The notes beneath the pieces were generated by a model. It was not told the origin of the DNA. It made no database searches and worked only from the letters and a program-made list of their open reading frames with translations. A stretch of DNA of 64,000 bases from Sphingorhabdus profundilacus (lineage in GTDB: Bacteria; Pseudomonadota; Alphaproteobacteria; Sphingomonadales; Sphingomonadaceae): the NCBI RefSeq assembly GCF_009769755.1, contig NZ_SDWJ01000002.1:620001-684000 (forward strand), in the 5' to 3' direction. The position numbers and the translations under genes were made by a program. Below are positions 1 to 64,000 of this stretch, piece after piece; position 1 is the first letter of the stretch; each line of letters starts with the position of its first letter.

Positions 1-1
1 T

Positions 2-2011
2 GACTACGGCATGGGTGCGCGTGTCCTTCGCAGTCGCGCGCGGATCGATAAGACAGCCGCGTTGCGCCAGATTGGCGAACGCAGCGAAGAGTATATCTGG
101 AGTGCCGCTAAATGGTGGATTGACGAACTTGCGGCAAGCGATCCAGGCGGTCTGTCGCGTGCCGTCATGGACAATGCACTCAAGGGAAACGATCCGCTCA
201 CCGATATTGTGCTGTGTTATGGCAGGGCACCAGAGCTGATCGATCCCTCGACGCTCGAGTGGGTCCTTGATCAATTCGCCAATGCGCTACAAATTTACAA
301 CGACACAGACGCGGATGGCGAATTGGGTCCACTGGCTCACCCTCTTCGCTTCCTCACGAAATTGACCGAACCCTGGCAATTTGACCGCATCGCAAATCGC
401 GCCGGAAGCGTGCTTGAGCAAGAGTTGGTCCATCTTGCTACCGGACGGGAAGGCCGCACATCGCGGCTGCGCGATTCCGACGGGGTCGAATGCGAGCAGT
501 TGTTGGCAATGATTGCCGGCGAGGGGTATGACCGATTGGTACTTTCCGAGCTGCAGCGTCCTAATGTCTTTGGCCGGGAAGACGGTTACAAAGCTGCCCA
601 CTGGACAGGCAGTGACGCCGTCAAAACTGCGTTCATTTCAGCGCGTGAGACCGATGTTCCAGATGCCTACCGTAATGTTATTGCCATGCAGGCGCTGGCC
701 ATTCATCAGTGCGATGACGCGCTCGAGCAAATGGTCCGCGCGGGTGCTCCGATCTATGTGAACGCTGCTGAAATGCGAAGTGCAGACGGGCGGCCAACCG
801 AAAACCTGCGAGTACGCATCGAAACGCTCATCGCCAGTGGCGATCCCGAAGAGCAACGCATAGCGGCGAGGCTTGCTGGATTTTTGACTGAAGCGTCGCA
901 GGCAGAAATATTGCTCCCGCTTTTTATCGACCCCGATATCGGCGAAGGCGTCAAGCAGGTGATCATTGGTACATTCAACGCGCTCGGCTTTTATGATCCA
1001 TCGATGTTGCCTGTAGCGGTCCAGTTGATCACTGGCAGGATCGACGACGAGGCTCAGTTTCTTGCTGCTTTTCTGGCCGCCAAAGGCGACGGCGATGCCC
1101 GCAGGGCCGTCTCCCAGTGGCTTGCCGATCTCGATATGGGAACCTGGTCGCGGTCCCGCGATGCCTTTATCGCTCCACTTTTGCAGCATGACGACAGTCG
1201 TCCCGCCGTGATCGAGTTCCTGCAGCGATCAAGACAGGGCGGACATGTTTTGATTGAATCCCACTATCTCCGGTTGCTGGCGGAGAATGACGATCGCGAT
1301 GCGCATAAGGAACTGGTAGAGGCAGCCTACCGCCAACCACGTGCCTCTTTCCTGGCAACCGGTGCCGCCATCAACTATCTGCGTACCCAGGACAGCGACG
1401 AGGCATTCTTCGCAGCGCGACGTTACTTTGCCAGGCATGAATCGGTCGATGCAATTGCGTTGATGCTCGAAATCGACCCCGCGACCGCAGCTCCGCTGTT
1501 GGTGGAAGCTTACAGCCTGGCCAAGCCATCGTTGAAGTCGGCTATTGCTCGACAGTTGCGCACGCGCCTTCCTGCCGGGGACTGTAAGCGGATTATCGAT
1601 GCACTAGCGGTTCGCGAAACAGCATGCGACCGCCTCATAGCGACGGAGCTCGCCGGCTGGATGCCGCCTGGCATGGATTTTGGCTGGCTGGATACTTTCG
1701 CCGCAACAGGTAGCGCAAGGATAAGAGCGGCAGCGCGCACGAGCTTGCGCAAACGGTCTCGCGAGGCTGCGGCTATGGCACATCTCGCTGCAATGGGGCA
1801 TTCTCCAAAGCCGCTCAAATGGGCGAGACTGCTAACGATCTTTGACTGCGTCGATCCCTACTTCCTTTGGTCGAGCAACGATCCTGCTAGCCTGCAGGAT
1901 TTTGTTGATAACAACCCTCCCGAATTTCTGGTCGAGGCAAGGCAGTTGCACACACGCGCGACCAAGAAGCAAGATGATGCGGCAAAGCGGGCGGACAAAG
2001 ACGCTCAGTGA
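2..2011 (+). CDS. Large helical-repeat protein, function unknown (5' end outside window)
   Basis: The frame is open to the left edge, so the ATG at 11 may be internal and the protein may be longer than the 666 residues seen. I do not recognise a catalytic domain. The visible sequence is rich in Ala, Leu and Arg and reads as successive amphipathic helices of about 30-40 residues, the pattern of HEAT/ARM-like solenoids. No signal peptide or membrane segment is seen. The TGA ends two bases before the end of the convergent Fic gene, so the two genes are packed tail to tail. It could be the C-terminal helical part of a larger ATPase or sensor whose N-terminus lies upstream. The repeat fold is inferred from composition only. 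Confidence 0.6.
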   Translation, partial: DYGMGARVLRSRARIDKTAALRQIGERSEEYIWSAAKWWIDELAASDPGGLSRAVMDNALKGNDPLTDIVLCYGRAPELIDPSTLEWVLDQFANALQIYNDTDADGELGPLAHPLRFLTKLTEPWQFDRIANRAGSVLEQELVHLATGREGRTSRLRDSDGVECEQLLAMIAGEGYDRLVLSELQRPNVFGREDGYKAAHWTGSDAVKTAFISARETDVPDAYRNVIAMQALAIHQCDDALEQMVRAGAPIYVNAAEMRSADGRPTENLRVRIETLIASGDPEEQRIAARLAGFLTEASQAEILLPLFIDPDIGEGVKQVIIGTFNALGFYDPSMLPVAVQLITGRIDDEAQFLAAFLAAKGDGDARRAVSQWLADLDMGTWSRSRDAFIAPLLQHDDSRPAVIEFLQRSRQGGHVLIESHYLRLLAENDDRDAHKELVEAAYRQPRASFLATGAAINYLRTQDSDEAFFAARRYFARHESVDAIALMLEIDPATAAPLLVEAYSLAKPSLKSAIARQLRTRLPAGDCKRIIDALAVRETACDRLIATELAGWMPPGMDFGWLDTFAATGSARIRAAARTSLRKRSREAAAMAHLAAMGHSPKPLKWARLLTIFDCVDPYFLWSSNDPASLQDFVDNNPPEFLVEARQLHTRATKKQDDAAKRADKDAQ

Positions 2012-2013
2012 CG

Positions 2014-2709
2014 TTATTCGTCTGGAATACCGGAGCCTGGTCTATCGAAAGGACCGGCAAGCCAAGTGCTCAGATACTCGGCAACCATGGCAATGAATTG
2101 TTCCCTCTGGTTTTCAGCCGCTCGGGTGAACATCTCCAAGGGCAAGGCTAACAGCCGGTCATAGGACCGTGGATGAATCGCGAAGCGCGGCAAAAGGGGA
2201 ATGCCCAGCTCGACTGCGGCGGCCGCGAATAGGATTCTCTGGATGTGCCCGTTTCCGTCCAGGAACGGGTGGAGCTTTCCCCACCAGCAGAAGAGATGGG
2301 TGAGCATAAGCAGTTGGGTATAAGTTGGCGCATGGTGCGCTTCTTGAATTTCTTGCGTGATCTGCCGGAGCAGAAAGTCGACCTTGTCCGGCAACCCCTC
2401 AGGCGCTTCAAAAGCAAAATGCCCACCCGGCTTGAACAGCATTGGCGCCGATATCTCACGTTTTTCGAGCGACGTGGCGACTGTTCCTCGATAGGTCCCG
2501 GCATATTCTGGATGTGAATCGGGCGCGAAATCTCTGAAAAGCGAAGCATGTAGGTCGCGCGGATCGGTTAGGATGGCGCGGCGATAGTCGACATTATTTT
2601 GCAGATTTCGAAAAACTTCTGCTGCCGCAAGTTGCATGGCTTCGTCATAGCCTTCAGCCGAATGCACCTGCCAGGGCGGATATATTGTCATCCTATTGCT
2701 AAGTTCCAA
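2014..2709 (-). CDS. Fic/DOC family protein
   Basis: Fic proteins usually transfer AMP or another nucleotide moiety from a nucleotide to a hydroxyl side chain of a target protein. Residues 147-158 read HPFLDGNGHIQR, the Fic signature HPFx(D/E)GNG(K/R)xxR with the catalytic His and the final Arg kept. The residue after GNG is His rather than Lys or Arg, which is unusual because that position contacts phosphate. About 230 residues is a normal single-domain size. No inhibitory (S/T)xxxE(G/N) helix is obvious. The start could be the TTG at 2709 or the ATG at 2691. It is the last gene of a three-gene minus-strand operon, 16 bases after the metalloprotease-like gene. Target and activity are unknown. 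Confidence 0.85.
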   Translation of the reverse strand: MELSNRMTIYPPWQVHSAEGYDEAMQLAAAEVFRNLQNNVDYRRAILTDPRDLHASLFRDFAPDSHPEYAGTYRGTVATSLEKREISAPMLFKPGGHFAFEAPEGLPDKVDFLLRQITQEIQEAHHAPTYTQLLMLTHLFCWWGKLHPFLDGNGHIQRILFAAAAVELGIPLLPRFAIHPRSYDRLLALPLEMFTRAAENQREQFIAMVAEYLSTWLAGPFDRPGSGIPDE

Positions 2710-2725
2710 GGCGCCATATCACGCA

Positions 2726-3742
2726 TTACGAGTCCGGCATCGTTTCGGGTGTGAAAGGAATTGAAATGCACCACTCACCCGACGACTGATAGAAATGAAT
2801 GCCGCCGAGTTCAAAGGCTTCGCGTGCAACATCGATGAGTGGCGCAAAGACATCCTGATCCACGCTCCATTCTGCTTGGCTTTCCCACAATGAGCGGCAG
2901 TGCCGCCGTAGCGCATCGGCAAGCTCGGCATAGCCGGCCTCTTCAACTGCGGCCTGGGCATCTGGAAAATCATGCCAATCCAAATTGTCGGCATCCATCC
3001 CGCCAAATAGATAGGCTATGGCTTTCAAAGGTTGGCACAATTCACCGCCAGCTTCGCTGATAATACGCTGATTATCGCCGTGAATCCGGTAGGCCGTTAT
3101 ATACGCGTGCGCCCGTTCAAGCGCGCCGGGCACGACGGCGATGACAGTTGCGGAATGCTGCTCATTCTGGAGCGGAGCGAACGGCGCCGACAGCCGGCAG
3201 ACCGCATACTCATCCCAGCAAATGTTCGCGATCTGAAATAGCACCGCGCGTTCGAAATCTGCAATCACTGCCCCGAGGCGTGCATCCGGCACGACCACAT
3301 CAAGCTGTGCGTTGACTTGAACATGACCGCATTCATGAGCGATGATCCCTATAGCGCTCTTGCGATCGTCATCAGTCGCAGCCTCTCCAGCGATAAGGGA
3401 GACGAGCATTTTGGCATTGAAAACCAGGTGACTTTTGCGGAATCCGTCTCGCATCACCTGACAGGTCTTTGCGACGCCTTGGAGTTCCTCGGTGTTGGTC
3501 CGATCCAACGGTTTAAGCCCCGCCATTCCTCGATCGATCTCGGCCAGTGCTGCGTCATAGTCGATGGCAATTGTTACACCATCAAGCGTAGAGAGATCGA
3601 TGAAGCTGCCGATGGTGGCCACACACTCGCCAACGGTCTTGCCAAGTTCAGTCGCGGCCTCACCGTTGCTGAAGCCCTTGACGATGACTGGTACCTGAGG
3701 CGTAGTTGTGGGTGGGAGATTGTCCCAGTCAATCTCGCGCAT
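2726..3742 (-). CDS. Putative zinc metallopeptidase with HECGH motif
   Basis: The 338-residue protein has no recognised family name, but residues 133-140 read IIAHECGH, a HExxH zinc-binding motif in a hydrophobic context. About 40 residues later WDEYA (Glu near 178) is a candidate third zinc ligand, as in gluzincin-type enzymes. The N-terminal 90 residues and C-terminal 130 residues are unassigned. No signal peptide or membrane segment is visible, so it is probably cytoplasmic. It starts four bases after a 90-residue protein and is followed by the Fic gene, so the three are probably co-transcribed. Proteolysis of a partner or regulator is inference; it could also be an inactive metal-binding domain. 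Confidence 0.6.
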   Translation of the reverse strand: MREIDWDNLPPTTTPQVPVIVKGFSNGEAATELGKTVGECVATIGSFIDLSTLDGVTIAIDYDAALAEIDRGMAGLKPLDRTNTEELQGVAKTCQVMRDGFRKSHLVFNAKMLVSLIAGEAATDDDRKSAIGIIAHECGHVQVNAQLDVVVPDARLGAVIADFERAVLFQIANICWDEYAVCRLSAPFAPLQNEQHSATVIAVVPGALERAHAYITAYRIHGDNQRIISEAGGELCQPLKAIAYLFGGMDADNLDWHDFPDAQAAVEEAGYAELADALRRHCRSLWESQAEWSVDQDVFAPLIDVAREAFELGGIHFYQSSGEWCISIPFTPETMPDS

Positions 3743-3746
3743 CGCT

Positions 3747-4019
3747 TCAGCGTTTCAACCGAACGCAAAGGCGCCGGGCCGGCTCGCGGAAGGCGTGCTC
3801 GCCGCCCTCCAGAATGTCGCAACCTGCCTTGCGGATCGCCGGGTCCTCGAGATTACCGGAGCGATAACCGATCAGTGGCAACTGGCCGACTGGATGGGTG
3901 CCAGCATGCGCGACGATGATCTGGTCCGCATCGGTATTGATTACGAGATTTGCGTTGCGCGGGTCCCATTGCAGCCAAGTTACGCCGATATCTAAATTGG
4001 GCATCTCGTGCTCAGCCAT
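3747..4019 (-). CDS. Small protein of unknown function, first gene of Fic operon
   Basis: This is a 90-residue protein with no domain I recognise. The N-terminal half is acidic and contains a short strand-rich stretch (roughly residues 10-45). The C-terminal 25 residues are rich in Arg. There is no clear ribosome binding site before the ATG at 4019; the ATG for residue 6 is preceded by GAGCACGAG and may be the true start. It ends four bases before the metalloprotease-like gene. Position suggests a partner, substrate or antidote of the proteins encoded downstream, but the sequence gives no direct support for that. Confidence 0.45.
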   Translation of the reverse strand: MAEHEMPNLDIGVTWLQWDPRNANLVINTDADQIIVAHAGTHPVGQLPLIGYRSGNLEDPAIRKAGCDILEGGEHAFREPARRLCVRLKR

Positions 4020-4456
4020 TTTTTGAAACTATCCGCAATCAAGCGCGTTGACCTGATCAGCTTCGACCTCGCCGCAGTGGTTATGATTAGGGTCGCACGT
4101 TGCGGAAGATTGGATTCGATTCGTCATCTTCTTTTTCTAGCATCTTCTTATACCACTTGACACTTTCATCAATCAGATTGGATTTTCACGTCTTGGCTGT
4201 TTGGTCGGCCCTACGATGAGGCAACAAACTGCAACGGGTTCCCGACTCGACGGTAAAACGCTAGAAGCGATTCGACGTTGCACGTTCGCATTGCGCGGTA
4301 CCAATTTGGGCAAATGATAGCGATTGTCTCCGAAAGGTCAGGCTGCAAAAAATTGCGAAATTAACAAACTAAATCAAAATGATAACATAATGACGGCCTC
4401 ATTTACGGAAGCGCTCTTGAAAAAATATTTTTTCGCTATTTATTTCAATTAGTTAG
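4020..4456. other. AT-rich intergenic region, divergent promoters likely
   Basis: This 437-base gap separates two divergent genes. No open frame of interest, tRNA or terminator is seen. The part from about 4330 to 4450 is much richer in A and T than the surroundings, with runs such as AAAAAATATTTTTTCG near 4420, as expected for promoter DNA or a binding site for nucleoid proteins. I cannot place a specific promoter with confidence. Confidence 0.4.
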
Positions 4457-4978
4457 ATGTCATCAAAACAATCGAGTGGGAATGATGGCGGCATGAAGCG
4501 CATCGATGGCGCGATTTCCGGCGGGTGCCAATGCGGCGCGGTGCGCTATCATGCGACCGCCGTGCTCGACTCGTCGCACATCTGCCATTGCCGGATGTGC
4601 CAGAAAGCAGTCGGCAATTTCTTCGCCGCCTTGATCGGCATCCCGCGCGACGCCTTTACATGGACGCGGGGTACGCCCGCACTCTACCAAAGCTCTGATC
4701 CCGTCACCCGCGGATTTTGCGCTGATTGCGGCACGCCACTGCTCTATGACTATACAACGAGCGCGCATCTGAATGTCACCACCGGATCGCTTGACGACCC
4801 GTCCGCCTTCCCGCCACAGGTGCAATTCGGGGCGGAGGGACGGATGCCGTGGTTCGCGGATATCGGCGGACTGGCCGATGAAGGCAGCACCGAAGAGACC
4901 ATGGCGGAGCATGTCGCGCAGATCCGCGCCAGCAATCACCAGCATCCCGACCATGATACCGACCAATGGCCAAACTGA
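4457..4978 (+). CDS. GFA/CENP-V family zinc protein
   Basis: Members of this family bind zinc through paired cysteines and include glutathione-dependent formaldehyde-activating enzyme homologues; most have no proven substrate. Here the cysteine pattern is clear: CQCG near residue 24, CHCRMC near 44-49 and CADCG near 88-92. The 173-residue length is slightly long because of an N-terminal tail. The ATG at 4493 (residue 13) is an alternative start and gives a more usual length. It overlaps the next gene by 13 bases and heads a four-gene run ending with the phosphodiesterase. A soluble cytoplasmic location is likely. Confidence 0.85.
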   Translation: MSSKQSSGNDGGMKRIDGAISGGCQCGAVRYHATAVLDSSHICHCRMCQKAVGNFFAALIGIPRDAFTWTRGTPALYQSSDPVTRGFCADCGTPLLYDYTTSAHLNVTTGSLDDPSAFPPQVQFGAEGRMPWFADIGGLADEGSTEETMAEHVAQIRASNHQHPDHDTDQWPN

Positions 4979-5193
4979 TGCCGCAAACGCCCGATCTTTC
5001 CGCCAGCCAGTTGAGCGAGATCATCGAGATGGCGCTATCCGACCATGTCAGCTTTGGCCAGATAACGCAGCAGCATGGCGTTACACCAGACCAGATAAAG
5101 TCTATCATGCGTGAAAATCTGAAACCGGGAAGTTACCAAAGCTGGCGCAAGCGTGTGCGCGAATTTGGCGACCGGAGGGAGCATTATAAATGA
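4966..5193 (+). CDS. DUF2805 (TIGR03643) family protein
   Basis: This 75-residue protein matches the small DUF2805 family, which I recall from its LSEIIEMALSDHVSF and SWRKRVREFGDRREHY-like segments. The central part, with GVTPDQIKSIMR, looks like a helix-turn-helix. No biochemical role is established to my knowledge. It overlaps the preceding GFA gene by 13 bases and the ArsC-like gene by four bases (ATGA), so translation is probably coupled along the operon. Confidence 0.8.
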   Translation: MAKLMPQTPDLSASQLSEIIEMALSDHVSFGQITQQHGVTPDQIKSIMRENLKPGSYQSWRKRVREFGDRREHYK

Positions 5194-5537
5194 CGATAAC
5201 CCTATATGGCATACCCAATTGCGATACTGTCAAAAAGGCACGGCAATATCTGGGCGACCGGGGAATCGCATTCCATTTTCATGATTATAAAAAAGACGGG
5301 ATCGCAATTGAAACTCTGGAACGATGGATCGAACAGGTCGGTTGGGAAAAGTTACTCAACAAGGCCGGTACGACTTTCAAAAAACTCGCCGATGCGGATA
5401 AGATCGGCATCGACACAGATAAGGCGATTGCGCTGATGCAAGCCAACCCGTCGATGATCAAGCGCCCCGTCGTCGAGGGCGGTCCCAATTTGCTGGTCGG
5501 ATTCAATCCTGAAATCTATGATCGAGAGGAGCTTTGA
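5190..5537 (+). CDS. ArsC/Spx-family reductase (YffB-like)
   Basis: The protein is a thioredoxin-fold member of the ArsC/Spx/YffB group. It opens with a beta strand and the motif YGIPNCDTVKKA, placing a single conserved Cys near residue 10, followed by a family-typical MIKRPVVEGG loop near residues 89-98. At 115 residues it has the usual length. YffB-type members are thought to be glutathione-dependent thiol reductases; arsenate reduction is not supported by any neighbouring ars gene. The start overlaps the DUF2805 stop, and the end lies just before the phosphodiesterase start. Confidence 0.85.
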   Translation: MTITLYGIPNCDTVKKARQYLGDRGIAFHFHDYKKDGIAIETLERWIEQVGWEKLLNKAGTTFKKLADADKIGIDTDKAIALMQANPSMIKRPVVEGGPNLLVGFNPEIYDREEL

Positions 5538-5544
5538 AGCCACA

Positions 5545-6612
5545 ATGAAACTGCTGTTGCCATTTCTCTGTGCCGCCCTTCTGTCCTCATGTTCTGCTTC
5601 GGAGAGCCAAGCCATGCAAAAAACCACTGACGGCCCCGTCATCATTATCGCGCACCGTGGGGCCAGCGGAGAACGCCCTGAGCATAGTATCGCCAGCTAC
5701 ACATTGGCGATTGAGCAAGGCGCCGATTTTATCGAGCCAGATCTGGTGCTGACCAAGGACGCCGTGCTCGTCGCGCGGCACGAGAATGAAATTTCGGAAA
5801 CAACCGATGTTGCCACAAAAGCGGAATTTGCGAACCGCAAGACCAGCAAGATAATCGATGGCCAGAAAATGACCGGCTGGTTTACCGAAGATTTCACCCT
5901 TGCCGAGTTGAAAACCCTGCGCGTGAAGGAACGGCTACCGCAACTGCGTGGTGCCAACACTGCCTATGACGGGCAATTCGAAATTCCGACATTTGAAGAA
6001 ATTTTGGACCTTGCAAAAACATATGGGGCAAAGTCCGGTCGGATCATTGGTGTATATCCGGAAACCAAGCATCCGTCCTATTTTGCTTCAATTGGCCTTC
6101 CGCATGAGGCACCGTTACTGGCGCTATTGCAACGCTATGGCCTTGTTGAAAAGACATCGCCAATATTTATCCAGTCATTCGAAGTGGAAAACCTCAAGGC
6201 TTTGCGCGCCAAAACAAAGGTGCGACTGATCCAATTACTGGATGAAAAAGGCAGCCCGGCCGACAGGCCCGATCTCACTTATCCGGAAATGGCAACAGCC
6301 GAGGGATTGCAGGCGATTGCGACCTATGCCGACGGAATTGGCCCCAATAAGGCGCTGGTCATTCCACGTAATCTGCTGGGCAATCTGGGCACCCCCACAA
6401 ACCTTGTCCGTGATGCACATAAGGCAGGCCTTGCTGTCCATCCATGGACTTTCCGTCGCGAAAATTACTTCCTGCCGCTCAGTGCAAAATCGGGTGTCGA
6501 CCCGCGGGCTGCGGGTGATCTGGCGGCGGAAATCAGGGCCTTTATTGCCACTGGCATTGATGGACTTTTCAGCGACAATCCAGCCGAAGCGGTTGCGGCC
6601 GCCAAACGCTAA
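5545..6612 (+). CDS. glpQ: Glycerophosphodiester phosphodiesterase, lipoprotein
   Basis: The enzyme hydrolyses glycerophosphodiesters to glycerol-3-phosphate and an alcohol. The ATG at 5545 gives a clean lipoprotein signal, MKLLLPFLCAALLSSC, with the lipobox Cys at residue 16, so it is probably anchored in the cell envelope. The catalytic region is present: AHRGASGERPEHS, then IEPDLVLTKD and a later RHE, matching the HRG, E-x-D and H elements of the family. At about 355 residues it resembles periplasmic GlpQ. Its stop overlaps the end of the convergent transporter gene by four bases. Confidence 0.9.
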   Translation: MKLLLPFLCAALLSSCSASESQAMQKTTDGPVIIIAHRGASGERPEHSIASYTLAIEQGADFIEPDLVLTKDAVLVARHENEISETTDVATKAEFANRKTSKIIDGQKMTGWFTEDFTLAELKTLRVKERLPQLRGANTAYDGQFEIPTFEEILDLAKTYGAKSGRIIGVYPETKHPSYFASIGLPHEAPLLALLQRYGLVEKTSPIFIQSFEVENLKALRAKTKVRLIQLLDEKGSPADRPDLTYPEMATAEGLQAIATYADGIGPNKALVIPRNLLGNLGTPTNLVRDAHKAGLAVHPWTFRRENYFLPLSAKSGVDPRAAGDLAAEIRAFIATGIDGLFSDNPAEAVAAAKR

Positions 6613-7823
6613 TCGGCATGCCGGTTCAAGGTTCGCCATAAAGTTAGGACGGCAATTGCCATCAATGTCGCCGCAAGCATGTAAGGGGCGCCCGGGAAAA
6701 ATAGCCCGACTTTATCGGCATATGCCCCGAACACTCCGGTCATGGTCGGCGGACCGAGGATTGCGGTCAAGCTGACCACACTGCCAATCGCGCCTTGCAG
6801 CTCCCCTTGCGAATCTTCGGCTATTTTGACCGTCATCAAACTTTGCATTGAAGGAAATGTAAGGCCGCTGATCGCCCCGATTATGAGCCCTGTGATCATC
6901 ATGGCGGATGAAGTGGCAAAGCCAATAACAAGATAGCTTGGGATGGCGAAAATCAAGCTCCAGACGGCTGTCCGCACCGCGCCGAAACGGCTAATGACTT
7001 TACCGACCAAAACGCCTTGGATCACGGCGAGAAGCATGCCGAACAAGGCAACCGTCGCACCGATGGTCAATGGACCCCAATCGAATTTCAAAGCGCCATA
7101 ATAGCTCCAGACAGCGAAGTTTGCCTGCGCGGCAAATTGCATGAAGAAAATTGTGATGAGGCAACCGAGAACCAGAGGCGTCTTTGACATTTGTACCATA
7201 GTGCCAAATGGATTTGCTCTTGAAAGGCTGAATCTTCGGCGTTTTTCCACCGGTAAAGTTTCCTTTAACGCATAAGCGCCATAGGCTGCGCCCATCAGGC
7301 TCAATACACTGGCGACGATGAATGGCACCCGATCGCCGAGCAGCCCGAATGCACCGCCAAGCGCCGGACCGAGTACAAAACCCGCCGCGCCTGCCCCACC
7401 GAGCACGCCATAAACTGCGCCCCGTTTATCCGGAGGGACAATGTCAGCAACGCAGCTATTTGCAGCAGCCCATGTCGCCCCCATGATGCCGGAAATCATG
7501 CGCCCCAAAAACAGCCACGCGAGCGTGGGTGCCCATGCCATTACCGCATAATCAATTCCCAAAGTGGTCAGCGTTACGAGCAAAATCGGCCGACGCCCGA
7601 AACGATCCGACAGACCGCCGATTACTGGCGAGAAAAAGAACTGCATGATGGCATAAGCAAAAAGCAGCCAACCACCAATTTCAGCGGCACGGTCAAGCCC
7701 TTCATGACTCAAATTCATAACGAGCCGGGGCATGACAGGCACAATCAAACCGATACCTGCCATGTCGATGAAGACGATGAAGGCAATAAGGCCTAGCGCC
7801 GGGCGATTTGCTGTTTTATCCAT
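6609..7823 (-). CDS. MFS exporter, TetA (TCR/Tet) subfamily
   Basis: This is a 12-helix major facilitator protein of the drug:H+ antiporter type. The N-terminal helix contains FIVFIDMAGIGLIVPVMPRL, and the loop after helix 2 reads GGLSDRFGRRPIL, the TetA-type motif A. A proline- and glycine-rich GAAGFVLGPALGG segment in helix 5 matches motif C of antiporters. I chose the ATG at 7823 because it follows a G-rich binding site and gives a normal 404-residue protein; an in-frame ATG lies ten codons upstream. Substrate cannot be named: many chromosomal TCR/Tet members do not give tetracycline resistance. Confidence 0.85.
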   Translation of the reverse strand: MDKTANRPALGLIAFIVFIDMAGIGLIVPVMPRLVMNLSHEGLDRAAEIGGWLLFAYAIMQFFFSPVIGGLSDRFGRRPILLVTLTTLGIDYAVMAWAPTLAWLFLGRMISGIMGATWAAANSCVADIVPPDKRGAVYGVLGGAGAAGFVLGPALGGAFGLLGDRVPFIVASVLSLMGAAYGAYALKETLPVEKRRRFSLSRANPFGTMVQMSKTPLVLGCLITIFFMQFAAQANFAVWSYYGALKFDWGPLTIGATVALFGMLLAVIQGVLVGKVISRFGAVRTAVWSLIFAIPSYLVIGFATSSAMMITGLIIGAISGLTFPSMQSLMTVKIAEDSQGELQGAIGSVVSLTAILGPPTMTGVFGAYADKVGLFFPGAPYMLAATLMAIAVLTLWRTLNRHAD

Positions 7824-7931
7824 CAGGCCCCCATATCTGTGGGGTAACCCCATGATTTTCAGTCGTCAAGTTGAAGGCCAAGGAAGCCGGGGAGCATTAT
7901 TCAGGCCTTCGGTGCTGCGCGGCACTTTCGG

Positions 7932-8153
7932 TTAGGGGATATCATCTTGCCATCGGAACACATCTTCCAAAGATTTTCCGAACACATGGGCAATGCGGAA
8001 CGCGACTTCTAAGGACGGGGAGTATCGGCCTTGTTCAATTGCTGCGATGGTCTGGCGCGTCACACCAACCTTGTCCCCAAGGTCCCCTTGCGTCATTTCA
8101 CCGGCCAGAAAACGCAATGTCTTTATTTCGTTGCTGAAGGGTATATGTGCCAT
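7932..8153 (-). CDS. Xre-family regulator (YgzD/YozG-like)
   Basis: The short protein (73 residues) is almost entirely a Cro/CI-type helix-turn-helix: TQGDLGDKVGVTRQTIAAIEQGRYSPS spans the recognition region and is followed by a FGKSLEDVF segment. The ATG at 8153 is the start expected for this family; a longer frame upstream is antisense noise. It begins two bases after the stop of the membrane protein gene, and such pairs of a small Xre regulator with a small multi-helix membrane protein are common. The regulator probably represses its own operon through the inverted repeat before 8578. Confidence 0.88.
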   Translation of the reverse strand: MAHIPFSNEIKTLRFLAGEMTQGDLGDKVGVTRQTIAAIEQGRYSPSLEVAFRIAHVFGKSLEDVFRWQDDIP

Positions 8154-8155
8154 GC

Positions 8156-8578
8156 TCAAGCACCTTTGCGATAGAAATATAGCTGCGAGCCGACCCGGAT
8201 GACTTCCGACACAACAAGGGTGGCGATCAGGATATTGACCGAATATCCGAAGCCTATGCCATTTATCAGGAAAAATATATTGGCCCACACGCCCAGTACC
8301 AGCGGGTAATAGGCCATGTGCGTTCCCCGCAGATGGATTGTTTTCTCTCGCTCATCCTCTTTCAAATTGGCTTCTTTTGGTGTGCGGATGGCGAAAAATA
8401 CGGTCCCGGCGATCATCGGGACAAGGAATATGATGGTTACCGGTATCAGCATTCCCACGGCCGTCCATACGCCCTGCTGTGTATTGGCAATAGTCCAAGG
8501 GTACGCCAAAAAGTACCAGCCAAAAGCCACAATCAAACCGAAAAGTGCGACCCAATGTATTTTTTCGCGAAAGGACAT
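8156..8578 (-). CDS. Small membrane protein paired with Xre regulator
   Basis: The 140-residue protein has four predicted membrane helices, near residues 10-27, 40-63, 90-107 and 113-128, with a charged loop between the second and third (KEANLKEDEREKTIH). This resembles the DUF2178-like proteins found beside YgzD-type regulators, although I cannot confirm the family. The function is unknown. It is the first gene of a two-gene operon, with the regulator starting two bases after its stop codon. Confidence 0.7.
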   Translation of the reverse strand: MSFREKIHWVALFGLIVAFGWYFLAYPWTIANTQQGVWTAVGMLIPVTIIFLVPMIAGTVFFAIRTPKEANLKEDEREKTIHLRGTHMAYYPLVLGVWANIFFLINGIGFGYSVNILIATLVVSEVIRVGSQLYFYRKGA

Positions 8579-8591
8579 TTCCCATCTCCAA

Positions 8592-8639
8592 TGTTAATTG
8601 ATTCGCACTCAATGTTATATATAATTAACACCGAGTCAA
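8592..8639 (-). promoter_or_regulatory. Promoter and candidate operator of the Xre operon
   Basis: On the minus strand TTGACT (8634-8639) is a good -35 element and an AT-rich TATATAAC stretch follows as a candidate -10. The flanks TGTTAATT (8592-8599) and AATTAACA (8623-8630) form an eight-base inverted repeat around the start region, a plausible binding site for the operon's own regulator. Spacing is approximate. Confidence 0.45.
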
Positions 8640-8703
8640 ATTTTTATGACATATTTTCGCTTCGTGCTTTTGCAATGCCGGATTAACCGCTAAGCCGCCG
8701 CGC

Positions 8704-9570
8704 ATGTCCACTCGACCCCAAACGCTCACCTTTGACACGTCAACCAGCCGTGCCAACCCCACGCCTTCACCGATGAAAAGGTTGACGGTGCCCCGCATCC
8801 GGCAACGAAAGGGCGGTGAACCCCTGGTCATGCTGACTGCCTATACAGTCCGAATGGCGCAGCTGCTGGATCCGCATTGCGATATGTTGCTGGTGGGCGA
8901 TTCGCTTGGCCAAGTGATCTATGGATTGCCGCATACCGTGGCGGTCACGATGGAAATGATGGCCGCTCATGGCGCGGCCGTGGTTCGCGGCAGTTACCAC
9001 GCCGCGGTGATTGTCGATATGCCCTTTGGTTCCTATGAAGCATCGCCCGAGCAGGCCTTTGTCAACGCCTCACGCCTGTTGAAAGAAACAGGTGCGGCAG
9101 CGGTCAAAATCGAGGGTGGGCGGGTGCTCGCCCCGACCGTGGAATTTCTGACGTCGCGTGGCATTCCGGTCATGGCACATGTCGGCCTGACACCGCAGGC
9201 GGTCAATATTTTGGGGGGATATGGTGTGCGCGGTAAAAGTCCCGAAGAAGCCAAATCCATTGTCGAAGACGCAGTCGCCATGTCTGACGCGGGTGCTTTT
9301 TCGATGGTTATCGAAGGGGTTTTGGAACCTATCGCCATCGAAATTACCAATAAGATCGACTGCCCGACCATCGGCATCGGCGCATCGGCACAATGCGATG
9401 GTCAGGTATTGGTGACAGAAGATATGTTGGGCCTGTTCGACCGCGTGCCAAAATTCGTCAAAAAATTCGGCAATATGGGCATGTCCGTCGAAGAAGCGGT
9501 GCGCGAATATGCCAGCGGTGTGCGCGACCGTAGCTTCCCTGGACCTGATCAATTGTATGAACCTGTTTGA
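8704..9570 (+). CDS. panB: 3-methyl-2-oxobutanoate hydroxymethyltransferase
   Basis: PanB makes ketopantoate from 2-oxoisovalerate and 5,10-methylene-tetrahydrofolate, the first committed step of pantothenate and CoA synthesis. The protein is 288 residues and shows family landmarks: MLTAYTVRMAQLLD, VGDSLGQVIYG, the metal-binding GSYEASPEQA region, KIEGG, MAHVGLTPQAVN and GIGASAQCDGQVLV. The first 23 residues are a tail; the ATG at 8773 (MKRLTVPRIR) is a possible alternative start. It is followed by the YfgM-like and bamB genes. Cytoplasmic. Confidence 0.96.
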   Translation: MSTRPQTLTFDTSTSRANPTPSPMKRLTVPRIRQRKGGEPLVMLTAYTVRMAQLLDPHCDMLLVGDSLGQVIYGLPHTVAVTMEMMAAHGAAVVRGSYHAAVIVDMPFGSYEASPEQAFVNASRLLKETGAAAVKIEGGRVLAPTVEFLTSRGIPVMAHVGLTPQAVNILGGYGVRGKSPEEAKSIVEDAVAMSDAGAFSMVIEGVLEPIAIEITNKIDCPTIGIGASAQCDGQVLVTEDMLGLFDRVPKFVKKFGNMGMSVEEAVREYASGVRDRSFPGPDQLYEPV

Positions 9571-9648
9571 AGCAGGGCTGGCCTATCGCCGCGAGTCCCG
9601 CTAAGGACGGCGCAACAATATGGTTATCATGCAAATTCGGAGGCCCTT

Positions 9649-10398
9649 TTGGCTTTAACACCGACTGAAAAACGCGCCGGAAGCGATGAAGCTTTCCTGC
9701 GTGAAGTGGACGACGCAGTACGCGCAAGCGATCTCACCAATTTCTGGACTCGCTACGGCCGGTGGATGCTTGCGACGATTGTCGCTGGACTTTTGGCCTT
9801 TGGCGGCTGGATCATCTACCATAACCAGCAACAGGCAAAAGCAGACAGACAGAGCGAAGAATTTGTCGATGCCATGGATAAACTGCGCGCCGGACAAGCT
9901 AAGCAGGGCCGCGACAAGCTCGCTCGGCTTGCCAAGGCCGAACAGCCCGGGTACCGGGCGATGGCGCAAATGGTAGAGGCAAATTTGCTCGGCGAAGATG
10001 GTAAGACCAAAGAAGCAATCGCGATTTACACCAAGGTGGCCAAGGATAGCAGTCTGCCACAAACTTTCCGTGATTTGGCGCTCATCCGTCAGACCAGTGC
10101 GGAATTTGACACGCTTCCACCGCAGGCAGTTGTTGACCGGCTGAAACCTCTGGCGACACCGGGCCATGCATGGTTTGGCAGCGCAGGCGAGCTAACGGCG
10201 CTGGCCTATATGAAAATGGGCAAAGACAATCTGGCGGGGCCCATTTTTGCCAAGATTGCCAAACAGGAAGGCATTCCTCAAAGCCTTCGGAGCCGGGCAC
10301 AGCAAATGGCGGGCGCGCTCGGCATTGATACCGTTCAGGTTGACGACAAGACAAGTGCGGCAAAAACGGCAGATAAATCCGCCGCCAAGGGAGAGTGA
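9649..10398 (+). CDS. YfgM-like TPR membrane protein (BamB neighbour)
   Basis: The 249-residue protein has a cytoplasmic N-terminus of about 35 residues, one membrane helix (around residues 38-56, ending GGWIIYHNQQQ) and a helical periplasmic region resembling tetratricopeptide repeats. This is the layout of YfgM, an ancillary subunit of the SecYEG translocon that works with periplasmic chaperones. The start is a TTG at 9649 with GGAGG five bases upstream (9639-9643). BamB follows four bases after its stop, the same order as yfgM-bamB-der in many proteobacteria, which supports the call. Confidence 0.85.
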   Translation: MALTPTEKRAGSDEAFLREVDDAVRASDLTNFWTRYGRWMLATIVAGLLAFGGWIIYHNQQQAKADRQSEEFVDAMDKLRAGQAKQGRDKLARLAKAEQPGYRAMAQMVEANLLGEDGKTKEAIAIYTKVAKDSSLPQTFRDLALIRQTSAEFDTLPPQAVVDRLKPLATPGHAWFGSAGELTALAYMKMGKDNLAGPIFAKIAKQEGIPQSLRSRAQQMAGALGIDTVQVDDKTSAAKTADKSAAKGE

Positions 10399-10402
10399 AT
10401 TC

Positions 10403-11746
10403 GTGAAAACCAACGCAAAATTGCTATTGGCATTTGCCGCAACGGCGATGCTGGGTGGCTGCGCCGCGCTTGACGGTCTGCAGGGGGATGCCGGCAAGAA
10501 AAACAACACGCCAACCATCGGAAACCGCGTCGATATATTGGGCACCGAACGCGACACAGAAGTTGACCCTGCACTAAGCAGCGTAGCAGTAATCCTCCCC
10601 CCCCCATTGGTCAACGATGCCTGGGCACAGCCGGGTGGCAATGCGTCCAAATCCCCCGGTCATGTTGAACTTGGCCTGGGACTTACCCGTATCTGGAGCG
10701 CGAGTGTTACCGGCGCGAATCCGCGTGCACGCCTTGCCGCTAGTCCGGTGGTCAGCGATGAGCGGGTCTATGTCGTTGACACAACTGCACGCGTCACCGC
10801 TTTCAATGCCAACAGCGGCGCACAAATCTGGTCCAATGCACTTGAAATTGATGATGATGGCAAGCCATCGCGCTTTGGCGGCGGAGTCAGTGCAACAGCC
10901 ACGATGGTGTTTGCAACCAACGGGGTGGGCGATGTTGCCGCCCTGGCCGCCGATACCGGCGCGTTGAGCTGGCAAAAGCGTCCTGCCGGTCCTTTGCGCG
11001 GCGCACCGACTTTGTCGAATGGCAATGTCTATGTCATGACGCAGGACAATCAAATCTATGCGTTGCGCCAAACCGATGGCGAACCGCAATGGAATGAAGC
11101 CGGGCCGGTTGCCGCGTCAGGCATATTCGGCGTAGGCGCACCGGCTGCGGCACAAGGTACGGTTATTGCTGGTTATTCGAGCGGAGAGCTTGCTGCATAT
11201 CGGTATGAAAATGGCCGTAGTTTGTGGACCGATACTCTGTCGCGTACTGCGATGTCGACATCAGTGTCGACATTGACGGATATTGATGCTGATCCGGTGA
11301 TTGATCGTGGACGCGTTTTTGCCCTCGGTAAGGGGGGGCGCATGGCGTCCTATGAATTGGTTACAGGACAGCGTATTTGGGAAATCAATATTGCCGGAAT
11401 TTCGACTCCGGTCGCGGCCGGTGAGTGGGTTTTTGTTATGACCGACGAAGCCCGCCTTCTTTGCGTTGCCCGTTCGAGCGGTAAAATCCGCTGGATTTCG
11501 AAATTGCAACGCTATGGCAATGAAGAAAAGAAGAAAGGACCAATTAGCTGGTATGGCCCTGTTCTGGCAGGCGGTCGCCTGATCGTTGCGAGTTCGAAAG
11601 GCAATATCTGGTCCATTTCACCCGAAGAAGGGGTCGCGAACGAGGTTTTCGATTTGAAATCCCCGGTGTCGCTTGCCCCGATTGTGGCGAATAAAACACT
11701 TTATATCCTTGATGACTCGGGCCGAATCTCGGCTTTTCGCGGATAA
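10403..11746 (+). CDS. bamB: Outer membrane protein assembly factor BamB
   Basis: BamB is a lipoprotein beta-propeller of the BAM complex, which inserts beta-barrel proteins into the outer membrane. I place the start at the GTG at 10403, which has AAGGGAGAG a few bases upstream and yields a signal ending LGGCAALDG with the lipobox Cys near residue 18. The mature part carries repeated PQQ-type blades, for example VYVVDTTARVTAFNANSGAQIW, VYVMTQDNQIYALRQTDGE and LYILDDSGRISAFRG at the C-terminus. The length of 447 residues is somewhat longer than the E. coli protein. The open frame extends upstream into the previous gene but that part is spurious. Confidence 0.93.
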   Translation: MKTNAKLLLAFAATAMLGGCAALDGLQGDAGKKNNTPTIGNRVDILGTERDTEVDPALSSVAVILPPPLVNDAWAQPGGNASKSPGHVELGLGLTRIWSASVTGANPRARLAASPVVSDERVYVVDTTARVTAFNANSGAQIWSNALEIDDDGKPSRFGGGVSATATMVFATNGVGDVAALAADTGALSWQKRPAGPLRGAPTLSNGNVYVMTQDNQIYALRQTDGEPQWNEAGPVAASGIFGVGAPAAAQGTVIAGYSSGELAAYRYENGRSLWTDTLSRTAMSTSVSTLTDIDADPVIDRGRVFALGKGGRMASYELVTGQRIWEINIAGISTPVAAGEWVFVMTDEARLLCVARSSGKIRWISKLQRYGNEEKKKGPISWYGPVLAGGRLIVASSKGNIWSISPEEGVANEVFDLKSPVSLAPIVANKTLYILDDSGRISAFRG

Positions 11747-11767
11747 TGCATTAGGAGGAGTAACGGC

Positions 11768-13171
11768 ATGTTGCCGACGGTAGCCATTATCGGTCGGCCC
11801 AATGTCGGCAAATCGACTTTGTTCAACCGGCTGGTTGGCAAAAAGCTTGCGCTTGTCGATGACACCCCCGGCGTTACCCGCGACCGGCGGGAAGGTCAGG
11901 GCAGGTTGTTCGATCTTGAGTTTACGATTGTCGACACTGCCGGATATGAAGACGAAGATCCGGATACGCTGCCTGGACGGATGCGGATGCAGACAGAAGC
12001 GGCAATTTCCGGTGCACAGGTGGCACTATTTCTAATTGATGGCCGCGTTGGCGTTACTCCACTAGATGAAGAAATTGCGCGATGGCTTCGCAGCAGCGCT
12101 ACCCCGGTCGTGTTGGCGGTCAACAAGGCAGAGGGCAAGCAAGGCGATGACGGCATTTTAGAAAGTTATGCCCTTGGTTTTGGTGATCCTATTGCGATCA
12201 GCGGCGAGCATGGTGAGGGCATGGCGGATCTGTTCCAGGCGTTATTGCCCCATATCGACGGAGGGTCATTTGAAGTTCAGGACCCTGAAGCGCCCGACGC
12301 CATATTGAAACTCGCCATTGTCGGTCGACCCAATGCCGGTAAATCGACGCTAATAAACAAGATATTGGGCGAGAACCGACTGATCACTGGCCCCGAGGCC
12401 GGGATCACACGCGACAGTATTTCCATAGACTGGATATGGACAGATCCTCATCCCAAACAGGGTGAAGCGGACGAGGAAGGGAATATCCCCCCATTGCTAA
12501 CCGACCGACGGGTGCGTCTGATCGATACCGCCGGTATGCGTAAACGCGCCAAAGTGCAGGACAAGCTCGAAAAGCTGTCTGTCGCCGACGCCCGTCACGC
12601 CATTGATTTTGCCGAGGTTGTTGTCTTGTTGCTTGATGCGACCAAGGGCCTTGAAGTCCAGGATTTGAAGATCGCCGATCATGTCATTCAAGAAGGCCGG
12701 GCGCTGATCATTGCGATTAACAAAAGGGATATTGCGGAAAACGGAAGCAGCCTCTTCAACGGTATTCGCGCAGCGCTTGAAGAGGGCCTGTCGCAGTTAA
12801 AGGGCGTGCCGTTGATCGCTGTTTCCGCGGCAACGGGCAAAGGATTGGATGTCATGATCTCCGCCGCTTTTGACGCGCGCGAAGCTTGGAACAAACGCGT
12901 GCCAACGGGAATATTGAATCGCTGGTTCGAAGCGGCGGTCGCTGCAAATCCCCCGCCAGCGCCAGGCGGCAAGCGAATCAAACTGCGCTATATGACGCAA
13001 GCCCGAAATCGGCCCCCGACCTTTGTCATTTTCGGCAATCGAACTGACGAACTTCCCGCCAGCTATGCGCGGTACTTGTTAAACGGCATCCGACGCGATC
13101 TCGACTTTGGCGCTGTACCGGTGCGGATCAATTTCCGATCGTCGAAAAATCCTTTTGCGGAAAATGACTAG
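11768..13171 (+). CDS. der: Ribosome biogenesis GTPase Der (EngA)
   Basis: Der is an essential tandem GTPase for 50S subunit maturation. Both G domains are visible: GRPNVGKST at residues 9-17, with DTAGYEDED as G3 and NKAEG as G4, and a second GRPNAGKST near 186-194 with DTAGMRKRAK and NKRD. The C-terminal KH-like domain ends with the family-typical RINFRSSKNPF. At 467 residues it is normal. AGGAGTAACGGC precedes the ATG. The TAG stop forms the beginning of the 13169-13213 hairpin repeat. Confidence 0.97.
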   Translation: MLPTVAIIGRPNVGKSTLFNRLVGKKLALVDDTPGVTRDRREGQGRLFDLEFTIVDTAGYEDEDPDTLPGRMRMQTEAAISGAQVALFLIDGRVGVTPLDEEIARWLRSSATPVVLAVNKAEGKQGDDGILESYALGFGDPIAISGEHGEGMADLFQALLPHIDGGSFEVQDPEAPDAILKLAIVGRPNAGKSTLINKILGENRLITGPEAGITRDSISIDWIWTDPHPKQGEADEEGNIPPLLTDRRVRLIDTAGMRKRAKVQDKLEKLSVADARHAIDFAEVVVLLLDATKGLEVQDLKIADHVIQEGRALIIAINKRDIAENGSSLFNGIRAALEEGLSQLKGVPLIAVSAATGKGLDVMISAAFDAREAWNKRVPTGILNRWFEAAVAANPPPAPGGKRIKLRYMTQARNRPPTFVIFGNRTDELPASYARYLLNGIRRDLDFGAVPVRINFRSSKNPFAEND

Positions 13172-13213
13172 GATGGGGACCTAGGATGAGAAACTCGAAT
13201 GGTCCCCATCCTA
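13169..13213. repeat. Hairpin of two inverted TAGGATGGGGACC motifs
   Basis: TAGGATGGGGACC at 13169-13181 is repeated as its exact complement at 13201-13213, giving a 13-base-pair stem with a 19-base loop. The first three bases are the stop codon of der. There is no T-run, so it is not a standard intrinsic terminator. The arm sequence recurs at other gene ends in the window (for example 47131 and 57810). Confidence 0.8.
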
Positions 13214-13312
13214 ATGTAGATTTTGCCAAACAGAATGTGTCAACGCTCTGTTTACCTCTCCCATTGTAAAGGAAACCGACAGGACCATTTTCGTTGTCCA
13301 TGGAGCAGCGCG

Positions 13313-13744
13313 TTGACCGAAAAGCCGGATGATCTAATTGACTGGAAGACCTTTACCGAAACCCGTAACCTTTTAGGTGCCGGTTTCGTCAGAATATTGG
13401 GCTATTTCCGAGAGGATGGCACCAAATCGGTGGCAGCGATTGAAGAAGCCTTGCGCCTGAAAGATTCGGCCAAGCTGGTAATTCCCGCCCACACTTTGAA
13501 AGGCGAATCTTGGCAATTTGGCGCAGATAAGCTGGCGCTGCTAGCCGAAGAAATCGAAATGGCCGCCCGCCATTATGTCGAAATTCAGATCGATCCGTCG
13601 GAACTGGTCGAAAAAATCGTCCGTTTGCGGCCTGTGTTCGAAGCAACTTTATCTGCGCTTGAATCTGAAGCCAGTCCGCTGGTCGAACGCCGTCCCGTCA
13701 GTTTTGGCCAGCGCAACGCGCTTGGCGGCATGAGCTACGGCTAG
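13313..13744 (+). CDS. Hpt-domain phosphotransfer protein
   Basis: This 143-residue protein is a single histidine phosphotransfer domain: IPAHTLKGESWQFGADKLALL carries the phospho-accepting His at about residue 60 in the usual HxLKG context. Such proteins relay phosphate between hybrid kinases and response regulators. I place the start at the TTG at 13313, which has GGAG at 13302-13305; the frame upstream of it has no family resemblance. No kinase or receiver gene is adjacent, so partners lie elsewhere. A 30-residue tail after the four-helix bundle is unassigned. Confidence 0.85.
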   Translation: MTEKPDDLIDWKTFTETRNLLGAGFVRILGYFREDGTKSVAAIEEALRLKDSAKLVIPAHTLKGESWQFGADKLALLAEEIEMAARHYVEIQIDPSELVEKIVRLRPVFEATLSALESEASPLVERRPVSFGQRNALGGMSYG

Positions 13745-13760
13745 ACTTGAGAGTCGAGAT

Positions 13761-13777
13761 CTAGGATAGGTACCTAG
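13761..13777. repeat. TAGG-type palindromic motif at bfr stop
   Basis: CTAGGATAGGTACCTAG is an imperfect palindrome lying in the short gap between the convergent Hpt and bfr genes and including the bfr stop codon (complement of CTA at 13774-13776). It belongs to the same motif family as 13169-13181. Confidence 0.6.
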
Positions 13778-14253
13778 TCTTCTGCGGGCTTTGATTGCAG
13801 CTGAACATAGTTTTCAATGCCCATCCGCGCGATCATATCGAACTGTTTTTCCAGCATGTCGACATGTTCTTCTTCGCTTTCGAGAATATCCGCAAACAAA
13901 TCACGGCTGACATAGTCGCGCACGCTTTCTGAATAAGCGATGGCATCTTTCAACAACGGCAGGGCTTCATATTCAAGCTCCAGATCCGCCTTCAGTATTT
14001 CTTCCACGGTTTCGCCTATGCGTAACCGGCCGAGGAGTTGAAAATTAGGCAATCCATCAAGGAAGAGTATCCGTTCCGACAAGCGGTCGGCATGTTTCAT
14101 TTCGTCTATGGATTCATGTCGTTCAAAATGCGCCAGCTTCGCCACGCCCCAATTGTCGAGCATACGGTAATGCAGCCAATATTGGTTGACAGCGGTCAAC
14201 TCGTTTTTGAGCGCTTCATTCAAAAACTCTATGACTTTGGCGTCGCCCTTCAT
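13774..14253 (-). CDS. bfr: Bacterioferritin
   Basis: Bacterioferritin forms a 24-subunit shell that oxidises and stores iron and binds haem between subunits. All canonical positions are present in this 159-residue protein: ferroxidase ligands Glu18, Glu51, His54, Glu94, Glu127 and His130, Tyr25, and the haem ligand Met52 within ESIDEMKHAD. The gene is preceded by a small Bfd ferredoxin gene on the same strand, the reductase partner that releases stored iron. AGGAGACAG lies just before the ATG. Confidence 0.97.
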   Translation of the reverse strand: MKGDAKVIEFLNEALKNELTAVNQYWLHYRMLDNWGVAKLAHFERHESIDEMKHADRLSERILFLDGLPNFQLLGRLRIGETVEEILKADLELEYEALPLLKDAIAYSESVRDYVSRDLFADILESEEEHVDMLEKQFDMIARMGIENYVQLQSKPAED

Positions 14254-14352
14254 CGTCTGTCTCCTGTTGGATATCCATGTTTGAATAGCGTTTTACCCCC
14301 AACAAGTGAAGGCAATATTCCAAAGATTTTCAGGGATAAAGCAGTGCTATTG

Positions 14353-14523
14353 CTATGCGGTCGCAGGACCGGAGCTGATAATGTTTCGCGCGAACGATAG
14401 ACATTGTCCGCATTTGGGTTTGCGCCCGAGCCGGGCATAAACATCGTTGGGGCGTTCCGACCCGGTTCGTACCGCCGCGCGGAGGTCTTTCTCACGAATA
14501 GCATTACATACGCAAACAACCAT
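14353..14523 (-). CDS. bfd: Bacterioferritin-associated ferredoxin (56 residues)
   Basis: Reading the minus strand from ATG at 14523 to TAG at 14353 gives a 56-residue protein starting MVVCVCNAIREKDLRAAV and containing KPKCGQCLSFAR. Cysteines at 4, 6, 38 and 41 form the CxC...CxxC pattern of Bfd, the [2Fe-2S] protein that reduces ferric iron inside bacterioferritin. AGGAG lies eight bases before the ATG. A longer overlapping frame in this place is spurious. The gene sits about 100 bases upstream of bfr on the same strand, so the two are probably co-transcribed. Confidence 0.92.
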   Translation of the reverse strand: MVVCVCNAIREKDLRAAVRTGSERPNDVYARLGRKPKCGQCLSFARNIISSGPATA

Positions 14524-14557
14524 CGATTCGGCTCCTGTCGAACCCGACTACCGTTAA

Positions 14558-14572
14558 TGCGAATTGATTGCA
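14558..14572 (-). promoter_or_regulatory. Candidate Fur-type operator before bfd
   Basis: TGCGAATTGATTGCA is a 15-base partial inverted repeat (TGC, nine bases, GCA) about 35 bases upstream of the bfd start. It resembles iron-responsive Fur-type sites but the inner bases are not symmetric, so this is tentative. Confidence 0.35.
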
Positions 14573-14682
14573 ATAGCTTTACGGCCGAGGGTCGGTTTTG
14601 CTTTTCCTACGCCTGATTCAGACCGTGGGTCTTCCCGTTTCACTGTCGAATATTTGGCGTCGGGACCTAAGCAGCATTAATG

Positions 14683-15912
14683 TTACCGTATCATTTTCTG
14701 AAGTTTGCCGCGGGCTAGGCTCCGCCAAAGCCATTCAAGTGGCCCGTAGCGAAAGCGGACGAGCCAGGGCTTTGACCAAAGCAGCATCCATATCCAAGTG
14801 CCGAATACGAAAGGCCAGAGCTCGATGCGGCTTAAATCACCATATAACCCGAAGCCATAGCCATAAAATATGCTGGTCATGATGATGCTGGTGCCCAAAT
14901 AGTTCGTAAAGGCAGCCTGCCCCGCAGCTGTGACCCGGGCAATCAGGGCGCTGCCTGAATATCGCTCGATCACAAGGATGAGAAGCGCAGCATAACCGAC
15001 TGTCAGCATCAATCTGGGTATCCCGCTCCAGACAAGAAACACAGCAACTGAATTCACCGGATCATAGCCAACCGCACATAACCCACCAGCAAGGCCGGCG
15101 CTCAATACAAGTCCGGCCGGAACAAGCCTTTTGATCCAGACGATATAATCTTCTCTAGCCCACGCACCGGTGATGAAGCCATTTTTCTTCATCGCCATGC
15201 CGATCATCATGAGCGGTAATGTCTCGGTAATTGACTGCAGCACCAGTGTAAGGGGCGCATACCATTCGGACAATTTATGTTCTACTATTGGCCAATAGCC
15301 GCCGCGATACAGCGCAAGATCTTTTTCCACATTTGGGTCGAAATCAGGGCTGTTGATGATCTTACCAAATTGCTGGGCAATTTCCGGGTCGGCATTCGGC
15401 ATTGTGGCAAAAAACTGCAAAACCTGAAGCCCGCCCATTTGCAAACCCCACAACAGCAAGCCAATACCAAATATTATGAGCGCCCATTTCACAAGTTGGC
15501 GCGGTTGCCATTCCTTAAACAGGAATGCGATGCAGCCTACCGACGCGTATAAAAACAATATATCGCCAAACCATATGAAAAAATAATGGGTTAATCCGAA
15601 CAGGGCGAGCCAGAACATTCTTGAAAAATGGATCTTTTTTGCACTTTCGCCCTTGGCCTGTGCACCTTCGACGATCAGCGTTAAACTCGCACCGAAGAGC
15701 AGCGAAAAAAGACCGCGCATTTTGCCATCGATGAAGATGAATGACAAAAGCCACGATAACTGGTTCTCAGTCGTTAGGCCGCCATAGGCCTTGGGTGTGA
15801 CATAGGCCCATTCCGGCATCGCAAAGGCGATGATGTTCATCGCCAAAATTCCCATCACGGCAAATCCCCGCATCGCATCCAGCGTGATGTAGCGATCTGT
15901 ATCTGCTGTCAT
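14683..15912 (-). CDS. DUF418 family membrane protein
   Basis: The 409-residue protein begins with RYITLDAMRGFAVMGILAMNI, the typical opening of DUF418/YeiB-like proteins, and has about ten membrane helices. The conserved C-terminal block is present: FTNYLGTSIIMTSIFYGYGFGLYG and a WSKPWLVRFRYGPLEWLWR ending. The family is related to acyltransferase-3 membrane proteins, but its substrate is unknown. AGGAGGATTCC precedes the ATG. It is divergent from the COQ4-like gene. Inner membrane. Confidence 0.9.
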   Translation of the reverse strand: MTADTDRYITLDAMRGFAVMGILAMNIIAFAMPEWAYVTPKAYGGLTTENQLSWLLSFIFIDGKMRGLFSLLFGASLTLIVEGAQAKGESAKKIHFSRMFWLALFGLTHYFFIWFGDILFLYASVGCIAFLFKEWQPRQLVKWALIIFGIGLLLWGLQMGGLQVLQFFATMPNADPEIAQQFGKIINSPDFDPNVEKDLALYRGGYWPIVEHKLSEWYAPLTLVLQSITETLPLMMIGMAMKKNGFITGAWAREDYIVWIKRLVPAGLVLSAGLAGGLCAVGYDPVNSVAVFLVWSGIPRLMLTVGYAALLILVIERYSGSALIARVTAAGQAAFTNYLGTSIIMTSIFYGYGFGLYGDLSRIELWPFVFGTWIWMLLWSKPWLVRFRYGPLEWLWRSLARGKLQKMIR

Positions 15913-16040
15913 GGAATCCTCCTATGTTGCAGCGGTAATACAACTTGCTTTTTCGTCGTCTAGAACTTTCAGGATTTGTTATTGACATCAATGTAGGTAA
16001 CAATTATCTGACTATAAATCTATCAAATGGAGTGCCTCCG

Positions 16041-16817
16041 TTGACGTCTGTCCCATTTCATCATCCCGAACGGCCGTTGAGCGAGTTTCGACCGCTAAAA
16101 GCGCTGCACCATTTCCGTAAATTGATCGCTGACAAAGAAGATACGGAACAGGTGTTCCATATTATCGCCGCGCTTCGCGGACGCAAATTCCGTAATATTG
16201 CCAGCCGCTTCTGGTATAGTGAAAAGGGACAGCTGATATTAGCATCGAACCAGCGGCTGATCGATATACTGGACGACCATGCGACACTCAAACAACTTCC
16301 GGGTGGTACGGTGGGCCGGGCCTATGTCGACTTCATGGAGCGAGAAGGACTAAGTGCAGCAGGTCTGGAAGCTGAATATGAAAAGTTTACAGGCGCCGGT
16401 GTTCGCTTTGAAGACGGGATTGACCACTATGGCGACCGGCTACGTGACACGCATGACATGCTGCATGTGCTAACCGGCTATGGCAGGGACGCTTTGGGCG
16501 AACAATGCGTGTTGGCATTTACCTATGCCCAGAACCGCAACCTTGGTGTTGGCTTTATCGCCTATGCAGGCGGGTTCGAATTGAAACGTCGCGTGGCAAG
16601 ATCAGCCCCGATTATGAAAGCCGTTCATGAAGGTTATCGCATCGGCAATGCCGCCAAAAATATTGTGCACGAAGATATTGTCGCTTTGCTGAAGGAGCCT
16701 CTGGCCGACGCACGTAGACGGCTGGGAATTGGCGATCCGATTGCATATCGCGTGGCGCATGAAGCGATGCGTTCTGGCGGGGTCGATCCTTATAATCTTC
16801 TGGCGGCACCTGCTTAG
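16041..16817 (+). CDS. COQ4-like ubiquinone biosynthesis protein
   Basis: Coq4 proteins act in ubiquinone synthesis, recently assigned to C1 oxidative decarboxylation or hydroxylation of the ring. The signature HDMLH followed by eleven residues and Glu (within RDTHDMLHVLTGYGRDALGE) is the exact HDxxHx11E metal-binding motif. I place the start at the TTG at 16041, eight bases after GGAG, giving 258 residues; a GTG nine bases earlier is an alternative, and the longer frame upstream is not family-like. The TAG stop lies inside a short palindrome shared with the convergent nitroreductase gene. Confidence 0.88.
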   Translation: MTSVPFHHPERPLSEFRPLKALHHFRKLIADKEDTEQVFHIIAALRGRKFRNIASRFWYSEKGQLILASNQRLIDILDDHATLKQLPGGTVGRAYVDFMEREGLSAAGLEAEYEKFTGAGVRFEDGIDHYGDRLRDTHDMLHVLTGYGRDALGEQCVLAFTYAQNRNLGVGFIAYAGGFELKRRVARSAPIMKAVHEGYRIGNAAKNIVHEDIVALLKEPLADARRRLGIGDPIAYRVAHEAMRSGGVDPYNLLAAPA

Positions 16818-16824
16818 GACCTAA
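16814..16824. repeat. TTAGGACCTAA palindrome shared by two stop codons
   Basis: This perfect 11-base odd palindrome supplies the TAG stop codon of the COQ4-like gene on the plus strand and the TAG of the nitroreductase gene on the minus strand. It is a minimal version of the TAGG...GGACCTA motif seen elsewhere. Confidence 0.55.
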
Positions 16825-17495
16825 AGCCAGCTGGAAATCTGGTCCAATGGCTTTTTTATCGTCGCATGCACCGGCACTGTTGCGTGCGGCGCCGGGTGGC
16901 CAACCACAAGAACCATAGCCGGCTTTTCATGGCTTGGCCGTTCGCAAATTTCATTTAAAAATTTCATGGGATTAGGCGTGTGGGTCAAGGTCGCAAGGCC
17001 CGCATCATGCAGAGCCGCAATAAGAAAACCTGTCGCGATCCCGACGCTTTCATTCACATAATAATTCTGCTTGTTATCGCCGGGATATAACCCACCGCGA
17101 CGTTGCCCGAAAATAACGATCAAATAAGGTGCCGTTTCGAGATAGGGCTTCACCTCATCCGTGCCAAGCGGGGCCAAGGCATCAACCCATTCCTGGCTGG
17201 CCTTGCCTGCGTAAAATTCGCGTTCCTCTGCCTCTGCCGCTTCCCGCAATGCGCGTTTCCGGTCGGTCGATGTGATAACCGCAAAATGCCATGGCTGGTG
17301 ATTGGCTCCACTTGGTGCCGTACCTGCAGCCAGTAATGCCGATTCAATTATGTCACGCGAAACTGGCCTGTCGGAAAATTCACGGCAAGTCCGTCTGGAT
17401 TTAATCGCGTCATAAAATGCCCGCGCCCGCTGTATCCGTTCACCATCCTCATAAGACGGAAGGGCGGAATAAGCGATGGTATCATGCGGCTTCAT
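16821..17495 (-). CDS. Nitroreductase, iodotyrosine deiodinase-like
   Basis: This FMN-dependent nitroreductase-fold protein (224 residues) carries the FMN phosphate motif [12 protein letters not shown] near residue 34 and [12 protein letters not shown] near 60, then a segment [14 protein letters not shown] near 170. That combination is closest to the iodotyrosine deiodinase branch, whose members dehalogenate or reduce phenolic substrates. The active-site lid region with EREFYAGK is also present. Whether it is a dehalogenase cannot be decided here. It is convergent with the COQ4-like gene and divergent from the FAD oxidase. Confidence 0.8.
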
Positions 17496-17726
17496 AACAT
17501 CTACCTACCCAAAGCTTATGCCTTATGCCAGCCTTCCAGGCCGTGATCACATAATAATCCTCGTCGAGAACTGAGGCTCCTAAATTTGTGCGTTCACAGT
17601 CCAGCAGTTAACCTATTTTATCATTGCGATGGCAACCGAAGCCTGAAATTATAAGGACACGGTCGGTCGAAGAAAAAAGCGTGCAGGTTAAAAAACCGCA
17701 GCGGTCAGTCATGGAGAATGCGACTT

Positions 17727-19298
17727 ATGCCAGACAGTTTCATCGATGTCCGCAATACCGTCGACTGGATCAACCACCATGAAAATGTGCGTGTTCCGGT
17801 AGCAAAAATTCTGACCGTGCGAAATGAAACGCCGGCATCTGCTTCTTTTGCTGGAATGCGGGCAACGGCTGCGCGTTTGCAAAAGATTATTCAAGACGCT
17901 TTGGCAGCTGGAAAGCGGATCCGCGCTGTGGGCGCGCATTGGTCATTTTCCGATATACCAACGGCGGCCAATGGGTGGATTGTCGAAACAAACAAATTGG
18001 ACTGGCGTTTTGCCTTTGTTGCGGGCGATATGCATATTTCGTCGAACGTAACACATGATGAACTTTTGCTTTGCCAGTGCGGGACTTTGGTTGCCCGGAT
18101 AAACGAGACGCTCGAATCGCCCAATAGCGTATTTCCGAACAGCCAGCGCCGCAAAGCGCTGCGGACATCCGGTGCGAGCAATGGCCAGACGATCGCGGGC
18201 GCACTAGGCACAGGTGTACATGGTTCAGCCATTGATGTGGGCGGAATGGAAAGTCAGGTTGTGGGCATACAGCTATTGTCGGCCACCCGCAATTTGTGGA
18301 TCGAACGCGCCAGCGCGCCAGTCATGAAAGATGGATTTGCCGCCCGATTGGGCGCTGAACTGATCCGGGACGACAATTTATTCGAGGCCGCGATTGTCAG
18401 CCTCGGTTCGCTGGGCATCGTCCATGCGGTCATGCTGTGTTCGACGGGCCGATATCTTTTGAACACTTCGCTGCGTCGAATCCGTTATGGCAACATCAAG
18501 GCAGCGTTAAACTCGCTCAATTTCCAAGGATCGGGAATTCCTGACGAAACCCGCCGACCCTATTTCTTTCAGGCGATTATGGACCCGGACGATTTGTGGG
18601 AAGATGGCGACCGCGCCAAGGTGTTCTGCACCGTTCGTTATAAGGAAGTGTGCCCGCCAAATCATCCCGTCGCATATAATCTCAAAAAGGAAAATAGTGA
18701 CGGCACGGACCTGCCAAAATTGATTGGCGACATCATATCGCTCAGTCCTGATTTTCGCGATCTTGCCACTTGGCTGTTGATGGAAATCCTGCTGAAAGAA
18801 CAAAGCGAAATAGGGAAAGCAGATAAGTGGAGGACGCCCGGCCAGACCTACACATTTACCGACGCGCGGCGCGGGGTCGCCAGCAGCGGTTTTGGCGTTC
18901 CCCTCGCGCAGGTCAGCAATGCGTTGGCAATCATGGCCGAGGCCTTTCGCGCCCATAAAAAGGCAGGTGTCGTTCTTACCTGCCGATATGTCCAGAAATC
19001 GCCCGGCATCCTGTCCTTCACGCGCTATGACCCAACGTGCGTCATCGACATTGACGGCATCGATTCTCAGGCAACGCAGAAATTGATCAAATTGGTCGCG
19101 CAACGGTTCGAGGCGGCGGGTATGCCATTCACCATGCATTGGGGCAAAACCAACCATCTGACCAAAGCCCGGGTGCGCGCAGCCTTTGGTGGAAATGTCG
19201 ACCGCTGGATTGTTGCACGGCGGACCCTATTGCCGGACCAGGCAGAGCGTGATGCCTTTTCCAATGACTTCATCGATGCGGTGGGGTTGAATGCCTAA
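17727..19298 (+). CDS. FAD-binding oxidoreductase, VAO/lactone oxidase type
   Basis: The 523-residue protein belongs to the PCMH-type FAD-binding oxidases. The pyrophosphate-binding region reads IRAVGAHWSFSDI near residue 64, and a glycine-rich segment, SGASNGQTIAGALGTGVHG, sits near 150-170, similar to aldonolactone and alditol oxidases. A C-terminal region with PFTMHWGKTNHLT resembles the lactone oxidase HWGK motif. The ATG at 17727 is better placed than the one at 17718, with GGAG ten bases upstream. No signal peptide is seen. Substrate unknown; its end overlaps the convergent DUF3052 gene by four bases. Confidence 0.82.
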   Translation: MPDSFIDVRNTVDWINHHENVRVPVAKILTVRNETPASASFAGMRATAARLQKIIQDALAAGKRIRAVGAHWSFSDIPTAANGWIVETNKLDWRFAFVAGDMHISSNVTHDELLLCQCGTLVARINETLESPNSVFPNSQRRKALRTSGASNGQTIAGALGTGVHGSAIDVGGMESQVVGIQLLSATRNLWIERASAPVMKDGFAARLGAELIRDDNLFEAAIVSLGSLGIVHAVMLCSTGRYLLNTSLRRIRYGNIKAALNSLNFQGSGIPDETRRPYFFQAIMDPDDLWEDGDRAKVFCTVRYKEVCPPNHPVAYNLKKENSDGTDLPKLIGDIISLSPDFRDLATWLLMEILLKEQSEIGKADKWRTPGQTYTFTDARRGVASSGFGVPLAQVSNALAIMAEAFRAHKKAGVVLTCRYVQKSPGILSFTRYDPTCVIDIDGIDSQATQKLIKLVAQRFEAAGMPFTMHWGKTNHLTKARVRAAFGGNVDRWIVARRTLLPDQAERDAFSNDFIDAVGLNA

Positions 19299-19705
19299 CG
19301 TCGGTCTTTGCGGATCATCAGCTTCAGGCCCGACCAAATCGCATCGACCGCGCAGACCTTGACATCGACCAGATCGCTGCTGGGTAAGATGACTGCGCGG
19401 ATAGTGTCTTCGGTGATGTCGGTGGCGACCTTTGCTGCCTTTTTCGGCCAGCTAACCCAGATAAAGCCCGCAGGGTCAATGACCTTGCGGAGCGCCTCAA
19501 GTTTTTCCGCCAAGGCTATTCTGTCAGTCACAAATAAGTGCGCTGCAAAAACACCTGCTGTAGGGACCAGCTCTTCGGAAAACTTCAGCCCTGCCTCGGC
19601 AATTTCCGCGCGGACGCTATCGGGCATGGAATCAAACCACACGCGCATCCCGTCTTTATAGCCCAGTTTTTGAACCAATGGTTTGCCGGAATATCCTGTG
19701 ATCAT
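19295..19705 (-). CDS. DUF3052 family protein
   Basis: From the ATG at 19705 the protein is 136 residues starting MITGYSGKPLVQKLGYKDG, a typical DUF3052 opening; the frame upstream is antisense to purL's end and not part of the gene. It contains a conserved GFIWVSWPKKAAKVATDITED segment. The family is small, soluble and uncharacterised. It follows purL with a 25-base gap on the same strand and could share its transcript. Confidence 0.85.
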   Translation of the reverse strand: MITGYSGKPLVQKLGYKDGMRVWFDSMPDSVRAEIAEAGLKFSEELVPTAGVFAAHLFVTDRIALAEKLEALRKVIDPAGFIWVSWPKKAAKVATDITEDTIRAVILPSSDLVDVKVCAVDAIWSGLKLMIRKDRR

Positions 19706-19730
19706 GACTAGGATAATCCGGTGGGGGTAT

Positions 19731-21905
19731 TCATTGTTCCATCCACTCTTTGAAGAAGCTGTCATGCGCCGCCCGCAGATCGGCCAATTCAACGTCGGCG
19801 ACCCTGCTTCCATCCACAGTGCCGATTGGCATAGCATTTGGCAAAGTTACCCCTCGCGGCGTGGTCAAAACATAGCGACCCTGATCCTCACCAAATGCCT
19901 GAACCGTGTTGTGCACCGCCGAAAGCGTACAGCCTTTTTTGCCCGCCAGCGCCATCTCCGTCAGCGCAACCAGAAGGCCGCCGTCGCTGACATCGTGGAC
20001 CGCGTTTACCGTGCCGCTCGCTACAAGCTGCCGCACCTGCCCGCCCAGCTGCCGCTCCTGCTCCAGGTCGACCGCCGGGGCATCGCCATCTTCGCGTCCG
20101 GCAATTTCACGCAGCCATAGCGACTGACCAAGATGCGCGCCTTGTTGGCCCAAAAGCCATATGACATCGCCCTCCGTTTTGAACCCGATTGTTGCCATCT
20201 TGCTCACATCTTCGAGCACACCCACGCCGCCGATCGCGGGTGTCGGTAAAATCGCGCTGCCACCACCGGTCGCCTTGCTTTCATTGTAGAGGCTCACATT
20301 GCCCGACACGATGGGGTAATCGAGCGCGCGGCAGGCGTCGGCCATGCCCTCCAAACACCCGACAATCTGTGCCATGATTTCGGGCCGCTGCGGGTTGGCG
20401 AAGTTGAGGCAGTTGGTAATGGCCAGCGGCGTGGCACCCACGGCACAGATGTTGCGATAGGTCTCGGCCACCGCCTGCTTGCCGCCTTCGTACGGGTCGG
20501 CGTAGCAATAACGCGGCGTGCAGTCAGTGCTCATCGCCAGCGCGCGGTTGGTGCCGTGAATACGGACCACGGCTGCGTCGCCGCCAGAAAGCTGCGCCGT
20601 GTCGCCGCCCACCTGGCTATCATATTGCTGCCAGATCCAAGCGCGCGAAGCGAGATCGGGACAGGCCATCAATTTGAGCAAATCCGCACCAATGTCGGTG
20701 CTTTCCGGGATGTCGCCGAGCGGTTTGACCTTGGCCCACGCCTTATACTCTTCCTTCGACGCGGCAGGCCGGTCATAAAGCGGCGCGTCTTCGGCAAGCG
20801 GGCCGAGCGGGATATCGCACACGACCTCGCCCTTCCATGTCAGCACCATATGGCCGGTGTCGGTAACCTCACCGATCACTGCAAAATCAAGTTCCCATTT
20901 GTCGAAAATGGCCTTGGCAAATTCCTCGCGGCCCGGCTTGAGGACCATCAACATGCGTTCCTGACTTTCGGACAGCATCATTTCATAAGGCGTCATGCCT
21001 TCCTCGCGGCACGGAACCTTGTCCATGTCGAGAATGATTCCGGCCTTGCCATTGGTCGCCATTTCGACGCTGGAGCTGGTCAGTCCTGCCGCACCCATAT
21101 CCTGAATCGCGACAATCGCGTCCGACGCCATCAATTCAAGGCAAGCCTCGATCAGCAGTTTTTCGGTGAACGGATCGCCGACCTGCACCGTGGGCCGCTT
21201 TTCTTCGGTATCTTCGCCAAAGTCGGCTGATGCCATCGTCGCACCATGGATGCCATCGCGGCCCGTCTTGGAACCTACATAGACGATGGGGTTCCCCACG
21301 CCCGTTGCCGCCGAATAGAAAATCTTGTCTTGGTCAGCGATGCCCACGGTCATGGCGTTGACCAGAATATTGCCGTCATAAGCGGGGTGAAAATTGGTTT
21401 CACCGCCCACAGTGGGCACACCAACGCAATTGCCGTAACCGCCGATCCCTGCAACCACACCCTGCACCAGATGCTTCATCTTGGGATGGTCGGGCCGCCC
21501 GAAACGCAGCGCATTCAGGTTGGCCACAGGACGCGCGCCCATGGTGAACACATCGCGCAAGATTCCGCCGACGCCTGTGGCTGCACCCTGATAGGGTTCG
21601 ATGTAACTGGGATGGTTATGCGATTCCATTTTGAAGATCGCGGCAAGCCTGGTGCCGTTCGGCCCATCGCCAATGTCGATAACGCCGGCATTTTCGCCGG
21701 GGCCACAAATGACCCATGGCGCAGTCGTTGGCAGTTTTTTCAAATGGATGCGCGAGGATTTGTAGGAGCAATGCTCCGACCACATCACTGAGAATATGCC
21801 CAATTCCACCAAATTGGGTTCGCGCCCCATCGCATGTAGGATGCGCGCATATTCTTCTTCATTCAGACCATGGTCGGCAACGATTTGGGGTGTGATCTCG
21901 GACAT
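19731..21905 (-). CDS. purL: Phosphoribosylformylglycinamidine synthase subunit PurL
   Basis: PurL catalyses ATP-dependent amidation of FGAR to FGAM, step four of purine synthesis. At 724 residues it is the small form that works with separate PurQ and PurS, as in alphaproteobacteria. Landmarks include the N-terminal [70 protein letters not shown] and, late in the protein, [16 protein letters not shown]. No purQ or purS lies in the window. Cytoplasmic. Confidence 0.97.
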
Positions 21906-21969
21906 GGTTGCGCCTTAGCGAGGGTGCAAGATTTTGGCCAGTGGCTTTGGCTCGTTTCAGGGGCTCGTT

Positions 21970-22608
21970 TCAGGCAGAAGCGCTGCTGGCCGTCCACCAG
22001 GACGCCAAGGTTACAAGACCGAACGCCACAAAGGCCAAAAGGCTGGTTCCCAAGCTGACCTCGGGTTCGACCGGACCGAACCAGTTTATCGCCTGAAAGG
22101 CGAGCAGTAATGCGGCGAGAACGAGCAGGGGCAGCCGCTTGGGCTTTGCTCTGAGCGCAAAGAACCACAAGGCACCAAATGTGAGTACGAGTTCCAACGG
22201 CATTTCGATGGCTGGATGGTTCCAAAGCCCAAAACCCAACTTCGGCTCGCGCCCCGCCAGTGTCAAATCGGGTACATGGACAAGCAGATCCAGAAACCAG
22301 TGGGACTGAACCACCAAAGCGGCGATGACCGCCGCAGATTGGTTGCGACTAAAGGCATAGACAAGCATGCCAAATCCAGCAGCCCAGATCGACGATCCCA
22401 GCAGACTATGCGTAAAGGGCATATAATAAAGATCCATGGGGTTCATCGCCGATATGCCCGGTGTCACCCGCATCGCCTCTATCCCGAATATCAGAAGCAG
22501 GAAAAAGGCCCAGTCAACCAGTTGCGCCGCAATGAAAAGGACGGGCAGGCTCGGTGCATTTTTAGAAGTTGCTACGACCAAGGCGGGTGCCCAGTGACCG
22601 ATAAACAT
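21970..22608 (-). CDS. Hypothetical multi-helix membrane protein
   Basis: From the ATG at 22608, preceded by a strong GGGAGGGG, the protein is 212 residues beginning MFIGHWAPALVVATSKNAPS. About six hydrophobic helices are visible, with conserved-looking DLLVHVPDL and THSLLGS motifs carrying His residues. This resembles metal-dependent hydrolase-like membrane proteins of the YdjM/DUF457 sort, but I cannot confirm the family. The stop is 62 bases upstream of the purL start on the same strand. Confidence 0.7.
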   Translation of the reverse strand: MFIGHWAPALVVATSKNAPSLPVLFIAAQLVDWAFFLLLIFGIEAMRVTPGISAMNPMDLYYMPFTHSLLGSSIWAAGFGMLVYAFSRNQSAAVIAALVVQSHWFLDLLVHVPDLTLAGREPKLGFGLWNHPAIEMPLELVLTFGALWFFALRAKPKRLPLLVLAALLLAFQAINWFGPVEPEVSLGTSLLAFVAFGLVTLASWWTASSASA

Positions 22609-22637
22609 ACAGATACCCCTCCCACCGCAAAATAAAT

Positions 22638-22663
22638 GGGCGCTGGTATTGCTACCAGCGCCC
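22638..22663 (-). terminator. Intrinsic terminator for a minus-strand transcript
   Basis: GGGCGCTGGTA (22638-22648) pairs perfectly with TACCAGCGCCC (22653-22663) around a four-base loop. On the minus strand the stem is followed by ATTTATTTT. It lies just upstream of the membrane protein gene, so it ends a transcript coming from 22664-23230 rather than that gene. Confidence 0.8.
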
Positions 22664-23238
22664 ACTGCGTCTGATGTTGGAAGTCCTTGGCCACAAGGGC
22701 CATTCTTTCCGCTTTCTGACGTCCGGTTCCCCAACCTGACCCGAAAGCCCTATTGGTTCGCCTTGGCACTTTGGGTGTCCCACCCGGCGTTGCGTCACTT
22801 TCATGATGCCGCACTTGATGTTCGTTTTCTTTGTGCCCGCCGCCTCTGCCACATTTCCTTGGTCTTGCGACCAGGCTGCCGGCTGATTTGGCGATCCTGC
22901 ATTTCCTCTGTTCCGCTCCACTTTCCCGTTTCCGGTTCGGTTTTGCATCTTAGCGGTCTTGCCTGATGACCTTAAGGTGTCATGACATTCCGAGTCGCAC
23001 AAAGGGGAAAAAGGTAACTTATCCACAGCCGAGCCAATTCATGGTGGACAAAATGGAGAACAAGTCAAACGCCCCAACGAATACGGCCCCCACGCGGTGC
23101 ATGGAGGCCGTTCGTTTCAACCGGGGGCGAGGGAGAGAGGAGGAGAGTGCCCGCCGGTTAAAGTGCGTTTCAGCAATTTCTTGCCGTCGACAGGTTGGAT
23201 AATCTCCAGTTGCTTTTGCTGCAATTGCGAAAAGAAAA
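22664..23238. other. Long gap between SDR gene and 22638 terminator; possible small RNA or micro-ORF
   Basis: No conventional gene is recognised in this stretch. The minus strand reads into the strong terminator at 22638-22663, so a transcript probably originates here. One micro-ORF, from ATG at 22902 to TGA at 22801, encodes 33 residues that are very basic in the middle (GRKTKEMWQRRRAQRKR). A 98-residue frame from 22948 overlaps it in another register. The sequence does not match the conserved parts of RNase P RNA, SRP RNA or tmRNA that I can recall. TTATCCACA, a perfect DnaA-box sequence, is at 23019-23027. Confidence 0.4.
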
Positions 23239-23267
23239 GGGCCAGTTGCATCTTTTGCAACTGGCCC
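23239..23267 (-). terminator. Intrinsic terminator of the SDR gene
   Basis: GGCCAGTTGCA and TGCAACTGGCC form an eleven-pair stem with a short loop. Reading the minus strand it is followed by a T-rich tail (CCTTTTCTTTTCG). It begins about 25 bases after the SDR stop codon at 23292. Confidence 0.8.
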
Positions 23268-23291
23268 CAATGCCGTAACGGAAGGTTGTAA

Positions 23292-24086
23292 TCAGGGTGC
23301 GATGCCATTGCCCGGCAAACTGGAATAGGCAATCCCGCCATCGCACGCCAGTGTGTCGCCAACGATATAGTCGCCGGAACGTGCTGCCAAAAAGATCGCG
23401 AGTCCGGCCATGTCTTCGGGCGTTCCGATTCGCGGAAAAGGAATATTCTTGGCAACAGCATCGGCATGATCACGCGCGGCCTTGTTCATTTCCGACTGGA
23501 AAGCGCCGGGCGCGATACCGCTCACCAAGATGTTATCCTTGACCAGTTCTGCGGCCAAACGGCGGGTCAGGTGAATAACGGCTGCTTTTGAAGCCTGATA
23601 AGCATAGGTCTGCCACGGGTTGATCTTGATACCATCAATCGATGCAATATTGATAACCTTGCCGGGCCGTTCAAAGGTCGCTGCCTTCTTCATCAACGGA
23701 TGCAACGCCTGTGTCAGGAAGAACAGGCCTTTGACGTTCAAATCCATCACCCGGTCCCATTGCGCGTCTGTGACGGTTCCGAAATCCGCCCCCCAGGCTG
23801 CGCCAGCGTTATTCACAAGGATATCAACTTTTTCTTCGCGCTCGGCAATTTGCGCCGCCAAGGCATTGCACCCTTCAACTGTCGAAAGATCGCTTGGCAG
23901 GCCAATTACCCTGTCGCCATATTCAGCGACAGTCGCTTCGATCTGGTCAACCTTACGCGCGCTAATGTAAATACGCGCGCAGCCTGCATTCAAATAGCCT
24001 TCGACAATCATCTTGCCGATCCCGCGGGAGCCGCCAGTAACAACCGCGACGCGGTCATTGAGGCTGAAAAGAGTCTGTAAATCCAT
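23292..24086 (-). CDS. Short-chain dehydrogenase/reductase
   Basis: A classical SDR of 264 residues. The nucleotide-binding motif TGGSRGIG lies at residues 17-24, NNAG near 90, and the active-site Tyr and Lys appear as YAYQASKAA. The cofactor is NAD(H) or NADP(H); the Arg after the glycine motif and the later SARK favour NADP(H) weakly. It is the last gene of a minus-strand trio with two acyl-CoA dehydrogenases, so a role as a hydroxyacyl-CoA or ketone reductase in lipid catabolism is likely. Fold certain, substrate unknown. Confidence 0.88.
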   Translation of the reverse strand: MDLQTLFSLNDRVAVVTGGSRGIGKMIVEGYLNAGCARIYISARKVDQIEATVAEYGDRVIGLPSDLSTVEGCNALAAQIAEREEKVDILVNNAGAAWGADFGTVTDAQWDRVMDLNVKGLFFLTQALHPLMKKAATFERPGKVINIASIDGIKINPWQTYAYQASKAAVIHLTRRLAAELVKDNILVSGIAPGAFQSEMNKAARDHADAVAKNIPFPRIGTPEDMAGLAIFLAARSGDYIVGDTLACDGGIAYSSLPGNGIAP

Positions 24087-24104
24087 GTAATTTCTCCTTC
24101 AAGT

Positions 24105-24128
24105 CCCCCTCCCGTTTACGGAAGGGGG
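24105..24128. repeat. CCCTCCCG-type intergenic hairpin
   Basis: CCCCCTCCCGT and ACGGAAGGGGG form an imperfect hairpin between the SDR and acyl-CoA dehydrogenase genes. It is a shorter relative of the paired repeats at 25290-25375. Confidence 0.6.
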
Positions 24129-24133
24129 TTTAC

Positions 24134-25270
24134 TCAATAACCGTTCATCGTCGCCACGCGGTCGGCGTGATAATAAGCGTCGCCGAAAAACTCGTTCAGG
24201 CTCCGGTCGCGCTTCATATAGAGGCCGATATCATATTCATCGGTCATGCCGATACCGCCATGCATCTGCACCCCTTCGCGCACGGCAAGATTGCAGGCTA
24301 GGCCCGCCTTTGCCTTTGCGGCGGCCACATAAAGCTCCGCTTTGGCATGGCCATCGTCCATCAAGGACTGCGCCTTCAGCACGATGGAACGCGCGCCCTC
24401 CATCTCGCCATAAAGATGCGCGGCGCGGTGCTGCAAAGCCTGAAATTCGCCGATGACGCGATCAAATTGCTTGCGGGTTTTCAGATATTCAAAGGTCATA
24501 TCCATCGCACCGGAACCGACACCCACCATTTCGGCGGCGGCCCCCACACGGCCCGCGTCGAGCAATTTGCCCAAAACCGACCAGCCGCCGTCGACTTCCC
24601 CGATAACAGCATCCGCATCCACCTGTATGCCATCCAGTGTCACATGCGCGGCCATGGCCGAATCGACCAGCCGTGCGGCCTCCATCGACATTCCGGCCGC
24701 GCCCTTTTCGACCGCGAACAGGGTCAGCCCGTCCGTCTCGCCAGCCGCACCTGCTGTGCGGGCTGCCACGATCAACATGTCGGACGACGTCCCCTGCAAG
24801 ACGAATTGCTTATGGCCCGACAGCTTGAAGCCATTGCCGCTACGTTCTGCCTTGCAGGCGATTTTTTCAGGCCGGTGCTTGACGCCTTCATCGATGGCGA
24901 GGCCGATAACCGTTTCCCCTGCCAGGATGCCGGGAAACCAGCGTTCGCGCATGCCCTTGTCCGCCAGCTTCAATGCCTCGACTGCCGCGACGGAGGTAGA
25001 AAGAAATGGTGAGGGTGACAGATTGCGCCCGATTTCTTCAAGTACGATACCGGCTTCGATATGTCCCATGCCCATGCCGCCATCGGCTTCGGGAATCAGA
25101 ATTCCGGTAAAACCCATTTCGGCAAATTGCTTCCACAAATCATGGCTGAAACCATCCTTGCAACCCATGTCGCGAAACTTGCGAAAATGGGTGACAGGCG
25201 CTTCGCTGGCCATGAAATCGCGCGCGCTGTCGCGGAGCATGGTCTGGTCATCGTTCAATGTCATCGCCAT
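24134..25270 (-). CDS. Acyl-CoA dehydrogenase, probable non-catalytic partner subunit
   Basis: The protein has the acyl-CoA dehydrogenase fold: an N-terminal helical domain with IPEADGGMGMG, a middle domain, and a C-terminal domain with RKQFDRVIGEFQALQHRAAHLY and VQMHGGIGMTDEY. At the place where the catalytic Glu normally sits (YEGT in classical enzymes) it reads KRDRSLNEFFGD, with no clear catalytic base. The adjacent upstream gene encodes a second dehydrogenase with IEGGTSE. Such pairs form alpha2-beta2 enzymes in steroid side-chain and related catabolism (ChsE-type, FadE28-29). I chose the ATG at 25270, ten bases after AAGGA, over a TTG at 25279. Confidence 0.88.
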   Translation of the reverse strand: MAMTLNDDQTMLRDSARDFMASEAPVTHFRKFRDMGCKDGFSHDLWKQFAEMGFTGILIPEADGGMGMGHIEAGIVLEEIGRNLSPSPFLSTSVAAVEALKLADKGMRERWFPGILAGETVIGLAIDEGVKHRPEKIACKAERSGNGFKLSGHKQFVLQGTSSDMLIVAARTAGAAGETDGLTLFAVEKGAAGMSMEAARLVDSAMAAHVTLDGIQVDADAVIGEVDGGWSVLGKLLDAGRVGAAAEMVGVGSGAMDMTFEYLKTRKQFDRVIGEFQALQHRAAHLYGEMEGARSIVLKAQSLMDDGHAKAELYVAAAKAKAGLACNLAVREGVQMHGGIGMTDEYDIGLYMKRDRSLNEFFGDAYYHADRVATMNGY

Positions 25271-25289
25271 ATTATTCAATCCTTCAATT

Positions 25290-25375
25290 CCCCTCCCGCC
25301 CGCGGGAGGGGTTAGGGGAGGGTGAGATTGCGTCGGTCGTGGCCCTCCCCCGGCCCCTCCCGCAGGCGGGAGGGG
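25290..25375. repeat. Pair of CCCCTCCCGC/GCGGGAGGGG hairpins
   Basis: Two hairpins with identical ten-base arms lie at 25290-25311 and 25354-25375, flanking a spacer that itself contains GGGGAGGG and CCCTCCCC. The whole is a mirror-like unit of about 86 bases filling the gap between the two dehydrogenase genes. Similar CCCTCCCGC repeats are common between genes in sphingomonads. Confidence 0.8.
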
Positions 25376-25377
25376 AG

Positions 25378-26538
25378 CTAAGCTCCCGGCATTTCAAGAA
25401 TGCGTTTGGATACGACATTCAGCATAACCTCACTGGTACCGCCTTCGATCGAGTTCGCCTTGGTCCGCAACCAATTGCGCGCCTTCGACCCTCCATTGGA
25501 GCGCTCGCTCTCCCATTCCAGTGCCTGACTTCCGCCAATCGACATCACCAGTTCGTTCCGTTTCTTATTCAGTTCGGTGCCGACATATTTCATCAAATTG
25601 GAATAGGCAGGATGCGCCTTGCCGGTTTTCCATTCGTCCATGAACCGTTCGCCATGGGCGCGGAAGGTCAGGTTGTCGACGTCGAACAGCGCCATTTGGG
25701 CGCGCAGTACAGGCTCCTCGGCCAGCACTGCTTTCATCGCGGCACCGATGGAGGTTACGCCGCCATCGCCGCCCATTCCCGAAATCATCTCACGCTCATG
25801 CCCGAGCAGATATTTCGCAACGTCCCATCCGCGATTCAGTTCGCCCACAATCTGGTGCTTGGGCACAACAACATTGTCGAAGAAGGTTTCACAAAAAGGC
25901 GAATTGCCTGAAATCAGTTTGATGGGCTTTGTTGAAACGCCCGGCGTTTCCATATCGAACAACAGGAAGCTGATTCCCTGATATTTGTTCGTCTTGTCGG
26001 TACGGACAAGACAGAAAATCCAGTCGGCCTGATCAGCATAAGAGGTCCAGATTTTCTGGCCATTGACGACCCAATGGTCGCCCTTGTCCTCACCATAGGT
26101 TTGCATCGACACAAGGTCGCTGCCCGATCCCGGCTCGGAATAGCCTTGGCACCAACGGATTTCGCCGCGCGCGATCTGGTTCAGATAATGCACCTTCTGT
26201 TCTTCGGTACCGAATTGCAGCAATGCAGGCCCGAGCATCCAGATGCCGAAGCTGTTCAGCGGGCTGCGGCAGCCCAGCTTTGCCATTTCCTGACGCAGAA
26301 CCTTGGCCTCCTGAGGGCTGAGACCGGCTCCGCCATAAGCCTTGGGCCAATCGGGAACGGTGTAACCTTTGGCGGCGCAGCGCTCCATCCAGAGTTTCTG
26401 GGCTTCACTCTGGAACTTGAAATTACGGCCGCCCCAGCAGACATCTTCATCCCCTTTGACCGGGGTACGCATTTCAGGCGGGCAGTTTTCTTCCAACCAG
26501 GCGCGCGCTTCCGCGCGGAAAGTTTCAAGTTCGGACAT
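25378..26538 (-). CDS. Acyl-CoA dehydrogenase, catalytic subunit
   Basis: This is a 386-residue acyl-CoA dehydrogenase. The FAD-contacting segment reads WCQGYSEPGSGSDLVSMQT, followed by WVVNGQKIWTSYADQADW. The C-terminal part ends TKANSIEGGTSEVMLNVVSKRILEMPG, where the Glu of IEGGT is the expected catalytic base. The ATG at 26538 (MSELETFRAEARAWLEEN) is the best start; the four codons before it are unlikely. It is the first gene of the minus-strand operon and is probably the active half of a heteromeric enzyme with the 24134-25270 product. Confidence 0.92.
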   Translation of the reverse strand: MSELETFRAEARAWLEENCPPEMRTPVKGDEDVCWGGRNFKFQSEAQKLWMERCAAKGYTVPDWPKAYGGAGLSPQEAKVLRQEMAKLGCRSPLNSFGIWMLGPALLQFGTEEQKVHYLNQIARGEIRWCQGYSEPGSGSDLVSMQTYGEDKGDHWVVNGQKIWTSYADQADWIFCLVRTDKTNKYQGISFLLFDMETPGVSTKPIKLISGNSPFCETFFDNVVVPKHQIVGELNRGWDVAKYLLGHEREMISGMGGDGGVTSIGAAMKAVLAEEPVLRAQMALFDVDNLTFRAHGERFMDEWKTGKAHPAYSNLMKYVGTELNKKRNELVMSIGGSQALEWESERSNGGSKARNWLRTKANSIEGGTSEVMLNVVSKRILEMPGA

Positions 26539-26642
26539 GGCGCTCTCCAATTAATTGCTTGGCTAAATTTTGGGCTTTAGCGCGAGGAAAGGCAAGCGCT
26601 TATCAAAGAGCGATGTATGCCGTAACGTCAAAAGCGTGCCAA

Positions 26643-26670
26643 TTGACAGGCCGGGGCGCAAGCCTAGCAT
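26643..26670 (+). promoter_or_regulatory. Sigma-70-like promoter for the GPH transporter operon
   Basis: TTGACA at 26643-26648 and TAGCAT at 26665-26670 are separated by 16 bases. Transcription would begin near 26677, about 20 bases before a short leader ORF. The promoter reads into the plus-strand catabolic operon. Confidence 0.6.
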
Positions 26671-26697
26671 AGTCGCCTGTTAGAGGAGTATAAGGAC

Positions 26698-26739
26698 ATG
26701 CGATTCGTCGCCAGAAGAACGTTTTCGCGCGCCGTATGA
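26698..26739 (+). CDS. 13-residue leader peptide coupled to transporter start
   Basis: ATG at 26698 follows GAGGAGTATAAGGAC and opens a reading frame of 13 codons, MRFVARRTFSRAV, whose TGA overlaps the transporter ATG (ATGA). The transporter itself has no good binding site of its own, so ribosomes terminating here could initiate it. Alternatively the true transporter start is elsewhere and this is chance. Confidence 0.4.
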   Translation: MRFVARRTFSRAV

Positions 26740-28151
26740 CAAGCTCCAAAAGCCTTCCATCGTCGTTGAAGATATTCCATGGCCTGGGCGCGGTTGCTTA
26801 TGGAATCAAAGATAACGGATTTTCCGTCTTCCTGCTGATTTTCTACAATCAGGTTATGGGGCTGGATGCGGGCCTTGTGGGTACCGTCATCATGGCCGCG
26901 CTGATTTTTGATGCATTGGCCGATCCGGTGATTGGCGAACTGAGTGACCGGACACAAAGCCGTTGGGGGCGAAGGTTGCCGTGGCTTTATTCAGCAGCCA
27001 TTCCGGTTGGCGTGGCTTGGATGTTATTATGGCATCCCCCCGCTTTGAGTGAAACCGGCTTGCTCCTTTGGTTATTTGCGACAGCCATTCTTGCCCGATT
27101 TCTGATTGCGATGTGCGAAATTCCATCAATCGCACTGGTTCCCGAAATCACCTCCGACTATGATGAGCGCACGGTGCTGATGCGCTATCGTCTGCTCTGT
27201 GCCTGGGGCGGGGGATTGTTCATTCTTATTCTGGCCTATGGCGTGTTTTTTACCGACGCAAAGGGCGTTGGCGATCCTGAAGGCTATGATGCATTTTCAT
27301 TATGCGGCGCGCTGATCATGACCGGATCAGTGCTTTTTTCGGCTTTGGCACAGCATCCTTATGTCGCCCGGCAATCGCCCGCCGCTCGCCCCGCGCACAG
27401 TTTACGGCAGGCATTGTTTGAAATGCGCGAAACATTATCCAACCGTGCATTCGTCATTCTGGCCTGTGCGGCATTATTTGGCCTGATCAACCAAGGCATG
27501 ACTTTCGCGCTCAGCAATTACCTGCTGAGCTATGTTTGGCAGTTGGAGCGTATGGAGTTTCTCTATTACGGACTGGTCCTGTTTTTAGGTGTCGTTCTTG
27601 CATTTTTCATCGTTCCTTCGGTTTCGCGAAAAATGGGCAAGAAAAATGGTGCAATACTGCTGGCCATTGTGACTTTATCGGCCAACACAGCGCTGTATTG
27701 CTGCTGGCTGTTCGACATGGTGCCAGGCGGTATGGCTAATCCGCAGCCTATATTCATGTTCGGTTTTACGATTTTTGCCAACAGTGCTGCCATTGGTATG
27801 ATGATCCTGACCAATTCCATGTTCGCCGATGTGGTCGAGGCATCCGAGGCCGAAACCGGCAGACGGTCAGAAGGGCTGTTTTTCGCAGGTTACTTCTTCA
27901 CGCAAAAATGCGCGGTCGGGATCGGAACTTTTATCGCCGGGATGATTTTGACATTTTCCGCCTTTCCAGAAAAGGCCGTGGCAGGCCAGATCGATATCGC
28001 AATACTCCATAACTTCGCATTATTTTATATGCTCGCGCTTCTGGTTATCGGGTTTATCGGCATATCCATCTTGCGGCACTTCCCAATTTCGCGCGAAAGT
28101 CACAATGAACGCTTGCGTGTCTTGAACACAGCAGCAGAGTCTGCCAGTTAA
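26736..28151 (+). CDS. GPH-type sugar/lipid symporter (MFS)
   Basis: The 471-residue membrane protein resembles the glycoside-pentoside-hexuronide:cation symporters (MelB-like). Supporting segments are AYGIKDNGFSVFLLIFYNQVMGL in helix 1, IFDALADPVIGELSDRTQSRWGRRLPWLY after helix 2 and FADVVEASEAETGRRSEGLFFAGY after helix 8, all GPH hallmarks. Twelve helices are expected. In catabolic clusters of sphingomonads such carriers often import non-sugar compounds, and here the neighbours are acyl-CoA and hydroxyacyl enzymes, so a fatty, lactone or terpenoid-like acid is likelier than a sugar. Substrate unproven. Confidence 0.85.
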   Translation: MTSSKSLPSSLKIFHGLGAVAYGIKDNGFSVFLLIFYNQVMGLDAGLVGTVIMAALIFDALADPVIGELSDRTQSRWGRRLPWLYSAAIPVGVAWMLLWHPPALSETGLLLWLFATAILARFLIAMCEIPSIALVPEITSDYDERTVLMRYRLLCAWGGGLFILILAYGVFFTDAKGVGDPEGYDAFSLCGALIMTGSVLFSALAQHPYVARQSPAARPAHSLRQALFEMRETLSNRAFVILACAALFGLINQGMTFALSNYLLSYVWQLERMEFLYYGLVLFLGVVLAFFIVPSVSRKMGKKNGAILLAIVTLSANTALYCCWLFDMVPGGMANPQPIFMFGFTIFANSAAIGMMILTNSMFADVVEASEAETGRRSEGLFFAGYFFTQKCAVGIGTFIAGMILTFSAFPEKAVAGQIDIAILHNFALFYMLALLVIGFIGISILRHFPISRESHNERLRVLNTAAESAS

Positions 28152-28186
28152 CCGGTCAATTAAAATTTAGCAGAGGATGATAGATT

Positions 28187-29470
28187 ATGGATTTCGATCT
28201 CACTGAAAAGCAAACCTATTGGCGGGACCGTATCCGCGAGCATAACGAGCGCTTCATCCGCCCACGCGTCGCCGATTATTATGCCGAGCAGGCAACGGGC
28301 GGTCGTTGGAAAGTCCTGCAGGTTGTGGAAGAGGAAAAGGCGCGCGCCAAGGCAGCAGGCCTTTGGAACCTGTTCATGCCCCCCGGATCGGGCCGTCCGC
28401 ATGTCGACGATAGCGTTCATTTTGAAGGCCCCGGCCTTACAAATATGGAATATGCCTTGTGCGCCGAAGAAATGGGCCGGATAGGCATGGCGTCCGAAGT
28501 TTACAACTGTTCTGCCCCGGACACCGGAAACATGGAGGTGTTCCTGCGTTACGGCAGCGCGGAGCAGAAGCAGAAATGGATGATCCCGTTGATGAACGGC
28601 GAAATCCGCTCGGCCTTTTTGATGACCGAGCCTGCAGTTGCGTCGTCGGATGCCACCAATATCGAAACCTCGATTCGCCGCGAAGGCGACGAATATGTGC
28701 TGAACGGTGTGAAATGGTGGTCCTCGGGTGCCGGAGACCCGCGCTGCAAAATCGCAATCGTGATGGGCAAGACTGATTTCGAAGCCAAACGGCACGCGCA
28801 ACAGTCGATGGTGTTGATGGAACTGGATGCCCCGGGCGTGAATATCCTGCGCCATCTGCCCGTGTTCGGATATGACGATGCACCGCATGGCCATATGGAA
28901 ATCGAACTGAAGGATGTCCGCATTCCTGCTTCCAATATGCTGCTTGGCGAAGGCCGTGGTTTCGAGATCGCGCAGGGCCGCCTCGGGCCGGGCCGTATCC
29001 ACCATTGTATGCGTACCATTGGCACCGCCGAAGAAGCACTCGAAAAAATGTGCAAGCGTCTGCAAAGCCGCGTCGCGTTCGGCAAGACCATTGCCGAACA
29101 CAGCCTATGGGAAGAACGCATCGCACGCGCGCGTATCGACATCGAAATGACCCGCCTGCTGTGCCTGAAGGCCGCCGATATGATGGACAAGGTCGGCAAT
29201 AAAGCAGCCGCAGCCGAGATAGCGATGATAAAGGTTCAGGCGCCCAATATGGCGTTGAAAATCATCGATGATGCCATTCAGGCGCATGGCGGTGGCGGCG
29301 TTTCCAACGACTATGGCCTTGCTTATGCCTATGCCGGACAGCGAACCTTGCGGCTGGCCGATGGTCCAGATGAAGTACATGCAAGAGCCATTGCACGTAT
29401 GGAACTGGGTAAACATGGCGGACGTGGCAAAGATGGCATGTCGAGCGGCGACATCGGGGTTTCCCGGTGA
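28187..29470 (+). CDS. ACAD10/11-type acyl-CoA dehydrogenase
   Basis: The 427-residue protein resembles the dehydrogenase half of animal ACAD10/ACAD11. It starts [19 protein letters not shown] and carries [39 protein letters not shown] and the [14 protein letters not shown] segment. At the active site it reads [19 protein letters not shown], with Asp instead of the usual Glu, exactly as in ACAD11-type enzymes. In that family a kinase first phosphorylates a 4-hydroxyacyl-CoA, and the dehydrogenase domain then removes phosphate. The matching kinase gene lies two genes downstream. AGAGG precedes the ATG; the stop overlaps the next GTG. Confidence 0.92.
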
Positions 29471-30555
29471 AAGCAGCCGTTCTGATCGAAGCGGGTAAAC
29501 CGCTTCAAATTGAGCAGGTCAATATATCAAGCCCCGGGCCGCATGAGGTGCTGATCCGCACCGCGGCCTGCGGGCTTTGCCACAGCGACCTGCACTTTAT
29601 CGAAGGCACCTATCCACACCCCTTGCCCGCCATCCCCGGGCATGAGGCGGCGGGTATTGTCGAGGCGGTGGGCAGCGAAGTTCGCACTGTTAAAGTCGGC
29701 GATGCCGTCGTCACCTGCCTTTCCGCCTTTTGCGGCCATTGCGAATATTGCGTAACCGGGCGGATGTCGTTGTGCCTGGGCGGCGACACCCGTCGCAAAG
29801 CAGGGGATGCCCCGCGTCTCACACGGCCTGATGGGAGCATCATGAACCAGATGCTCAATCTGTCTGCCTATGCCGAAATGATGCTGGTCCACGAACATGC
29901 CTGTGTTGCAATCAACCCCGAAATGCCTCTGGACAAGGCATCGGTCATTGGCTGCGCTGTGACCACAGGTGCCGGAACAATTTTCAACGCCTGCAAAGTG
30001 ACACCCGGCGAAACTGTCGCGGTTATCGGTTGTGGAGGTGTTGGCCTTGCTACCATCAATGCAGCGAAAATTGCAGGCGCAGGCCGAATTATCGCGGCAG
30101 ACCCTATTCCAGAAAAGCGCGCCCTGGCCCTGAAACTTGGTGCAACCGATGTTGTCGATGCCATGGCCGACAATGCAGCGGCACAGATTCAGGAGCTGAC
30201 CAAAGGCGGTGTCGATCACGCCATTGAGGCAGTCGGCAGACCTGCGTCGGGCGAATTGGCCGTTAAATCGCTAAAACGCGGTGGCACCGCCACCATTCTT
30301 GGCATGATGCCGCTATCTCATCATGTTGGTCTGTCCGCGATGGACCTTTTGTCCGGCAAGAAGCTGCAAGGTGCCATCATGGGTGGCAACCGTTTTCCTG
30401 TCGATATTCCGCGCCTCGTCGATTTCTATATGCGCGGGTTGCTTGATCTCGACAGCATCGTTTCCGAAACGATTCCACTGGAACGCATAAATGAAGGCTT
30501 TGACAAAATGAAACGCGGCGACGCGGCGCGTTCGGTCATCGTATTTGACCAATGA
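29467..30555 (+). CDS. Zinc-dependent alcohol dehydrogenase
   Basis: A medium-chain dehydrogenase of 362 residues. The catalytic zinc site is marked by [10 protein letters not shown] and [10 protein letters not shown]; the structural zinc site by [15 protein letters not shown] (four cysteines). The nucleotide-binding motif is [15 protein letters not shown], followed by an acidic AADP, favouring NAD+. The insert before the Rossmann domain resembles class III or long-chain acyl alcohol dehydrogenases. It starts with GTG overlapping the previous TGA and ends overlapping the kinase start, so translation is coupled. Probable role: oxidising an alcohol intermediate of the imported substrate. Confidence 0.9.
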
Positions 30556-31631
30556 CTGAACTTACCCCCATTGACGCACAGACCGCATTTTCCGGCACCG
30601 TAGCCCCGACCGGCGCGGATAGGTTGGACGAGGTTAAACTTGCCGAATGGATGTCGGCCAATGTTGCCGGTTTTGAAGGACCGGTGGAAGCATTGAAATT
30701 TGCCGGCGGTCAGTCAAATCCGACTTACAGGCTGAATGCCACAAGCGGCTCTTATGTGCTCCGGCGTAAGCCCTTGGGCGTTTTGTTACCCAGCGCGCAT
30801 GCGGTGGACCGGGAATTTAAGGTCATTGCCGGATTGCATCCAACGGGATTTCCGGTGGCAAAGCCTTATGGCTTGTGCACCGATGAAAGCGTGATCGGTA
30901 CCATGTTCTACATCATGGATATGGTCGAAGGCCGCACCATCTGGGACGGCGCGATGCCCGGGTCGAACCCTGCCGAACGCAAGGCAACTTACGAGGCTAT
31001 GATCGACACGTTGGCGGGGTTGCATAATGTCGACGTCGAGGCCGCAGGCTTGTCCGATTTCGGCAAGCCCGGCAATTATTTTGGCCGACAGGTCGAACGC
31101 TGGACGAAACAATATCGCCTCGCCGAAACCGAAGTGATGCCGGAAATGGAGCGATTGATCGAATGGCTGCCCAAGACCCTGCCTGAACAGACGCGAACCA
31201 GCGTCGTGCATGGCGACTATCGTATCGACAATATGATTTTCGACGCCAAGGAACCTGTCGTCCGGGCTGTGCTCGATTGGGAATTGTCGACTTTGGGCGA
31301 CCCCCTTGCCGACTTCACCTATGTCGCCATGGCATGGGTCACGCAGAACGAAGGGCGGTCGGGTGTTATGGATCTGGATCGCACCGCGCTCGGCATTCCG
31401 GAACTCGACGCGATGGTCGAACGCTATTGCGCCGCCACGGGCCGCGATGGTGTGCCCGATATGAACTGGTATTTCGCCTATAATTTCTTCCGGCTTGCCG
31501 GGATTATCCAAGGCATCAAAAAGCGGGTAATCGACGGCACCGCCAGCTCGTCCCACGCACAGACGATGGCAGAACGTGTGTTCCCGCTGGCAGAATCTGC
31601 GTGGAGGTTTGCGGAGAAAGCCGGCGCTTAG
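30552..31631 (+). CDS. APH-fold kinase, ACAD10/11 kinase-domain type
   Basis: The 359-residue protein is an aminoglycoside-phosphotransferase-fold kinase. The nucleotide loop reads FAGGQSNPTYRL, followed by VLRRKPLG with the conserved Lys. The catalytic loop is VVHGDYRIDNMIF (HGDxxxxN) and the metal-binding Asp lies in VLDWELSTLGDP. These are the versions found in the N-terminal kinase domain of ACAD10/11 and in LvaA of the Pseudomonas levulinate pathway, which phosphorylate 4-hydroxyacyl-CoA. Antibiotic modification is therefore unlikely. The TAG stop sits in a TAGGGTCAGGACCTAG motif. Confidence 0.9.
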   Translation: MTELTPIDAQTAFSGTVAPTGADRLDEVKLAEWMSANVAGFEGPVEALKFAGGQSNPTYRLNATSGSYVLRRKPLGVLLPSAHAVDREFKVIAGLHPTGFPVAKPYGLCTDESVIGTMFYIMDMVEGRTIWDGAMPGSNPAERKATYEAMIDTLAGLHNVDVEAAGLSDFGKPGNYFGRQVERWTKQYRLAETEVMPEMERLIEWLPKTLPEQTRTSVVHGDYRIDNMIFDAKEPVVRAVLDWELSTLGDPLADFTYVAMAWVTQNEGRSGVMDLDRTALGIPELDAMVERYCAATGRDGVPDMNWYFAYNFFRLAGIIQGIKKRVIDGTASSSHAQTMAERVFPLAESAWRFAEKAGA

Positions 31632-31644
31632 GGTCAGGACCTAG
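31628..31644. repeat. TTAGGGTCAGGACCTAG motif
   Basis: This motif begins at the kinase gene's stop codon and matches the terminal sequence (GGGTCAGGACC) of the large repeats at 41841 and 57520. It stands alone here without any inverted partner nearby. Confidence 0.65.
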
Positions 31645-31668
31645 TTTTGCGAAGTAAAGGAGAAGAAG

Positions 31669-32451
31669 ATGTCGCTATTCGACATGACCGGCCAAGTGGC
31701 CGTCATCACCGGTTCATCACGCGGGATCGGAAAGGCGATTGCATGGGAAATGGCCGAACAGGGCGCCAAGGTCGTTATTTCCAGCCGCAAGCTCGATATC
31801 TGCGAAGAAGTTGCGGCCGATATCAACGGCAAATATGGCGAAGGCACCGCCATTGCTATCGCCGCCAATATTTCGTCGAAGGAAAGCCTCCAAAATCTGG
31901 TTGATGAAACGCGCAAAGCTTTTGGCAAAATCACGGCCCTAGTCTGCAATGCGGCATCAAATCCTTATTATGGCCCGATGGCCGACATTCCGGACGAAGC
32001 GTTCCATAAAATTCTGACCAATAATATCGTCGCCAACAACTGGCTGATTTCCATGGTCGTACCGGAAATGGTGGAGCGCGGGGAAGGTTCCGTGACGATT
32101 ATTTCGTCTATCGGCGGCCTGAAAGGCTCTTCGGTGATCGGTGCCTATTGCATTTCCAAGGCGGCCGATATGCAGCTCGCCCGTAATCTGGCAGACGAAT
32201 ATGGCCCCAAGGGCGTGCGGGTGAACTGCATAGCGCCGGGGCTGATCAAGACCGATTTTGCCAAGGCATTGTGGGACGATCCGGCAACGCTGAAACGGTC
32301 CACGGCGACCGCGTCGCTCAAACGAATTGGCGAACCGCATGAAATTGCAGGCGCGGCGGTTTTTCTGGCATCGCCAGCAGGGGCGTTTATGACGGGTCAG
32401 ACAATGGTGATCGACGGTGGCGTCACCAGCAGTGGTGGAGGAGTAGGCTAA
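31669..32451 (+). CDS. SDR family oxidoreductase
   Basis: A 260-residue SDR with TGSSRGIG at residues 14-21, CNAAS in place of the usual NNAG, and catalytic YCISK near 159-163 preceded by SSIGG. GGAG lies seven bases before the ATG. The stop overlaps the ATG of the next SDR (TAATG). The sequence resembles reductases that act with acyl-CoA dehydrogenases in beta-oxidation-like routes. It could be a 3-hydroxyacyl-CoA dehydrogenase working after the phosphate-elimination step. Confidence 0.9.
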
Positions 32452-33245
32452 TGGGTGCTTTGGACGGCAAAATTGCCATCATAACTGGCGCAGGATCAGG
32501 TATTGGCCGCGCATCGGCTCTACGTTTTGCTGCTGAAGGCGCCAAAGTCGTTTTGGGCGATATGGCTGCATCGGTGGATGACACTGCTGAAATGATCGGC
32601 GCAGCGGCAACCGCTGTGCAAATGGACGCAGGCGATGAAGCCGATGTCTCCGCCCTAGTCGCCAAGGCAATCGAATTGCATGGACATCTTGATATCGCCT
32701 TTGCCAATGCCGGAATCTCCGGCGGTATGGAGGGTATCTTCGATAACACGGTCGAGAATTTCACCAGCGTTTTGCGGGTGAACCTTATCGGTCCCTGGCT
32801 GATGGTCAAGCATGCAGGCAAAGCTATGGTTGACGCCGGACATGGCGGTTCGATCATCCTGACCGCCAGCGTCGCCGGTATCCGTTCCGGTGCGGGCGGA
32901 CCACCTTATTCAGCTTCCAAGGCAGGTGTTATCAATCTGGCCAAGGTTTCGGCGCAGCAATTATCAGGCACCAACGTCCGCTGCAACGCAATCTGCCCAG
33001 GTCTCACTGAAACCGGCATGACCAAACCGACATTTGATTATGCGAAGGAAAAGGGCGTCACCGACAAAATCGGTCGTCTCAACCCCCTGCGCCGGGGCGC
33101 GCAACCCGAGGAGCTTGCCAATGTAGCACTGTTCCTTGCCAGCGATCAGGCAAGCTATGTCAACGGACAGGCTATTGCGGTTGACGGCGGCCTTTCAAGC
33201 TCCCATCCGGTAACCCGGCAATTGACAGGACAAACAGCAGTATGA
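32451..33245 (+). CDS. SDR family oxidoreductase
   Basis: A second SDR of 264 residues, different from its neighbour, with TGAGSGIG at residues 12-19, ANAG near 87 and YSASKAGV as the active-site segment. The acidic residue after the second strand (GDMAAS) favours NAD(H). It is translationally coupled to the genes on both sides. Two tandem SDRs suggest two successive oxidation steps or two stereochemistries in the pathway. Confidence 0.9.
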
Positions 33246-34432
33246 GCGCGGACGAACTCGGATTTCTGCCGGACCGGCTGGCCCGTATACCGGAATTTGT
33301 GCAAGCAAATTATCTCGACAACGGGAAACTGCCTTTTGCGTCGCTGCTGGTCGGTCGCGGCGATGATATTGCGCTCAACTGGAATTCAGGCGTCGCCGAT
33401 GACGCCATATTCCGCATTGCGTCGATGACCAAACCGGTCACTTCAGTGGCGTTTATGCAGTTGGTCGAACAGGGCAAGGTGGCTCTCACCGATCCAGTGG
33501 CCAAATATATACCGGAATTTGCCAAGCTCGGCGTCTTTGTAGCCGGCGGTGGCAATGTGCCGTTCGTGTCACGCCCGCCCGCATCGCCCATGCGGATCGT
33601 GGATATCCTGCGCCACACAGCTGGATTCACCTACAGCTTTCAGGAACGCAGCAATATTGACGCGGCCCATCGCAAGACGGACCTCGAAAGCTGGACCCGC
33701 AATACATCGCAAAGCTTTATCGACACACTGGCCCAAATACCTTTGGAGTTCGACCCGGGAACCGAGTGGAACTATTCGGTTGCGACCGATATTCTCGGGA
33801 TATTGGTCGAACGGATTAGCGGCCACACGCTGGCGGAGTATTTCCAGCACCAGATTTTTCAGCCACTAGGAATGAATGATACGTTCTTCACAGTGCCTGC
33901 GGACAAGGCTGGACGCTTGCCGGAAGCCTATGTTTTCGACGCAGAGACGAAGTTAAAGCTATCCGACAAAGCGGGCAGCGACAGTCTTTGGGCCAAAGGC
34001 TGGTCATTCAATTCCGGCGGCGGTGGCTTGGCTTCGACGGTTGCGGACTATCACCGTTTTTGCCGCATGCTCTTAAATGGCGGCGCACTGGACGGTGTCC
34101 AAATCATCAGCCCCAAAACATTGGAATTGATGACCGCCAATCACCTTCCCGGCGGCAGGGATTTGACCCAGATGTCAAAGTCGCTGTTCAGCGAAGCAGA
34201 CATGGCGGGCATCGGCTTTGGCCTTGGCTTTGCCACAACCATCGACAATGCGGCAACATTGGTTCCCTGCTCGAACGGTGACTTTTATTGGGGCGGAATG
34301 TATTCCACCGCCTTCTTCGTGGACCCGGTTGAAGATATCATCATGATCTTCATGACTCAACTGATGCCGTCCACCACTTACCCGGTACGGCGCGAAATCA
34401 AAACGATGATCTATTCGGCCCTTGCCGCCTGA
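33242..34432 (+). CDS. Serine hydrolase, class C beta-lactamase fold
   Basis: The 396-residue protein has the SxxK nucleophile motif in [13 protein letters not shown] near residue 62 and a [11 protein letters not shown] segment near 178 with Tyr in the YxN position (here YSV). This is the EstB/beta-lactamase-like esterase group, which commonly hydrolyses esters rather than beta-lactams. No signal peptide is visible, so it acts in the cytoplasm. As the last gene of the catabolic operon it could open a lactone or ester to feed the pathway. Its 3' end overlaps the convergent glycosyltransferase-like gene by 22 bases. Confidence 0.87.
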
Positions 34433-35349
34433 AGCATTGCGATAGCCCGCCGGGTCGATGCGACGTAACTGCCGCGGTCATATCGGTAGGTACCGATATA
34501 GTGGATGAAGGCCGGGTCCGGCGGCAAGTCCTCTTCCCAATGGTTGGTATAGCGGTCATAGGGTAGCTGGATCGGATCCGGATCGTTGGCGATCACAAAG
34601 TTGGACGCGGCTTGCTCGCTGCCCCATTCGCTAAAGCGGGGACCCACGGCGCGGCCAGCATCCTGGGCAAAGCGCTCAGCCATGGCACGACCGTCGGCTG
34701 ATCGCGCAAATCCGGCAAAGCCCGCGCAGCCGCGAATGTATTTTAGGCCGGCGGCACCCCGCACATCACGCAAGGACGCTTCAATAACAGATTGGATATG
34801 CGGATAGATCGGGCCATCGGGATAGATCGTGTCGACCATCTTCGGGATGGTCATGAAACCATGTTGAACGTCCTCCAACCCGCCGCCAAGGGTGAAGCTG
34901 CGGTTCGCATCGATGGCTGCCACAATTTCGGGCACCGGGCCCAGCGTGACGGTATCGGAGTCCAGCTGGATAACATAATTGCCACGCCGCAAATCCAATA
35001 TGGCCAACAGCCGTTCCCAGCAATTGCCTTTGGGGCAAGGGGCGGTGGAGATATCGGCAATGGTCAATATCGGTGGATTGCCACAATGGTAAGCCAGATG
35101 CGCCTTGTCAGCCGTTGTTAGTGTGCCGTCATCTAGAAGCATGATCCGGCCCCTCTGCAATTGAGCATGGATCGATTTGACCGCAACCAGATAGGGTAAC
35201 AAGACGGCCGTGCCGATCATCGAAAACAGAATGACACCGTCGTCGAGCGGCTCAATGGGCGGGGTATCCAATATCGATTGCACCGCACGGCCATGTTGCC
35301 ACGCACCGATTCTGCGGCCAAATGCCGACCAATATGTTGCGACGGTCAT
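34411..35349 (-). CDS. Glycosyltransferase-like protein with DxD motif
   Basis: I do not recognise a named family for this 312-residue protein. It contains NYVIQLDSDTVTLGPVPEI near residue 125-143, where LDSDT is a DxD-type metal and nucleotide-sugar motif, with the preceding segment reading like a GT-A fold. It lacks a signal peptide, though residues 43-57 are hydrophobic. It lies ten bases after the EamA transporter gene on the same strand. Transfer of a sugar is inference; the acceptor is unknown. Confidence 0.6.
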   Translation of the reverse strand: MTVATYWSAFGRRIGAWQHGRAVQSILDTPPIEPLDDGVILFSMIGTAVLLPYLVAVKSIHAQLQRGRIMLLDDGTLTTADKAHLAYHCGNPPILTIADISTAPCPKGNCWERLLAILDLRRGNYVIQLDSDTVTLGPVPEIVAAIDANRSFTLGGGLEDVQHGFMTIPKMVDTIYPDGPIYPHIQSVIEASLRDVRGAAGLKYIRGCAGFAGFARSADGRAMAERFAQDAGRAVGPRFSEWGSEQAASNFVIANDPDPIQLPYDRYTNHWEEDLPPDPAFIHYIGTYRYDRGSYVASTRRAIAMLQAARAE

Positions 35350-35359
35350 GTCACTTTAT

Positions 35360-36262
35360 TTAAACCGAAGCGATTTCGACTTGATTAACAGGGGACGGTT
35401 TTGCCCGAGCGGCGATCAGGCTACCGCATACAATAAACGCCGTGCCGAACAAGACCGGCCATGTCACTGGCTCGGCAAAAAACAACCAGCCGAACAAGGC
35501 CGCCCAGACGAAAGCAGTATATTCCACCGGTATCAGAATCTGCGCTTCGGCCCGTGCATAGGCCCAACTTAAAAGCAAAAGCGAAATCGTTGCCAGAGCC
35601 GCGGCGCCTGCAAGCATTGGCGCTTTGTCCGCTGGCATCGGTTCTAAAAACCATGGAGCGGCAAAACTCAATGTTACTGCGACAAACAGGTTCTGAAAAA
35701 AAGCAATCTCTATTGGTCCTGCCAATTGCGCCTGTTGGCGCGCAAGTATTAGATTATAGGCAAAGATGACAGCTGAGAACAAGACGGCGGCTGCACCCCA
35801 AAGATGGCCCATCGTATAGTGCCCGCTCAACCGGCCCACCAAGATAATGGCGACGCCAACCAACCCGGCTAGCGACGCCCAGATGGCCGCGCGCCCGATT
35901 TTTTCGCCCAGCAGAACTGCAGCAAGATATAGTGCCACAACCGGCGCGATAAAACTAAGCCCGATGGCTTCGGCTAATGGTAATTTGGTGAGCGACCAGA
36001 AAAAGCTGACCGCCATGACGGACACCACCATGCTGCGCCACAGATGCAGCTTCAGCACTGCTTTATCCGGCCATTTCTGACGCATTGCGACAAATAGGAT
36101 ACCCATGAACAGCGCGCCCAGACTGTTGCGCCACATCACCGCATTGAAAGAGCCGAGCGCCAAGGCCAGATCTTTCATCGCAGCATCCATCAGGGAGAAT
36201 GTCCCTATGCCAGCACAAGCTACCAAAAATGGTATGAAAGGACGAGGGTGCAAACCGGACAT
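35360..36262 (-). CDS. EamA/DMT family transporter
   Basis: The 300-residue protein has ten membrane helices arranged as two EamA repeats. Typical segments are GIGTFSLMDAAMKDLAL in helix 1, WRNSLGALFMGI, and the helix-4/5 region ALTKLPLAEAIGLSFIAPVVALYLAAVLLGEK-type (seen here as TKLPLAEAIGLSFIAP). The second repeat ends with VEYTAFVWAALFGWLFFAEP. Such carriers export metabolites or amino acids; the substrate is not predictable. Gene order suggests co-transcription with the downstream glycosyltransferase-like gene. Confidence 0.88.
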   Translation of the reverse strand: MSGLHPRPFIPFLVACAGIGTFSLMDAAMKDLALALGSFNAVMWRNSLGALFMGILFVAMRQKWPDKAVLKLHLWRSMVVSVMAVSFFWSLTKLPLAEAIGLSFIAPVVALYLAAVLLGEKIGRAAIWASLAGLVGVAIILVGRLSGHYTMGHLWGAAAVLFSAVIFAYNLILARQQAQLAGPIEIAFFQNLFVAVTLSFAAPWFLEPMPADKAPMLAGAAALATISLLLLSWAYARAEAQILIPVEYTAFVWAALFGWLFFAEPVTWPVLFGTAFIVCGSLIAARAKPSPVNQVEIASV

Positions 36263-36346
36263 AGAGTCGCATTGGGACAGAATGAAAGAAAGCTCAAGAC
36301 GCTACCAGACCGGCGGGTGAATAACCAACACACTCAATGGATGCGG

Positions 36347-37048
36347 TTATGCAGCTTCGGCGAGGTGTTTCAGCGCACTTCGGTCATTGATAACCACGCG
36401 ACGGCGATCTGGCAATGTGATGACCCCGCTCGCTTTAATGCGGGTTAGTTGCCGGCTTACAGTCTCGATGGTCAGCCCCAAAATATCTGCCATCTGCTGG
36501 CGATCCATCGGCAATTCAAACTCATCCAGATTTAACACAGGTCCCGAACATCCGTCGGCGCTTAACCGTTCGGATATGCGGATAAGCAGGGTTGCAATCC
36601 GCTCTTCGGCGGTCTTCTTGCCAAGCAACATCATCCATTGGCGCGCTTCGTCCAGTTCGATCAGGGTGCGTTGCAAAAGTTTATGCTGCAAGTCCGGGTG
36701 TTCTCGTGCGAACTGGTCAAAAGCCGAACGCTGGAAAACGCACACTTCAGCATCGCTTAAAGCGGTCACGCTATAGGGGCTTTCTTTCCCGAAAGGTCGT
36801 CCGATAAAGTCGGATTGAAATACGACGCCGACAATCTGTTCGCGACCATCGGCGGTAGACACGCTTAATTTCAAAACACCAGAAATGACGTTGGCAACGA
36901 CCAGCGCATCATCGCCTTCCCAAACGAGAGTTTGCCCACGGCGCACCGATTGCTTTCTGCCTTTTTGTCCCAGCATAGCCAGCTCGTCAGGTTTTAACCC
37001 CGAACAAATGGCCCTGTTGCGGACAACACATTGCGTACAATCGCTCAT
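36347..37048 (-). CDS. fnr: Fnr-type oxygen-sensing regulator
   Basis: From the ATG at 37048 the protein is 233 residues. N-terminal cysteines at 4, 7 and 15, with a fourth at 103, match the ligands of the [4Fe-4S] cluster in Fnr. A cyclic-nucleotide-type beta-roll follows, then a helix-turn-helix QQMADILGLTIETVSRQLTRI whose ETVSR is the ExxSR recognition motif for TTGAY-N4-RTCAA. Sites of this form precede ccoN (49513) and lie between ompW and hemN (58561). The frame upstream of 37048 is not part of the gene. It should activate low-oxygen genes. It lies just downstream of cysQ. Confidence 0.92.
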   Translation of the reverse strand: MSDCTQCVVRNRAICSGLKPDELAMLGQKGRKQSVRRGQTLVWEGDDALVVANVISGVLKLSVSTADGREQIVGVVFQSDFIGRPFGKESPYSVTALSDAEVCVFQRSAFDQFAREHPDLQHKLLQRTLIELDEARQWMMLLGKKTAEERIATLLIRISERLSADGCSGPVLNLDEFELPMDRQQMADILGLTIETVSRQLTRIKASGVITLPDRRRVVINDRSALKHLAEAA

Positions 37049-37089
37049 TCCTTGCGGGTAGCAACTTTCCCGATCTGTGACAAACCGAA

Positions 37090-37821
37090 TTAGCCGAATT
37101 CGCGGACCAGCCCTAAAACGGGTTCGGCCCATTCGGGGCGGCAGATCAGAAGGTCGGGCATATAGACGTCGGCCTGATTGTAGACGAGCGGGCTGCCGTC
37201 GACCCGGCTGATGTGCAGGCCATAAGCCGCTGCGACGGCTGCGGGCGCGCAGCTGTCCCACTCATATTGGCCGCCGGTGTGCAGATAAATTTCCGCCTCC
37301 CCGCGTACAACTGCCATTGCCTTCGCGCCTGCGCTGCCCATGGGTACGAGGTCGGCCCCGATTTTTTCGGCGACCGCCACGGCTTCGGCAGCAGGCCGGG
37401 TACGGCTAACCAACATCCGGGGTTTTACGGCCGCAGGGGGCAAGGGCCGGGGCTGATCTGTACGTAAGACCAGAGCAAGTCCAGGAAGCGCAACGGCGCC
37501 GATGGTTGGCACGCCGTCTATCGCAAGCGCTACATGCACGGCCCAATCGGTCCGTTCCTCTCCATATTCACGCGTGCCATCGACGGGATCAATGATCCAC
37601 ACGCGCGATCTGGACAGGCGATCGGCATTGTCCTTTTCTTCTTCGGACAATAATCCGTCATCGGGGCGCTGTTCGCGCAACGCGTGGCACAGGAACTGGT
37701 TCGCCGTCTGATCGCCTGCTTTGCCCAACGCTTTCAGGCTGAGCAAGCCAGAGGCCCGCACTTCGAGTAACAATCGCCCTGCAACGTCTGCCAGATGCGC
37801 TGCCAATTCGCTGTCATTCAT
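37090..37821 (-). CDS. cysQ: 3'(2'),5'-bisphosphate nucleotidase CysQ
   Basis: CysQ removes the 3' phosphate from PAP, the by-product of PAPS use, and so keeps sulfate assimilation running. The inositol-monophosphatase fold is recognised by LLSEEEKDN (first metal site), WIIDPVDGTREY (second), and GGQYEWDSCAPAAVA near residue 190. I start at ATG 37821 (MNDSELAAHLADVAG), eight bases after the cysNC stop; four codons upstream are possible. It is the third gene of cysD-cysNC-cysQ. Confidence 0.93.
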   Translation of the reverse strand: MNDSELAAHLADVAGRLLLEVRASGLLSLKALGKAGDQTANQFLCHALREQRPDDGLLSEEEKDNADRLSRSRVWIIDPVDGTREYGEERTDWAVHVALAIDGVPTIGAVALPGLALVLRTDQPRPLPPAAVKPRMLVSRTRPAAEAVAVAEKIGADLVPMGSAGAKAMAVVRGEAEIYLHTGGQYEWDSCAPAAVAAAYGLHISRVDGSPLVYNQADVYMPDLLICRPEWAEPVLGLVREFG

Positions 37822-37829
37822 CTCCAACC

Positions 37830-39746
37830 TCACTTCAGGGGCATCAGGAGACGGATGATATGCTCGGCGGCATCTGCCGCTGTCATCTCGACTGTATTGA
37901 CGCGAATTTCAGGATTGAACGGTGCCTCATAGGGGCTGTCGATACCAGTGAAATTCTTCAGTGCGCCGCTCCGCGCCTTTTTGTAGAGGCCCTTCACGTC
38001 CCGTTCTTCGGCAACCTCAAGCGGCGTGTCGACGAAGATTTCGACAAACTCGCCTTCGGGCATCATGGCGCGGACCATGTCGCGTTCGGCGCGGAAAGGT
38101 GAGATGAATGCCGTCAGGACGATAAGTCCTGCGTCGGTCATCAACTTCGCCACTTCGCCAACGCGCCGGATATTTTCAATCCGGTCAGCTTCTGTGAAGC
38201 CCAGATCCTTGTTCAAACCATGACGCACATTGTCGCCATCCAAAAGGAAGGTGTGGCGGTTCATCAGGTTCAGACGTTTTTCAACTTCATTGGCGATGGT
38301 CGATTTGCCTGAACCCGACAGGCCGGTGAACCATAGCACACGGGGCTTCTGGTTTTTCAGATTGGCATGTTCCTCGCGGCCGATGTCGGTTGCTTGCCAA
38401 TGCACATTCTGTGCGCGGCGCAAGCTGAAGTGCAGCATGCCTGCACCCACCGTGCGGTTGGTGATCTTGTCGATCAGGATGAACCCGCCCAGCGCACGGC
38501 TGTCGGTATAAGGTTCAAAAACGATGGGCTTGTCGGTGGCAAGCTCGGCAACCCCGATAGCATTCAGTTCAAGTGTCTTTGCGGCCAGATGCTCCATCGT
38601 GTTCACATTGACGGTATATTTGGGCTGCTGCACCGTTGCCGATACAATCTGGGTGCCCAGTTTCAACCAATAGGATCGCCCTACATGCAGGGGGTCATCA
38701 TCCATCCAGACAATCGTGGTTTCAAACTGGTCAGATACTTCAGGCGGATTGTCGGCCACGGAAATGACATTGCCGCGCGAACAATCGACTTCATCGGCAA
38801 AGCAGATGGTGACGGATTGCCCCGCAACGGCTTCGTCCAGATCGCCGTCGAGAGTAACGACCCTGGTCACCGTGGATGTCTTGCCCGACGGCAGGACGCG
38901 AACCGCGTCGCCCGGCTTGACCGAGCCGGTGGAGATCAAACCGGAAAAACCGCGGAAGTCGAGATTGGGGCGGTTCACCCATTGCACCGGCATCCGGAAT
39001 GCCTTGCTTTGGTCTTGCTGGTTGTTCAACTCGACGGTTTCCAGATACTCCATCAAAGTCGCACCATGATACCATGCCGTGTTTTCCGAACGCGACGTTA
39101 TGTTGTCGCCGGCCAGGCCCGAAATGGGGATGCAGGTGAAATTTTCGTCGATGCCCGCTTCGCGCACAAAGGCGCGGAAATCCTCGCAAATGGCGTTATA
39201 ACGGTCCTGATCATAGCCGATGAGGTCCATCTTGTTGACCGCCAGCACGATGTTCTTCACACCGATCAGGTGCGCGAGATAAGCATGGCGGCGCGTCTGC
39301 ACGATGATGCCCTTGCGTGCATCGACCAGCAGAATCGCGAGATCGGCGGTGGATGCGCCTGTCACCATGTTGCGCGTATATTGTTCGTGGCCCGGGCAAT
39401 CGGCTACGATGAACTTGCGCTTTTCGGTGGCAAAGAAGCGATAGGCGACATCGATAGTGATGCCCTGTTCCCGCTCGGCGGCAAGGCCGTCGACCAGCAG
39501 GGCAAAATCGATTTCTTGGCCCTGGGTGCCGACACGCTTGCTGTCGGCCTGTAACGCTTCCAACTGATCTTCAAAGATCATCTTGGAGTCGTAAAGCAGC
39601 CGTCCGATCAGGGTTGATTTGCCGTCATCGACACTGCCGCAGGTAATGAACCGCAGCAGGCTTTTATGCTGGTGCGTTTCCAGATAGGCGTCGATATCCT
39701 CTGCGATGAGGGCGTCGGTCTTGTAGATGGTATCTGCGTCCGACAT
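37830..39746 (-). CDS. cysNC: Sulfate adenylyltransferase large subunit fused to APS kinase
   Basis: The 638-residue protein joins two enzymes. Residues 1-440 are the GTPase subunit of ATP sulfurylase, with [21 protein letters not shown] and NKMDL. From about residue 460 the APS kinase domain follows: [18 protein letters not shown] as P-loop, [16 protein letters not shown] and [10 protein letters not shown]. Together with CysD it converts sulfate to APS and then PAPS. Its ATG overlaps the cysD stop. The fusion is common in alphaproteobacteria. Confidence 0.97.
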
Positions 39747-40660
39747 CAGAAATAACCTTCCTGCTTTTTCTTTTCCATACTGGCGTCGCCGCCATCCTTG
39801 TCGATGACCCGGCCCTGACGTTCGGACGTGGTGGTCAACAGCATTTCCTGAATAACTTCAGGCAAGGTTTTCGCATCGCTCTCAACCGCGCCGGTCAACG
39901 GGAAGCAGCCCAAGGTGCGGAAACGGATCGAGCGTTCGGTTATTTCAGGGCGTTTGCCCATCACCCGTTCCAGCCGTTCAATATCGTCAGCCATGAACAA
40001 TTGGCCCTGATATTCAAAGGTCGGTCGTTTCGCGCTGAAATAGAGCGGGACAATCGGGATGTTGTTCAGATGGATATATTGCCAGATGTCCAGCTCGGTC
40101 CAGTTGGAGATGGGGAAAATCCGGATACTTTCGCCCTTGGTCTTGCGGGCATTGTAAAGATTCCACAATTCGGGCCGCTGGTTCTTGGGGTCCCAGCCGT
40201 GCGTCGCTGTGCGGAACGAGAATATGCGTTCCTTGGCGCGGCTTTTTTCCTCGTCACGCCGCGCTCCGCCAAAGGCGGCATCAAATCCAAATTGATCTAG
40301 CGCCATTTTCAAACCCTGTGTCTTCCACATGTCGGTGTGCAATGGACCATGGTCGAACGGGTTGATGCCCCGATCCTTAGCGTCCTGATTTTGATAGACG
40401 AGCAACTCCATGCCGCTCTCTTTGGCCATTTGGTCGCGCATCTTGTACATTTCCTGAAATTTCCAGGTCGTATCGACATGCAGCAGCGGAAAAGGCGGAG
40501 GCGAAGGATAAAAAGCCTTGCGCGCAAGATGCAGCATCACCGCGCTGTCCTTACCAACCGAATAGAGCATCACCGGCCTTTCGGATTCAGCGACAACCTC
40601 GCGCATGATGTGAATGCTCTCGGCTTCCAGTCGTTCCAAATGGGTCAATATGCGGGCCAT
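39746..40660 (-). CDS. cysD: Sulfate adenylyltransferase subunit 2
   Basis: CysD is the catalytic ATP pyrophosphatase-type subunit that forms APS from ATP and sulfate. The protein (304 residues) has the modified P-loop [18 protein letters not shown] near residue 34, then [14 protein letters not shown] and the [17 protein letters not shown] segment near 155. It is the first gene of the operon and overlaps cysNC by one base. The promoter region 40661-40749 is shared with a divergent LuxR-type regulator and contains a 16-base palindrome. Confidence 0.97.
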
Positions 40661-40720
40661 CGCTATACAAGCTCCTTAATCTGTTGCCGAATCACTTACC
40701 GTAGACATGCAGGGCTTGAA

Positions 40721-40736
40721 CCTCCCAAATGGGAGG
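40721..40736. promoter_or_regulatory. Palindromic operator candidate between cysD and LuxR gene
   Basis: CCTCCCAAATGGGAGG is a palindrome with six-base arms and a central AAAT, placed in the 89-base gap between the divergent cysD and regulator genes. Its GGGAGG arm may also act as the regulator's ribosome binding site, 14 bases before the ATG at 40750. Autoregulation or control of sulfate assimilation by the LuxR-type protein is inference. Confidence 0.4.
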
Positions 40737-40749
40737 ATATAAGCACCGG

Positions 40750-41841
40750 ATGCGAACCGACGATGACAGCCTGTTGCAATCACTTTACGAGGGGATGTTC
40801 GAAGCGCCCCTATGGGATGGATTTCTTAACAAGTTACTTGCCAAAACCGGCTCCGATGCGGTGAAATTGCTCTTTCAGCCTTCCGATGAGGAACGCATCA
40901 TCGAACTGTCGGCGGGAAACGCCGTGGTGCTTGAAGAAAGAATGCTACCGGAGGGTGGCCGGCGAATCGGGGACGCAATTGCGTTCCGGTCCATGCGTCC
41001 CAACCGCGTCTATGCACAAGAGGAGTTGCTGGACCTTGCCGAAGCAAAGCGTCCCGATATCCCTTCACTCACCGGCAGTTCAGCACCTCTCAAACAGCTG
41101 CGCGCGGTCCGGGTGACTGAGACTGGCGGACTTGACCTATGGCTCCTATGTTCGGGCGGGAAAAACATTGGTTCGGCCACCAGCGCATTGCTGGCTGCCC
41201 TTGCCCCGCATCTGCAGATTGCCTTGCGGAGCCATGCGGCGCTTGAACGCGAACGATTCCGCTCTTCAATAACGGGGCAGGCTTTTGACCGGCTGAAAAT
41301 GGGATGGTTGTCGCTGGATACCGGATGCCATATCATTGATGCGACCGACAATCTGGATCAACTGTTTCAATGGGGCAGCGTTCTGCGCCGCGGCCGCTAT
41401 GATCGGCTGGTTCCCGCATCTCCCTCTATAGACCGCGCTTTGACCTCGCTGGTGAAAAGCTTCGCCGCCAACAGCGATGCGCGGCCACAGGCTTTTAACC
41501 TTAGCAAGGACCCTTGGGTCGAAATGCTGGTCACCCCCCATCAAAGCCAGAATTTTGCAGGCAGCCGGACGCCCGTTGCCATTGTCTATATCAGTGGCGA
41601 CCGCCGCTCACAGGCTGACCGGTGCGACCAGCTGGTCGACCTTTTCGGACTTTTACCCAGCGAAGCGCGGCTGGCGTGGATGCTGGCCCAAGCGACCAGC
41701 ATATCGGAGGCAGCCGATGCTTTGGGACTGACCGTGGAGACCGCACGCAACTATTCCAAGAAAATATATGCCAAGACCGGTGCTCGGGGCCATGCGGAAT
41801 TGGTGCGGATCATTCTGACCAGTGTTCTGGCGATCAGCTAG
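40750..41841 (+). CDS. LuxR-family HTH regulator
   Basis: The 363-residue protein has no recognisable sensor name in its first 290 residues, which resemble a PAS/GAF-like region with central helices. The C-terminal 65 residues are a LuxR-type helix-turn-helix: LLPSEARLAWMLAQATSISEAADALGLTVETARNYSKKIYAKTGARGHAELV, with TVETARNYSKKIYAKTG as recognition helix and dimer helix (positions about 325-345). It is divergent from cysDNCQ and could regulate it. The ATG at 40729 is an alternative start. The TAG stop opens the large repeat. Confidence 0.82.
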   Translation: MRTDDDSLLQSLYEGMFEAPLWDGFLNKLLAKTGSDAVKLLFQPSDEERIIELSAGNAVVLEERMLPEGGRRIGDAIAFRSMRPNRVYAQEELLDLAEAKRPDIPSLTGSSAPLKQLRAVRVTETGGLDLWLLCSGGKNIGSATSALLAALAPHLQIALRSHAALERERFRSSITGQAFDRLKMGWLSLDTGCHIIDATDNLDQLFQWGSVLRRGRYDRLVPASPSIDRALTSLVKSFAANSDARPQAFNLSKDPWVEMLVTPHQSQNFAGSRTPVAIVYISGDRRSQADRCDQLVDLFGLLPSEARLAWMLAQATSISEAADALGLTVETARNYSKKIYAKTGARGHAELVRIILTSVLAIS

Positions 41842-42103
41842 GGTCAGGACCACTTAAAACCACTTGCGAGGCGTCAAAATGGCGAAGAGATCGGGCCAAA
41901 ATGCGCGCCGTCAGGCAGTTACTCTGCCTGCAAGCGTATTTTGGTTCGAGATCGAAGCCATTTTGACGTCTGAAGGATTTGACCCATTTTGCCCATCGCT
42001 GCGTCAGAAAGCCTTGAGATATATCTATATCCCTGCGGCTTCCTTCCTTGCCCTGTGCAAAATGGCCTCAAACCTCGCAAGTGCATTTAAGTGGTCCTGA
42101 CCC
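41841..42103. repeat. Large nested palindromic element, copy 1
   Basis: The outer arms 41841-41858 and 42086-42103 are an exact 18-base inverted repeat beginning GGGTCAGGACCACTTAAA. A second arm pair, CACTTGCGAGG (41861-41871) and CCTCGCAAGTG (42073-42083), continues the stem after a two-base mismatch. Inside, a core at about 41871-41996 contains its own hairpin (CGTCAAAATGGC at 41872 with GCCATTTTGACG at 41957, CCAAAAT with ATTTTGG, and CAGGCAG with CTGCCTG at the tip). The core is nearly identical to 57644-57770. The remaining 41997-42072 has another pair, CCATTTTGC and GCAAAATGG. No protein is encoded. Confidence 0.85.
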
Positions 42104-42116
42104 TAGGTCAGGACCC
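42104..42116. repeat. Solo TAGGTCAGGACCC motif beside large element
   Basis: This motif directly abuts the right end of the 41841-42103 element and repeats its terminal sequence in direct orientation relative to the left end, like a target duplication or a second end. Confidence 0.5.
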
Positions 42117-42165
42117 TCATTGCCGCAATTACGATTTTGCTTGTGACTCGCGAAAAACGATATAA

Positions 42166-42179
42166 ATATGATATCATAT
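42166..42179. promoter_or_regulatory. ATATGATATCATAT palindrome before SPFH operon
   Basis: This perfect 14-base palindrome lies about 17 bases upstream of the SPFH gene start and next to its GGGAGG binding site. Its position is right for an operator bound by the ribbon-helix-helix protein encoded by the second gene. It may also include the -10 region. Confidence 0.5.
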
Positions 42180-42195
42180 TAAATGGGAGGTTTTG

Positions 42196-43101
42196 ATGTC
42201 TGAAGAAATTACAAGTTTGAATGCAAGCCGCGAAGCTCGGGCAGGTGGTTTTAGCGGTTATCTCGCCCTTTTGCTGATGCTGGCTTTTCTGGCTTATGCA
42301 CTTTGGGCTTTGGTCGGGGTGATTGAACGTGGCGACTACGCCACACCCTCGGACTTTATAGGACTGACCTGCTCGCTTTTCAGTTTCTTCCTGCTGTCCG
42401 CAGGCTTTTATATGATCCAGCCCAATCAGGGTGTCGCGATTACGCTATTTGGCGCATATAAAGGCACTGACCGCAACGAAGGGCTTCGCTGGGTCTGGCC
42501 GTGGATGGGCAAGGCGAAGATTTCGCTGCGCGCCAACAACCTGATCTCGGAAAAGATCAAGGTCAATGATCTGCGCGGCAATCCGATCGAGATGGCGGCG
42601 CAAGTGGTCTGGCGCGTGACCGATACGGCGCAGGCGCTATTCGATGTCGATGATTATAAAGCTTTCGTGCTCGCGCAGATCGAAGCTGCGGTGCGGACGA
42701 TTGGCGCGCGTTACCCTTATGATGATTTCACCCATCAGGAGGTCACCTTGCGCGGTAATCATGATCAAGTGGGGGGCGAATTGCGCGCCGAGTTGATGGA
42801 GAGATTGGCGGTAGCTGGAATCACCGTAGATGAATGTGGCTTCACCCATCTTGCCTATGCACAGGAAATTGCGGGGGCAATGCTGCGCCGCCAACAAGCC
42901 GAAGCCGTCGTGGCAGCGCGCAAGACATTGGTCGAAGGTGCCGTAGGAATGGTGGAAATGGCGCTCGAAATGCTGTCGGCTAAAAATGTTGTTGAGCTGG
43001 ATGATGAACGGCGCGCCGCGATGGTATCCAACCTCATGGTCGTCCTGTGCGGTGAACGCGATACACAGCCGGTCGTAAACACCGGCTCGTTATACAGCTG
43101 A
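42196..43101 (+). CDS. SPFH-domain (stomatin/prohibitin-like) membrane protein
   Basis: The 301-residue protein starts with two hydrophobic segments (about residues 19-40 and 53-75), then the SPFH domain: [41 protein letters not shown], a [18 protein letters not shown] segment and the C-terminal helical part [26 protein letters not shown] proteins assemble into ring-like membrane scaffolds. The ATG at 42196 follows GGGAGGTTTTG. It is the first gene of a three-gene run with a ribbon-helix-helix protein and a small membrane protein. Confidence 0.92.
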
Positions 43102-43111
43102 GGAACTTAGA

Positions 43112-43321
43112 TTGGGCGTTCCAACCAAAAAGGCCTTTCCGCTCCGTCTCGATCCTGCGCTTTTCGCAGCGATCGAGCGGGTCGCGACAGCCGAATTCCG
43201 GAGCGCTAATTCCGAGATTGAGGTTTTGTTACGCGAGGCGCTCGCCAGGCGCGGTATCAAGGTTGGGGTAAGCCAAGCGCCCAAGCGCGGGCGTCCACCC
43301 AAAGAAGCAGGTTCAAACTAG
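43112..43321 (+). CDS. Arc-like ribbon-helix-helix protein
   Basis: This 69-residue basic protein begins with TTG (GAGGAA seven bases upstream). The pattern KKAFPLRLDPALFAAIERVATAEFRSANSEIEVLLREAL is a typical ribbon-helix-helix: one strand with alternating residues, then two helices. The C-terminal tail PKRGRPPKE is an AT-hook-like GRP motif. It probably dimerises and binds the palindrome upstream of the SPFH gene. Such small RHH genes are often found next to SPFH genes. Confidence 0.82.
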   Translation: MGVPTKKAFPLRLDPALFAAIERVATAEFRSANSEIEVLLREALARRGIKVGVSQAPKRGRPPKEAGSN

Positions 43322-43354
43322 CTCGCGTTTAACAGGTGGCAATTTGCACCGAAA

Positions 43355-43639
43355 ATGACGGATTTGGATGAAAGGCTGAAGAAAATGATGCACCATTTCA
43401 TGGAAAAAGGCCCATGGTTCCGGGCAAAGCGTTTTGGATATGGCGCTGGGCTGCCATTCAAATGGCAGGGATGGGTTCTCTTGCTCTCTCATATGGCGTT
43501 TATCCTGGGTATCGCCGCGTTTCTGGCGGAGCGCCCGCTCGTCATGTTACCCTTGTTTCTCGCGGTCGCGCTTGGACCAATGCCAATATATGCCGCCCGC
43601 ACCGAGGGTGGATGGAAGTGGCGCAATGGCAAAGATTGA
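43355..43639 (+). CDS. Small membrane protein of SPFH operon
   Basis: A 94-residue protein with two hydrophobic helices (about residues 38-58 and 62-78) preceded by a charged N-terminus MTDLDERLKKMMHHF. The function is unknown. It follows the ribbon-helix-helix gene by 33 bases on the same strand and ends 17 bases before the convergent carboxylase gene. Membership of the SPFH operon suggests a role at the same membrane site. Confidence 0.65.
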   Translation: MTDLDERLKKMMHHFMEKGPWFRAKRFGYGAGLPFKWQGWVLLLSHMAFILGIAAFLAERPLVMLPLFLAVALGPMPIYAARTEGGWKWRNGKD

Positions 43640-43656
43640 CCTCGCCATTTAGGTCA

Positions 43657-45177
43657 TCACGCACCTAATCGTCGCCACGCCAAGTCCGCAAATTCGCACA
43701 GCAAGGGCCGTGTGTCGCGCGGATCTATAATGTCCTCGACATTGAATTTCTCTGCGGTGCGGAACGGAGATGTCACGGCGTCGAGCCGCGCCTTGATTTC
43801 CGCAAGCCTGGCGGCCGGGTCCGCAGAGGCGGCTATTTCGGATTTATACGCCGCCTCCAATCCGCCCGCAATGGGGAGGCTTCCCCAATCACCCGACGGC
43901 CAGGCAAAGCGGTACTGGAAACGCTCCCCGTTCGACATCGCGCTCCCCGCAATACCATAAGCGCGGCGGATGATGACCGATGCCCAGGGTATCCTCGCCT
44001 TGTAGACCGCGTTCATGGCCTCCACGCCATAGCGGATGGTGCCGGTACGCTCGGCCTCCAGCCCGATCATGAAGCCGGGATTGTCGACCAGATGGACCAC
44101 CGGCAGGCGAAACCGTTCGGCAAGTTCGACGAAGCGCTTCACCTTCTGGCTCGTCAGCGCCTCCCAAGATCCACCAAGATAGGTCGGGTCGGAGGCGAGC
44201 ACGGCGACCGGCCATCCATCCAATCGGGCAAAGGCGGTAATCGCTGCGCGGCCCCAGCGTTTGCCCATTTCAAAGACGCTGTGCGCGTCGAACACCGCGT
44301 TCATCACCGCGCGCATCGAGTAGACCTGCCTGTCGTCGCGCGGGACGATGGACAGCAGTTTCTCGTCACGCCGTTCTACCGGATCGATGCTGACCGTCCG
44401 CTCGGCCAACCGGTCGACTGACGACGGCAGGTAGGACAGAAAGCGGCGGGCAACGGCAAAGGCCTCCTCCTCGCTCGCCACTTCTTCGTCGACGACGCCA
44501 TTGCGGGTATGAATTTCAGAGCCGCCCAGCTCCTCCTTGGACAGCGCTTCGCCGATCTGGGCTGCGACGACCGGTCCGGCGGCGAACAATTGGGACAGGC
44601 CTTTGACCATGATGGAATAATGGCTCGCAACCGTGCGCGCCGCGCCCATGCCGGCCGTGGGGCCCAGCGCCAGCGCGACGACAGGTACGGTTTCCAGATT
44701 GGTGACAATATCCTCCCACCCCGGGGTAACCGGCACATAGGTGAAGCCCATATCCTCAAGGCTTTTGACCGACCCTCCACCTCCCGTGCCATCGATCATG
44801 CGGATCAGGGGCAAGCGCATTTCGTGCGCCATTTTTTCGGCCTGCACGAACTTGCGGTGCAAAGCCGCATCCGCCGCCCCGCCGCGCACAGTGAAGTCGT
44901 CTGCGGTTGCCACGATAGGCTGTCCGTCTATCCGTCCTCGTCCAAAGATGAAGTTGGAGGCGGCAAAGTCGATCAGTTCGCCTGCTTCATCATAGCTGCC
45001 TCGTCCGGCGATCTTGCCGATCTCGCGAAAACTGCCGGCATCGAGCAACCGCCGGATCCGCTCGCGGGCATCGAGTTTGCCCTGCCCATGCTGACGGGCC
45101 ACCTTCTCTGCGCCGCCCATATTCTCGGCCAGACTCTCCCTTCGACGGATATCTTCGACGTCTTTTTCCCAGCTCAT
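43657..45177 (-). CDS. Acyl-CoA carboxylase, carboxyltransferase (beta) subunit
   Basis: The 506-residue protein is a biotin-dependent carboxyltransferase of the PCCB/MCCB family, which moves carboxyl from biotin to an acyl-CoA. The N-terminal half has KLDARERIRRLLDAGSF, TVRGGAADAALHRKF and GTGGGGSV (oxyanion loop), and the C-terminal half LVDNPGFMIGLEAERTG and RAYGIAGSAMSNG. The biotin carboxylase and carrier subunit are not in the window. Residues around GTGGGGSVKSLEDMG differ from canonical propionyl enzymes, so the acyl group cannot be named. The S1/P1 nuclease gene precedes it by ten bases on the same strand. Confidence 0.88.
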   Translation of the reverse strand: MSWEKDVEDIRRRESLAENMGGAEKVARQHGQGKLDARERIRRLLDAGSFREIGKIAGRGSYDEAGELIDFAASNFIFGRGRIDGQPIVATADDFTVRGGAADAALHRKFVQAEKMAHEMRLPLIRMIDGTGGGGSVKSLEDMGFTYVPVTPGWEDIVTNLETVPVVALALGPTAGMGAARTVASHYSIMVKGLSQLFAAGPVVAAQIGEALSKEELGGSEIHTRNGVVDEEVASEEEAFAVARRFLSYLPSSVDRLAERTVSIDPVERRDEKLLSIVPRDDRQVYSMRAVMNAVFDAHSVFEMGKRWGRAAITAFARLDGWPVAVLASDPTYLGGSWEALTSQKVKRFVELAERFRLPVVHLVDNPGFMIGLEAERTGTIRYGVEAMNAVYKARIPWASVIIRRAYGIAGSAMSNGERFQYRFAWPSGDWGSLPIAGGLEAAYKSEIAASADPAARLAEIKARLDAVTSPFRTAEKFNVEDIIDPRDTRPLLCEFADLAWRRLGA

Positions 45178-45187
45178 GCTGTGTCCT

Positions 45188-46024
45188 TTAATTCAAAGCA
45201 TTTTCAAGCAACCGCGCCAAACGCAATCCGCCCCGTTCCACTTGCCGGCGTAACGCAGCGCGCGATGCGGCGACATCGGCTTCGTCGATTGTCACCGGCG
45301 TTAAAGGCTTTGGGCCGCAAGGATCGCCATCGATCGCGCGACGATAGGCAATGTCGCGCGATATGATCCAGTTTTCTTCGCTCCAGTCGCGCGTTGTGCC
45401 CGCAGCCATCGCCGCCGCTTCATCGACCGGGAAACGCCGGACGATGGCAGGTGCGGCGGACAGGGCGCGATCGGCGAGCAGGCCATCCCATACCGAATGG
45501 AGATTATAGCCCGGCATGACACCATAATTGGCCTTCAGGTCATTGCCGCCCCGGTCTTCATGGTCACCGGCATGCAATGGCTGGTGCAGGTCGCCGACAA
45601 AATGAACGAGAAAGGCAAGAGCCTCCAGACGAACATGGGCAGGTAAGGTCCGGTTTTTGAGAAGTGCAACATGGCGGTCAATCTGCGCCGAAACACAATT
45701 GCCATCCGCGCATGCACTTTTGAGGTCGAACGGCTTGCAGATATCGACATTCTGGTAGTGCCAGCTGTTGGTATAGCCCCATCGCACCCGGTCACCCTTA
45801 ATACAGTCCGCCCAAACGCTTACATCACTTATGTTGCGTAAAGGGCATTTGGGCGTCCCCAATAAAGGCGCGGCGCGCAACAGTCGCTGCACTGCGCCAC
45901 GCGCTTTTACCGATATATTGGTTTCGGCTATTCGGGCCACTGTTTCATGCCCATATTCCCAATAAGCCTGCGCTGGGGCGAACGGGATGATCAGGACCAA
46001 CAGAGCAGAGACAAGACGGTTCAT
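45188..46024 (-). CDS. Secreted S1/P1-type nuclease
   Basis: S1/P1 nucleases are trinuclear zinc enzymes that degrade single-stranded nucleic acid and remove 3' phosphates. The signal peptide MNRLVSALLVLIIPFAPAQA is followed directly by YWEYGHETVARIAE, giving the N-terminal Trp and the first His. Later metal ligands appear in DVSVWAD, SWHYQNVDI, HFVGDLHQPLHAGDHEDRGGNDLK and NLHSVWD. At 278 residues it has the family length. It is probably periplasmic or secreted and used to recover nucleotides and phosphate. Confidence 0.93.
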   Translation of the reverse strand: MNRLVSALLVLIIPFAPAQAYWEYGHETVARIAETNISVKARGAVQRLLRAAPLLGTPKCPLRNISDVSVWADCIKGDRVRWGYTNSWHYQNVDICKPFDLKSACADGNCVSAQIDRHVALLKNRTLPAHVRLEALAFLVHFVGDLHQPLHAGDHEDRGGNDLKANYGVMPGYNLHSVWDGLLADRALSAAPAIVRRFPVDEAAAMAAGTTRDWSEENWIISRDIAYRRAIDGDPCGPKPLTPVTIDEADVAASRAALRRQVERGGLRLARLLENALN

Positions 46025-46070
46025 ATGCGTTGCTAAAGCCGTGCTTGCCCGAAAAGGAAAGCGCTATCCT

Positions 46071-47102
46071 TCATTCATCACCGTAAATCGCAACCATCCT
46101 GTCACCTTTGCTAGTCGCCTTCCCGCGATACATGCCCGGGGTGTTAAAGGCGAAGGTTGCCGTTCCGTCGGGTGCGGTGACGATAACGCCGCCGGTGCCA
46201 CCCAATAAACCAAGTTCCTTGATGACATGATCCGAAGCTGTCTTCGCATCTTCGCCCAACATCCGCATCCGCGCGCAGATTTCATGCGCGACACCCAGCC
46301 GGATGAAAAACTCTCCGGCACCGGTTGCGGAAACGCCGCAAGCGCGGTTGTCGGCATAATTGCCAGCACCGATTACCGGACTATCCCCGATACGTCCCCA
46401 GCGTTTACCGGTCAGGCCGCCAGTCGAGGTTCCGGCGGCTACATTACCCTCGCTGTCGACCGCAACAGCCCCGACCGTTCCATATTTCAAATCGACATCA
46501 TACCAGCCCAATTTCTTCGCCTTCAACTCTTCCAACTGGCGCCAGCGTTCGGGCGTTGCGAAATAGTCGGGGCTCACCTGTTCCAGGCCTTGTTCGCGGC
46601 TAAATTCATCGGCTCCTTCGCGGCTCAACATCACATGCGGGCTTTTTTCCATCACTGCGCGCGCCAGCAGGATCGGATTTTTGGTATAGCGCGCGCCGGT
46701 AACCGCACCTGCGCCCAGGGTCTTGCCGTCCATAATGGACGCGTCGAGTTCATTTACGCCCTTATAGGTAAAAACTGCGCCGCGACCTGCATTGAAATGC
46801 TCATCATCTTCCAGCACCATGATCGCGGCGCTCACTGCGTCCATCGCGCTGCCACCCTTTTCCAACACGGTCGACCCTGCTTCCAACGCTTTGGTGAGAC
46901 CAGCACGCGCGGCACTATCCTGCTCTGGGGCCAGTTTGTCGCGTGCCATGCTGCCTGCGCCGCCATGGATTACGAGAGTCCAGCTTTTATCGACCACTTT
47001 TTTGTCCTTTATATCATGGGTATGCACATCGGGATGTGCAGCGATAGGTGTGCCAATAGATAGTATCAACAGCAACCATATTGGACTGAAAAAAATACGC
47101 AT
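46071..47102 (-). CDS. Isoaspartyl peptidase/L-asparaginase, exported
   Basis: An N-terminal-nucleophile hydrolase of the plant-type asparaginase family that cleaves isoaspartyl dipeptides or asparagine. The start at 47102 is preceded by AAGGA and gives a signal peptide MRIFFSPIWLLLILSIGTPIAA. The mature protein has VIHGGAGSM, KGGSAMDAVSAAIMVLED, and the autoprocessing site GTVGAVAVDSEGNVAAGTSTGG, where the Thr after KYG becomes the nucleophile. It lies 41 bases after the PAP2 gene on the same strand. The 31 codons upstream in frame are spurious. Confidence 0.92.
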   Translation of the reverse strand: MRIFFSPIWLLLILSIGTPIAAHPDVHTHDIKDKKVVDKSWTLVIHGGAGSMARDKLAPEQDSAARAGLTKALEAGSTVLEKGGSAMDAVSAAIMVLEDDEHFNAGRGAVFTYKGVNELDASIMDGKTLGAGAVTGARYTKNPILLARAVMEKSPHVMLSREGADEFSREQGLEQVSPDYFATPERWRQLEELKAKKLGWYDVDLKYGTVGAVAVDSEGNVAAGTSTGGLTGKRWGRIGDSPVIGAGNYADNRACGVSATGAGEFFIRLGVAHEICARMRMLGEDAKTASDHVIKELGLLGGTGGVIVTAPDGTATFAFNTPGMYRGKATSKGDRMVAIYGDE

Positions 47103-47130
47103 CTTATGTCCTTCATCTTTGGCTTTGGTG

Positions 47131-47147
47131 TTAGGATGGGGACCTAA
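47131..47147. repeat. TTAGGATGGGGACCTAA motif at PAP2 stop
   Basis: The motif lies between the isoaspartyl peptidase and PAP2 genes and includes the PAP2 stop codon (complement of CTA at 47144-47146). It is identical over TAGGATGGGGACCTA to the sequence after der at 13169. Confidence 0.7.
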
Positions 47148-47695
47148 AAGCGCATGGCGACGCTGACTCCGGCACTTTTGGTGTCGCCCCACGGGACGAT
47201 CATCGCCTGCTTTTCGTTACGCTGCCGGGTGATCAGAAATCCCGACGTCATGCCAATGCCAGCGCCAACGAGCACATCATACCAGAAATGCTTGTCTGCC
47301 TGTACACGGGCCACACCCACGAAGCTGGCTACGGCCATTGCGGGTATACCCACAGCAGGACCTTCGCGATTATAGATGGTTGCAGCTGCGGCGAACGCGC
47401 GGCTGGTATGCCCAGACGGGAAACTTTTCCGGTTGCTTCCGTCAGGGCGCAATTCAGGGAAGGTTTCTTTCAACCCCGTCGCGATCAATACCGAGGCACC
47501 GATTGAACCGGCTGCCTGAAATGCCCCCTGCTTGTCACCTTTGATGATGGGTAATCCCAACGCAATCAAGGTCAAACCGTGCGCGCCAACGTCGCTTGCC
47601 GTCGCCCATGCTTTTTCATCTTTTGCCTTTGCCGCCGAAGGAAGCGTCGCCGCTGTTGCGGCCAGAATTAGTGCGGCATTATAGGTTAGTTTCAT
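47144..47695 (-). CDS. PAP2-family phosphatase with signal peptide
   Basis: The 183-residue protein has the three PAP2 phosphatase motifs: KETFPELRPDG, SFPSGHTSRAF and ARVQADKHFWYDVLVG (K-x6-RP, PSGH, R-x5-H-x3-D). It starts with a cleavable signal MKLTYNAALILAATAATLPSAAKA. The family dephosphorylates lipid phosphates such as undecaprenyl pyrophosphate or phosphatidate. Unlike BacA-like PAP2 proteins it has few strong membrane helices, so a periplasmic, weakly membrane-bound enzyme is likely. Confidence 0.88.
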   Translation of the reverse strand: MKLTYNAALILAATAATLPSAAKAKDEKAWATASDVGAHGLTLIALGLPIIKGDKQGAFQAAGSIGASVLIATGLKETFPELRPDGSNRKSFPSGHTSRAFAAAATIYNREGPAVGIPAMAVASFVGVARVQADKHFWYDVLVGAGIGMTSGFLITRQRNEKQAMIVPWGDTKSAGVSVAMRF

Positions 47696-47804
47696 TATCT
47701 AGCTCCGTTGGTAAGGCCCTTGGGAAACACTATAGGGGTGCATGTGTGTATTAGCCAGAGATGCCTGATTGCCTTGCGGTGCTGCCGCTAGTATAGACGA
47801 TGCC

Positions 47805-48944
47805 ATGTCTTCAATCCGTCCCTGGCGCGATATTGCGCGCCGTTCTTCACGCCAGATCATGGTTGGTAAAGTCCCTGTAGGCGGGGATGCTCCGATTACG
47901 GTGCAAACCATGACCAACACGCTGACCAGCGATGCCGGTGCGACGATTGACCAGATCCGCCGATGTGAAGATGCAGGTGCCGATATCATCCGCGTGTCTT
48001 GTCCGGATGTGGAAAGCACCGCCGCACTCAAACAGATTGTGCGTGCCGCGCATGTACCCATCGTTGCTGATATCCATTTCCATTACAAACGTGCGCTGGA
48101 GGCCGCAGATGCAGGCGCAGCCTGTTTACGCATCAACCCCGGTAACATCGGTTCAGCGGAACGCGTCAACGAGGTTGTGAACGCAGCCAAGGCTAATGGC
48201 TGTGCCATCCGTATCGGCGTGAACGCAGGCAGTCTGGAAAAGGACCTGCTCGAAAAATATGGTGAGCCTTGTCCCGAAGCGCTGATCGAAAGCGCACTCG
48301 ACCATATCAAATTGCTGCAGGACCGGGACTTTCACGAATATAAGGTCGCGGTAAAGGCATCGGACGTATTTCTGGCGGTGGCCGCTTATATGGGCCTTGC
48401 CGAGGCCGTCGACTGTCCGTTGCATCTGGGTATAACCGAAGCAGGTGGCCTTATAGGCGGGACGGTTAAATCGTCCATCGGTCTGGGCAATCTGCTATGG
48501 GCCGGAATTGGCGACACCATTCGTGTCAGCCTCTCGGCGGAACCAGAAGAGGAAGTCCGCGTCGGCTATGAAATTCTAAAATCGCTCGGCCTGCGGACAC
48601 GTGGTGTCCGGGTAGTGAGCTGCCCCAGCTGCGCGCGGCAAGGTTTCGACGTGATCCGCACGGTGCAGAAACTCGAAGATGCACTCGGCCATATCAAGAC
48701 ACCGATGAGCCTTTCGGTCTTGGGCTGTGTCGTCAACGGCCCGGGCGAAGCACGTGAAACCGACATCGGCATCACTGGCGGCGGTAACGGCAGGCATATG
48801 GTCTATCTGTCTGGAGTCACCGACCATCATGTCGAAGATGCCGACATGATCAGTCACATCGTCAAACTGGTCGAAGCAAAAGCCGCCGAGATTGACGCAG
48901 GAGCAGGCGTCAGCATGGACACTCTGCATGGGAAGGCCGCCTGA
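47805..48944 (+). CDS. ispG: 4-hydroxy-3-methylbut-2-en-1-yl diphosphate synthase
   Basis: IspG (GcpE) performs the reductive ring opening of MEcPP in the MEP isoprenoid pathway using a [4Fe-4S] cluster. The 379-residue protein shows [42 protein letters not shown], and the cluster cysteines in [12 protein letters not shown] and [10 protein letters not shown]. The ATG at 47805 ([10 protein letters not shown]) is preferred over the upstream 47769. It is divergent from the PAP2 gene. Confidence 0.97.
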
Positions 48945-48967
48945 CAATTTTCTGGAAAGGTGAGCTT

Positions 48968-49024
48968 ATGGGATTGAGCATAAAAAACGAAAGGACTGCG
49001 CGTCTCAAAGGTTCAGCACTTTGA
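48968..49024 (+). pseudogene. Remnant of a VapB-type antitoxin N-terminus
   Basis: ATG at 48968, preceded by AAAGGTGAG, encodes MGLSIKNERTARLKGSAL and then stops at TGA. The first 13 residues match the start of PSK/VapB-type antitoxins (MxLSIKNxxxxRLA...), but the rest of that antitoxin and any PIN-domain toxin are missing. The TGA overlaps the TTG start of the GNAT gene. Either it is a decayed antitoxin fragment that now serves as a leader, or a chance resemblance. Confidence 0.4.
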
Positions 49025-49521
49025 CCCTCTCGATCCGCCCCGCAAAACCCGCCGACCTGCCCCTGATTGGACAATTCATCCGCGATCTGGCGGAGTATGA
49101 ACGGCTGGCGCATGAGGTGCGCTTTGACGAGGCTGTGCTTGGTGAGCGTTTGTTCGGCCAGGGTGCCGGAGGGCGTCCCTATGCCGAGGTGTTGATTGGC
49201 GAAGTAGACGGTATCGCGCAGGGTTTTGCGCTGTTCTTTCACAATTTCTCGACTTTCGAGGGTAAGCCCGGCATTTATCTGGAAGACCTGTTCGTAAAGC
49301 CAGAGGCGCGCGGCATGGGGCTTGGCAAGGCTTTCTTGCAAAGGCTGGCGCAACTCGCAATAGAGCGTGATTGTGCAAGACTGGAATGGTGGGTGCTCGA
49401 CTGGAATGAACCGGCAATCCGCTTTTACAAGGCACTGGGTGCCAAGCCAATGGATGAATGGACAACCTTTCGGGTAGATGGACCCGCACTTTGTGAGCTT
49501 GCTGACGATTCATTGACCTAG
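49021..49521 (+). CDS. GNAT N-acetyltransferase, diamine/thialysine type
   Basis: The 166-residue protein resembles spermidine/thialysine acetyltransferases: FALFFHNFSTFEGKPGIYLEDLFVKPEARGMGLGKAFLQRL includes the acetyl-CoA loop (RGMGLGKAF near residue 97-105) and the STFEGKPGIYLEDL segment of SSAT-like enzymes, and it ends ARLEWWVLDWNEPAIRFYKALGA. The start is a TTG at 49021 with AAAGG nine bases upstream. The stop codon lies inside the Fnr site of the cco operon. Confidence 0.88.
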   Translation: MTLSIRPAKPADLPLIGQFIRDLAEYERLAHEVRFDEAVLGERLFGQGAGGRPYAEVLIGEVDGIAQGFALFFHNFSTFEGKPGIYLEDLFVKPEARGMGLGKAFLQRLAQLAIERDCARLEWWVLDWNEPAIRFYKALGAKPMDEWTTFRVDGPALCELADDSLT

Positions 49522-49526
49522 GTCAA
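49513..49526. promoter_or_regulatory. Fnr-type site before ccoN
   Basis: TTGACCTAGGTCAA is a perfect 14-base palindrome of the Fnr/FixK type (TTGAY-N4-RTCAA). It overlaps the GNAT stop codon. A class II promoter with the site centred at -41.5 would start transcription near 49561, about 34 bases before the ccoN ATG. Confidence 0.82.
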
Positions 49527-49594
49527 TGATCAGCCAGTCCAAATAGCCCATCGCTACGCCGAACTGCCAACCAATTGGCGGTCGGGGAACGATA

Positions 49595-51253
49595 ATGGAT
49601 ATTCTTTTAACGCGCGTGGGTGCGTGGCTGTTTGTGGCATTTCTTGCTTTTGCTGCGATGGCGATGGGTGCCGATCAGGCCTATTCCATCCATATGGGGA
49701 TTGTCTGCATCGCTGCATTGATAGCGATGCTGGCATCAATGAACGGGTTTGATTTTCTCACCGAACGTTTTCCGAAGCTTGGCGGGTCGGCTCTCCAGTC
49801 CCGTTATGATGACGACCCCATCCGCTGGGGGGTGATTGCGACCCTATTCTGGGGCATCGCAGGCTTTACCGTCGGGTTGATCATCGCCTTGCAACTTGCT
49901 TTTCCGGTGTTGAACCTGAATCTTGAATTTACCACTTTCGGTCGCCTGCGCCCGTTGCACACCTCGGCCGTCATTTTCGCATTTGGAGGCAATGCGCTGA
50001 TCGCGACAAGTTTCTATGTCGTCCAGCGCACCTGCCGGGCGAGACTCGCCTTCCCCGGTCTCGCCCGTTTTGTTTTCTGGGGCTATCAGCTGTTCATCGT
50101 GCTGGCCGCCACCGGCTATCTGATGGGCGTGACCGAGGGTAAGGAATATGCCGAGCCCGAATGGTATGTGGACATCTGGCTGACGATTGTCTGGGTCAGC
50201 TATCTGGCGGTTTTTGTCGGTACAATTGTGAAGCGCAAAGAGCCGCATATCTATGTCGCCAACTGGTTTTACCTCAGCTTCATCATTACCGTGGCGATGC
50301 TGCATCTGGTCAACAACATGTCGATGCCGGTCAGCATCTTCGGTTCAAAAAGCTATAGCGCCTTTGCAGGCGTGCAGGACGCGCTGACCCAATGGTGGTA
50401 CGGCCACAACGCCGTCGGATTTTTCCTGACCGCCGGTTTCCTTGCGATGATGTATTATTTTGTGCCCAAGCAGGCGGAACGCCCGGTCTATTCCTATCGC
50501 CTTTCCATCGTCCATTTCTGGTCGCTGATCTTCCTCTACATCTGGGCGGGACCGCACCATTTGCATTACACCGCACTGCCCGACTGGGCGCAAACGCTGG
50601 GCATGGTGTTCTCCATCATCTTGTGGATGCCAAGCTGGGGCGGGATGATTAACGGCCTGATGACGCTGAACGGCGCATGGGACAAAATCCGCACCGATCC
50701 GATCATCCGCATGATGGTCATGGCGCTCGCGTTTTATGGCATGAGCACCTTTGAAGGACCGATGCTGTCGATCAAGGCCGTGAACAGCCTGTCGCATTAC
50801 ACCGACTGGACCATTGGCCATGTGCACAGCGGGGCGTTGGGCTGGAACGGCATGATTACCTTTGCGTGCCTTTATTATCTGTTCCCGCGGCTTTGGGGCC
50901 GGGCTCGTATGTATTCGCTGCGGATGATTAACTGGCACTTCTGGCTCGCCACTCTGGGTATCGTCTTCTACGCGTCGGCCATGTGGGTATCGGGCATCAT
51001 GCAAGGCCTGATGTGGCGTGAATATGGCGCGGACGGCTATCTGGTTTATTCCTTTGTCGAAACCGTCGCCGCGATGTTCCCCATGTATCTGATCCGCGCC
51101 TTTGGCGGTTTGCTCTACCTCTCGGGTGCGCTGGTCATGGTCTACAATGTGTGGATGACCGTGGCGGGCAAGCTCCGCGACGAAAAACCGATGACCGAAA
51201 CGCCCTATAATCCTGAAGCTGACCGGCCCTACGTCGCCGTTCCGGCCGAATAA
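49595..51253 (+). CDS. ccoN: cbb3 cytochrome c oxidase subunit I
   Basis: CcoN is the catalytic subunit with two haem b groups and CuB. The 552-residue protein has about twelve helices and His residues in the expected contexts: [36 protein letters not shown] (CuB and the linked Tyr/His region), [20 protein letters not shown] and [17 protein letters not shown]. It heads an operon ccoNOQPGHIS under an Fnr-type site. The inner-membrane oxidase reduces oxygen with high affinity. Confidence 0.97.
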
Positions 51254-51265
51254 GGAGCACCCATA

Positions 51266-52012
51266 ATGACAAGCAAATCCGAAACCGGAGCCTTCAGCCA
51301 CAAAAAGCTGGAACGCAATGTGACCTTGCTCGGGCTATGCGCTCTGGGTGCCGTGGCAATCGGCGGCATTGTCGAAATTGCCCCGCTCTTCTGGATCGAC
51401 TCGACCGTTGAAAAGGTGGAAGGAATGCGCCCCTACACCCCGCTCGAACTGACCGGTCGCAACATCTATGTGCGCGAAGGCTGCTATCTGTGCCATAGCC
51501 AGATGATCCGCCCGTTCCGTGACGAGGTCGAACGTTACGGCCCCTACAGCTTGGCGGCGGAGAGCATGTATGACCATCCGTTCCAATGGGGTTCAAAACG
51601 GACCGGGCCGGATCTGGCCCGTGTGGGTGGCCGCTATTCGGATGAATGGCATCGTGCCCATTTGAAAGACCCGCGCAGTGTGGTGCCCGAATCCATCATG
51701 CCACCTTATGCGTTTTTGGCAGAACGCGAAATCAAGGTTGGCGATATGTCGGCGCATCTAACAGCGCTGTCACGCGTCGGCGTGCCCTATAGCCGTGAGG
51801 CCATCAAGCAGGCTGATGCCGATCTGGTCGCTCAAGCCGACCCCAATGCCGATGGCGAAGCGTTGAAAAAGCGATATCCAAAAGCGCAGGTGCGTGATTT
51901 TGACGGAAATCCTGCCCAGGTCACTGAAATGGATGCGGTTATCGCCTATCTGCAAATGATCGGAACGCTGGTCGATCATCAAAAGGCCAAAGCCTATGAG
52001 CAGCCAAGATGA
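51266..52012 (+). CDS. ccoO: cbb3 oxidase subunit II (monohaem cytochrome c)
   Basis: CcoO is a membrane-anchored cytochrome c. The 248-residue protein has one N-terminal helix (about residues 18-42) and a haem site [12 protein letters not shown] near residue 73, followed by the axial Met region later ([11 protein letters not shown]). It begins twelve bases after ccoN and its TGA overlaps the ccoQ ATG (ATGA). Confidence 0.97.
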
Positions 52013-52167
52013 CCTATAACGACTTTCGCCACTTCGCCGACAGCTGGGGCCTGCTGGCCATGGGGATGTTATTCCTCATTCTCGTCGCATGGCCTTTTCG
52101 CAAGGGCGCCGCACCGCGCAACCATGATGCGGCACATATCATATTCAGGGATGACGAAAATGACTGA
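52009..52167 (+). CDS. ccoQ: cbb3 oxidase subunit CcoQ (52 residues)
   Basis: A small frame from ATG 52009 to TGA 52165-52167 encodes [19 protein letters not shown] and continues through one membrane helix, [10 protein letters not shown], to a charged tail ending FRDDEND. Size, single helix and position between ccoO and ccoP identify CcoQ/FixQ, which stabilises the oxidase complex. It overlaps both neighbours by a few bases. Confidence 0.93.
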
Positions 52168-53092
52168 GAACAAGCGGATTGATGCGGCAACTGGCACGCA
52201 AACGGTCGGTCATGAATGGGACGGCATCGAAGAACTCGACACGCCGATGCCACGCTGGTGGGTTATTTCTTTTTGGGCCACAATTGTCTGGGGCATCATT
52301 TATGTTCTGCTTTATCCCGCAATTCCCATGCTCAACGGCGCCACGCCCGGACTTTGGAACTGGACGAGCAGGGGTCAGCTGGAGCAGGAATTGAAAGCAG
52401 AAACGCTGCGCCGCGCGCCTGTCACCCGTGCGCTTGCCGCAATTCCGGTCGAACAATTGGCGGGCAATGAAAAACTTTACCAGGCCGCCATCGAAGGGGG
52501 GCGGGCTGCATTCAAGGTGCATTGTGTGCAATGCCACGGGTCGGGTGCCGCCGGATCCACAGGCTATCCCAACCTCAATGATGACGATTGGCTTTGGGGC
52601 GGCGATCTGCCTGCGATCCATACCACGTTGACACATGGGATCAGGCAGCCGGATCATGACGCGACACGTTTTTCGCAAATGCCCGCCTTTGAAGGGGTAT
52701 TGAGCGCGCGCGAAGTCGATGCCGTTGTGGGCTATGTGCAGACTTTGTCGGGCAAGGCCAGACCAAACGCAATTTCAGCGAGCGGCGAGGCGATCTTTGC
52801 GAACAACTGCGCGTCCTGTCATGGTGTTCAAGGTAAAGGCATGCGCGAATTTGGCGCACCAAATCTGACCGATAAAATATGGCTCTATGGCGGCGACGAG
52901 GCCAGCTTAAAAACGACCGTCAACAAGGCGCGCTATGGTGTAATGCCCCGCTGGAACAATCGGCTTGACCCAATTACCATCAAAATGTTGGCGGTCTATG
53001 TGCACTCTCTTGGCGGTGGCGAAGCAAATGCTGTGCCGGACAAAGCTGTGGCTCCCGACCCGGCAAAGGTCGTCGCCAATGTCCGGCCCTGA
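52160..53092 (+). CDS. ccoP: cbb3 oxidase subunit III (dihaem cytochrome c)
   Basis: The ATG at 52160 overlaps the end of ccoQ; the longer frame starting at 52124 is not needed. The 310-residue protein has one N-terminal helix with WVISFWATIVWGIIYVLLYP and two haem sites, CVQCHG near residue 120 and CASCHG near 217, with Met ligands in TRFSQMPAF and YGVMPRW. CcoP feeds electrons from soluble cytochrome c to CcoO. It overlaps ccoG by 14 bases. Confidence 0.97.
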   Translation: MTENKRIDAATGTQTVGHEWDGIEELDTPMPRWWVISFWATIVWGIIYVLLYPAIPMLNGATPGLWNWTSRGQLEQELKAETLRRAPVTRALAAIPVEQLAGNEKLYQAAIEGGRAAFKVHCVQCHGSGAAGSTGYPNLNDDDWLWGGDLPAIHTTLTHGIRQPDHDATRFSQMPAFEGVLSAREVDAVVGYVQTLSGKARPNAISASGEAIFANNCASCHGVQGKGMREFGAPNLTDKIWLYGGDEASLKTTVNKARYGVMPRWNNRLDPITIKMLAVYVHSLGGGEANAVPDKAVAPDPAKVVANVRP

Positions 53093-54536
53093 TGATCTGA
53101 TCGCACCGCATCAGCCGCTATATGAAGCGCGCAAGGGTGTATATCCCAAGGCAGTCGACGGGTTTTTCCGCCGTTTGAAATGGGCTATCATGGCTGTAAC
53201 GCTGGCCATATATTATATCACCCCATGGATCCGGTGGGATCGCGGTCCCTATGCGCCTGACCAGGCTGTGCTGGTCGATCTGGCCAACCGCCGTTTTTAT
53301 ATGTTCCAGATCGAAATCTGGCCGCATGAATTTTATTATGTCGTGGGTCTGTTGGTGATGGCCGGGATCGGCCTGTTCTTGCTGACCAGTGCGGTTGGGC
53401 GGGCGTGGTGCGGATATTCATGCCCGCAAACCGTGTGGACCGATCTGTTCCAGCATGTGGAGCGTTTCATTGATGGTGACCGCAACGCGCAAATTCGGCT
53501 GGCAAAGGCTAAATGGGGTCCCGGGAAAATCACCAAGCGGCTTGGAAAATGGTCGATTTGGCTGTTTATCGCCTTTTGGACGGGCGGCGCATGGATCATG
53601 TATTTTGCCGACGCGCCGACCTTGGTGCGCGATTTCTGGTCGGGTGACGCTGCGCCCGCTGCCTATGCCACGGTCGGCATTTTAACAGCCACGACCTTTG
53701 TCTTCGGCGGCTTCCTGCGCGAACAGGTGTGTATCTATATGTGCCCCTGGCCGCGTATTCAGACCGCGATGATGGATGAAAAATCCTTGCTGGTCACGTA
53801 CAAGGACTGGCGCGGGGAACAGCGAGGCAGCCTGAAAACGGCGCAGGCCGATCCCAAGGCATTTGGCGACTGCATTGACTGCAACCAGTGCGTTGCCGTG
53901 TGCCCGACGGGTATCGACATCCGTGAAGGCCCGCAAATCGGGTGCATCACCTGCGCGCTGTGTATCGATGCTTGCGACACAGTGATGGAACAGATCGGCA
54001 AACCCCGGGGCCTGATCGATTACTGCACATTGGACGATGCAGATGTCGAGAAAAAGGGCGGGACCGGTCATCCGGTGCTAAAAACATTATTCCGGCCAAG
54101 GACGATGATTTATTTCGGAATCTGGACCAGTATCGGCCTTGCGATGCTCTTCACACTGGGCCAACGGACGCGCCTTGACCTTGCGGTCCAGCATGAACGG
54201 AACCCCGTTTATGTGCGGCTTTCGGATGGCACAATACGCAACAATTACACCCTTAAAATCCGGAATATGGAAACTCGGCCGCGGATTGTGGATGTATATA
54301 TCCAAGGCTTGCCCGGCGCGGTTCTTTGGACCCCCGATGGCAGCCGCGAATTTGCCAAGCAGAGCATAAATTTCGCGGTTGCACCCGACGCTGTGCACAG
54401 GGTGCAGTTATTCATCGCGGCGCCTGAAACCGGACCGACAAGTGCGGAATTCGCGATCAGCACGCGGGCACGTACCGGTGATAACAAAGGCGATAGCGAC
54501 ACAGTTATATTCGAACGACCAGAGGCCGGACAATGA
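53079..54536 (+). CDS. ccoG: Cytochrome oxidase assembly ferredoxin CcoG (FixG)
   Basis: CcoG reduces copper for insertion into cbb3 oxidase. From the ATG at 53079 (MSGPDDLIAPHQPLYEARKG) the protein is 485 residues with four or five membrane helices, the cysteine motifs AWCGYSCPQTVWTDLFQ and EQVCIYMCPWPRIQ, and two [4Fe-4S] sites in CIDCNQCVAVCP and CITCALCIDACD. The C-terminal 120 residues form the immunoglobulin-like periplasmic domain. The frame upstream of 53079 is a shadow over ccoP. Confidence 0.95.
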   Translation: MSGPDDLIAPHQPLYEARKGVYPKAVDGFFRRLKWAIMAVTLAIYYITPWIRWDRGPYAPDQAVLVDLANRRFYMFQIEIWPHEFYYVVGLLVMAGIGLFLLTSAVGRAWCGYSCPQTVWTDLFQHVERFIDGDRNAQIRLAKAKWGPGKITKRLGKWSIWLFIAFWTGGAWIMYFADAPTLVRDFWSGDAAPAAYATVGILTATTFVFGGFLREQVCIYMCPWPRIQTAMMDEKSLLVTYKDWRGEQRGSLKTAQADPKAFGDCIDCNQCVAVCPTGIDIREGPQIGCITCALCIDACDTVMEQIGKPRGLIDYCTLDDADVEKKGGTGHPVLKTLFRPRTMIYFGIWTSIGLAMLFTLGQRTRLDLAVQHERNPVYVRLSDGTIRNNYTLKIRNMETRPRIVDVYIQGLPGAVLWTPDGSREFAKQSINFAVAPDAVHRVQLFIAAPETGPTSAEFAISTRARTGDNKGDSDTVIFERPEAGQ

Positions 54537-55000
54537 CTTTACAAACAAAGGGCCAATTTACAGGTTGGCACATGACCGCGATATTAGTTGTGTTTTTCGG
54601 CATTGTCATGGCCGTGAACTTTACCATGGCGCGCATGGCAATAGGTACTTTCGGCGGTACGGTTGTTGATAACAGCTATGTCGCAAGCCAGAATTACAAT
54701 CGCTGGCTGGATGCCGCAGAACGGCAGGACAGATTGGGTTGGACGGTTCATACGACCCTGACCAAGGATCGTTTTGTCATCATCGACGTTAAAAAAGGCA
54801 GCGCCTTGGTGCCCGGCGTGACAGCCGTTGCAGACGCGATCCATCCGCTGGGCCGGGCGTCGGACATCCCGCTGGAATTCAGGACTATGTCTGACGGCAG
54901 GTTAAAATCGGTAACCGCACTGCCTGCCGGCCGCTGGACCCTTCAGGCTTCCCTGCGCCAAAGCGCCGATATCTACAAATTTGTGGAACAATTCCAATGA
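54533..55000 (+). CDS. ccoH: Oxidase assembly protein CcoH (FixH)
   Basis: CcoH is required for assembly or stability of cbb3 oxidase and contacts CcoN. The 155-residue protein has a single N-terminal membrane helix (WHMTAILVVFFGIVMAVNFTMA, residues about 9-30) followed by SYVASQNYNRWLDAA, the family signature, and a periplasmic domain of about 100 residues. It overlaps both neighbours by four bases. Confidence 0.92.
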   Translation: MTLQTKGQFTGWHMTAILVVFFGIVMAVNFTMARMAIGTFGGTVVDNSYVASQNYNRWLDAAERQDRLGWTVHTTLTKDRFVIIDVKKGSALVPGVTAVADAIHPLGRASDIPLEFRTMSDGRLKSVTALPAGRWTLQASLRQSADIYKFVEQFQ

Positions 55001-57132
55001 CTGCGCCAACCCGAAACCAGGCCGCCATCGCATTGCCAACTGCCGATTTCGCTGTTCCCGCGATGCGCTGTGCAGGCTGTATCGCAAAGTTGGAAAGCGG
55101 ATTGGCCCTGCAATCGGGTATCGTGAATGCAAGGGTCAATTTCACAGCGAAGCGGGTGACGATTTCGCACCTGCCCGAAATGACGCTTCCGCAATTGGTG
55201 GCGGCGATCGCCAATGTCGGTTTTGAGGCTATTCCATTGTCCGAGAGCGGGGTTGAGGACGAAAACCGAGATGCACAGCGCCTGTTAAAGGCATTGGCGG
55301 TTGCCGGTTTTGCGATGATGAACATCATGCTGCTTTCGGTCTCTGTCTGGTCAGGTGCAACCGGGGTAACCCGCGATTTATTCCACTGGCTTTCGGCGAT
55401 GATCGCGCTGCCGACCGTCGCCTATGCAGGGCGGGTGTTTTTCCGGTCTGCATGGGGTGCGCTTCGAAAGGGGCATACCAATATGGACGTGCCGATTTCC
55501 ATCGGCGTCACCCTGACCACCGCATTGAGCCTGTATGAAACATTCACCCATGGTCCCCATGCGTATTTTGACGGGGTCGTGATGCTGCTGTTTTTCCTGC
55601 TAACTGGTCGTTGGCTTGACGCCGTCATGCGGGACCGTGCGCGCGATGGCGTTAGCGCACTTTTGAAACAACGCGCGTCAGGCGCCATGGTTTTGCACGC
55701 CGATGGCCAATCGACATGGATCGAAGCGAAAGGGTTAAAACCCGGCATGGTGATGCTGGTTGCGGCGGGCGAACGCCTTGCGGCAGATGGCATATTAACC
55801 GAAGGATGCAGCAGTTTCGACCTGTCACTGCTCACCGGCGAGACGGCACCTCAGTCTGTCATTGCCGGAAGCATTGTTCACGCAGGAACGTTAAATCTCG
55901 ATGCACCGGTACATATTGAGGTTACAGCGACCGGCGCGGATACCGCAATTGCGGACATCGCGCGGTTGATGGAACAGGCGACACAATCCAAATCGCATTA
56001 TGTCAGGATTGCTGACCGCGCGGCACGCTATTATGCGCCCGCTGTCCATAGCCTTGCTGCGGCCAGCTTTCTTGGTTGGATGGCCGTCGGTGCCAGTTGG
56101 CATGAAAGCTTGTTGATCTGTGTTGCCGTGCTCATCATCACCTGCCCTTGCGCGCTTGGACTTGCGGTTCCGGCGGCCCAAATCGTGGTCGCCGGGTCAC
56201 TGATGCGTGCCGGAATTCTGGTAAAGGATGGCAGCGCGCTTGAACGGCTGGCCGAGGTAGATCTGGCAATGTTTGACAAGACAGGAACTCTGACCCTGGG
56301 GCGGCCAATGCCGGACAATCTCGACCAGGCAACCGACGCGCAAAAAGCTATATTATTGGCCCTGACCCGCGCAAGCCGCCATCCCTTGTCTGAGGGGATA
56401 AGGCGCACTTTGGAAATAGAGGGCGTGAAGGCCGCGTCTGTAGGGCATGTCCGCGAAGTGGCAGGCGCCGGTATTTATGCGACTGTAGATGGGCAGCCAG
56501 TATCGCTCGGCCGGCCCGACCGTGACATTGCCCATGACGGCCTCGCGTCACAATTGCAGGTTGAGGGGCAGGACGCTTTTGTCGTGCACCTATCCGACCA
56601 GCTAAGGCCCGAGGCGGCAGCCTGCGTGACGGCATTGGCCCGGCTTGGTATATCCTCTTCAATTCTATCAGGTGACCGCGCTGAATCGGTCGCCCCGATA
56701 GCGCGTAGTTTGAAGATGACCGCACAAACGTCGATGCAGCCGCAGGACAAGCTGGATGCAATTGCGCGGCAGACGGCGGCTGGGCACAAAGTGTTGATGG
56801 TGGGCGATGGTCTGAATGACGGGCCTGCACTTGCCGCAGGCCACGCATCCATCGCGCCCGCATCGGCCAGTGATGCTGGCCAGAACGCGGCAGATCTGGT
56901 GTTCTTGGGGGATTCGCTCAGTCCCGTTGCCACTGCCATCCGCGCTGCTCGAAAAACGCAAAAGATTGTACGGCAGAATTTCATGTTGGCCATTGGCTAT
57001 AATATTCTCGCCGTTCCGCTTGCGATATCAGGCACAGTCACACCCCTGATCGCAGCTGCGGCCATGTCGGGTTCCTCGTTGGTGGTCGTTGCGAATGCCC
57101 TTCGCCTGAAAAATGCCGCCAGCGCCCGATGA
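54997..57132 (+). CDS. ccoI: Copper-transporting P1B-type ATPase CcoI (FixI)
   Basis: CcoI exports copper for cbb3 oxidase assembly. The 711-residue protein has an N-terminal heavy-metal domain with AMRCAGCIAKLE, a membrane CPC motif in TCPCALGLAVPAA, SLLTGETAPQS, the phosphorylation site DKTGTLTLG, the ATP-domain HP pair in SRHPLSEGI and the hinge GDGLNDGPALAAG. Eight helices are expected. It overlaps ccoH and ccoS by four bases each. Confidence 0.95.
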   Translation: MTAPTRNQAAIALPTADFAVPAMRCAGCIAKLESGLALQSGIVNARVNFTAKRVTISHLPEMTLPQLVAAIANVGFEAIPLSESGVEDENRDAQRLLKALAVAGFAMMNIMLLSVSVWSGATGVTRDLFHWLSAMIALPTVAYAGRVFFRSAWGALRKGHTNMDVPISIGVTLTTALSLYETFTHGPHAYFDGVVMLLFFLLTGRWLDAVMRDRARDGVSALLKQRASGAMVLHADGQSTWIEAKGLKPGMVMLVAAGERLAADGILTEGCSSFDLSLLTGETAPQSVIAGSIVHAGTLNLDAPVHIEVTATGADTAIADIARLMEQATQSKSHYVRIADRAARYYAPAVHSLAAASFLGWMAVGASWHESLLICVAVLIITCPCALGLAVPAAQIVVAGSLMRAGILVKDGSALERLAEVDLAMFDKTGTLTLGRPMPDNLDQATDAQKAILLALTRASRHPLSEGIRRTLEIEGVKAASVGHVREVAGAGIYATVDGQPVSLGRPDRDIAHDGLASQLQVEGQDAFVVHLSDQLRPEAAACVTALARLGISSSILSGDRAESVAPIARSLKMTAQTSMQPQDKLDAIARQTAAGHKVLMVGDGLNDGPALAAGHASIAPASASDAGQNAADLVFLGDSLSPVATAIRAARKTQKIVRQNFMLAIGYNILAVPLAISGTVTPLIAAAAMSGSSLVVVANALRLKNAASAR

Positions 57133-57278
57133 CAGGGCTCGCCTTCCTTATCCCCGTTGCATTAGGTCTCGGCCTGCTGGGCCTTGCGGGGTTTTTCTGG
57201 TCGATCAAAAATGGCCAGTTTGATGATGCCGACGGCGCCGCGATGCGTATCCTGATCGACGAAGAGGATAGTTTATGA
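57129..57278 (+). CDS. ccoS: Oxidase maturation protein CcoS (49 residues)
   Basis: ATG at 57129 overlaps the ccoI TGA. The 49-residue protein has one membrane helix, LIPVALGLGLLGLAGFFWS, followed by IKNGQFDD and a short charged tail, which is the CcoS/FixS pattern. CcoS is needed for cofactor insertion into cbb3 oxidase. Its TGA overlaps the next ATG. Confidence 0.93.
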   Translation: MTGLAFLIPVALGLGLLGLAGFFWSIKNGQFDDADGAAMRILIDEEDSL

Positions 57279-57514
57279 GGCAAATCTTCAGCCTGTTCGC
57301 AGTCCTGATTTTGACTCTGCCGCCGGTACCTGCTTCGGGAAAATCCATCATGGTCGGGGTATGCGGCGATGGGGAAATGCGCGTGTCGATTCCCGTCAAA
57401 CTGCCGTTGCCGGGCGAAGGGGATAGTCACGGCTGCTGCAAAAAAGGCTGTCACGCGGCCAATGAGCGCAAGAAGAAAGCGGATGGCACCAACGAAGACG
57501 ATTGCTGCCGATAG
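57275..57514 (+). CDS. Exported cysteine-rich small protein at the end of the cco operon
   Basis: I do not recognise this 79-residue protein. It begins with a signal peptide, MRQIFSLFAVLILTLPPVPASG, then a short strand-rich part with VCGDG and a C-terminal tail containing HGCCKKGCHAANERKKK and DDCCR. Six Cys and two His in 50 mature residues suggest metal, perhaps copper, binding in the periplasm. It overlaps ccoS by four bases, so it is translated with the oxidase maturation genes. A role in copper handling for cbb3 assembly is inference. Confidence 0.7.
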   Translation: MRQIFSLFAVLILTLPPVPASGKSIMVGVCGDGEMRVSIPVKLPLPGEGDSHGCCKKGCHAANERKKKADGTNEDDCCR

Positions 57515-57519
57515 GACGA

Positions 57520-57825
57520 GGGTCAGGACCTGTTAAATGCACTTGCGAGGTTTGGGCGGCGCTTCCCCCCGGCAGCGCCGCCCTAGGCGAGGACTTTCTG
57601 CAGACTCTCTCTAGGCCGTGAACTCATAAATATCGTCGTCGAGGCGTCAAAATGGCGAAGATATCGGGCCAAAATGCGCGCCGTCAGGCAGTTATTCTGC
57701 CTGCAAGCGTATTTTGGTTCGATATCTTCGCCATTTTGACGTCCGAAGGATTTGACCCATTTTGCCCATGGCCGCAAACCTCGACGACGATATTTATGAG
57801 TTCACGGCGTAGGATGAGGACCTAA
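57520..57825. repeat. Large nested palindromic element, copy 2
   Basis: The left end, GGGTCAGGACCTGTTAAATG at 57520 and the CACTTGCGAGGTTTG after it, matches the reverse complement of the right end of copy 1. Then come a ten-pair GC hairpin (GGGCGGCGCT at 57554, AGCGCCGCCC at 57574) and a perfect 29-base inverted repeat with arms at 57616-57644 and 57779-57807. Between those arms sits the conserved core 57644-57770, whose own stem (57645-57665 with 57721-57741) is 21 perfect pairs. The right side ends in TAGGATGAGGACCTAA at 57810-57825. No protein is encoded. Confidence 0.85.
57810..57825. repeat. TAGGATGAGGACCTAA motif
   Basis: This copy of the short motif forms the right edge of the 57520 element and lies five bases beyond the ompW stop codon. 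It matches the motif at 47131 at all but one position in the TAGGATGGGGACCTAA core. Confidence 0.65.
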
Positions 57826-57830
57826 GCGGT

Positions 57831-58496
57831 CTAAAAGCGAAAACCCAAGCCAACGCCTACCACAATCGGATCAAGGCTGATCTTGACCCTCTGCGTTCCG
57901 ATGGCCGTTGTTGCCAGCCGTGCGGTTGTATCGATGTCGATATATTTGACATCAAAGTTCAAGAACATCTTCTTGTTCAAATCGATATCGATGCCGGCCT
58001 GCGCTGCCCAGCCAAAGCTGTCTTTCATATTGACATCAGTCTGGCCGACGGCGGCTTCCAATCCGGACGACGCCTTTTCCGAATAGAATATCGTATAATT
58101 AACGCCGGCCCCAACATATGGCCGCACTTTGGCTTCGGGTGAAAAATGATATTGTACCGTCAAGGTGGGCGGCAACACCCAAGTCGATGCTAGCTTACCG
58201 ATGCCGCCGGTCGTTCCAGTGGTCCCCGACGCATTATGCTTGGTTGTCGCTGCAATCAGTTCGAACCCGACATTGTCGGTTACCATATGGGTGATATCAA
58301 CTTCGGGCATCACGCTGTTATTCACCTTGACCTCTTCGGTCGGAAAGGTCGGCAATATACCGCCGGAACTTTCGGTTGGTGCCACCATGATTGCGCGCAC
58401 CCGCACAAATGTGTCGCCAGCTTCGGCTTGGGCAGCGCTGCTGCCAATGGCAGTTGCCGCCAACAACAAGGAGCATTTCAATGCGAGAGTTTTCAT
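57831..58496 (-). CDS. ompW: OmpW-family outer membrane protein
   Basis: OmpW is an eight-stranded outer membrane barrel that carries small hydrophobic or charged molecules and is often induced at low oxygen. From the ATG at 58496 the protein is 221 residues with signal MKTLALKCSLLLAATAIG ending AQA, then GDTFVRVRAIMVAPTE at the mature start, a KVRPYVGAGVNYTIFY segment and the terminal LDPIVVGVGLGFRF that ends in Phe. The 26 codons upstream in frame are spurious. An Fnr-type site lies 65 bases upstream. Confidence 0.92.
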   Translation of the reverse strand: MKTLALKCSLLLAATAIGSSAAQAEAGDTFVRVRAIMVAPTESSGGILPTFPTEEVKVNNSVMPEVDITHMVTDNVGFELIAATTKHNASGTTGTTGGIGKLASTWVLPPTLTVQYHFSPEAKVRPYVGAGVNYTIFYSEKASSGLEAAVGQTDVNMKDSFGWAAQAGIDIDLNKKMFLNFDVKYIDIDTTARLATTAIGTQRVKISLDPIVVGVGLGFRF

Positions 58497-58560
58497 AGAG
58501 ATTCCTTTTACTGACCACAGTGTCAATATGGCGATATTGCATCGTGATAAGCGGGAGTCT

Positions 58561-58574
58561 TTGACGCAGATCAA
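58561..58574. promoter_or_regulatory. Fnr-type site between ompW and hemN
   Basis: TTGACGCAGATCAA matches TTGAY-N4-RTCAA. For ompW a class II arrangement would start transcription near 58526, with an AT-rich stretch at the -10 position, 30 bases before its ATG. For hemN the site is only 34 bases before the ATG, too close for a class II promoter. So it fits ompW better. Confidence 0.7.
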
Positions 58575-58607
58575 GGTGCGCGATCAGTGTTTGTTTATGC
58601 AGGCACC

Positions 58608-59921
58608 ATGTGGCCTTATTATCCCGAACTCTTGTCGCGGCCTGTGCCCAGATATACCAGCTATCCCACGGCTGCCGAGTTTCACGGTGGAGTGGGGGCG
58701 AAGGCCTATGTCCAGGCCTTGGACGCAATCGCGCCGGGAACGCCCTTGTCGCTCTATGTACACATCCCCTTTTGCAAGATGATTTGCTGGTATTGCGGAT
58801 GCAACACCGGTGCCGCATCAAAGGCGCAGCGGTTGGCCGCCTATCTGGACGCACTCGAGACGGAACTTACGCTGGTTGCAAAGCGTATTGGTGGCAGGGG
58901 GAGTGTCAAACGGATTGCCTTTGGCGGCGGCAGCCCCAATGCCCTTTCCACGGTTGAATTTGTAAGACTGCTTGACCGGATCATCACCGTATTCGCCGCA
59001 GGTCAGCCCGAGATTTCGATCGAGATCGACCCCCGAGGGTTCACGTCTGAATGGGCGTTGGTTCTGGCGGCTTCAAATGTCAGCAGGGTCAGCCTGGGTG
59101 TCCAGACATTCGCACCCCATGTACAGGAAGCCATTGGCCGTATCCAGCCACTATCGCTGATCGAAAATTGCGTGTCCGCCTTGCGGATGCGGGGCATCGA
59201 TGCGATCAACTTTGATTTGATGTACGGACTTCCCAATCAATCTTTGGCCGACCTTGGGGACAGTATCGAACAAGCGATCCGGTTGCGTCCGACGCGGGTC
59301 GCGCTGTTCGGCTATGCCCATTTGCCCAATATGATACCGCGTCAAAGGCGTATCGATGGCAGCATACTCCCAGATGCCAATCTTCGCTTTCAACAATCAG
59401 CCTTGGGCTATGATCTACTGACCTCCGCCGGATATATGCCGATCGGCTTCGATCATTTTGCGCTGCCGGAAGATCCGTTGGCGATTGCAGCAAAATCGGG
59501 TAAAGTCAGGCGGAATTTTCAGGGTTTTACCGAAGATTGCAATGATAACCTGCTTGGCTTCGGCGCAAGCTCGATCAGCATGTTGCCCGGCTTGCTTGTC
59601 CAGAATGAGAAAAATGTCGGGCCCTATCGCGACCACCTCAACGCCGGTACACTGCCGACTGTCCGTGGCTTTATTCCAGATGCAAACGACATCGAACATA
59701 GCCGCTGGATCGAACGCCTGTTATGCGAAGGCAGCGTCGAACTGGGTTCCGATGCGGAAACCCGCCGTGCGCTCCAACCTTTCGAAGACCGGGGCCTGAC
59801 CAAATGGCGGGGCAATATATTATATATTGAAGATAGCGGTCGACCCTATGCGCGATGTATAGCCGCAACCTTTGACAGGTTCCGCACGCCTGACAAAGGC
59901 CAGGCTTCACAAGCAATCTAG
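58608..59921 (+). CDS. hemN: Oxygen-independent coproporphyrinogen III oxidase
   Basis: HemN is a radical SAM enzyme that decarboxylates coproporphyrinogen III in haem synthesis without oxygen. The N-terminus PRYTSYPTAAEF and the cluster motif CKMICWYCGC (CxxxCxxC plus one) near residue 58 are diagnostic, followed by FGGGSPNALS and DLMYGLPNQ. I prefer the ATG at 58608 (437 residues), which fits the usual short lead before PRYTSYPT; a GTG at 58587 is possible. It follows the cco/ompW region, where anaerobic haem supply is needed for the oxidase. Confidence 0.95.
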   Translation: MWPYYPELLSRPVPRYTSYPTAAEFHGGVGAKAYVQALDAIAPGTPLSLYVHIPFCKMICWYCGCNTGAASKAQRLAAYLDALETELTLVAKRIGGRGSVKRIAFGGGSPNALSTVEFVRLLDRIITVFAAGQPEISIEIDPRGFTSEWALVLAASNVSRVSLGVQTFAPHVQEAIGRIQPLSLIENCVSALRMRGIDAINFDLMYGLPNQSLADLGDSIEQAIRLRPTRVALFGYAHLPNMIPRQRRIDGSILPDANLRFQQSALGYDLLTSAGYMPIGFDHFALPEDPLAIAAKSGKVRRNFQGFTEDCNDNLLGFGASSISMLPGLLVQNEKNVGPYRDHLNAGTLPTVRGFIPDANDIEHSRWIERLLCEGSVELGSDAETRRALQPFEDRGLTKWRGNILYIEDSGRPYARCIAATFDRFRTPDKGQASQAI

Positions 59922-59941
59922 CCCGTAACCAATGGGGCTAT

Positions 59942-61243
59942 TCAGCGACCAATGCTGCTATAGCTAAAACCAGCCTCTTCAATTTCCGCAGCGCGGTAGA
60001 TATTGCGTAAATCAACCATCGCGCTGCCGGCCATGGCCGCGCGCAGCTTTTTCAGATCAAGCGCACGATAAGCGTCCCATTCAGTGACCAGAGCGACGGC
60101 ATCGGCCCCTTGCGCTGCGGCATAAGCGCTTTCGGTCATCACCACGCCGGGAAGTATCTTGGCGGCTTCCTCCATCCCTTCGGGATCATGTGCGTGGACT
60201 TGTGCACCAGCGTCGAGCAACGTCTGGACAATTGCTATCGACGGCGCATCCCGCATGTCGTCGGTATTCGGCTTGAACGTCAAACCGAGAAGCGCGACTT
60301 TCTTGCCTCGCGCATCCCCGCCCAGGGCAGCGATAATCTTGCGACCCATGGCCCGCTTGCGAAGATCGTTTGCTTGAACGACGGCTTCGACAATGCGGAC
60401 CGGACTATCATTATCCTGAGCGGTTTTGAGCAGAGCAAGCGTATCCTTTGGAAAGCAGCTGCCACCATATCCCGGACCGGCATGCAGGAATTTCGACCCG
60501 ATACGGTTATCAAGCCCAATTCCGCGTGACACATCCTGAACATTGGCACCCAGTTTTTCGCAAAGGTCGGCCATTTCATTGATGAAAGTGATTTTTGTCG
60601 CCAGAAACGCATTGGCAGCATATTTGATAAGTTCCGAAGACCGGCGGCTTGTAAACAAGATGGGCGATTCATTCAGGAACAATGGGCGATAGATCGCGCG
60701 CATGGTTTCGCGCGCCCATTCGACATCGCTGCCAACAACAATACGGTCGGGCCGTTTGAAATCGCCTATGGCTGCACCTTCGCGGAGGAATTCGGGGTTG
60801 GATACAACCGCAAAATCGAGCGATGGATTGGCTTCACGAATGATCCGCTCGACTTCATCACCGGTGCCAACAGGCACGGTAGATTTAGTCACCACAACTG
60901 TCCTCGGGTCGATAGCGTCTGCGAGTTCTTCGGCGGCGGCATAAACATAGCTGAGATCAGCATGCCCGTCGCCGCGACGCGATGGCGTCCCCACGGCGAT
61001 GAAAACTGCTTCACAACCCTTCAAAGATGCCTTGAGGTCGGTCGAAAAAGATAGCCGTTTGGCATCAACATTTGTTTTGACCAAAGTGTCGAGGCCCGGT
61101 TCAAAAATCGGCATGATATTGGCGTTGAGTTGATCGATCTTGCGTGCATCTTTGTCGACGCAGACAACATCATGGCCAAAGTCGGCAAAGCAAGCGCCAG
61201 AGACGAGCCCGACATAACCTGATCCTATCATCGCAATTTTCAT
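59942..61243 (-). CDS. ugd: UDP-glucose 6-dehydrogenase
   Basis: The enzyme oxidises UDP-glucose to UDP-glucuronate with two NAD+, a precursor for exopolysaccharides. The 433-residue protein starts MKIAMIGSGYVGLVSGACFAD (NAD motif), has VGTPSRRGDGHADLSYVY, STVPVGTGDEV, the catalytic Cys in GPGYGGSCFPKDTLAL, and KVALLGLTFKPNTDDMRDAPS. AGGA lies eight bases before the ATG at 61243; two codons upstream (61249) is another ATG. It lies next to a subtilase and a chain-length gene, suggesting an exopolysaccharide region. Confidence 0.96.
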   Translation of the reverse strand: MKIAMIGSGYVGLVSGACFADFGHDVVCVDKDARKIDQLNANIMPIFEPGLDTLVKTNVDAKRLSFSTDLKASLKGCEAVFIAVGTPSRRGDGHADLSYVYAAAEELADAIDPRTVVVTKSTVPVGTGDEVERIIREANPSLDFAVVSNPEFLREGAAIGDFKRPDRIVVGSDVEWARETMRAIYRPLFLNESPILFTSRRSSELIKYAANAFLATKITFINEMADLCEKLGANVQDVSRGIGLDNRIGSKFLHAGPGYGGSCFPKDTLALLKTAQDNDSPVRIVEAVVQANDLRKRAMGRKIIAALGGDARGKKVALLGLTFKPNTDDMRDAPSIAIVQTLLDAGAQVHAHDPEGMEEAAKILPGVVMTESAYAAAQGADAVALVTEWDAYRALDLKKLRAAMAGSAMVDLRNIYRAAEIEEAGFSYSSIGR

Positions 61244-61373
61244 ACACATATTCCTGGCAATAGATTTTGTTCGCCGCCTCATTATTTTGCGGAACAGCAA
61301 ACAGCAAGCGGCTAAAAGGGATAACCATTCTGTGCCAAAAGAGTATCCATAAGGTTTCCGCCGGTATAAAAAA

Positions 61374-61401
61374 GCCCCGCACATGAAGATGCGTGCGGGG
61401 C
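61374..61401 (-). terminator. Intrinsic terminator of the subtilase gene
   Basis: GCCCCGCAC and GTGCGGGGC form a nine-pair stem flanked by A-runs on the left and TTTTTT on the right of the plus strand. It can stop transcription in both directions. It is about 60 bases after the stop of the minus-strand subtilase. Confidence 0.88.
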
Positions 61402-61461
61402 TTTTTTCAATCCAATCCGCAAGGCTGTTTTTGGCAAGACCTTACAAATCACATGTGGCGA

Positions 61462-62676
61462 TTAACGGACGCCGATAATATCGGGGGTTCCGTCCCTGTC
61501 ACCAATAACCGAACCGCCACTGCGAACTGGACCCAGCAGCAACAGTCCTGCAAGATGCGGAGTTGCCATCGATGTTCCACTTATCGTGTTGTAACCACTG
61601 GCAAGCCAGGTCGATAGGACACCGACGCCGGGTTCGGAGAAATCCACCGGTGGATTACCGAAGTTGGAAAATGAAGCAAATACATCGCCCGTCGCAAAAG
61701 CCGATACGGTATAAATATTGGGGCCATTGGCACGACCGGGCGAACTGCTGGTGGCGTTGGTGCTTTCATTGCCAGCAGCAAGTGCAAAGCGAATGCCCTT
61801 TGAAGACGCAGCAACAACCGCATCATCCAGCGCCTGACTTATACCGCCACCCAGGCTCATATTCGCGACATCGCCAGCAGCTCCGTTCTGGGCGACATAA
61901 TCCACACCGGCGATAACCCCCGAAGTGGAACCACTGCCCTTTTTGTTGAGAACGCGAACAGCGACGACCTGCGCGCCGGGCGCGACACCCACAACACCGA
62001 TGTTATTGTTGATCGCGGCAATGGTCCCGGCAACATGGGTTCCATGTCCATTCTGGTCGTCAGCGGTCAAACCGACGATAAAACTGCGACTGCGGACTTT
62101 ATCAACATTAAGGTCAGGGTGGGTTAGCTGGATGCCGGAATCGATCACCCATGCTGTCGCGAAGTTACCGTTAATTCCTCCACCAACGCGGGTAATGCCC
62201 CAAGGGGTTTGCTGCGCTGCTGTAGGCGGCGGAGGAGGTGGTGGGGGCGGGGGTGGCGGGGGTGTCGGCGAGGGCGGCGGCGTCGGTTTAACTCCGTCCT
62301 GTCCCTTATTCGCGTTCACTTCACCCAGCGTGTAAACGACATTGCCGTTTGCATCGCGCGGGACGATTGAAATCACGCGGTCCGTTTCACAATAGGCGAT
62401 TTCGCTGTTGCGTGCTTTCAAACCGTCAATTGCGGTCTTGGTCATTTCAGCAGCAAATCCGCGCACAGCGTCACGATATACATGCTTGAGCTTGCCGCCG
62501 CTATCGCGCACGGCGCGGTCCGCCTTTGCACCGATGTCAGCTTTGGCAACTGCATTGCCTTTGAATACGCAAATATAGCTATTGGCAATCGGATCACCGG
62601 TTCGATCAGCAACCGCCGGACTGACAGCAACAATCGAACAGGCCGCAATCGCCGTTCCAAAATAAAGACTTCTCAT
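61462..62676 (-). CDS. Exported subtilisin-like serine protease (S8)
   Basis: From the ATG at 62676 the protein is 404 residues. A signal peptide ending AVA is followed by an inhibitor-I9-like propeptide (about 30-115), then a proline-rich linker (132-151) with a long uninterrupted proline run. The catalytic domain has Asp179 in WVIDSGIQLTHPDLN, His211 in DQNGHGTHVAGT and Ser369 in ISGTSMATPHLAG. GGGAGG precedes the ATG. It is secreted or periplasmic. The short C-terminal tail, with GDRDGTPDIIGV, is unassigned. Confidence 0.93.
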   Translation of the reverse strand: MRSLYFGTAIAACSIVAVSPAVADRTGDPIANSYICVFKGNAVAKADIGAKADRAVRDSGGKLKHVYRDAVRGFAAEMTKTAIDGLKARNSEIAYCETDRVISIVPRDANGNVVYTLGEVNANKGQDGVKPTPPPSPTPPPPPPPPPPPPPTAAQQTPWGITRVGGGINGNFATAWVIDSGIQLTHPDLNVDKVRSRSFIVGLTADDQNGHGTHVAGTIAAINNNIGVVGVAPGAQVVAVRVLNKKGSGSTSGVIAGVDYVAQNGAAGDVANMSLGGGISQALDDAVVAASSKGIRFALAAGNESTNATSSSPGRANGPNIYTVSAFATGDVFASFSNFGNPPVDFSEPGVGVLSTWLASGYNTISGTSMATPHLAGLLLLGPVRSGGSVIGDRDGTPDIIGVR

Positions 62677-63089
62677 AAACGAAACCTCCCAACACAAAAA
62701 TCTGCTCTTCTGGAGCGATATCTGCCTTTAAGTACTTACTCGTCTTCATAGCAACACTATATATAATTAGTCGAAATAGCGGCCCATATTTGAACAGTTA
62801 CTACGAATTCTTAACAATGTAGGCAACATCTCACCTTAGGATGAGCACCAAATGGTGCGATAACCGCGCGCAAGCTTCGGTTTTTCCGAAGTCATTATGT
62901 TAACCTGACGATGATAGGCCGGGCAAAGTAGCTCAAAGGGGGTAGTCCAATAAAGACGGCTTATCCCCCCAATATCAATCGCGCCCCAAGCTGAGTGGGC
63001 GCTATATCATACCAATATGGCGTTCGGCATAATTTGGCCAGCTTCCGCAAACGGAAAGACGCAATGTACAGAAAATAGAGGGTAATCCA
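62677..63089. other. Divergent promoter region between subtilase and chain-length gene
   Basis: No gene is seen in these 413 bases. An AT-rich stretch lies at 62730-62820. The short motif TTAGGATGAGCACC at 62836-62849 resembles the intergenic TAGG repeat and leads into a GCACCAAATGGTGC palindrome. A G- and C-run pair, GGGGG near 62940 and CCCCCC near 62966, could form a hairpin in the leader of the plus-strand gene. Confidence 0.4.
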
Positions 63090-64000
63090 ATGTCCAATGC
63101 TATCATCAGCTCGAACCACACCGGACAGGTCGGTTATTTGCAGGGTCGCCCCTTAAACGCTGCACCGCAGAATTTTTCGACGATGGAAAGTTCGGGGCTT
63201 AGCGAATTCACCAATGTTCTGCTCCGCCACAAGAAATTGGTGTTGAGCATCATAGCTGCGATCACCCTTAGTGCGTTTATCTGGCAGATTACGCGCCCTA
63301 CCCTCTATAATTCGACCGTTTCCATGCAGGTGGAATTGATTGACTCGGTCGGCGTGAATCAGGCTGATATCATGGCAAAAAACAACCAGCGTATTGCCAA
63401 TGAAGTCAAGCTGCACCGTTCGCGTGCGGCCGCGGAAAAAGTGGTCCGTGATCTGGAACTTTATGAACGCGCAGATTTCAAAAAGGATATGGGCAAAGAG
63501 GCCGTCGGCGGAAAAAAACAGAAAATCCGGCAAGCAGCCAGCACCTTGATGCAAATGTCGGAAATAACCTCTCAGGAAGGGTCCGATCTGGTTGAAATCA
63601 CCGTCGAATCCCGGTCTGCCGAAATGGCAACGCTGATTGCCAACCAATATCCGATTTCAGTGCAATCGATCCGCATCAAAAAGTCCGAAGAGCGGAGCAA
63701 CGAACTGCTCGCATCTTTGACTAAAAAGCAGGAAGAAACTGCCCGACGGGCGGAAGAAAGCGCCAAGGCGGTATCCGATTTCCGGATTGCCAACGGAATG
63801 CTCTCAGGTGCCGCTGGTAATGAGGATTTGAACCAAGTTAACCGTATACAGAGTGAAGCCATTTCAGCAGCCGCGATGAGCGCAGGATCTTCGTCGCGCA
63901 GCGCAGGTGTTGCCGCAGCCGCAGGCATGCGTAGCACCGCAGGTGCGACCAATGCCTCAACTCAGGCGCTTGAAAGACAGGAGGCAGATCTCGCCTCGCA
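63090..64000 (+). CDS. Exopolysaccharide chain-length/export protein, GumC/Wzz type (3' end outside window)
   Basis: The frame opens at ATG 63090 (MSNAIISSNHTGQVG) and stays open to the window end, so at least 303 residues are encoded. The pattern is that of Wzz-domain proteins: LSEFTNVLLRHKKLVLSIIAAI gives the first membrane helix (about residues 48-66), followed by a periplasmic region with TRPTLYNSTVSMQVELID and a long Lys/Glu-rich coiled coil from about residue 195. The gene probably continues with a second helix and perhaps a tyrosine kinase domain. With ugd and the subtilase it marks the edge of an exopolysaccharide cluster. Confidence 0.85.
   Translation, partial: MSNAIISSNHTGQVGYLQGRPLNAAPQNFSTMESSGLSEFTNVLLRHKKLVLSIIAAITLSAFIWQITRPTLYNSTVSMQVELIDSVGVNQADIMAKNNQRIANEVKLHRSRAAAEKVVRDLELYERADFKKDMGKEAVGGKKQKIRQAASTLMQMSEITSQEGSDLVEITVESRSAEMATLIANQYPISVQSIRIKKSEERSNELLASLTKKQEETARRAEESAKAVSDFRIANGMLSGAAGNEDLNQVNRIQSEAISAAAMSAGSSSRSAGVAAAAGMRSTAGATNASTQALERQEADLAS

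Follow-up and report, generated by a model that had tools for sequence, protein, structure and literature searches.

Two palindromic elements in the 64,000-nucleotide stretch of the Sphingorhabdus profundilacus genome analyzed here (the window) are two copies of one family of non-autonomous transposons (MITEs). Members of the family are short and of fixed length and lack a transposase gene. They have terminal inverted repeats, a target-site duplication, empty sites in relatives, and ends shared with an autonomous insertion sequence. The account that we consider likely is that the family is mobilized in trans by an IS5-family transposase, that its arms and interiors reassort, that the two arms of a copy change together by template switching and selection, and that hairpin 1 is probably kept as RNA.

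Two copies of one family

The two copies and the parts assigned to them are as follows, with positions numbered from the first letter of the window.

41839-41840: TA target duplication left of copy 1, based on the empty sites in G018, G031, and G021 and on the YTAR statistics
41841-42103, + strand: copy 1, a full-length MITE of 263 bp
41841-41871, + strand: left arm of copy 1, A type; its tip, GGGTCAGGACC, is an IS5-family end
41872-41968 (approximate), + strand: hairpin 1 of copy 1, the first part of the originally predicted core, with a conserved purine internal loop and a G.T-rich distal stem
41977-42072 (approximate), + strand: hairpin 2 of copy 1, the conserved second half, most of which is missing in copy 2
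42073-42103, + strand: right arm of copy 1, the complement of the left arm
42104-42105: TA target duplication right of copy 1
42106-42118, + strand: 13 additional bases, GGTCAGGACCCTC, similar to an arm tip and not present in the empty sites of relatives
57520-57550, + strand: solitary A-type arm beside copy 2, the remnant of another copy
57614-57809, + strand: copy 2, a MITE with B-type arms and ~67 bp deleted in hairpin 2
57614-57644, + strand: left arm of copy 2, B type; its tip, GGCCGTGAACTCATAAAT, is shared with the ends of other IS5-family elements
57645-57741, + strand: hairpin 1 of copy 2, its base made a perfect palindrome by four changes in 8 bases
57779-57809, + strand: right arm of copy 2

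The original prediction described two palindromic elements with a nearly identical core and different arms, and both features are real. The cores are 94% identical (7 differences in 126 bases), and the arm sequences of the two copies are unrelated. Each pair of arms is closely complementary over 34 nt, at 94% in copy 1 (41838-41871 and 42073-42106) and 97% in copy 2 (57611-57644 and 57779-57812). The proposed strong structure also stands. The fold of copy 1 has an energy of -84.7 kcal/mol, compared with a mean of -36.1 kcal/mol for dinucleotide shuffles (z of -13.1), and the arm motif was matched three times in the window versus zero expected. Chance is excluded as the origin of the two palindromes by these shuffled folds and motif counts. 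The similarity of the cores held, but the shared part does not end where the core was drawn. Another copy in this genome, L002, has the arm type of copy 2 and matches copy 1 at 98% identity along 211 bp, up to the arms; copy 2 is without ~67 bp of that stretch.

This 2.9-Mb genome contains ~18 complete or partial copies of the core. Within the genus (Sphingorhabdus), 24 of 37 genomes, counting this one, carried the full element, as did 0 of 24 genomes from other families of the order. A 21-base interior pattern was present in many Sphingopyxis and Sphingorhabdus genomes and in a few other sphingomonads, with two isolated pattern matches outside the order. Copies on plasmids of Sphingopyxis alaskensis, Sphingobium, and Novosphingobium were of the same length and 70 to 75% identical. 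We assembled 144 distinct full copies, 128 of which were 267 to 268 bp long including both TA dinucleotides, with ~263 bp between them. The original prediction had suggested a non-autonomous mobile family, to be given up for a simple duplication if the core lay at two loci only, with collinear flanks. The many copies, the TA duplication, and the empty sites in relatives bear out the mobile family.

Fold, covariation, and exchange of arms

The consensus fold is a three-way junction that is closed by the arms and filled by hairpins 1 and 2. Among 76 sequences, 97.2% of cells were paired, and 58 of 95 pairs had changed on both sides. Such both-sided changes occupied 562 cells; shuffles gave 145 ± 9, and slid controls no more than 97. 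The arm helix showed them in 26 of its 32 pairs. Pairs of copies differed on average at 10.1 of 32 arm positions, whereas only 1.5 of 32 pairs were mismatched within a copy. The interior tree yielded 470 both-sided arm events, a count that is inflated by reassortment of arms and interiors. Mismatches in the arms were rare and symmetric (55 G.T and 58 A.C), a pattern indicative of a process at the DNA level that maintains the perfect palindrome.

Template switching is known to leave paired multi-base changes, corrections to a perfect stem, and loop inversions (PMC8794818, PNAS 2022). At six orthologous locus pairs, the arms had accumulated 11 paired and 14 single changes, and 5 of the 11 paired changes were transversions; a hand estimate from flank identity gave ~1 paired and ~43 single changes as the expectation. 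The four changes at the base of hairpin 1 in copy 2 made that stem perfectly self-complementary. In two further copies (L010 and L015), hairpin 1 was inverted in place, matching the strand opposite to the rest of the element. Both arms of a copy likely change together through template switching between them during replication, combined with selection for a foldable unit. Selection for the stem would favor the same patterns, and these data do not separate template switching from strong selection.

It is worth weighing whether selection alone, acting on transposition or on a DNA or RNA hairpin through two-step compensatory mutation, could maintain the complementarity of the arms. We judge this somewhat unlikely. 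The 14 single changes fall well below the hand-estimated ~43 from flank divergence, as they would under purifying selection. However, paired changes are too many for a two-step route (11 versus ~1 by the hand estimate, with 5 transversions), and the arm intermediates have no wobble preference. The one-sided correction of four bases in copy 2 and the hairpins inverted in place likewise fit poorly with selection alone.

Arm type was nearly independent of the interior tree, which was built on short sequences that recombine: 12 changes were required, compared with a mean of 14.6 and a minimum of 12 after shuffling. In this genome, copies with A arms and copies with B arms had interiors up to 98% identical. 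Together, these two results indicate that interiors and arm pairs reassort, probably via gene conversion of the interior, with homology ending at the arms. The nested look of the two window copies would then have two sources, namely, one conserved interior shared by copies whose arms are of two IS5 types and the joint change of both arms within each copy.

Hairpin 1 behaves differently from the arms. Its distal part contained 258 G.T and 8 A.C mismatches (110:7 and 148:1 in the two halves of the data), corresponding to 67 and 9 inferred events, respectively. Hairpin 2 varied little and had no G.T excess (16 versus 34). Since mutation is strand symmetric to first order, the G.T excess in distal hairpin 1 suggests that the + strand is selected in single-stranded form, with RNA as the simplest candidate. 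Unpaired purines in hairpin 1 (GAA or AAA facing GAA, and an A.G mismatch) were kept in nearly all copies. From the G.T and A.C counts, hairpin 1 is probably maintained as a + strand RNA structure.

These patterns could also mean that the element is a domesticated structured RNA, whose + strand hairpin 1 transcript serves the host and whose mobility is secondary, a reading that we regard as unlikely. The G.T excess in both halves of the data, the conserved GAA/GAA-type purine loop with its A.G mismatch, and the persistence of orthologous copies between species with diverged flanks are all compatible with a host function. On the other hand, no Rfam family was matched at the gathering score, a result that also led us to reject a known structured RNA. 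Presence at given loci (those of L009, L014, and copy 1) is patchy among relatives. Where the element lies between tandem genes, its + strand is more often antisense than sense to them (38 versus 16 among the 144 copies), a bias that sits awkwardly with a simple read-through RNA.

Insertion sites and IS5-family ends

A TA dinucleotide bordered the element at each end in 88 of 144 copies. A pyrimidine preceded the TA-flanked unit in 94 of 104 cases, and a purine followed it in 106 of 108, giving the target YTAR. The target of IS5 is likewise YTAR (PMC10359306). At the locus of L009, a copy with B-type arms, the 23 relatives that could be read have an uninterrupted TAATG, and this genome has TTA[element]TAATG. 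The locus of L014, also with B arms, was empty in G031, G018, and G021. The same three genomes were empty at the copy 1 locus (A arms), where this genome has 13 extra bases beside the element.

The empty sites contain neither arms nor core; thus, the arms were inserted along with the core, as a whole unit, at an ordinary YTAR site. This result removes the mechanism of the original prediction, in which the core, as an element in its own right, entered the tip of an unrelated palindrome or otherwise targeted hairpins. One core in two different arm contexts is what such insertion would produce, but the palindrome is absent from empty sites of both arm types, the length of the arms is fixed, and the IS5 tips adjoin the TA. 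We consider insertion into preexisting palindromes highly improbable. A single copy, L098 (G034:C22), is centered in an 8-bp inverted repeat (gcaaatgc-CTAG...CTAG-gcatttgc) and is the sole case resembling insertion at the center of a palindrome.

A mobile small coding sequence is equally improbable and was rejected: a 73-codon frame is open through the interior of copy 1 and in several copies of this genome, with its end either just within the right arm or past it, but early stops break it in most relatives while the structure is kept.

Many insertions coincide with stop codons. For genes pointing into a copy, the stop codon lay exactly at the boundary in 60 of ~119 cases, by approximate gene calls based on codon usage. 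In these cases, the target TA and the initial G of the element form TAG, as in the gene upstream of copy 1, whose TAG stop consists of the left target TA and the first G of the element. The empty site of L009 has TAA at the stop position. With G as the first base of the element, a TAA stop that receives it becomes TAG, and a TAG stop remains TAG. The positions are observed directly, and the bias may reflect survival rather than targeting: insertions into TAA or TAG would survive since the gene keeps its stop. A composite scheme can be drawn in which a strand-specific structured RNA sits in a self-correcting DNA palindrome, template switching maintains arm complementarity and permits a change between the transposase specificities of A and B ends at no cost to the fold, and the element spreads harmlessly via stop codons. 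In this full form, the scheme is speculative and rather improbable.

The search for a transposase with matching ends, as the original prediction had proposed, succeeded in other genomes, where IS5-family elements carry the same tips; none was detected in this genome. In Agrobacterium, Rhizorhabdus, and members of the same genus, IS5-family elements 834 to 872 bp long end in the A-type tip and are flanked by a TA duplication (A tips on L126, L129, L131, and L137). A transposase of this group matched NF033580 (278.6 bits) and DDE Pfam domains and sits between ends with the same tips. Other IS5-family elements, from Mesorhizobium and Novosphingobium (L161 and L163), end in the B-type tip, with a close match at one end only. 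Only the outer 11 to 20 bp are common to the insertion sequence ends and the MITE arms. To judge from these shared tips, an IS5-family transposase encoded elsewhere would cut at the tips and insert the unit. With no detectable partner here, the element looks stranded in this genome.

Two other candidate partners were rejected. For an IS630/mariner element, DDE_3 (PF13358) is absent from this genome, and the ends of the MITE match IS5-family elements. An IS5 gene located beside the Sphingobium copy L122 lacks matching ends and probably has no connection with it.

Related systems and small palindromes

Correia elements, RUP, and ERIC are likewise short, non-coding, and hairpin forming, with terminal inverted repeats, TA duplication, and many intergenic copies (reviews PMC10969869 and PMC2229807). 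Unlike these, the present element is a ~263-bp three-way junction with two IS5 arm types on one interior, strongly covarying arms, stop-codon insertion, and a strand-specific G.T signature in one hairpin. REP/BIME sequences have a single REP hairpin, a Y1 transposase (RAYT), and no target duplication, in contrast to the TA duplication and IS5 ends seen here. Arm tips and the YTAR/TA target are common to the element and to IS5-family insertion sequences of the orfA/orfB type, which we take to be IS427-like. Unlike them, the element has no transposase gene, an unrelated interior, and arms longer than the shared tips. Template-switched hairpins (PMC8794818) resemble it in their multi-base compensatory changes, perfect-stem corrections, and hairpin-loop inversions; those cases concern short stems in RNA genes, whereas here a 32-bp stem lies in a multi-copy mobile element. 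In open-access papers, we found no sphingomonad MITE and only one, unrelated, paper containing the tip sequence; a review of prokaryotic MITEs names none from sphingomonads.

With at least 144 full copies, the family provides a naturally occurring data set on a 32-bp stem in which about one-third of positions differ between copies and pairing is kept. This data set makes two-step selection and one-step template switching in long stems directly testable in bacteria. It also presents one interior carried by the terminal repeats of two IS5 types. Insertion at stop codons leaves genes intact, which helps explain the persistence of such elements, and knowledge of the family would improve sphingomonad genome annotation.

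Units of 15 bp that stand alone, TAGGGTCAGGACCTA (or TAGGATGGGGACCTA and similar sequences), consist of an 11-bp arm tip bracketed by TA. Four lie in the window (13169-13183, 31629-31643, 47132-47146, and 57810-57824), and ~20 more places were found in the genome. The pattern of the unit gave 23 matches, 3 of which are the starts of arms of full copies, versus 0 for the reversed pattern. Where the junctions were readable, relatives lacked the units, e.g., CTTAAGC versus CTTAGGATCAGGACCTAAGC, again in stop codons. These units may be excision scars or minimal insertions. The segment at 13169-13213 of the window is a very small palindrome, TAGGATGGGGACC...GGTCCCCATCCTA, whose tip is of a third type, one that also forms the arms of the full copy L008. 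At the end of one gene, this genome has a solo tip (L320), whereas of two relatives (L354 in G018 and L353 in G003) one has a 16-bp palindrome, TAGGGTCAGGACCCTA, and the other a partial MITE; insertions have recurred at this one stop codon.
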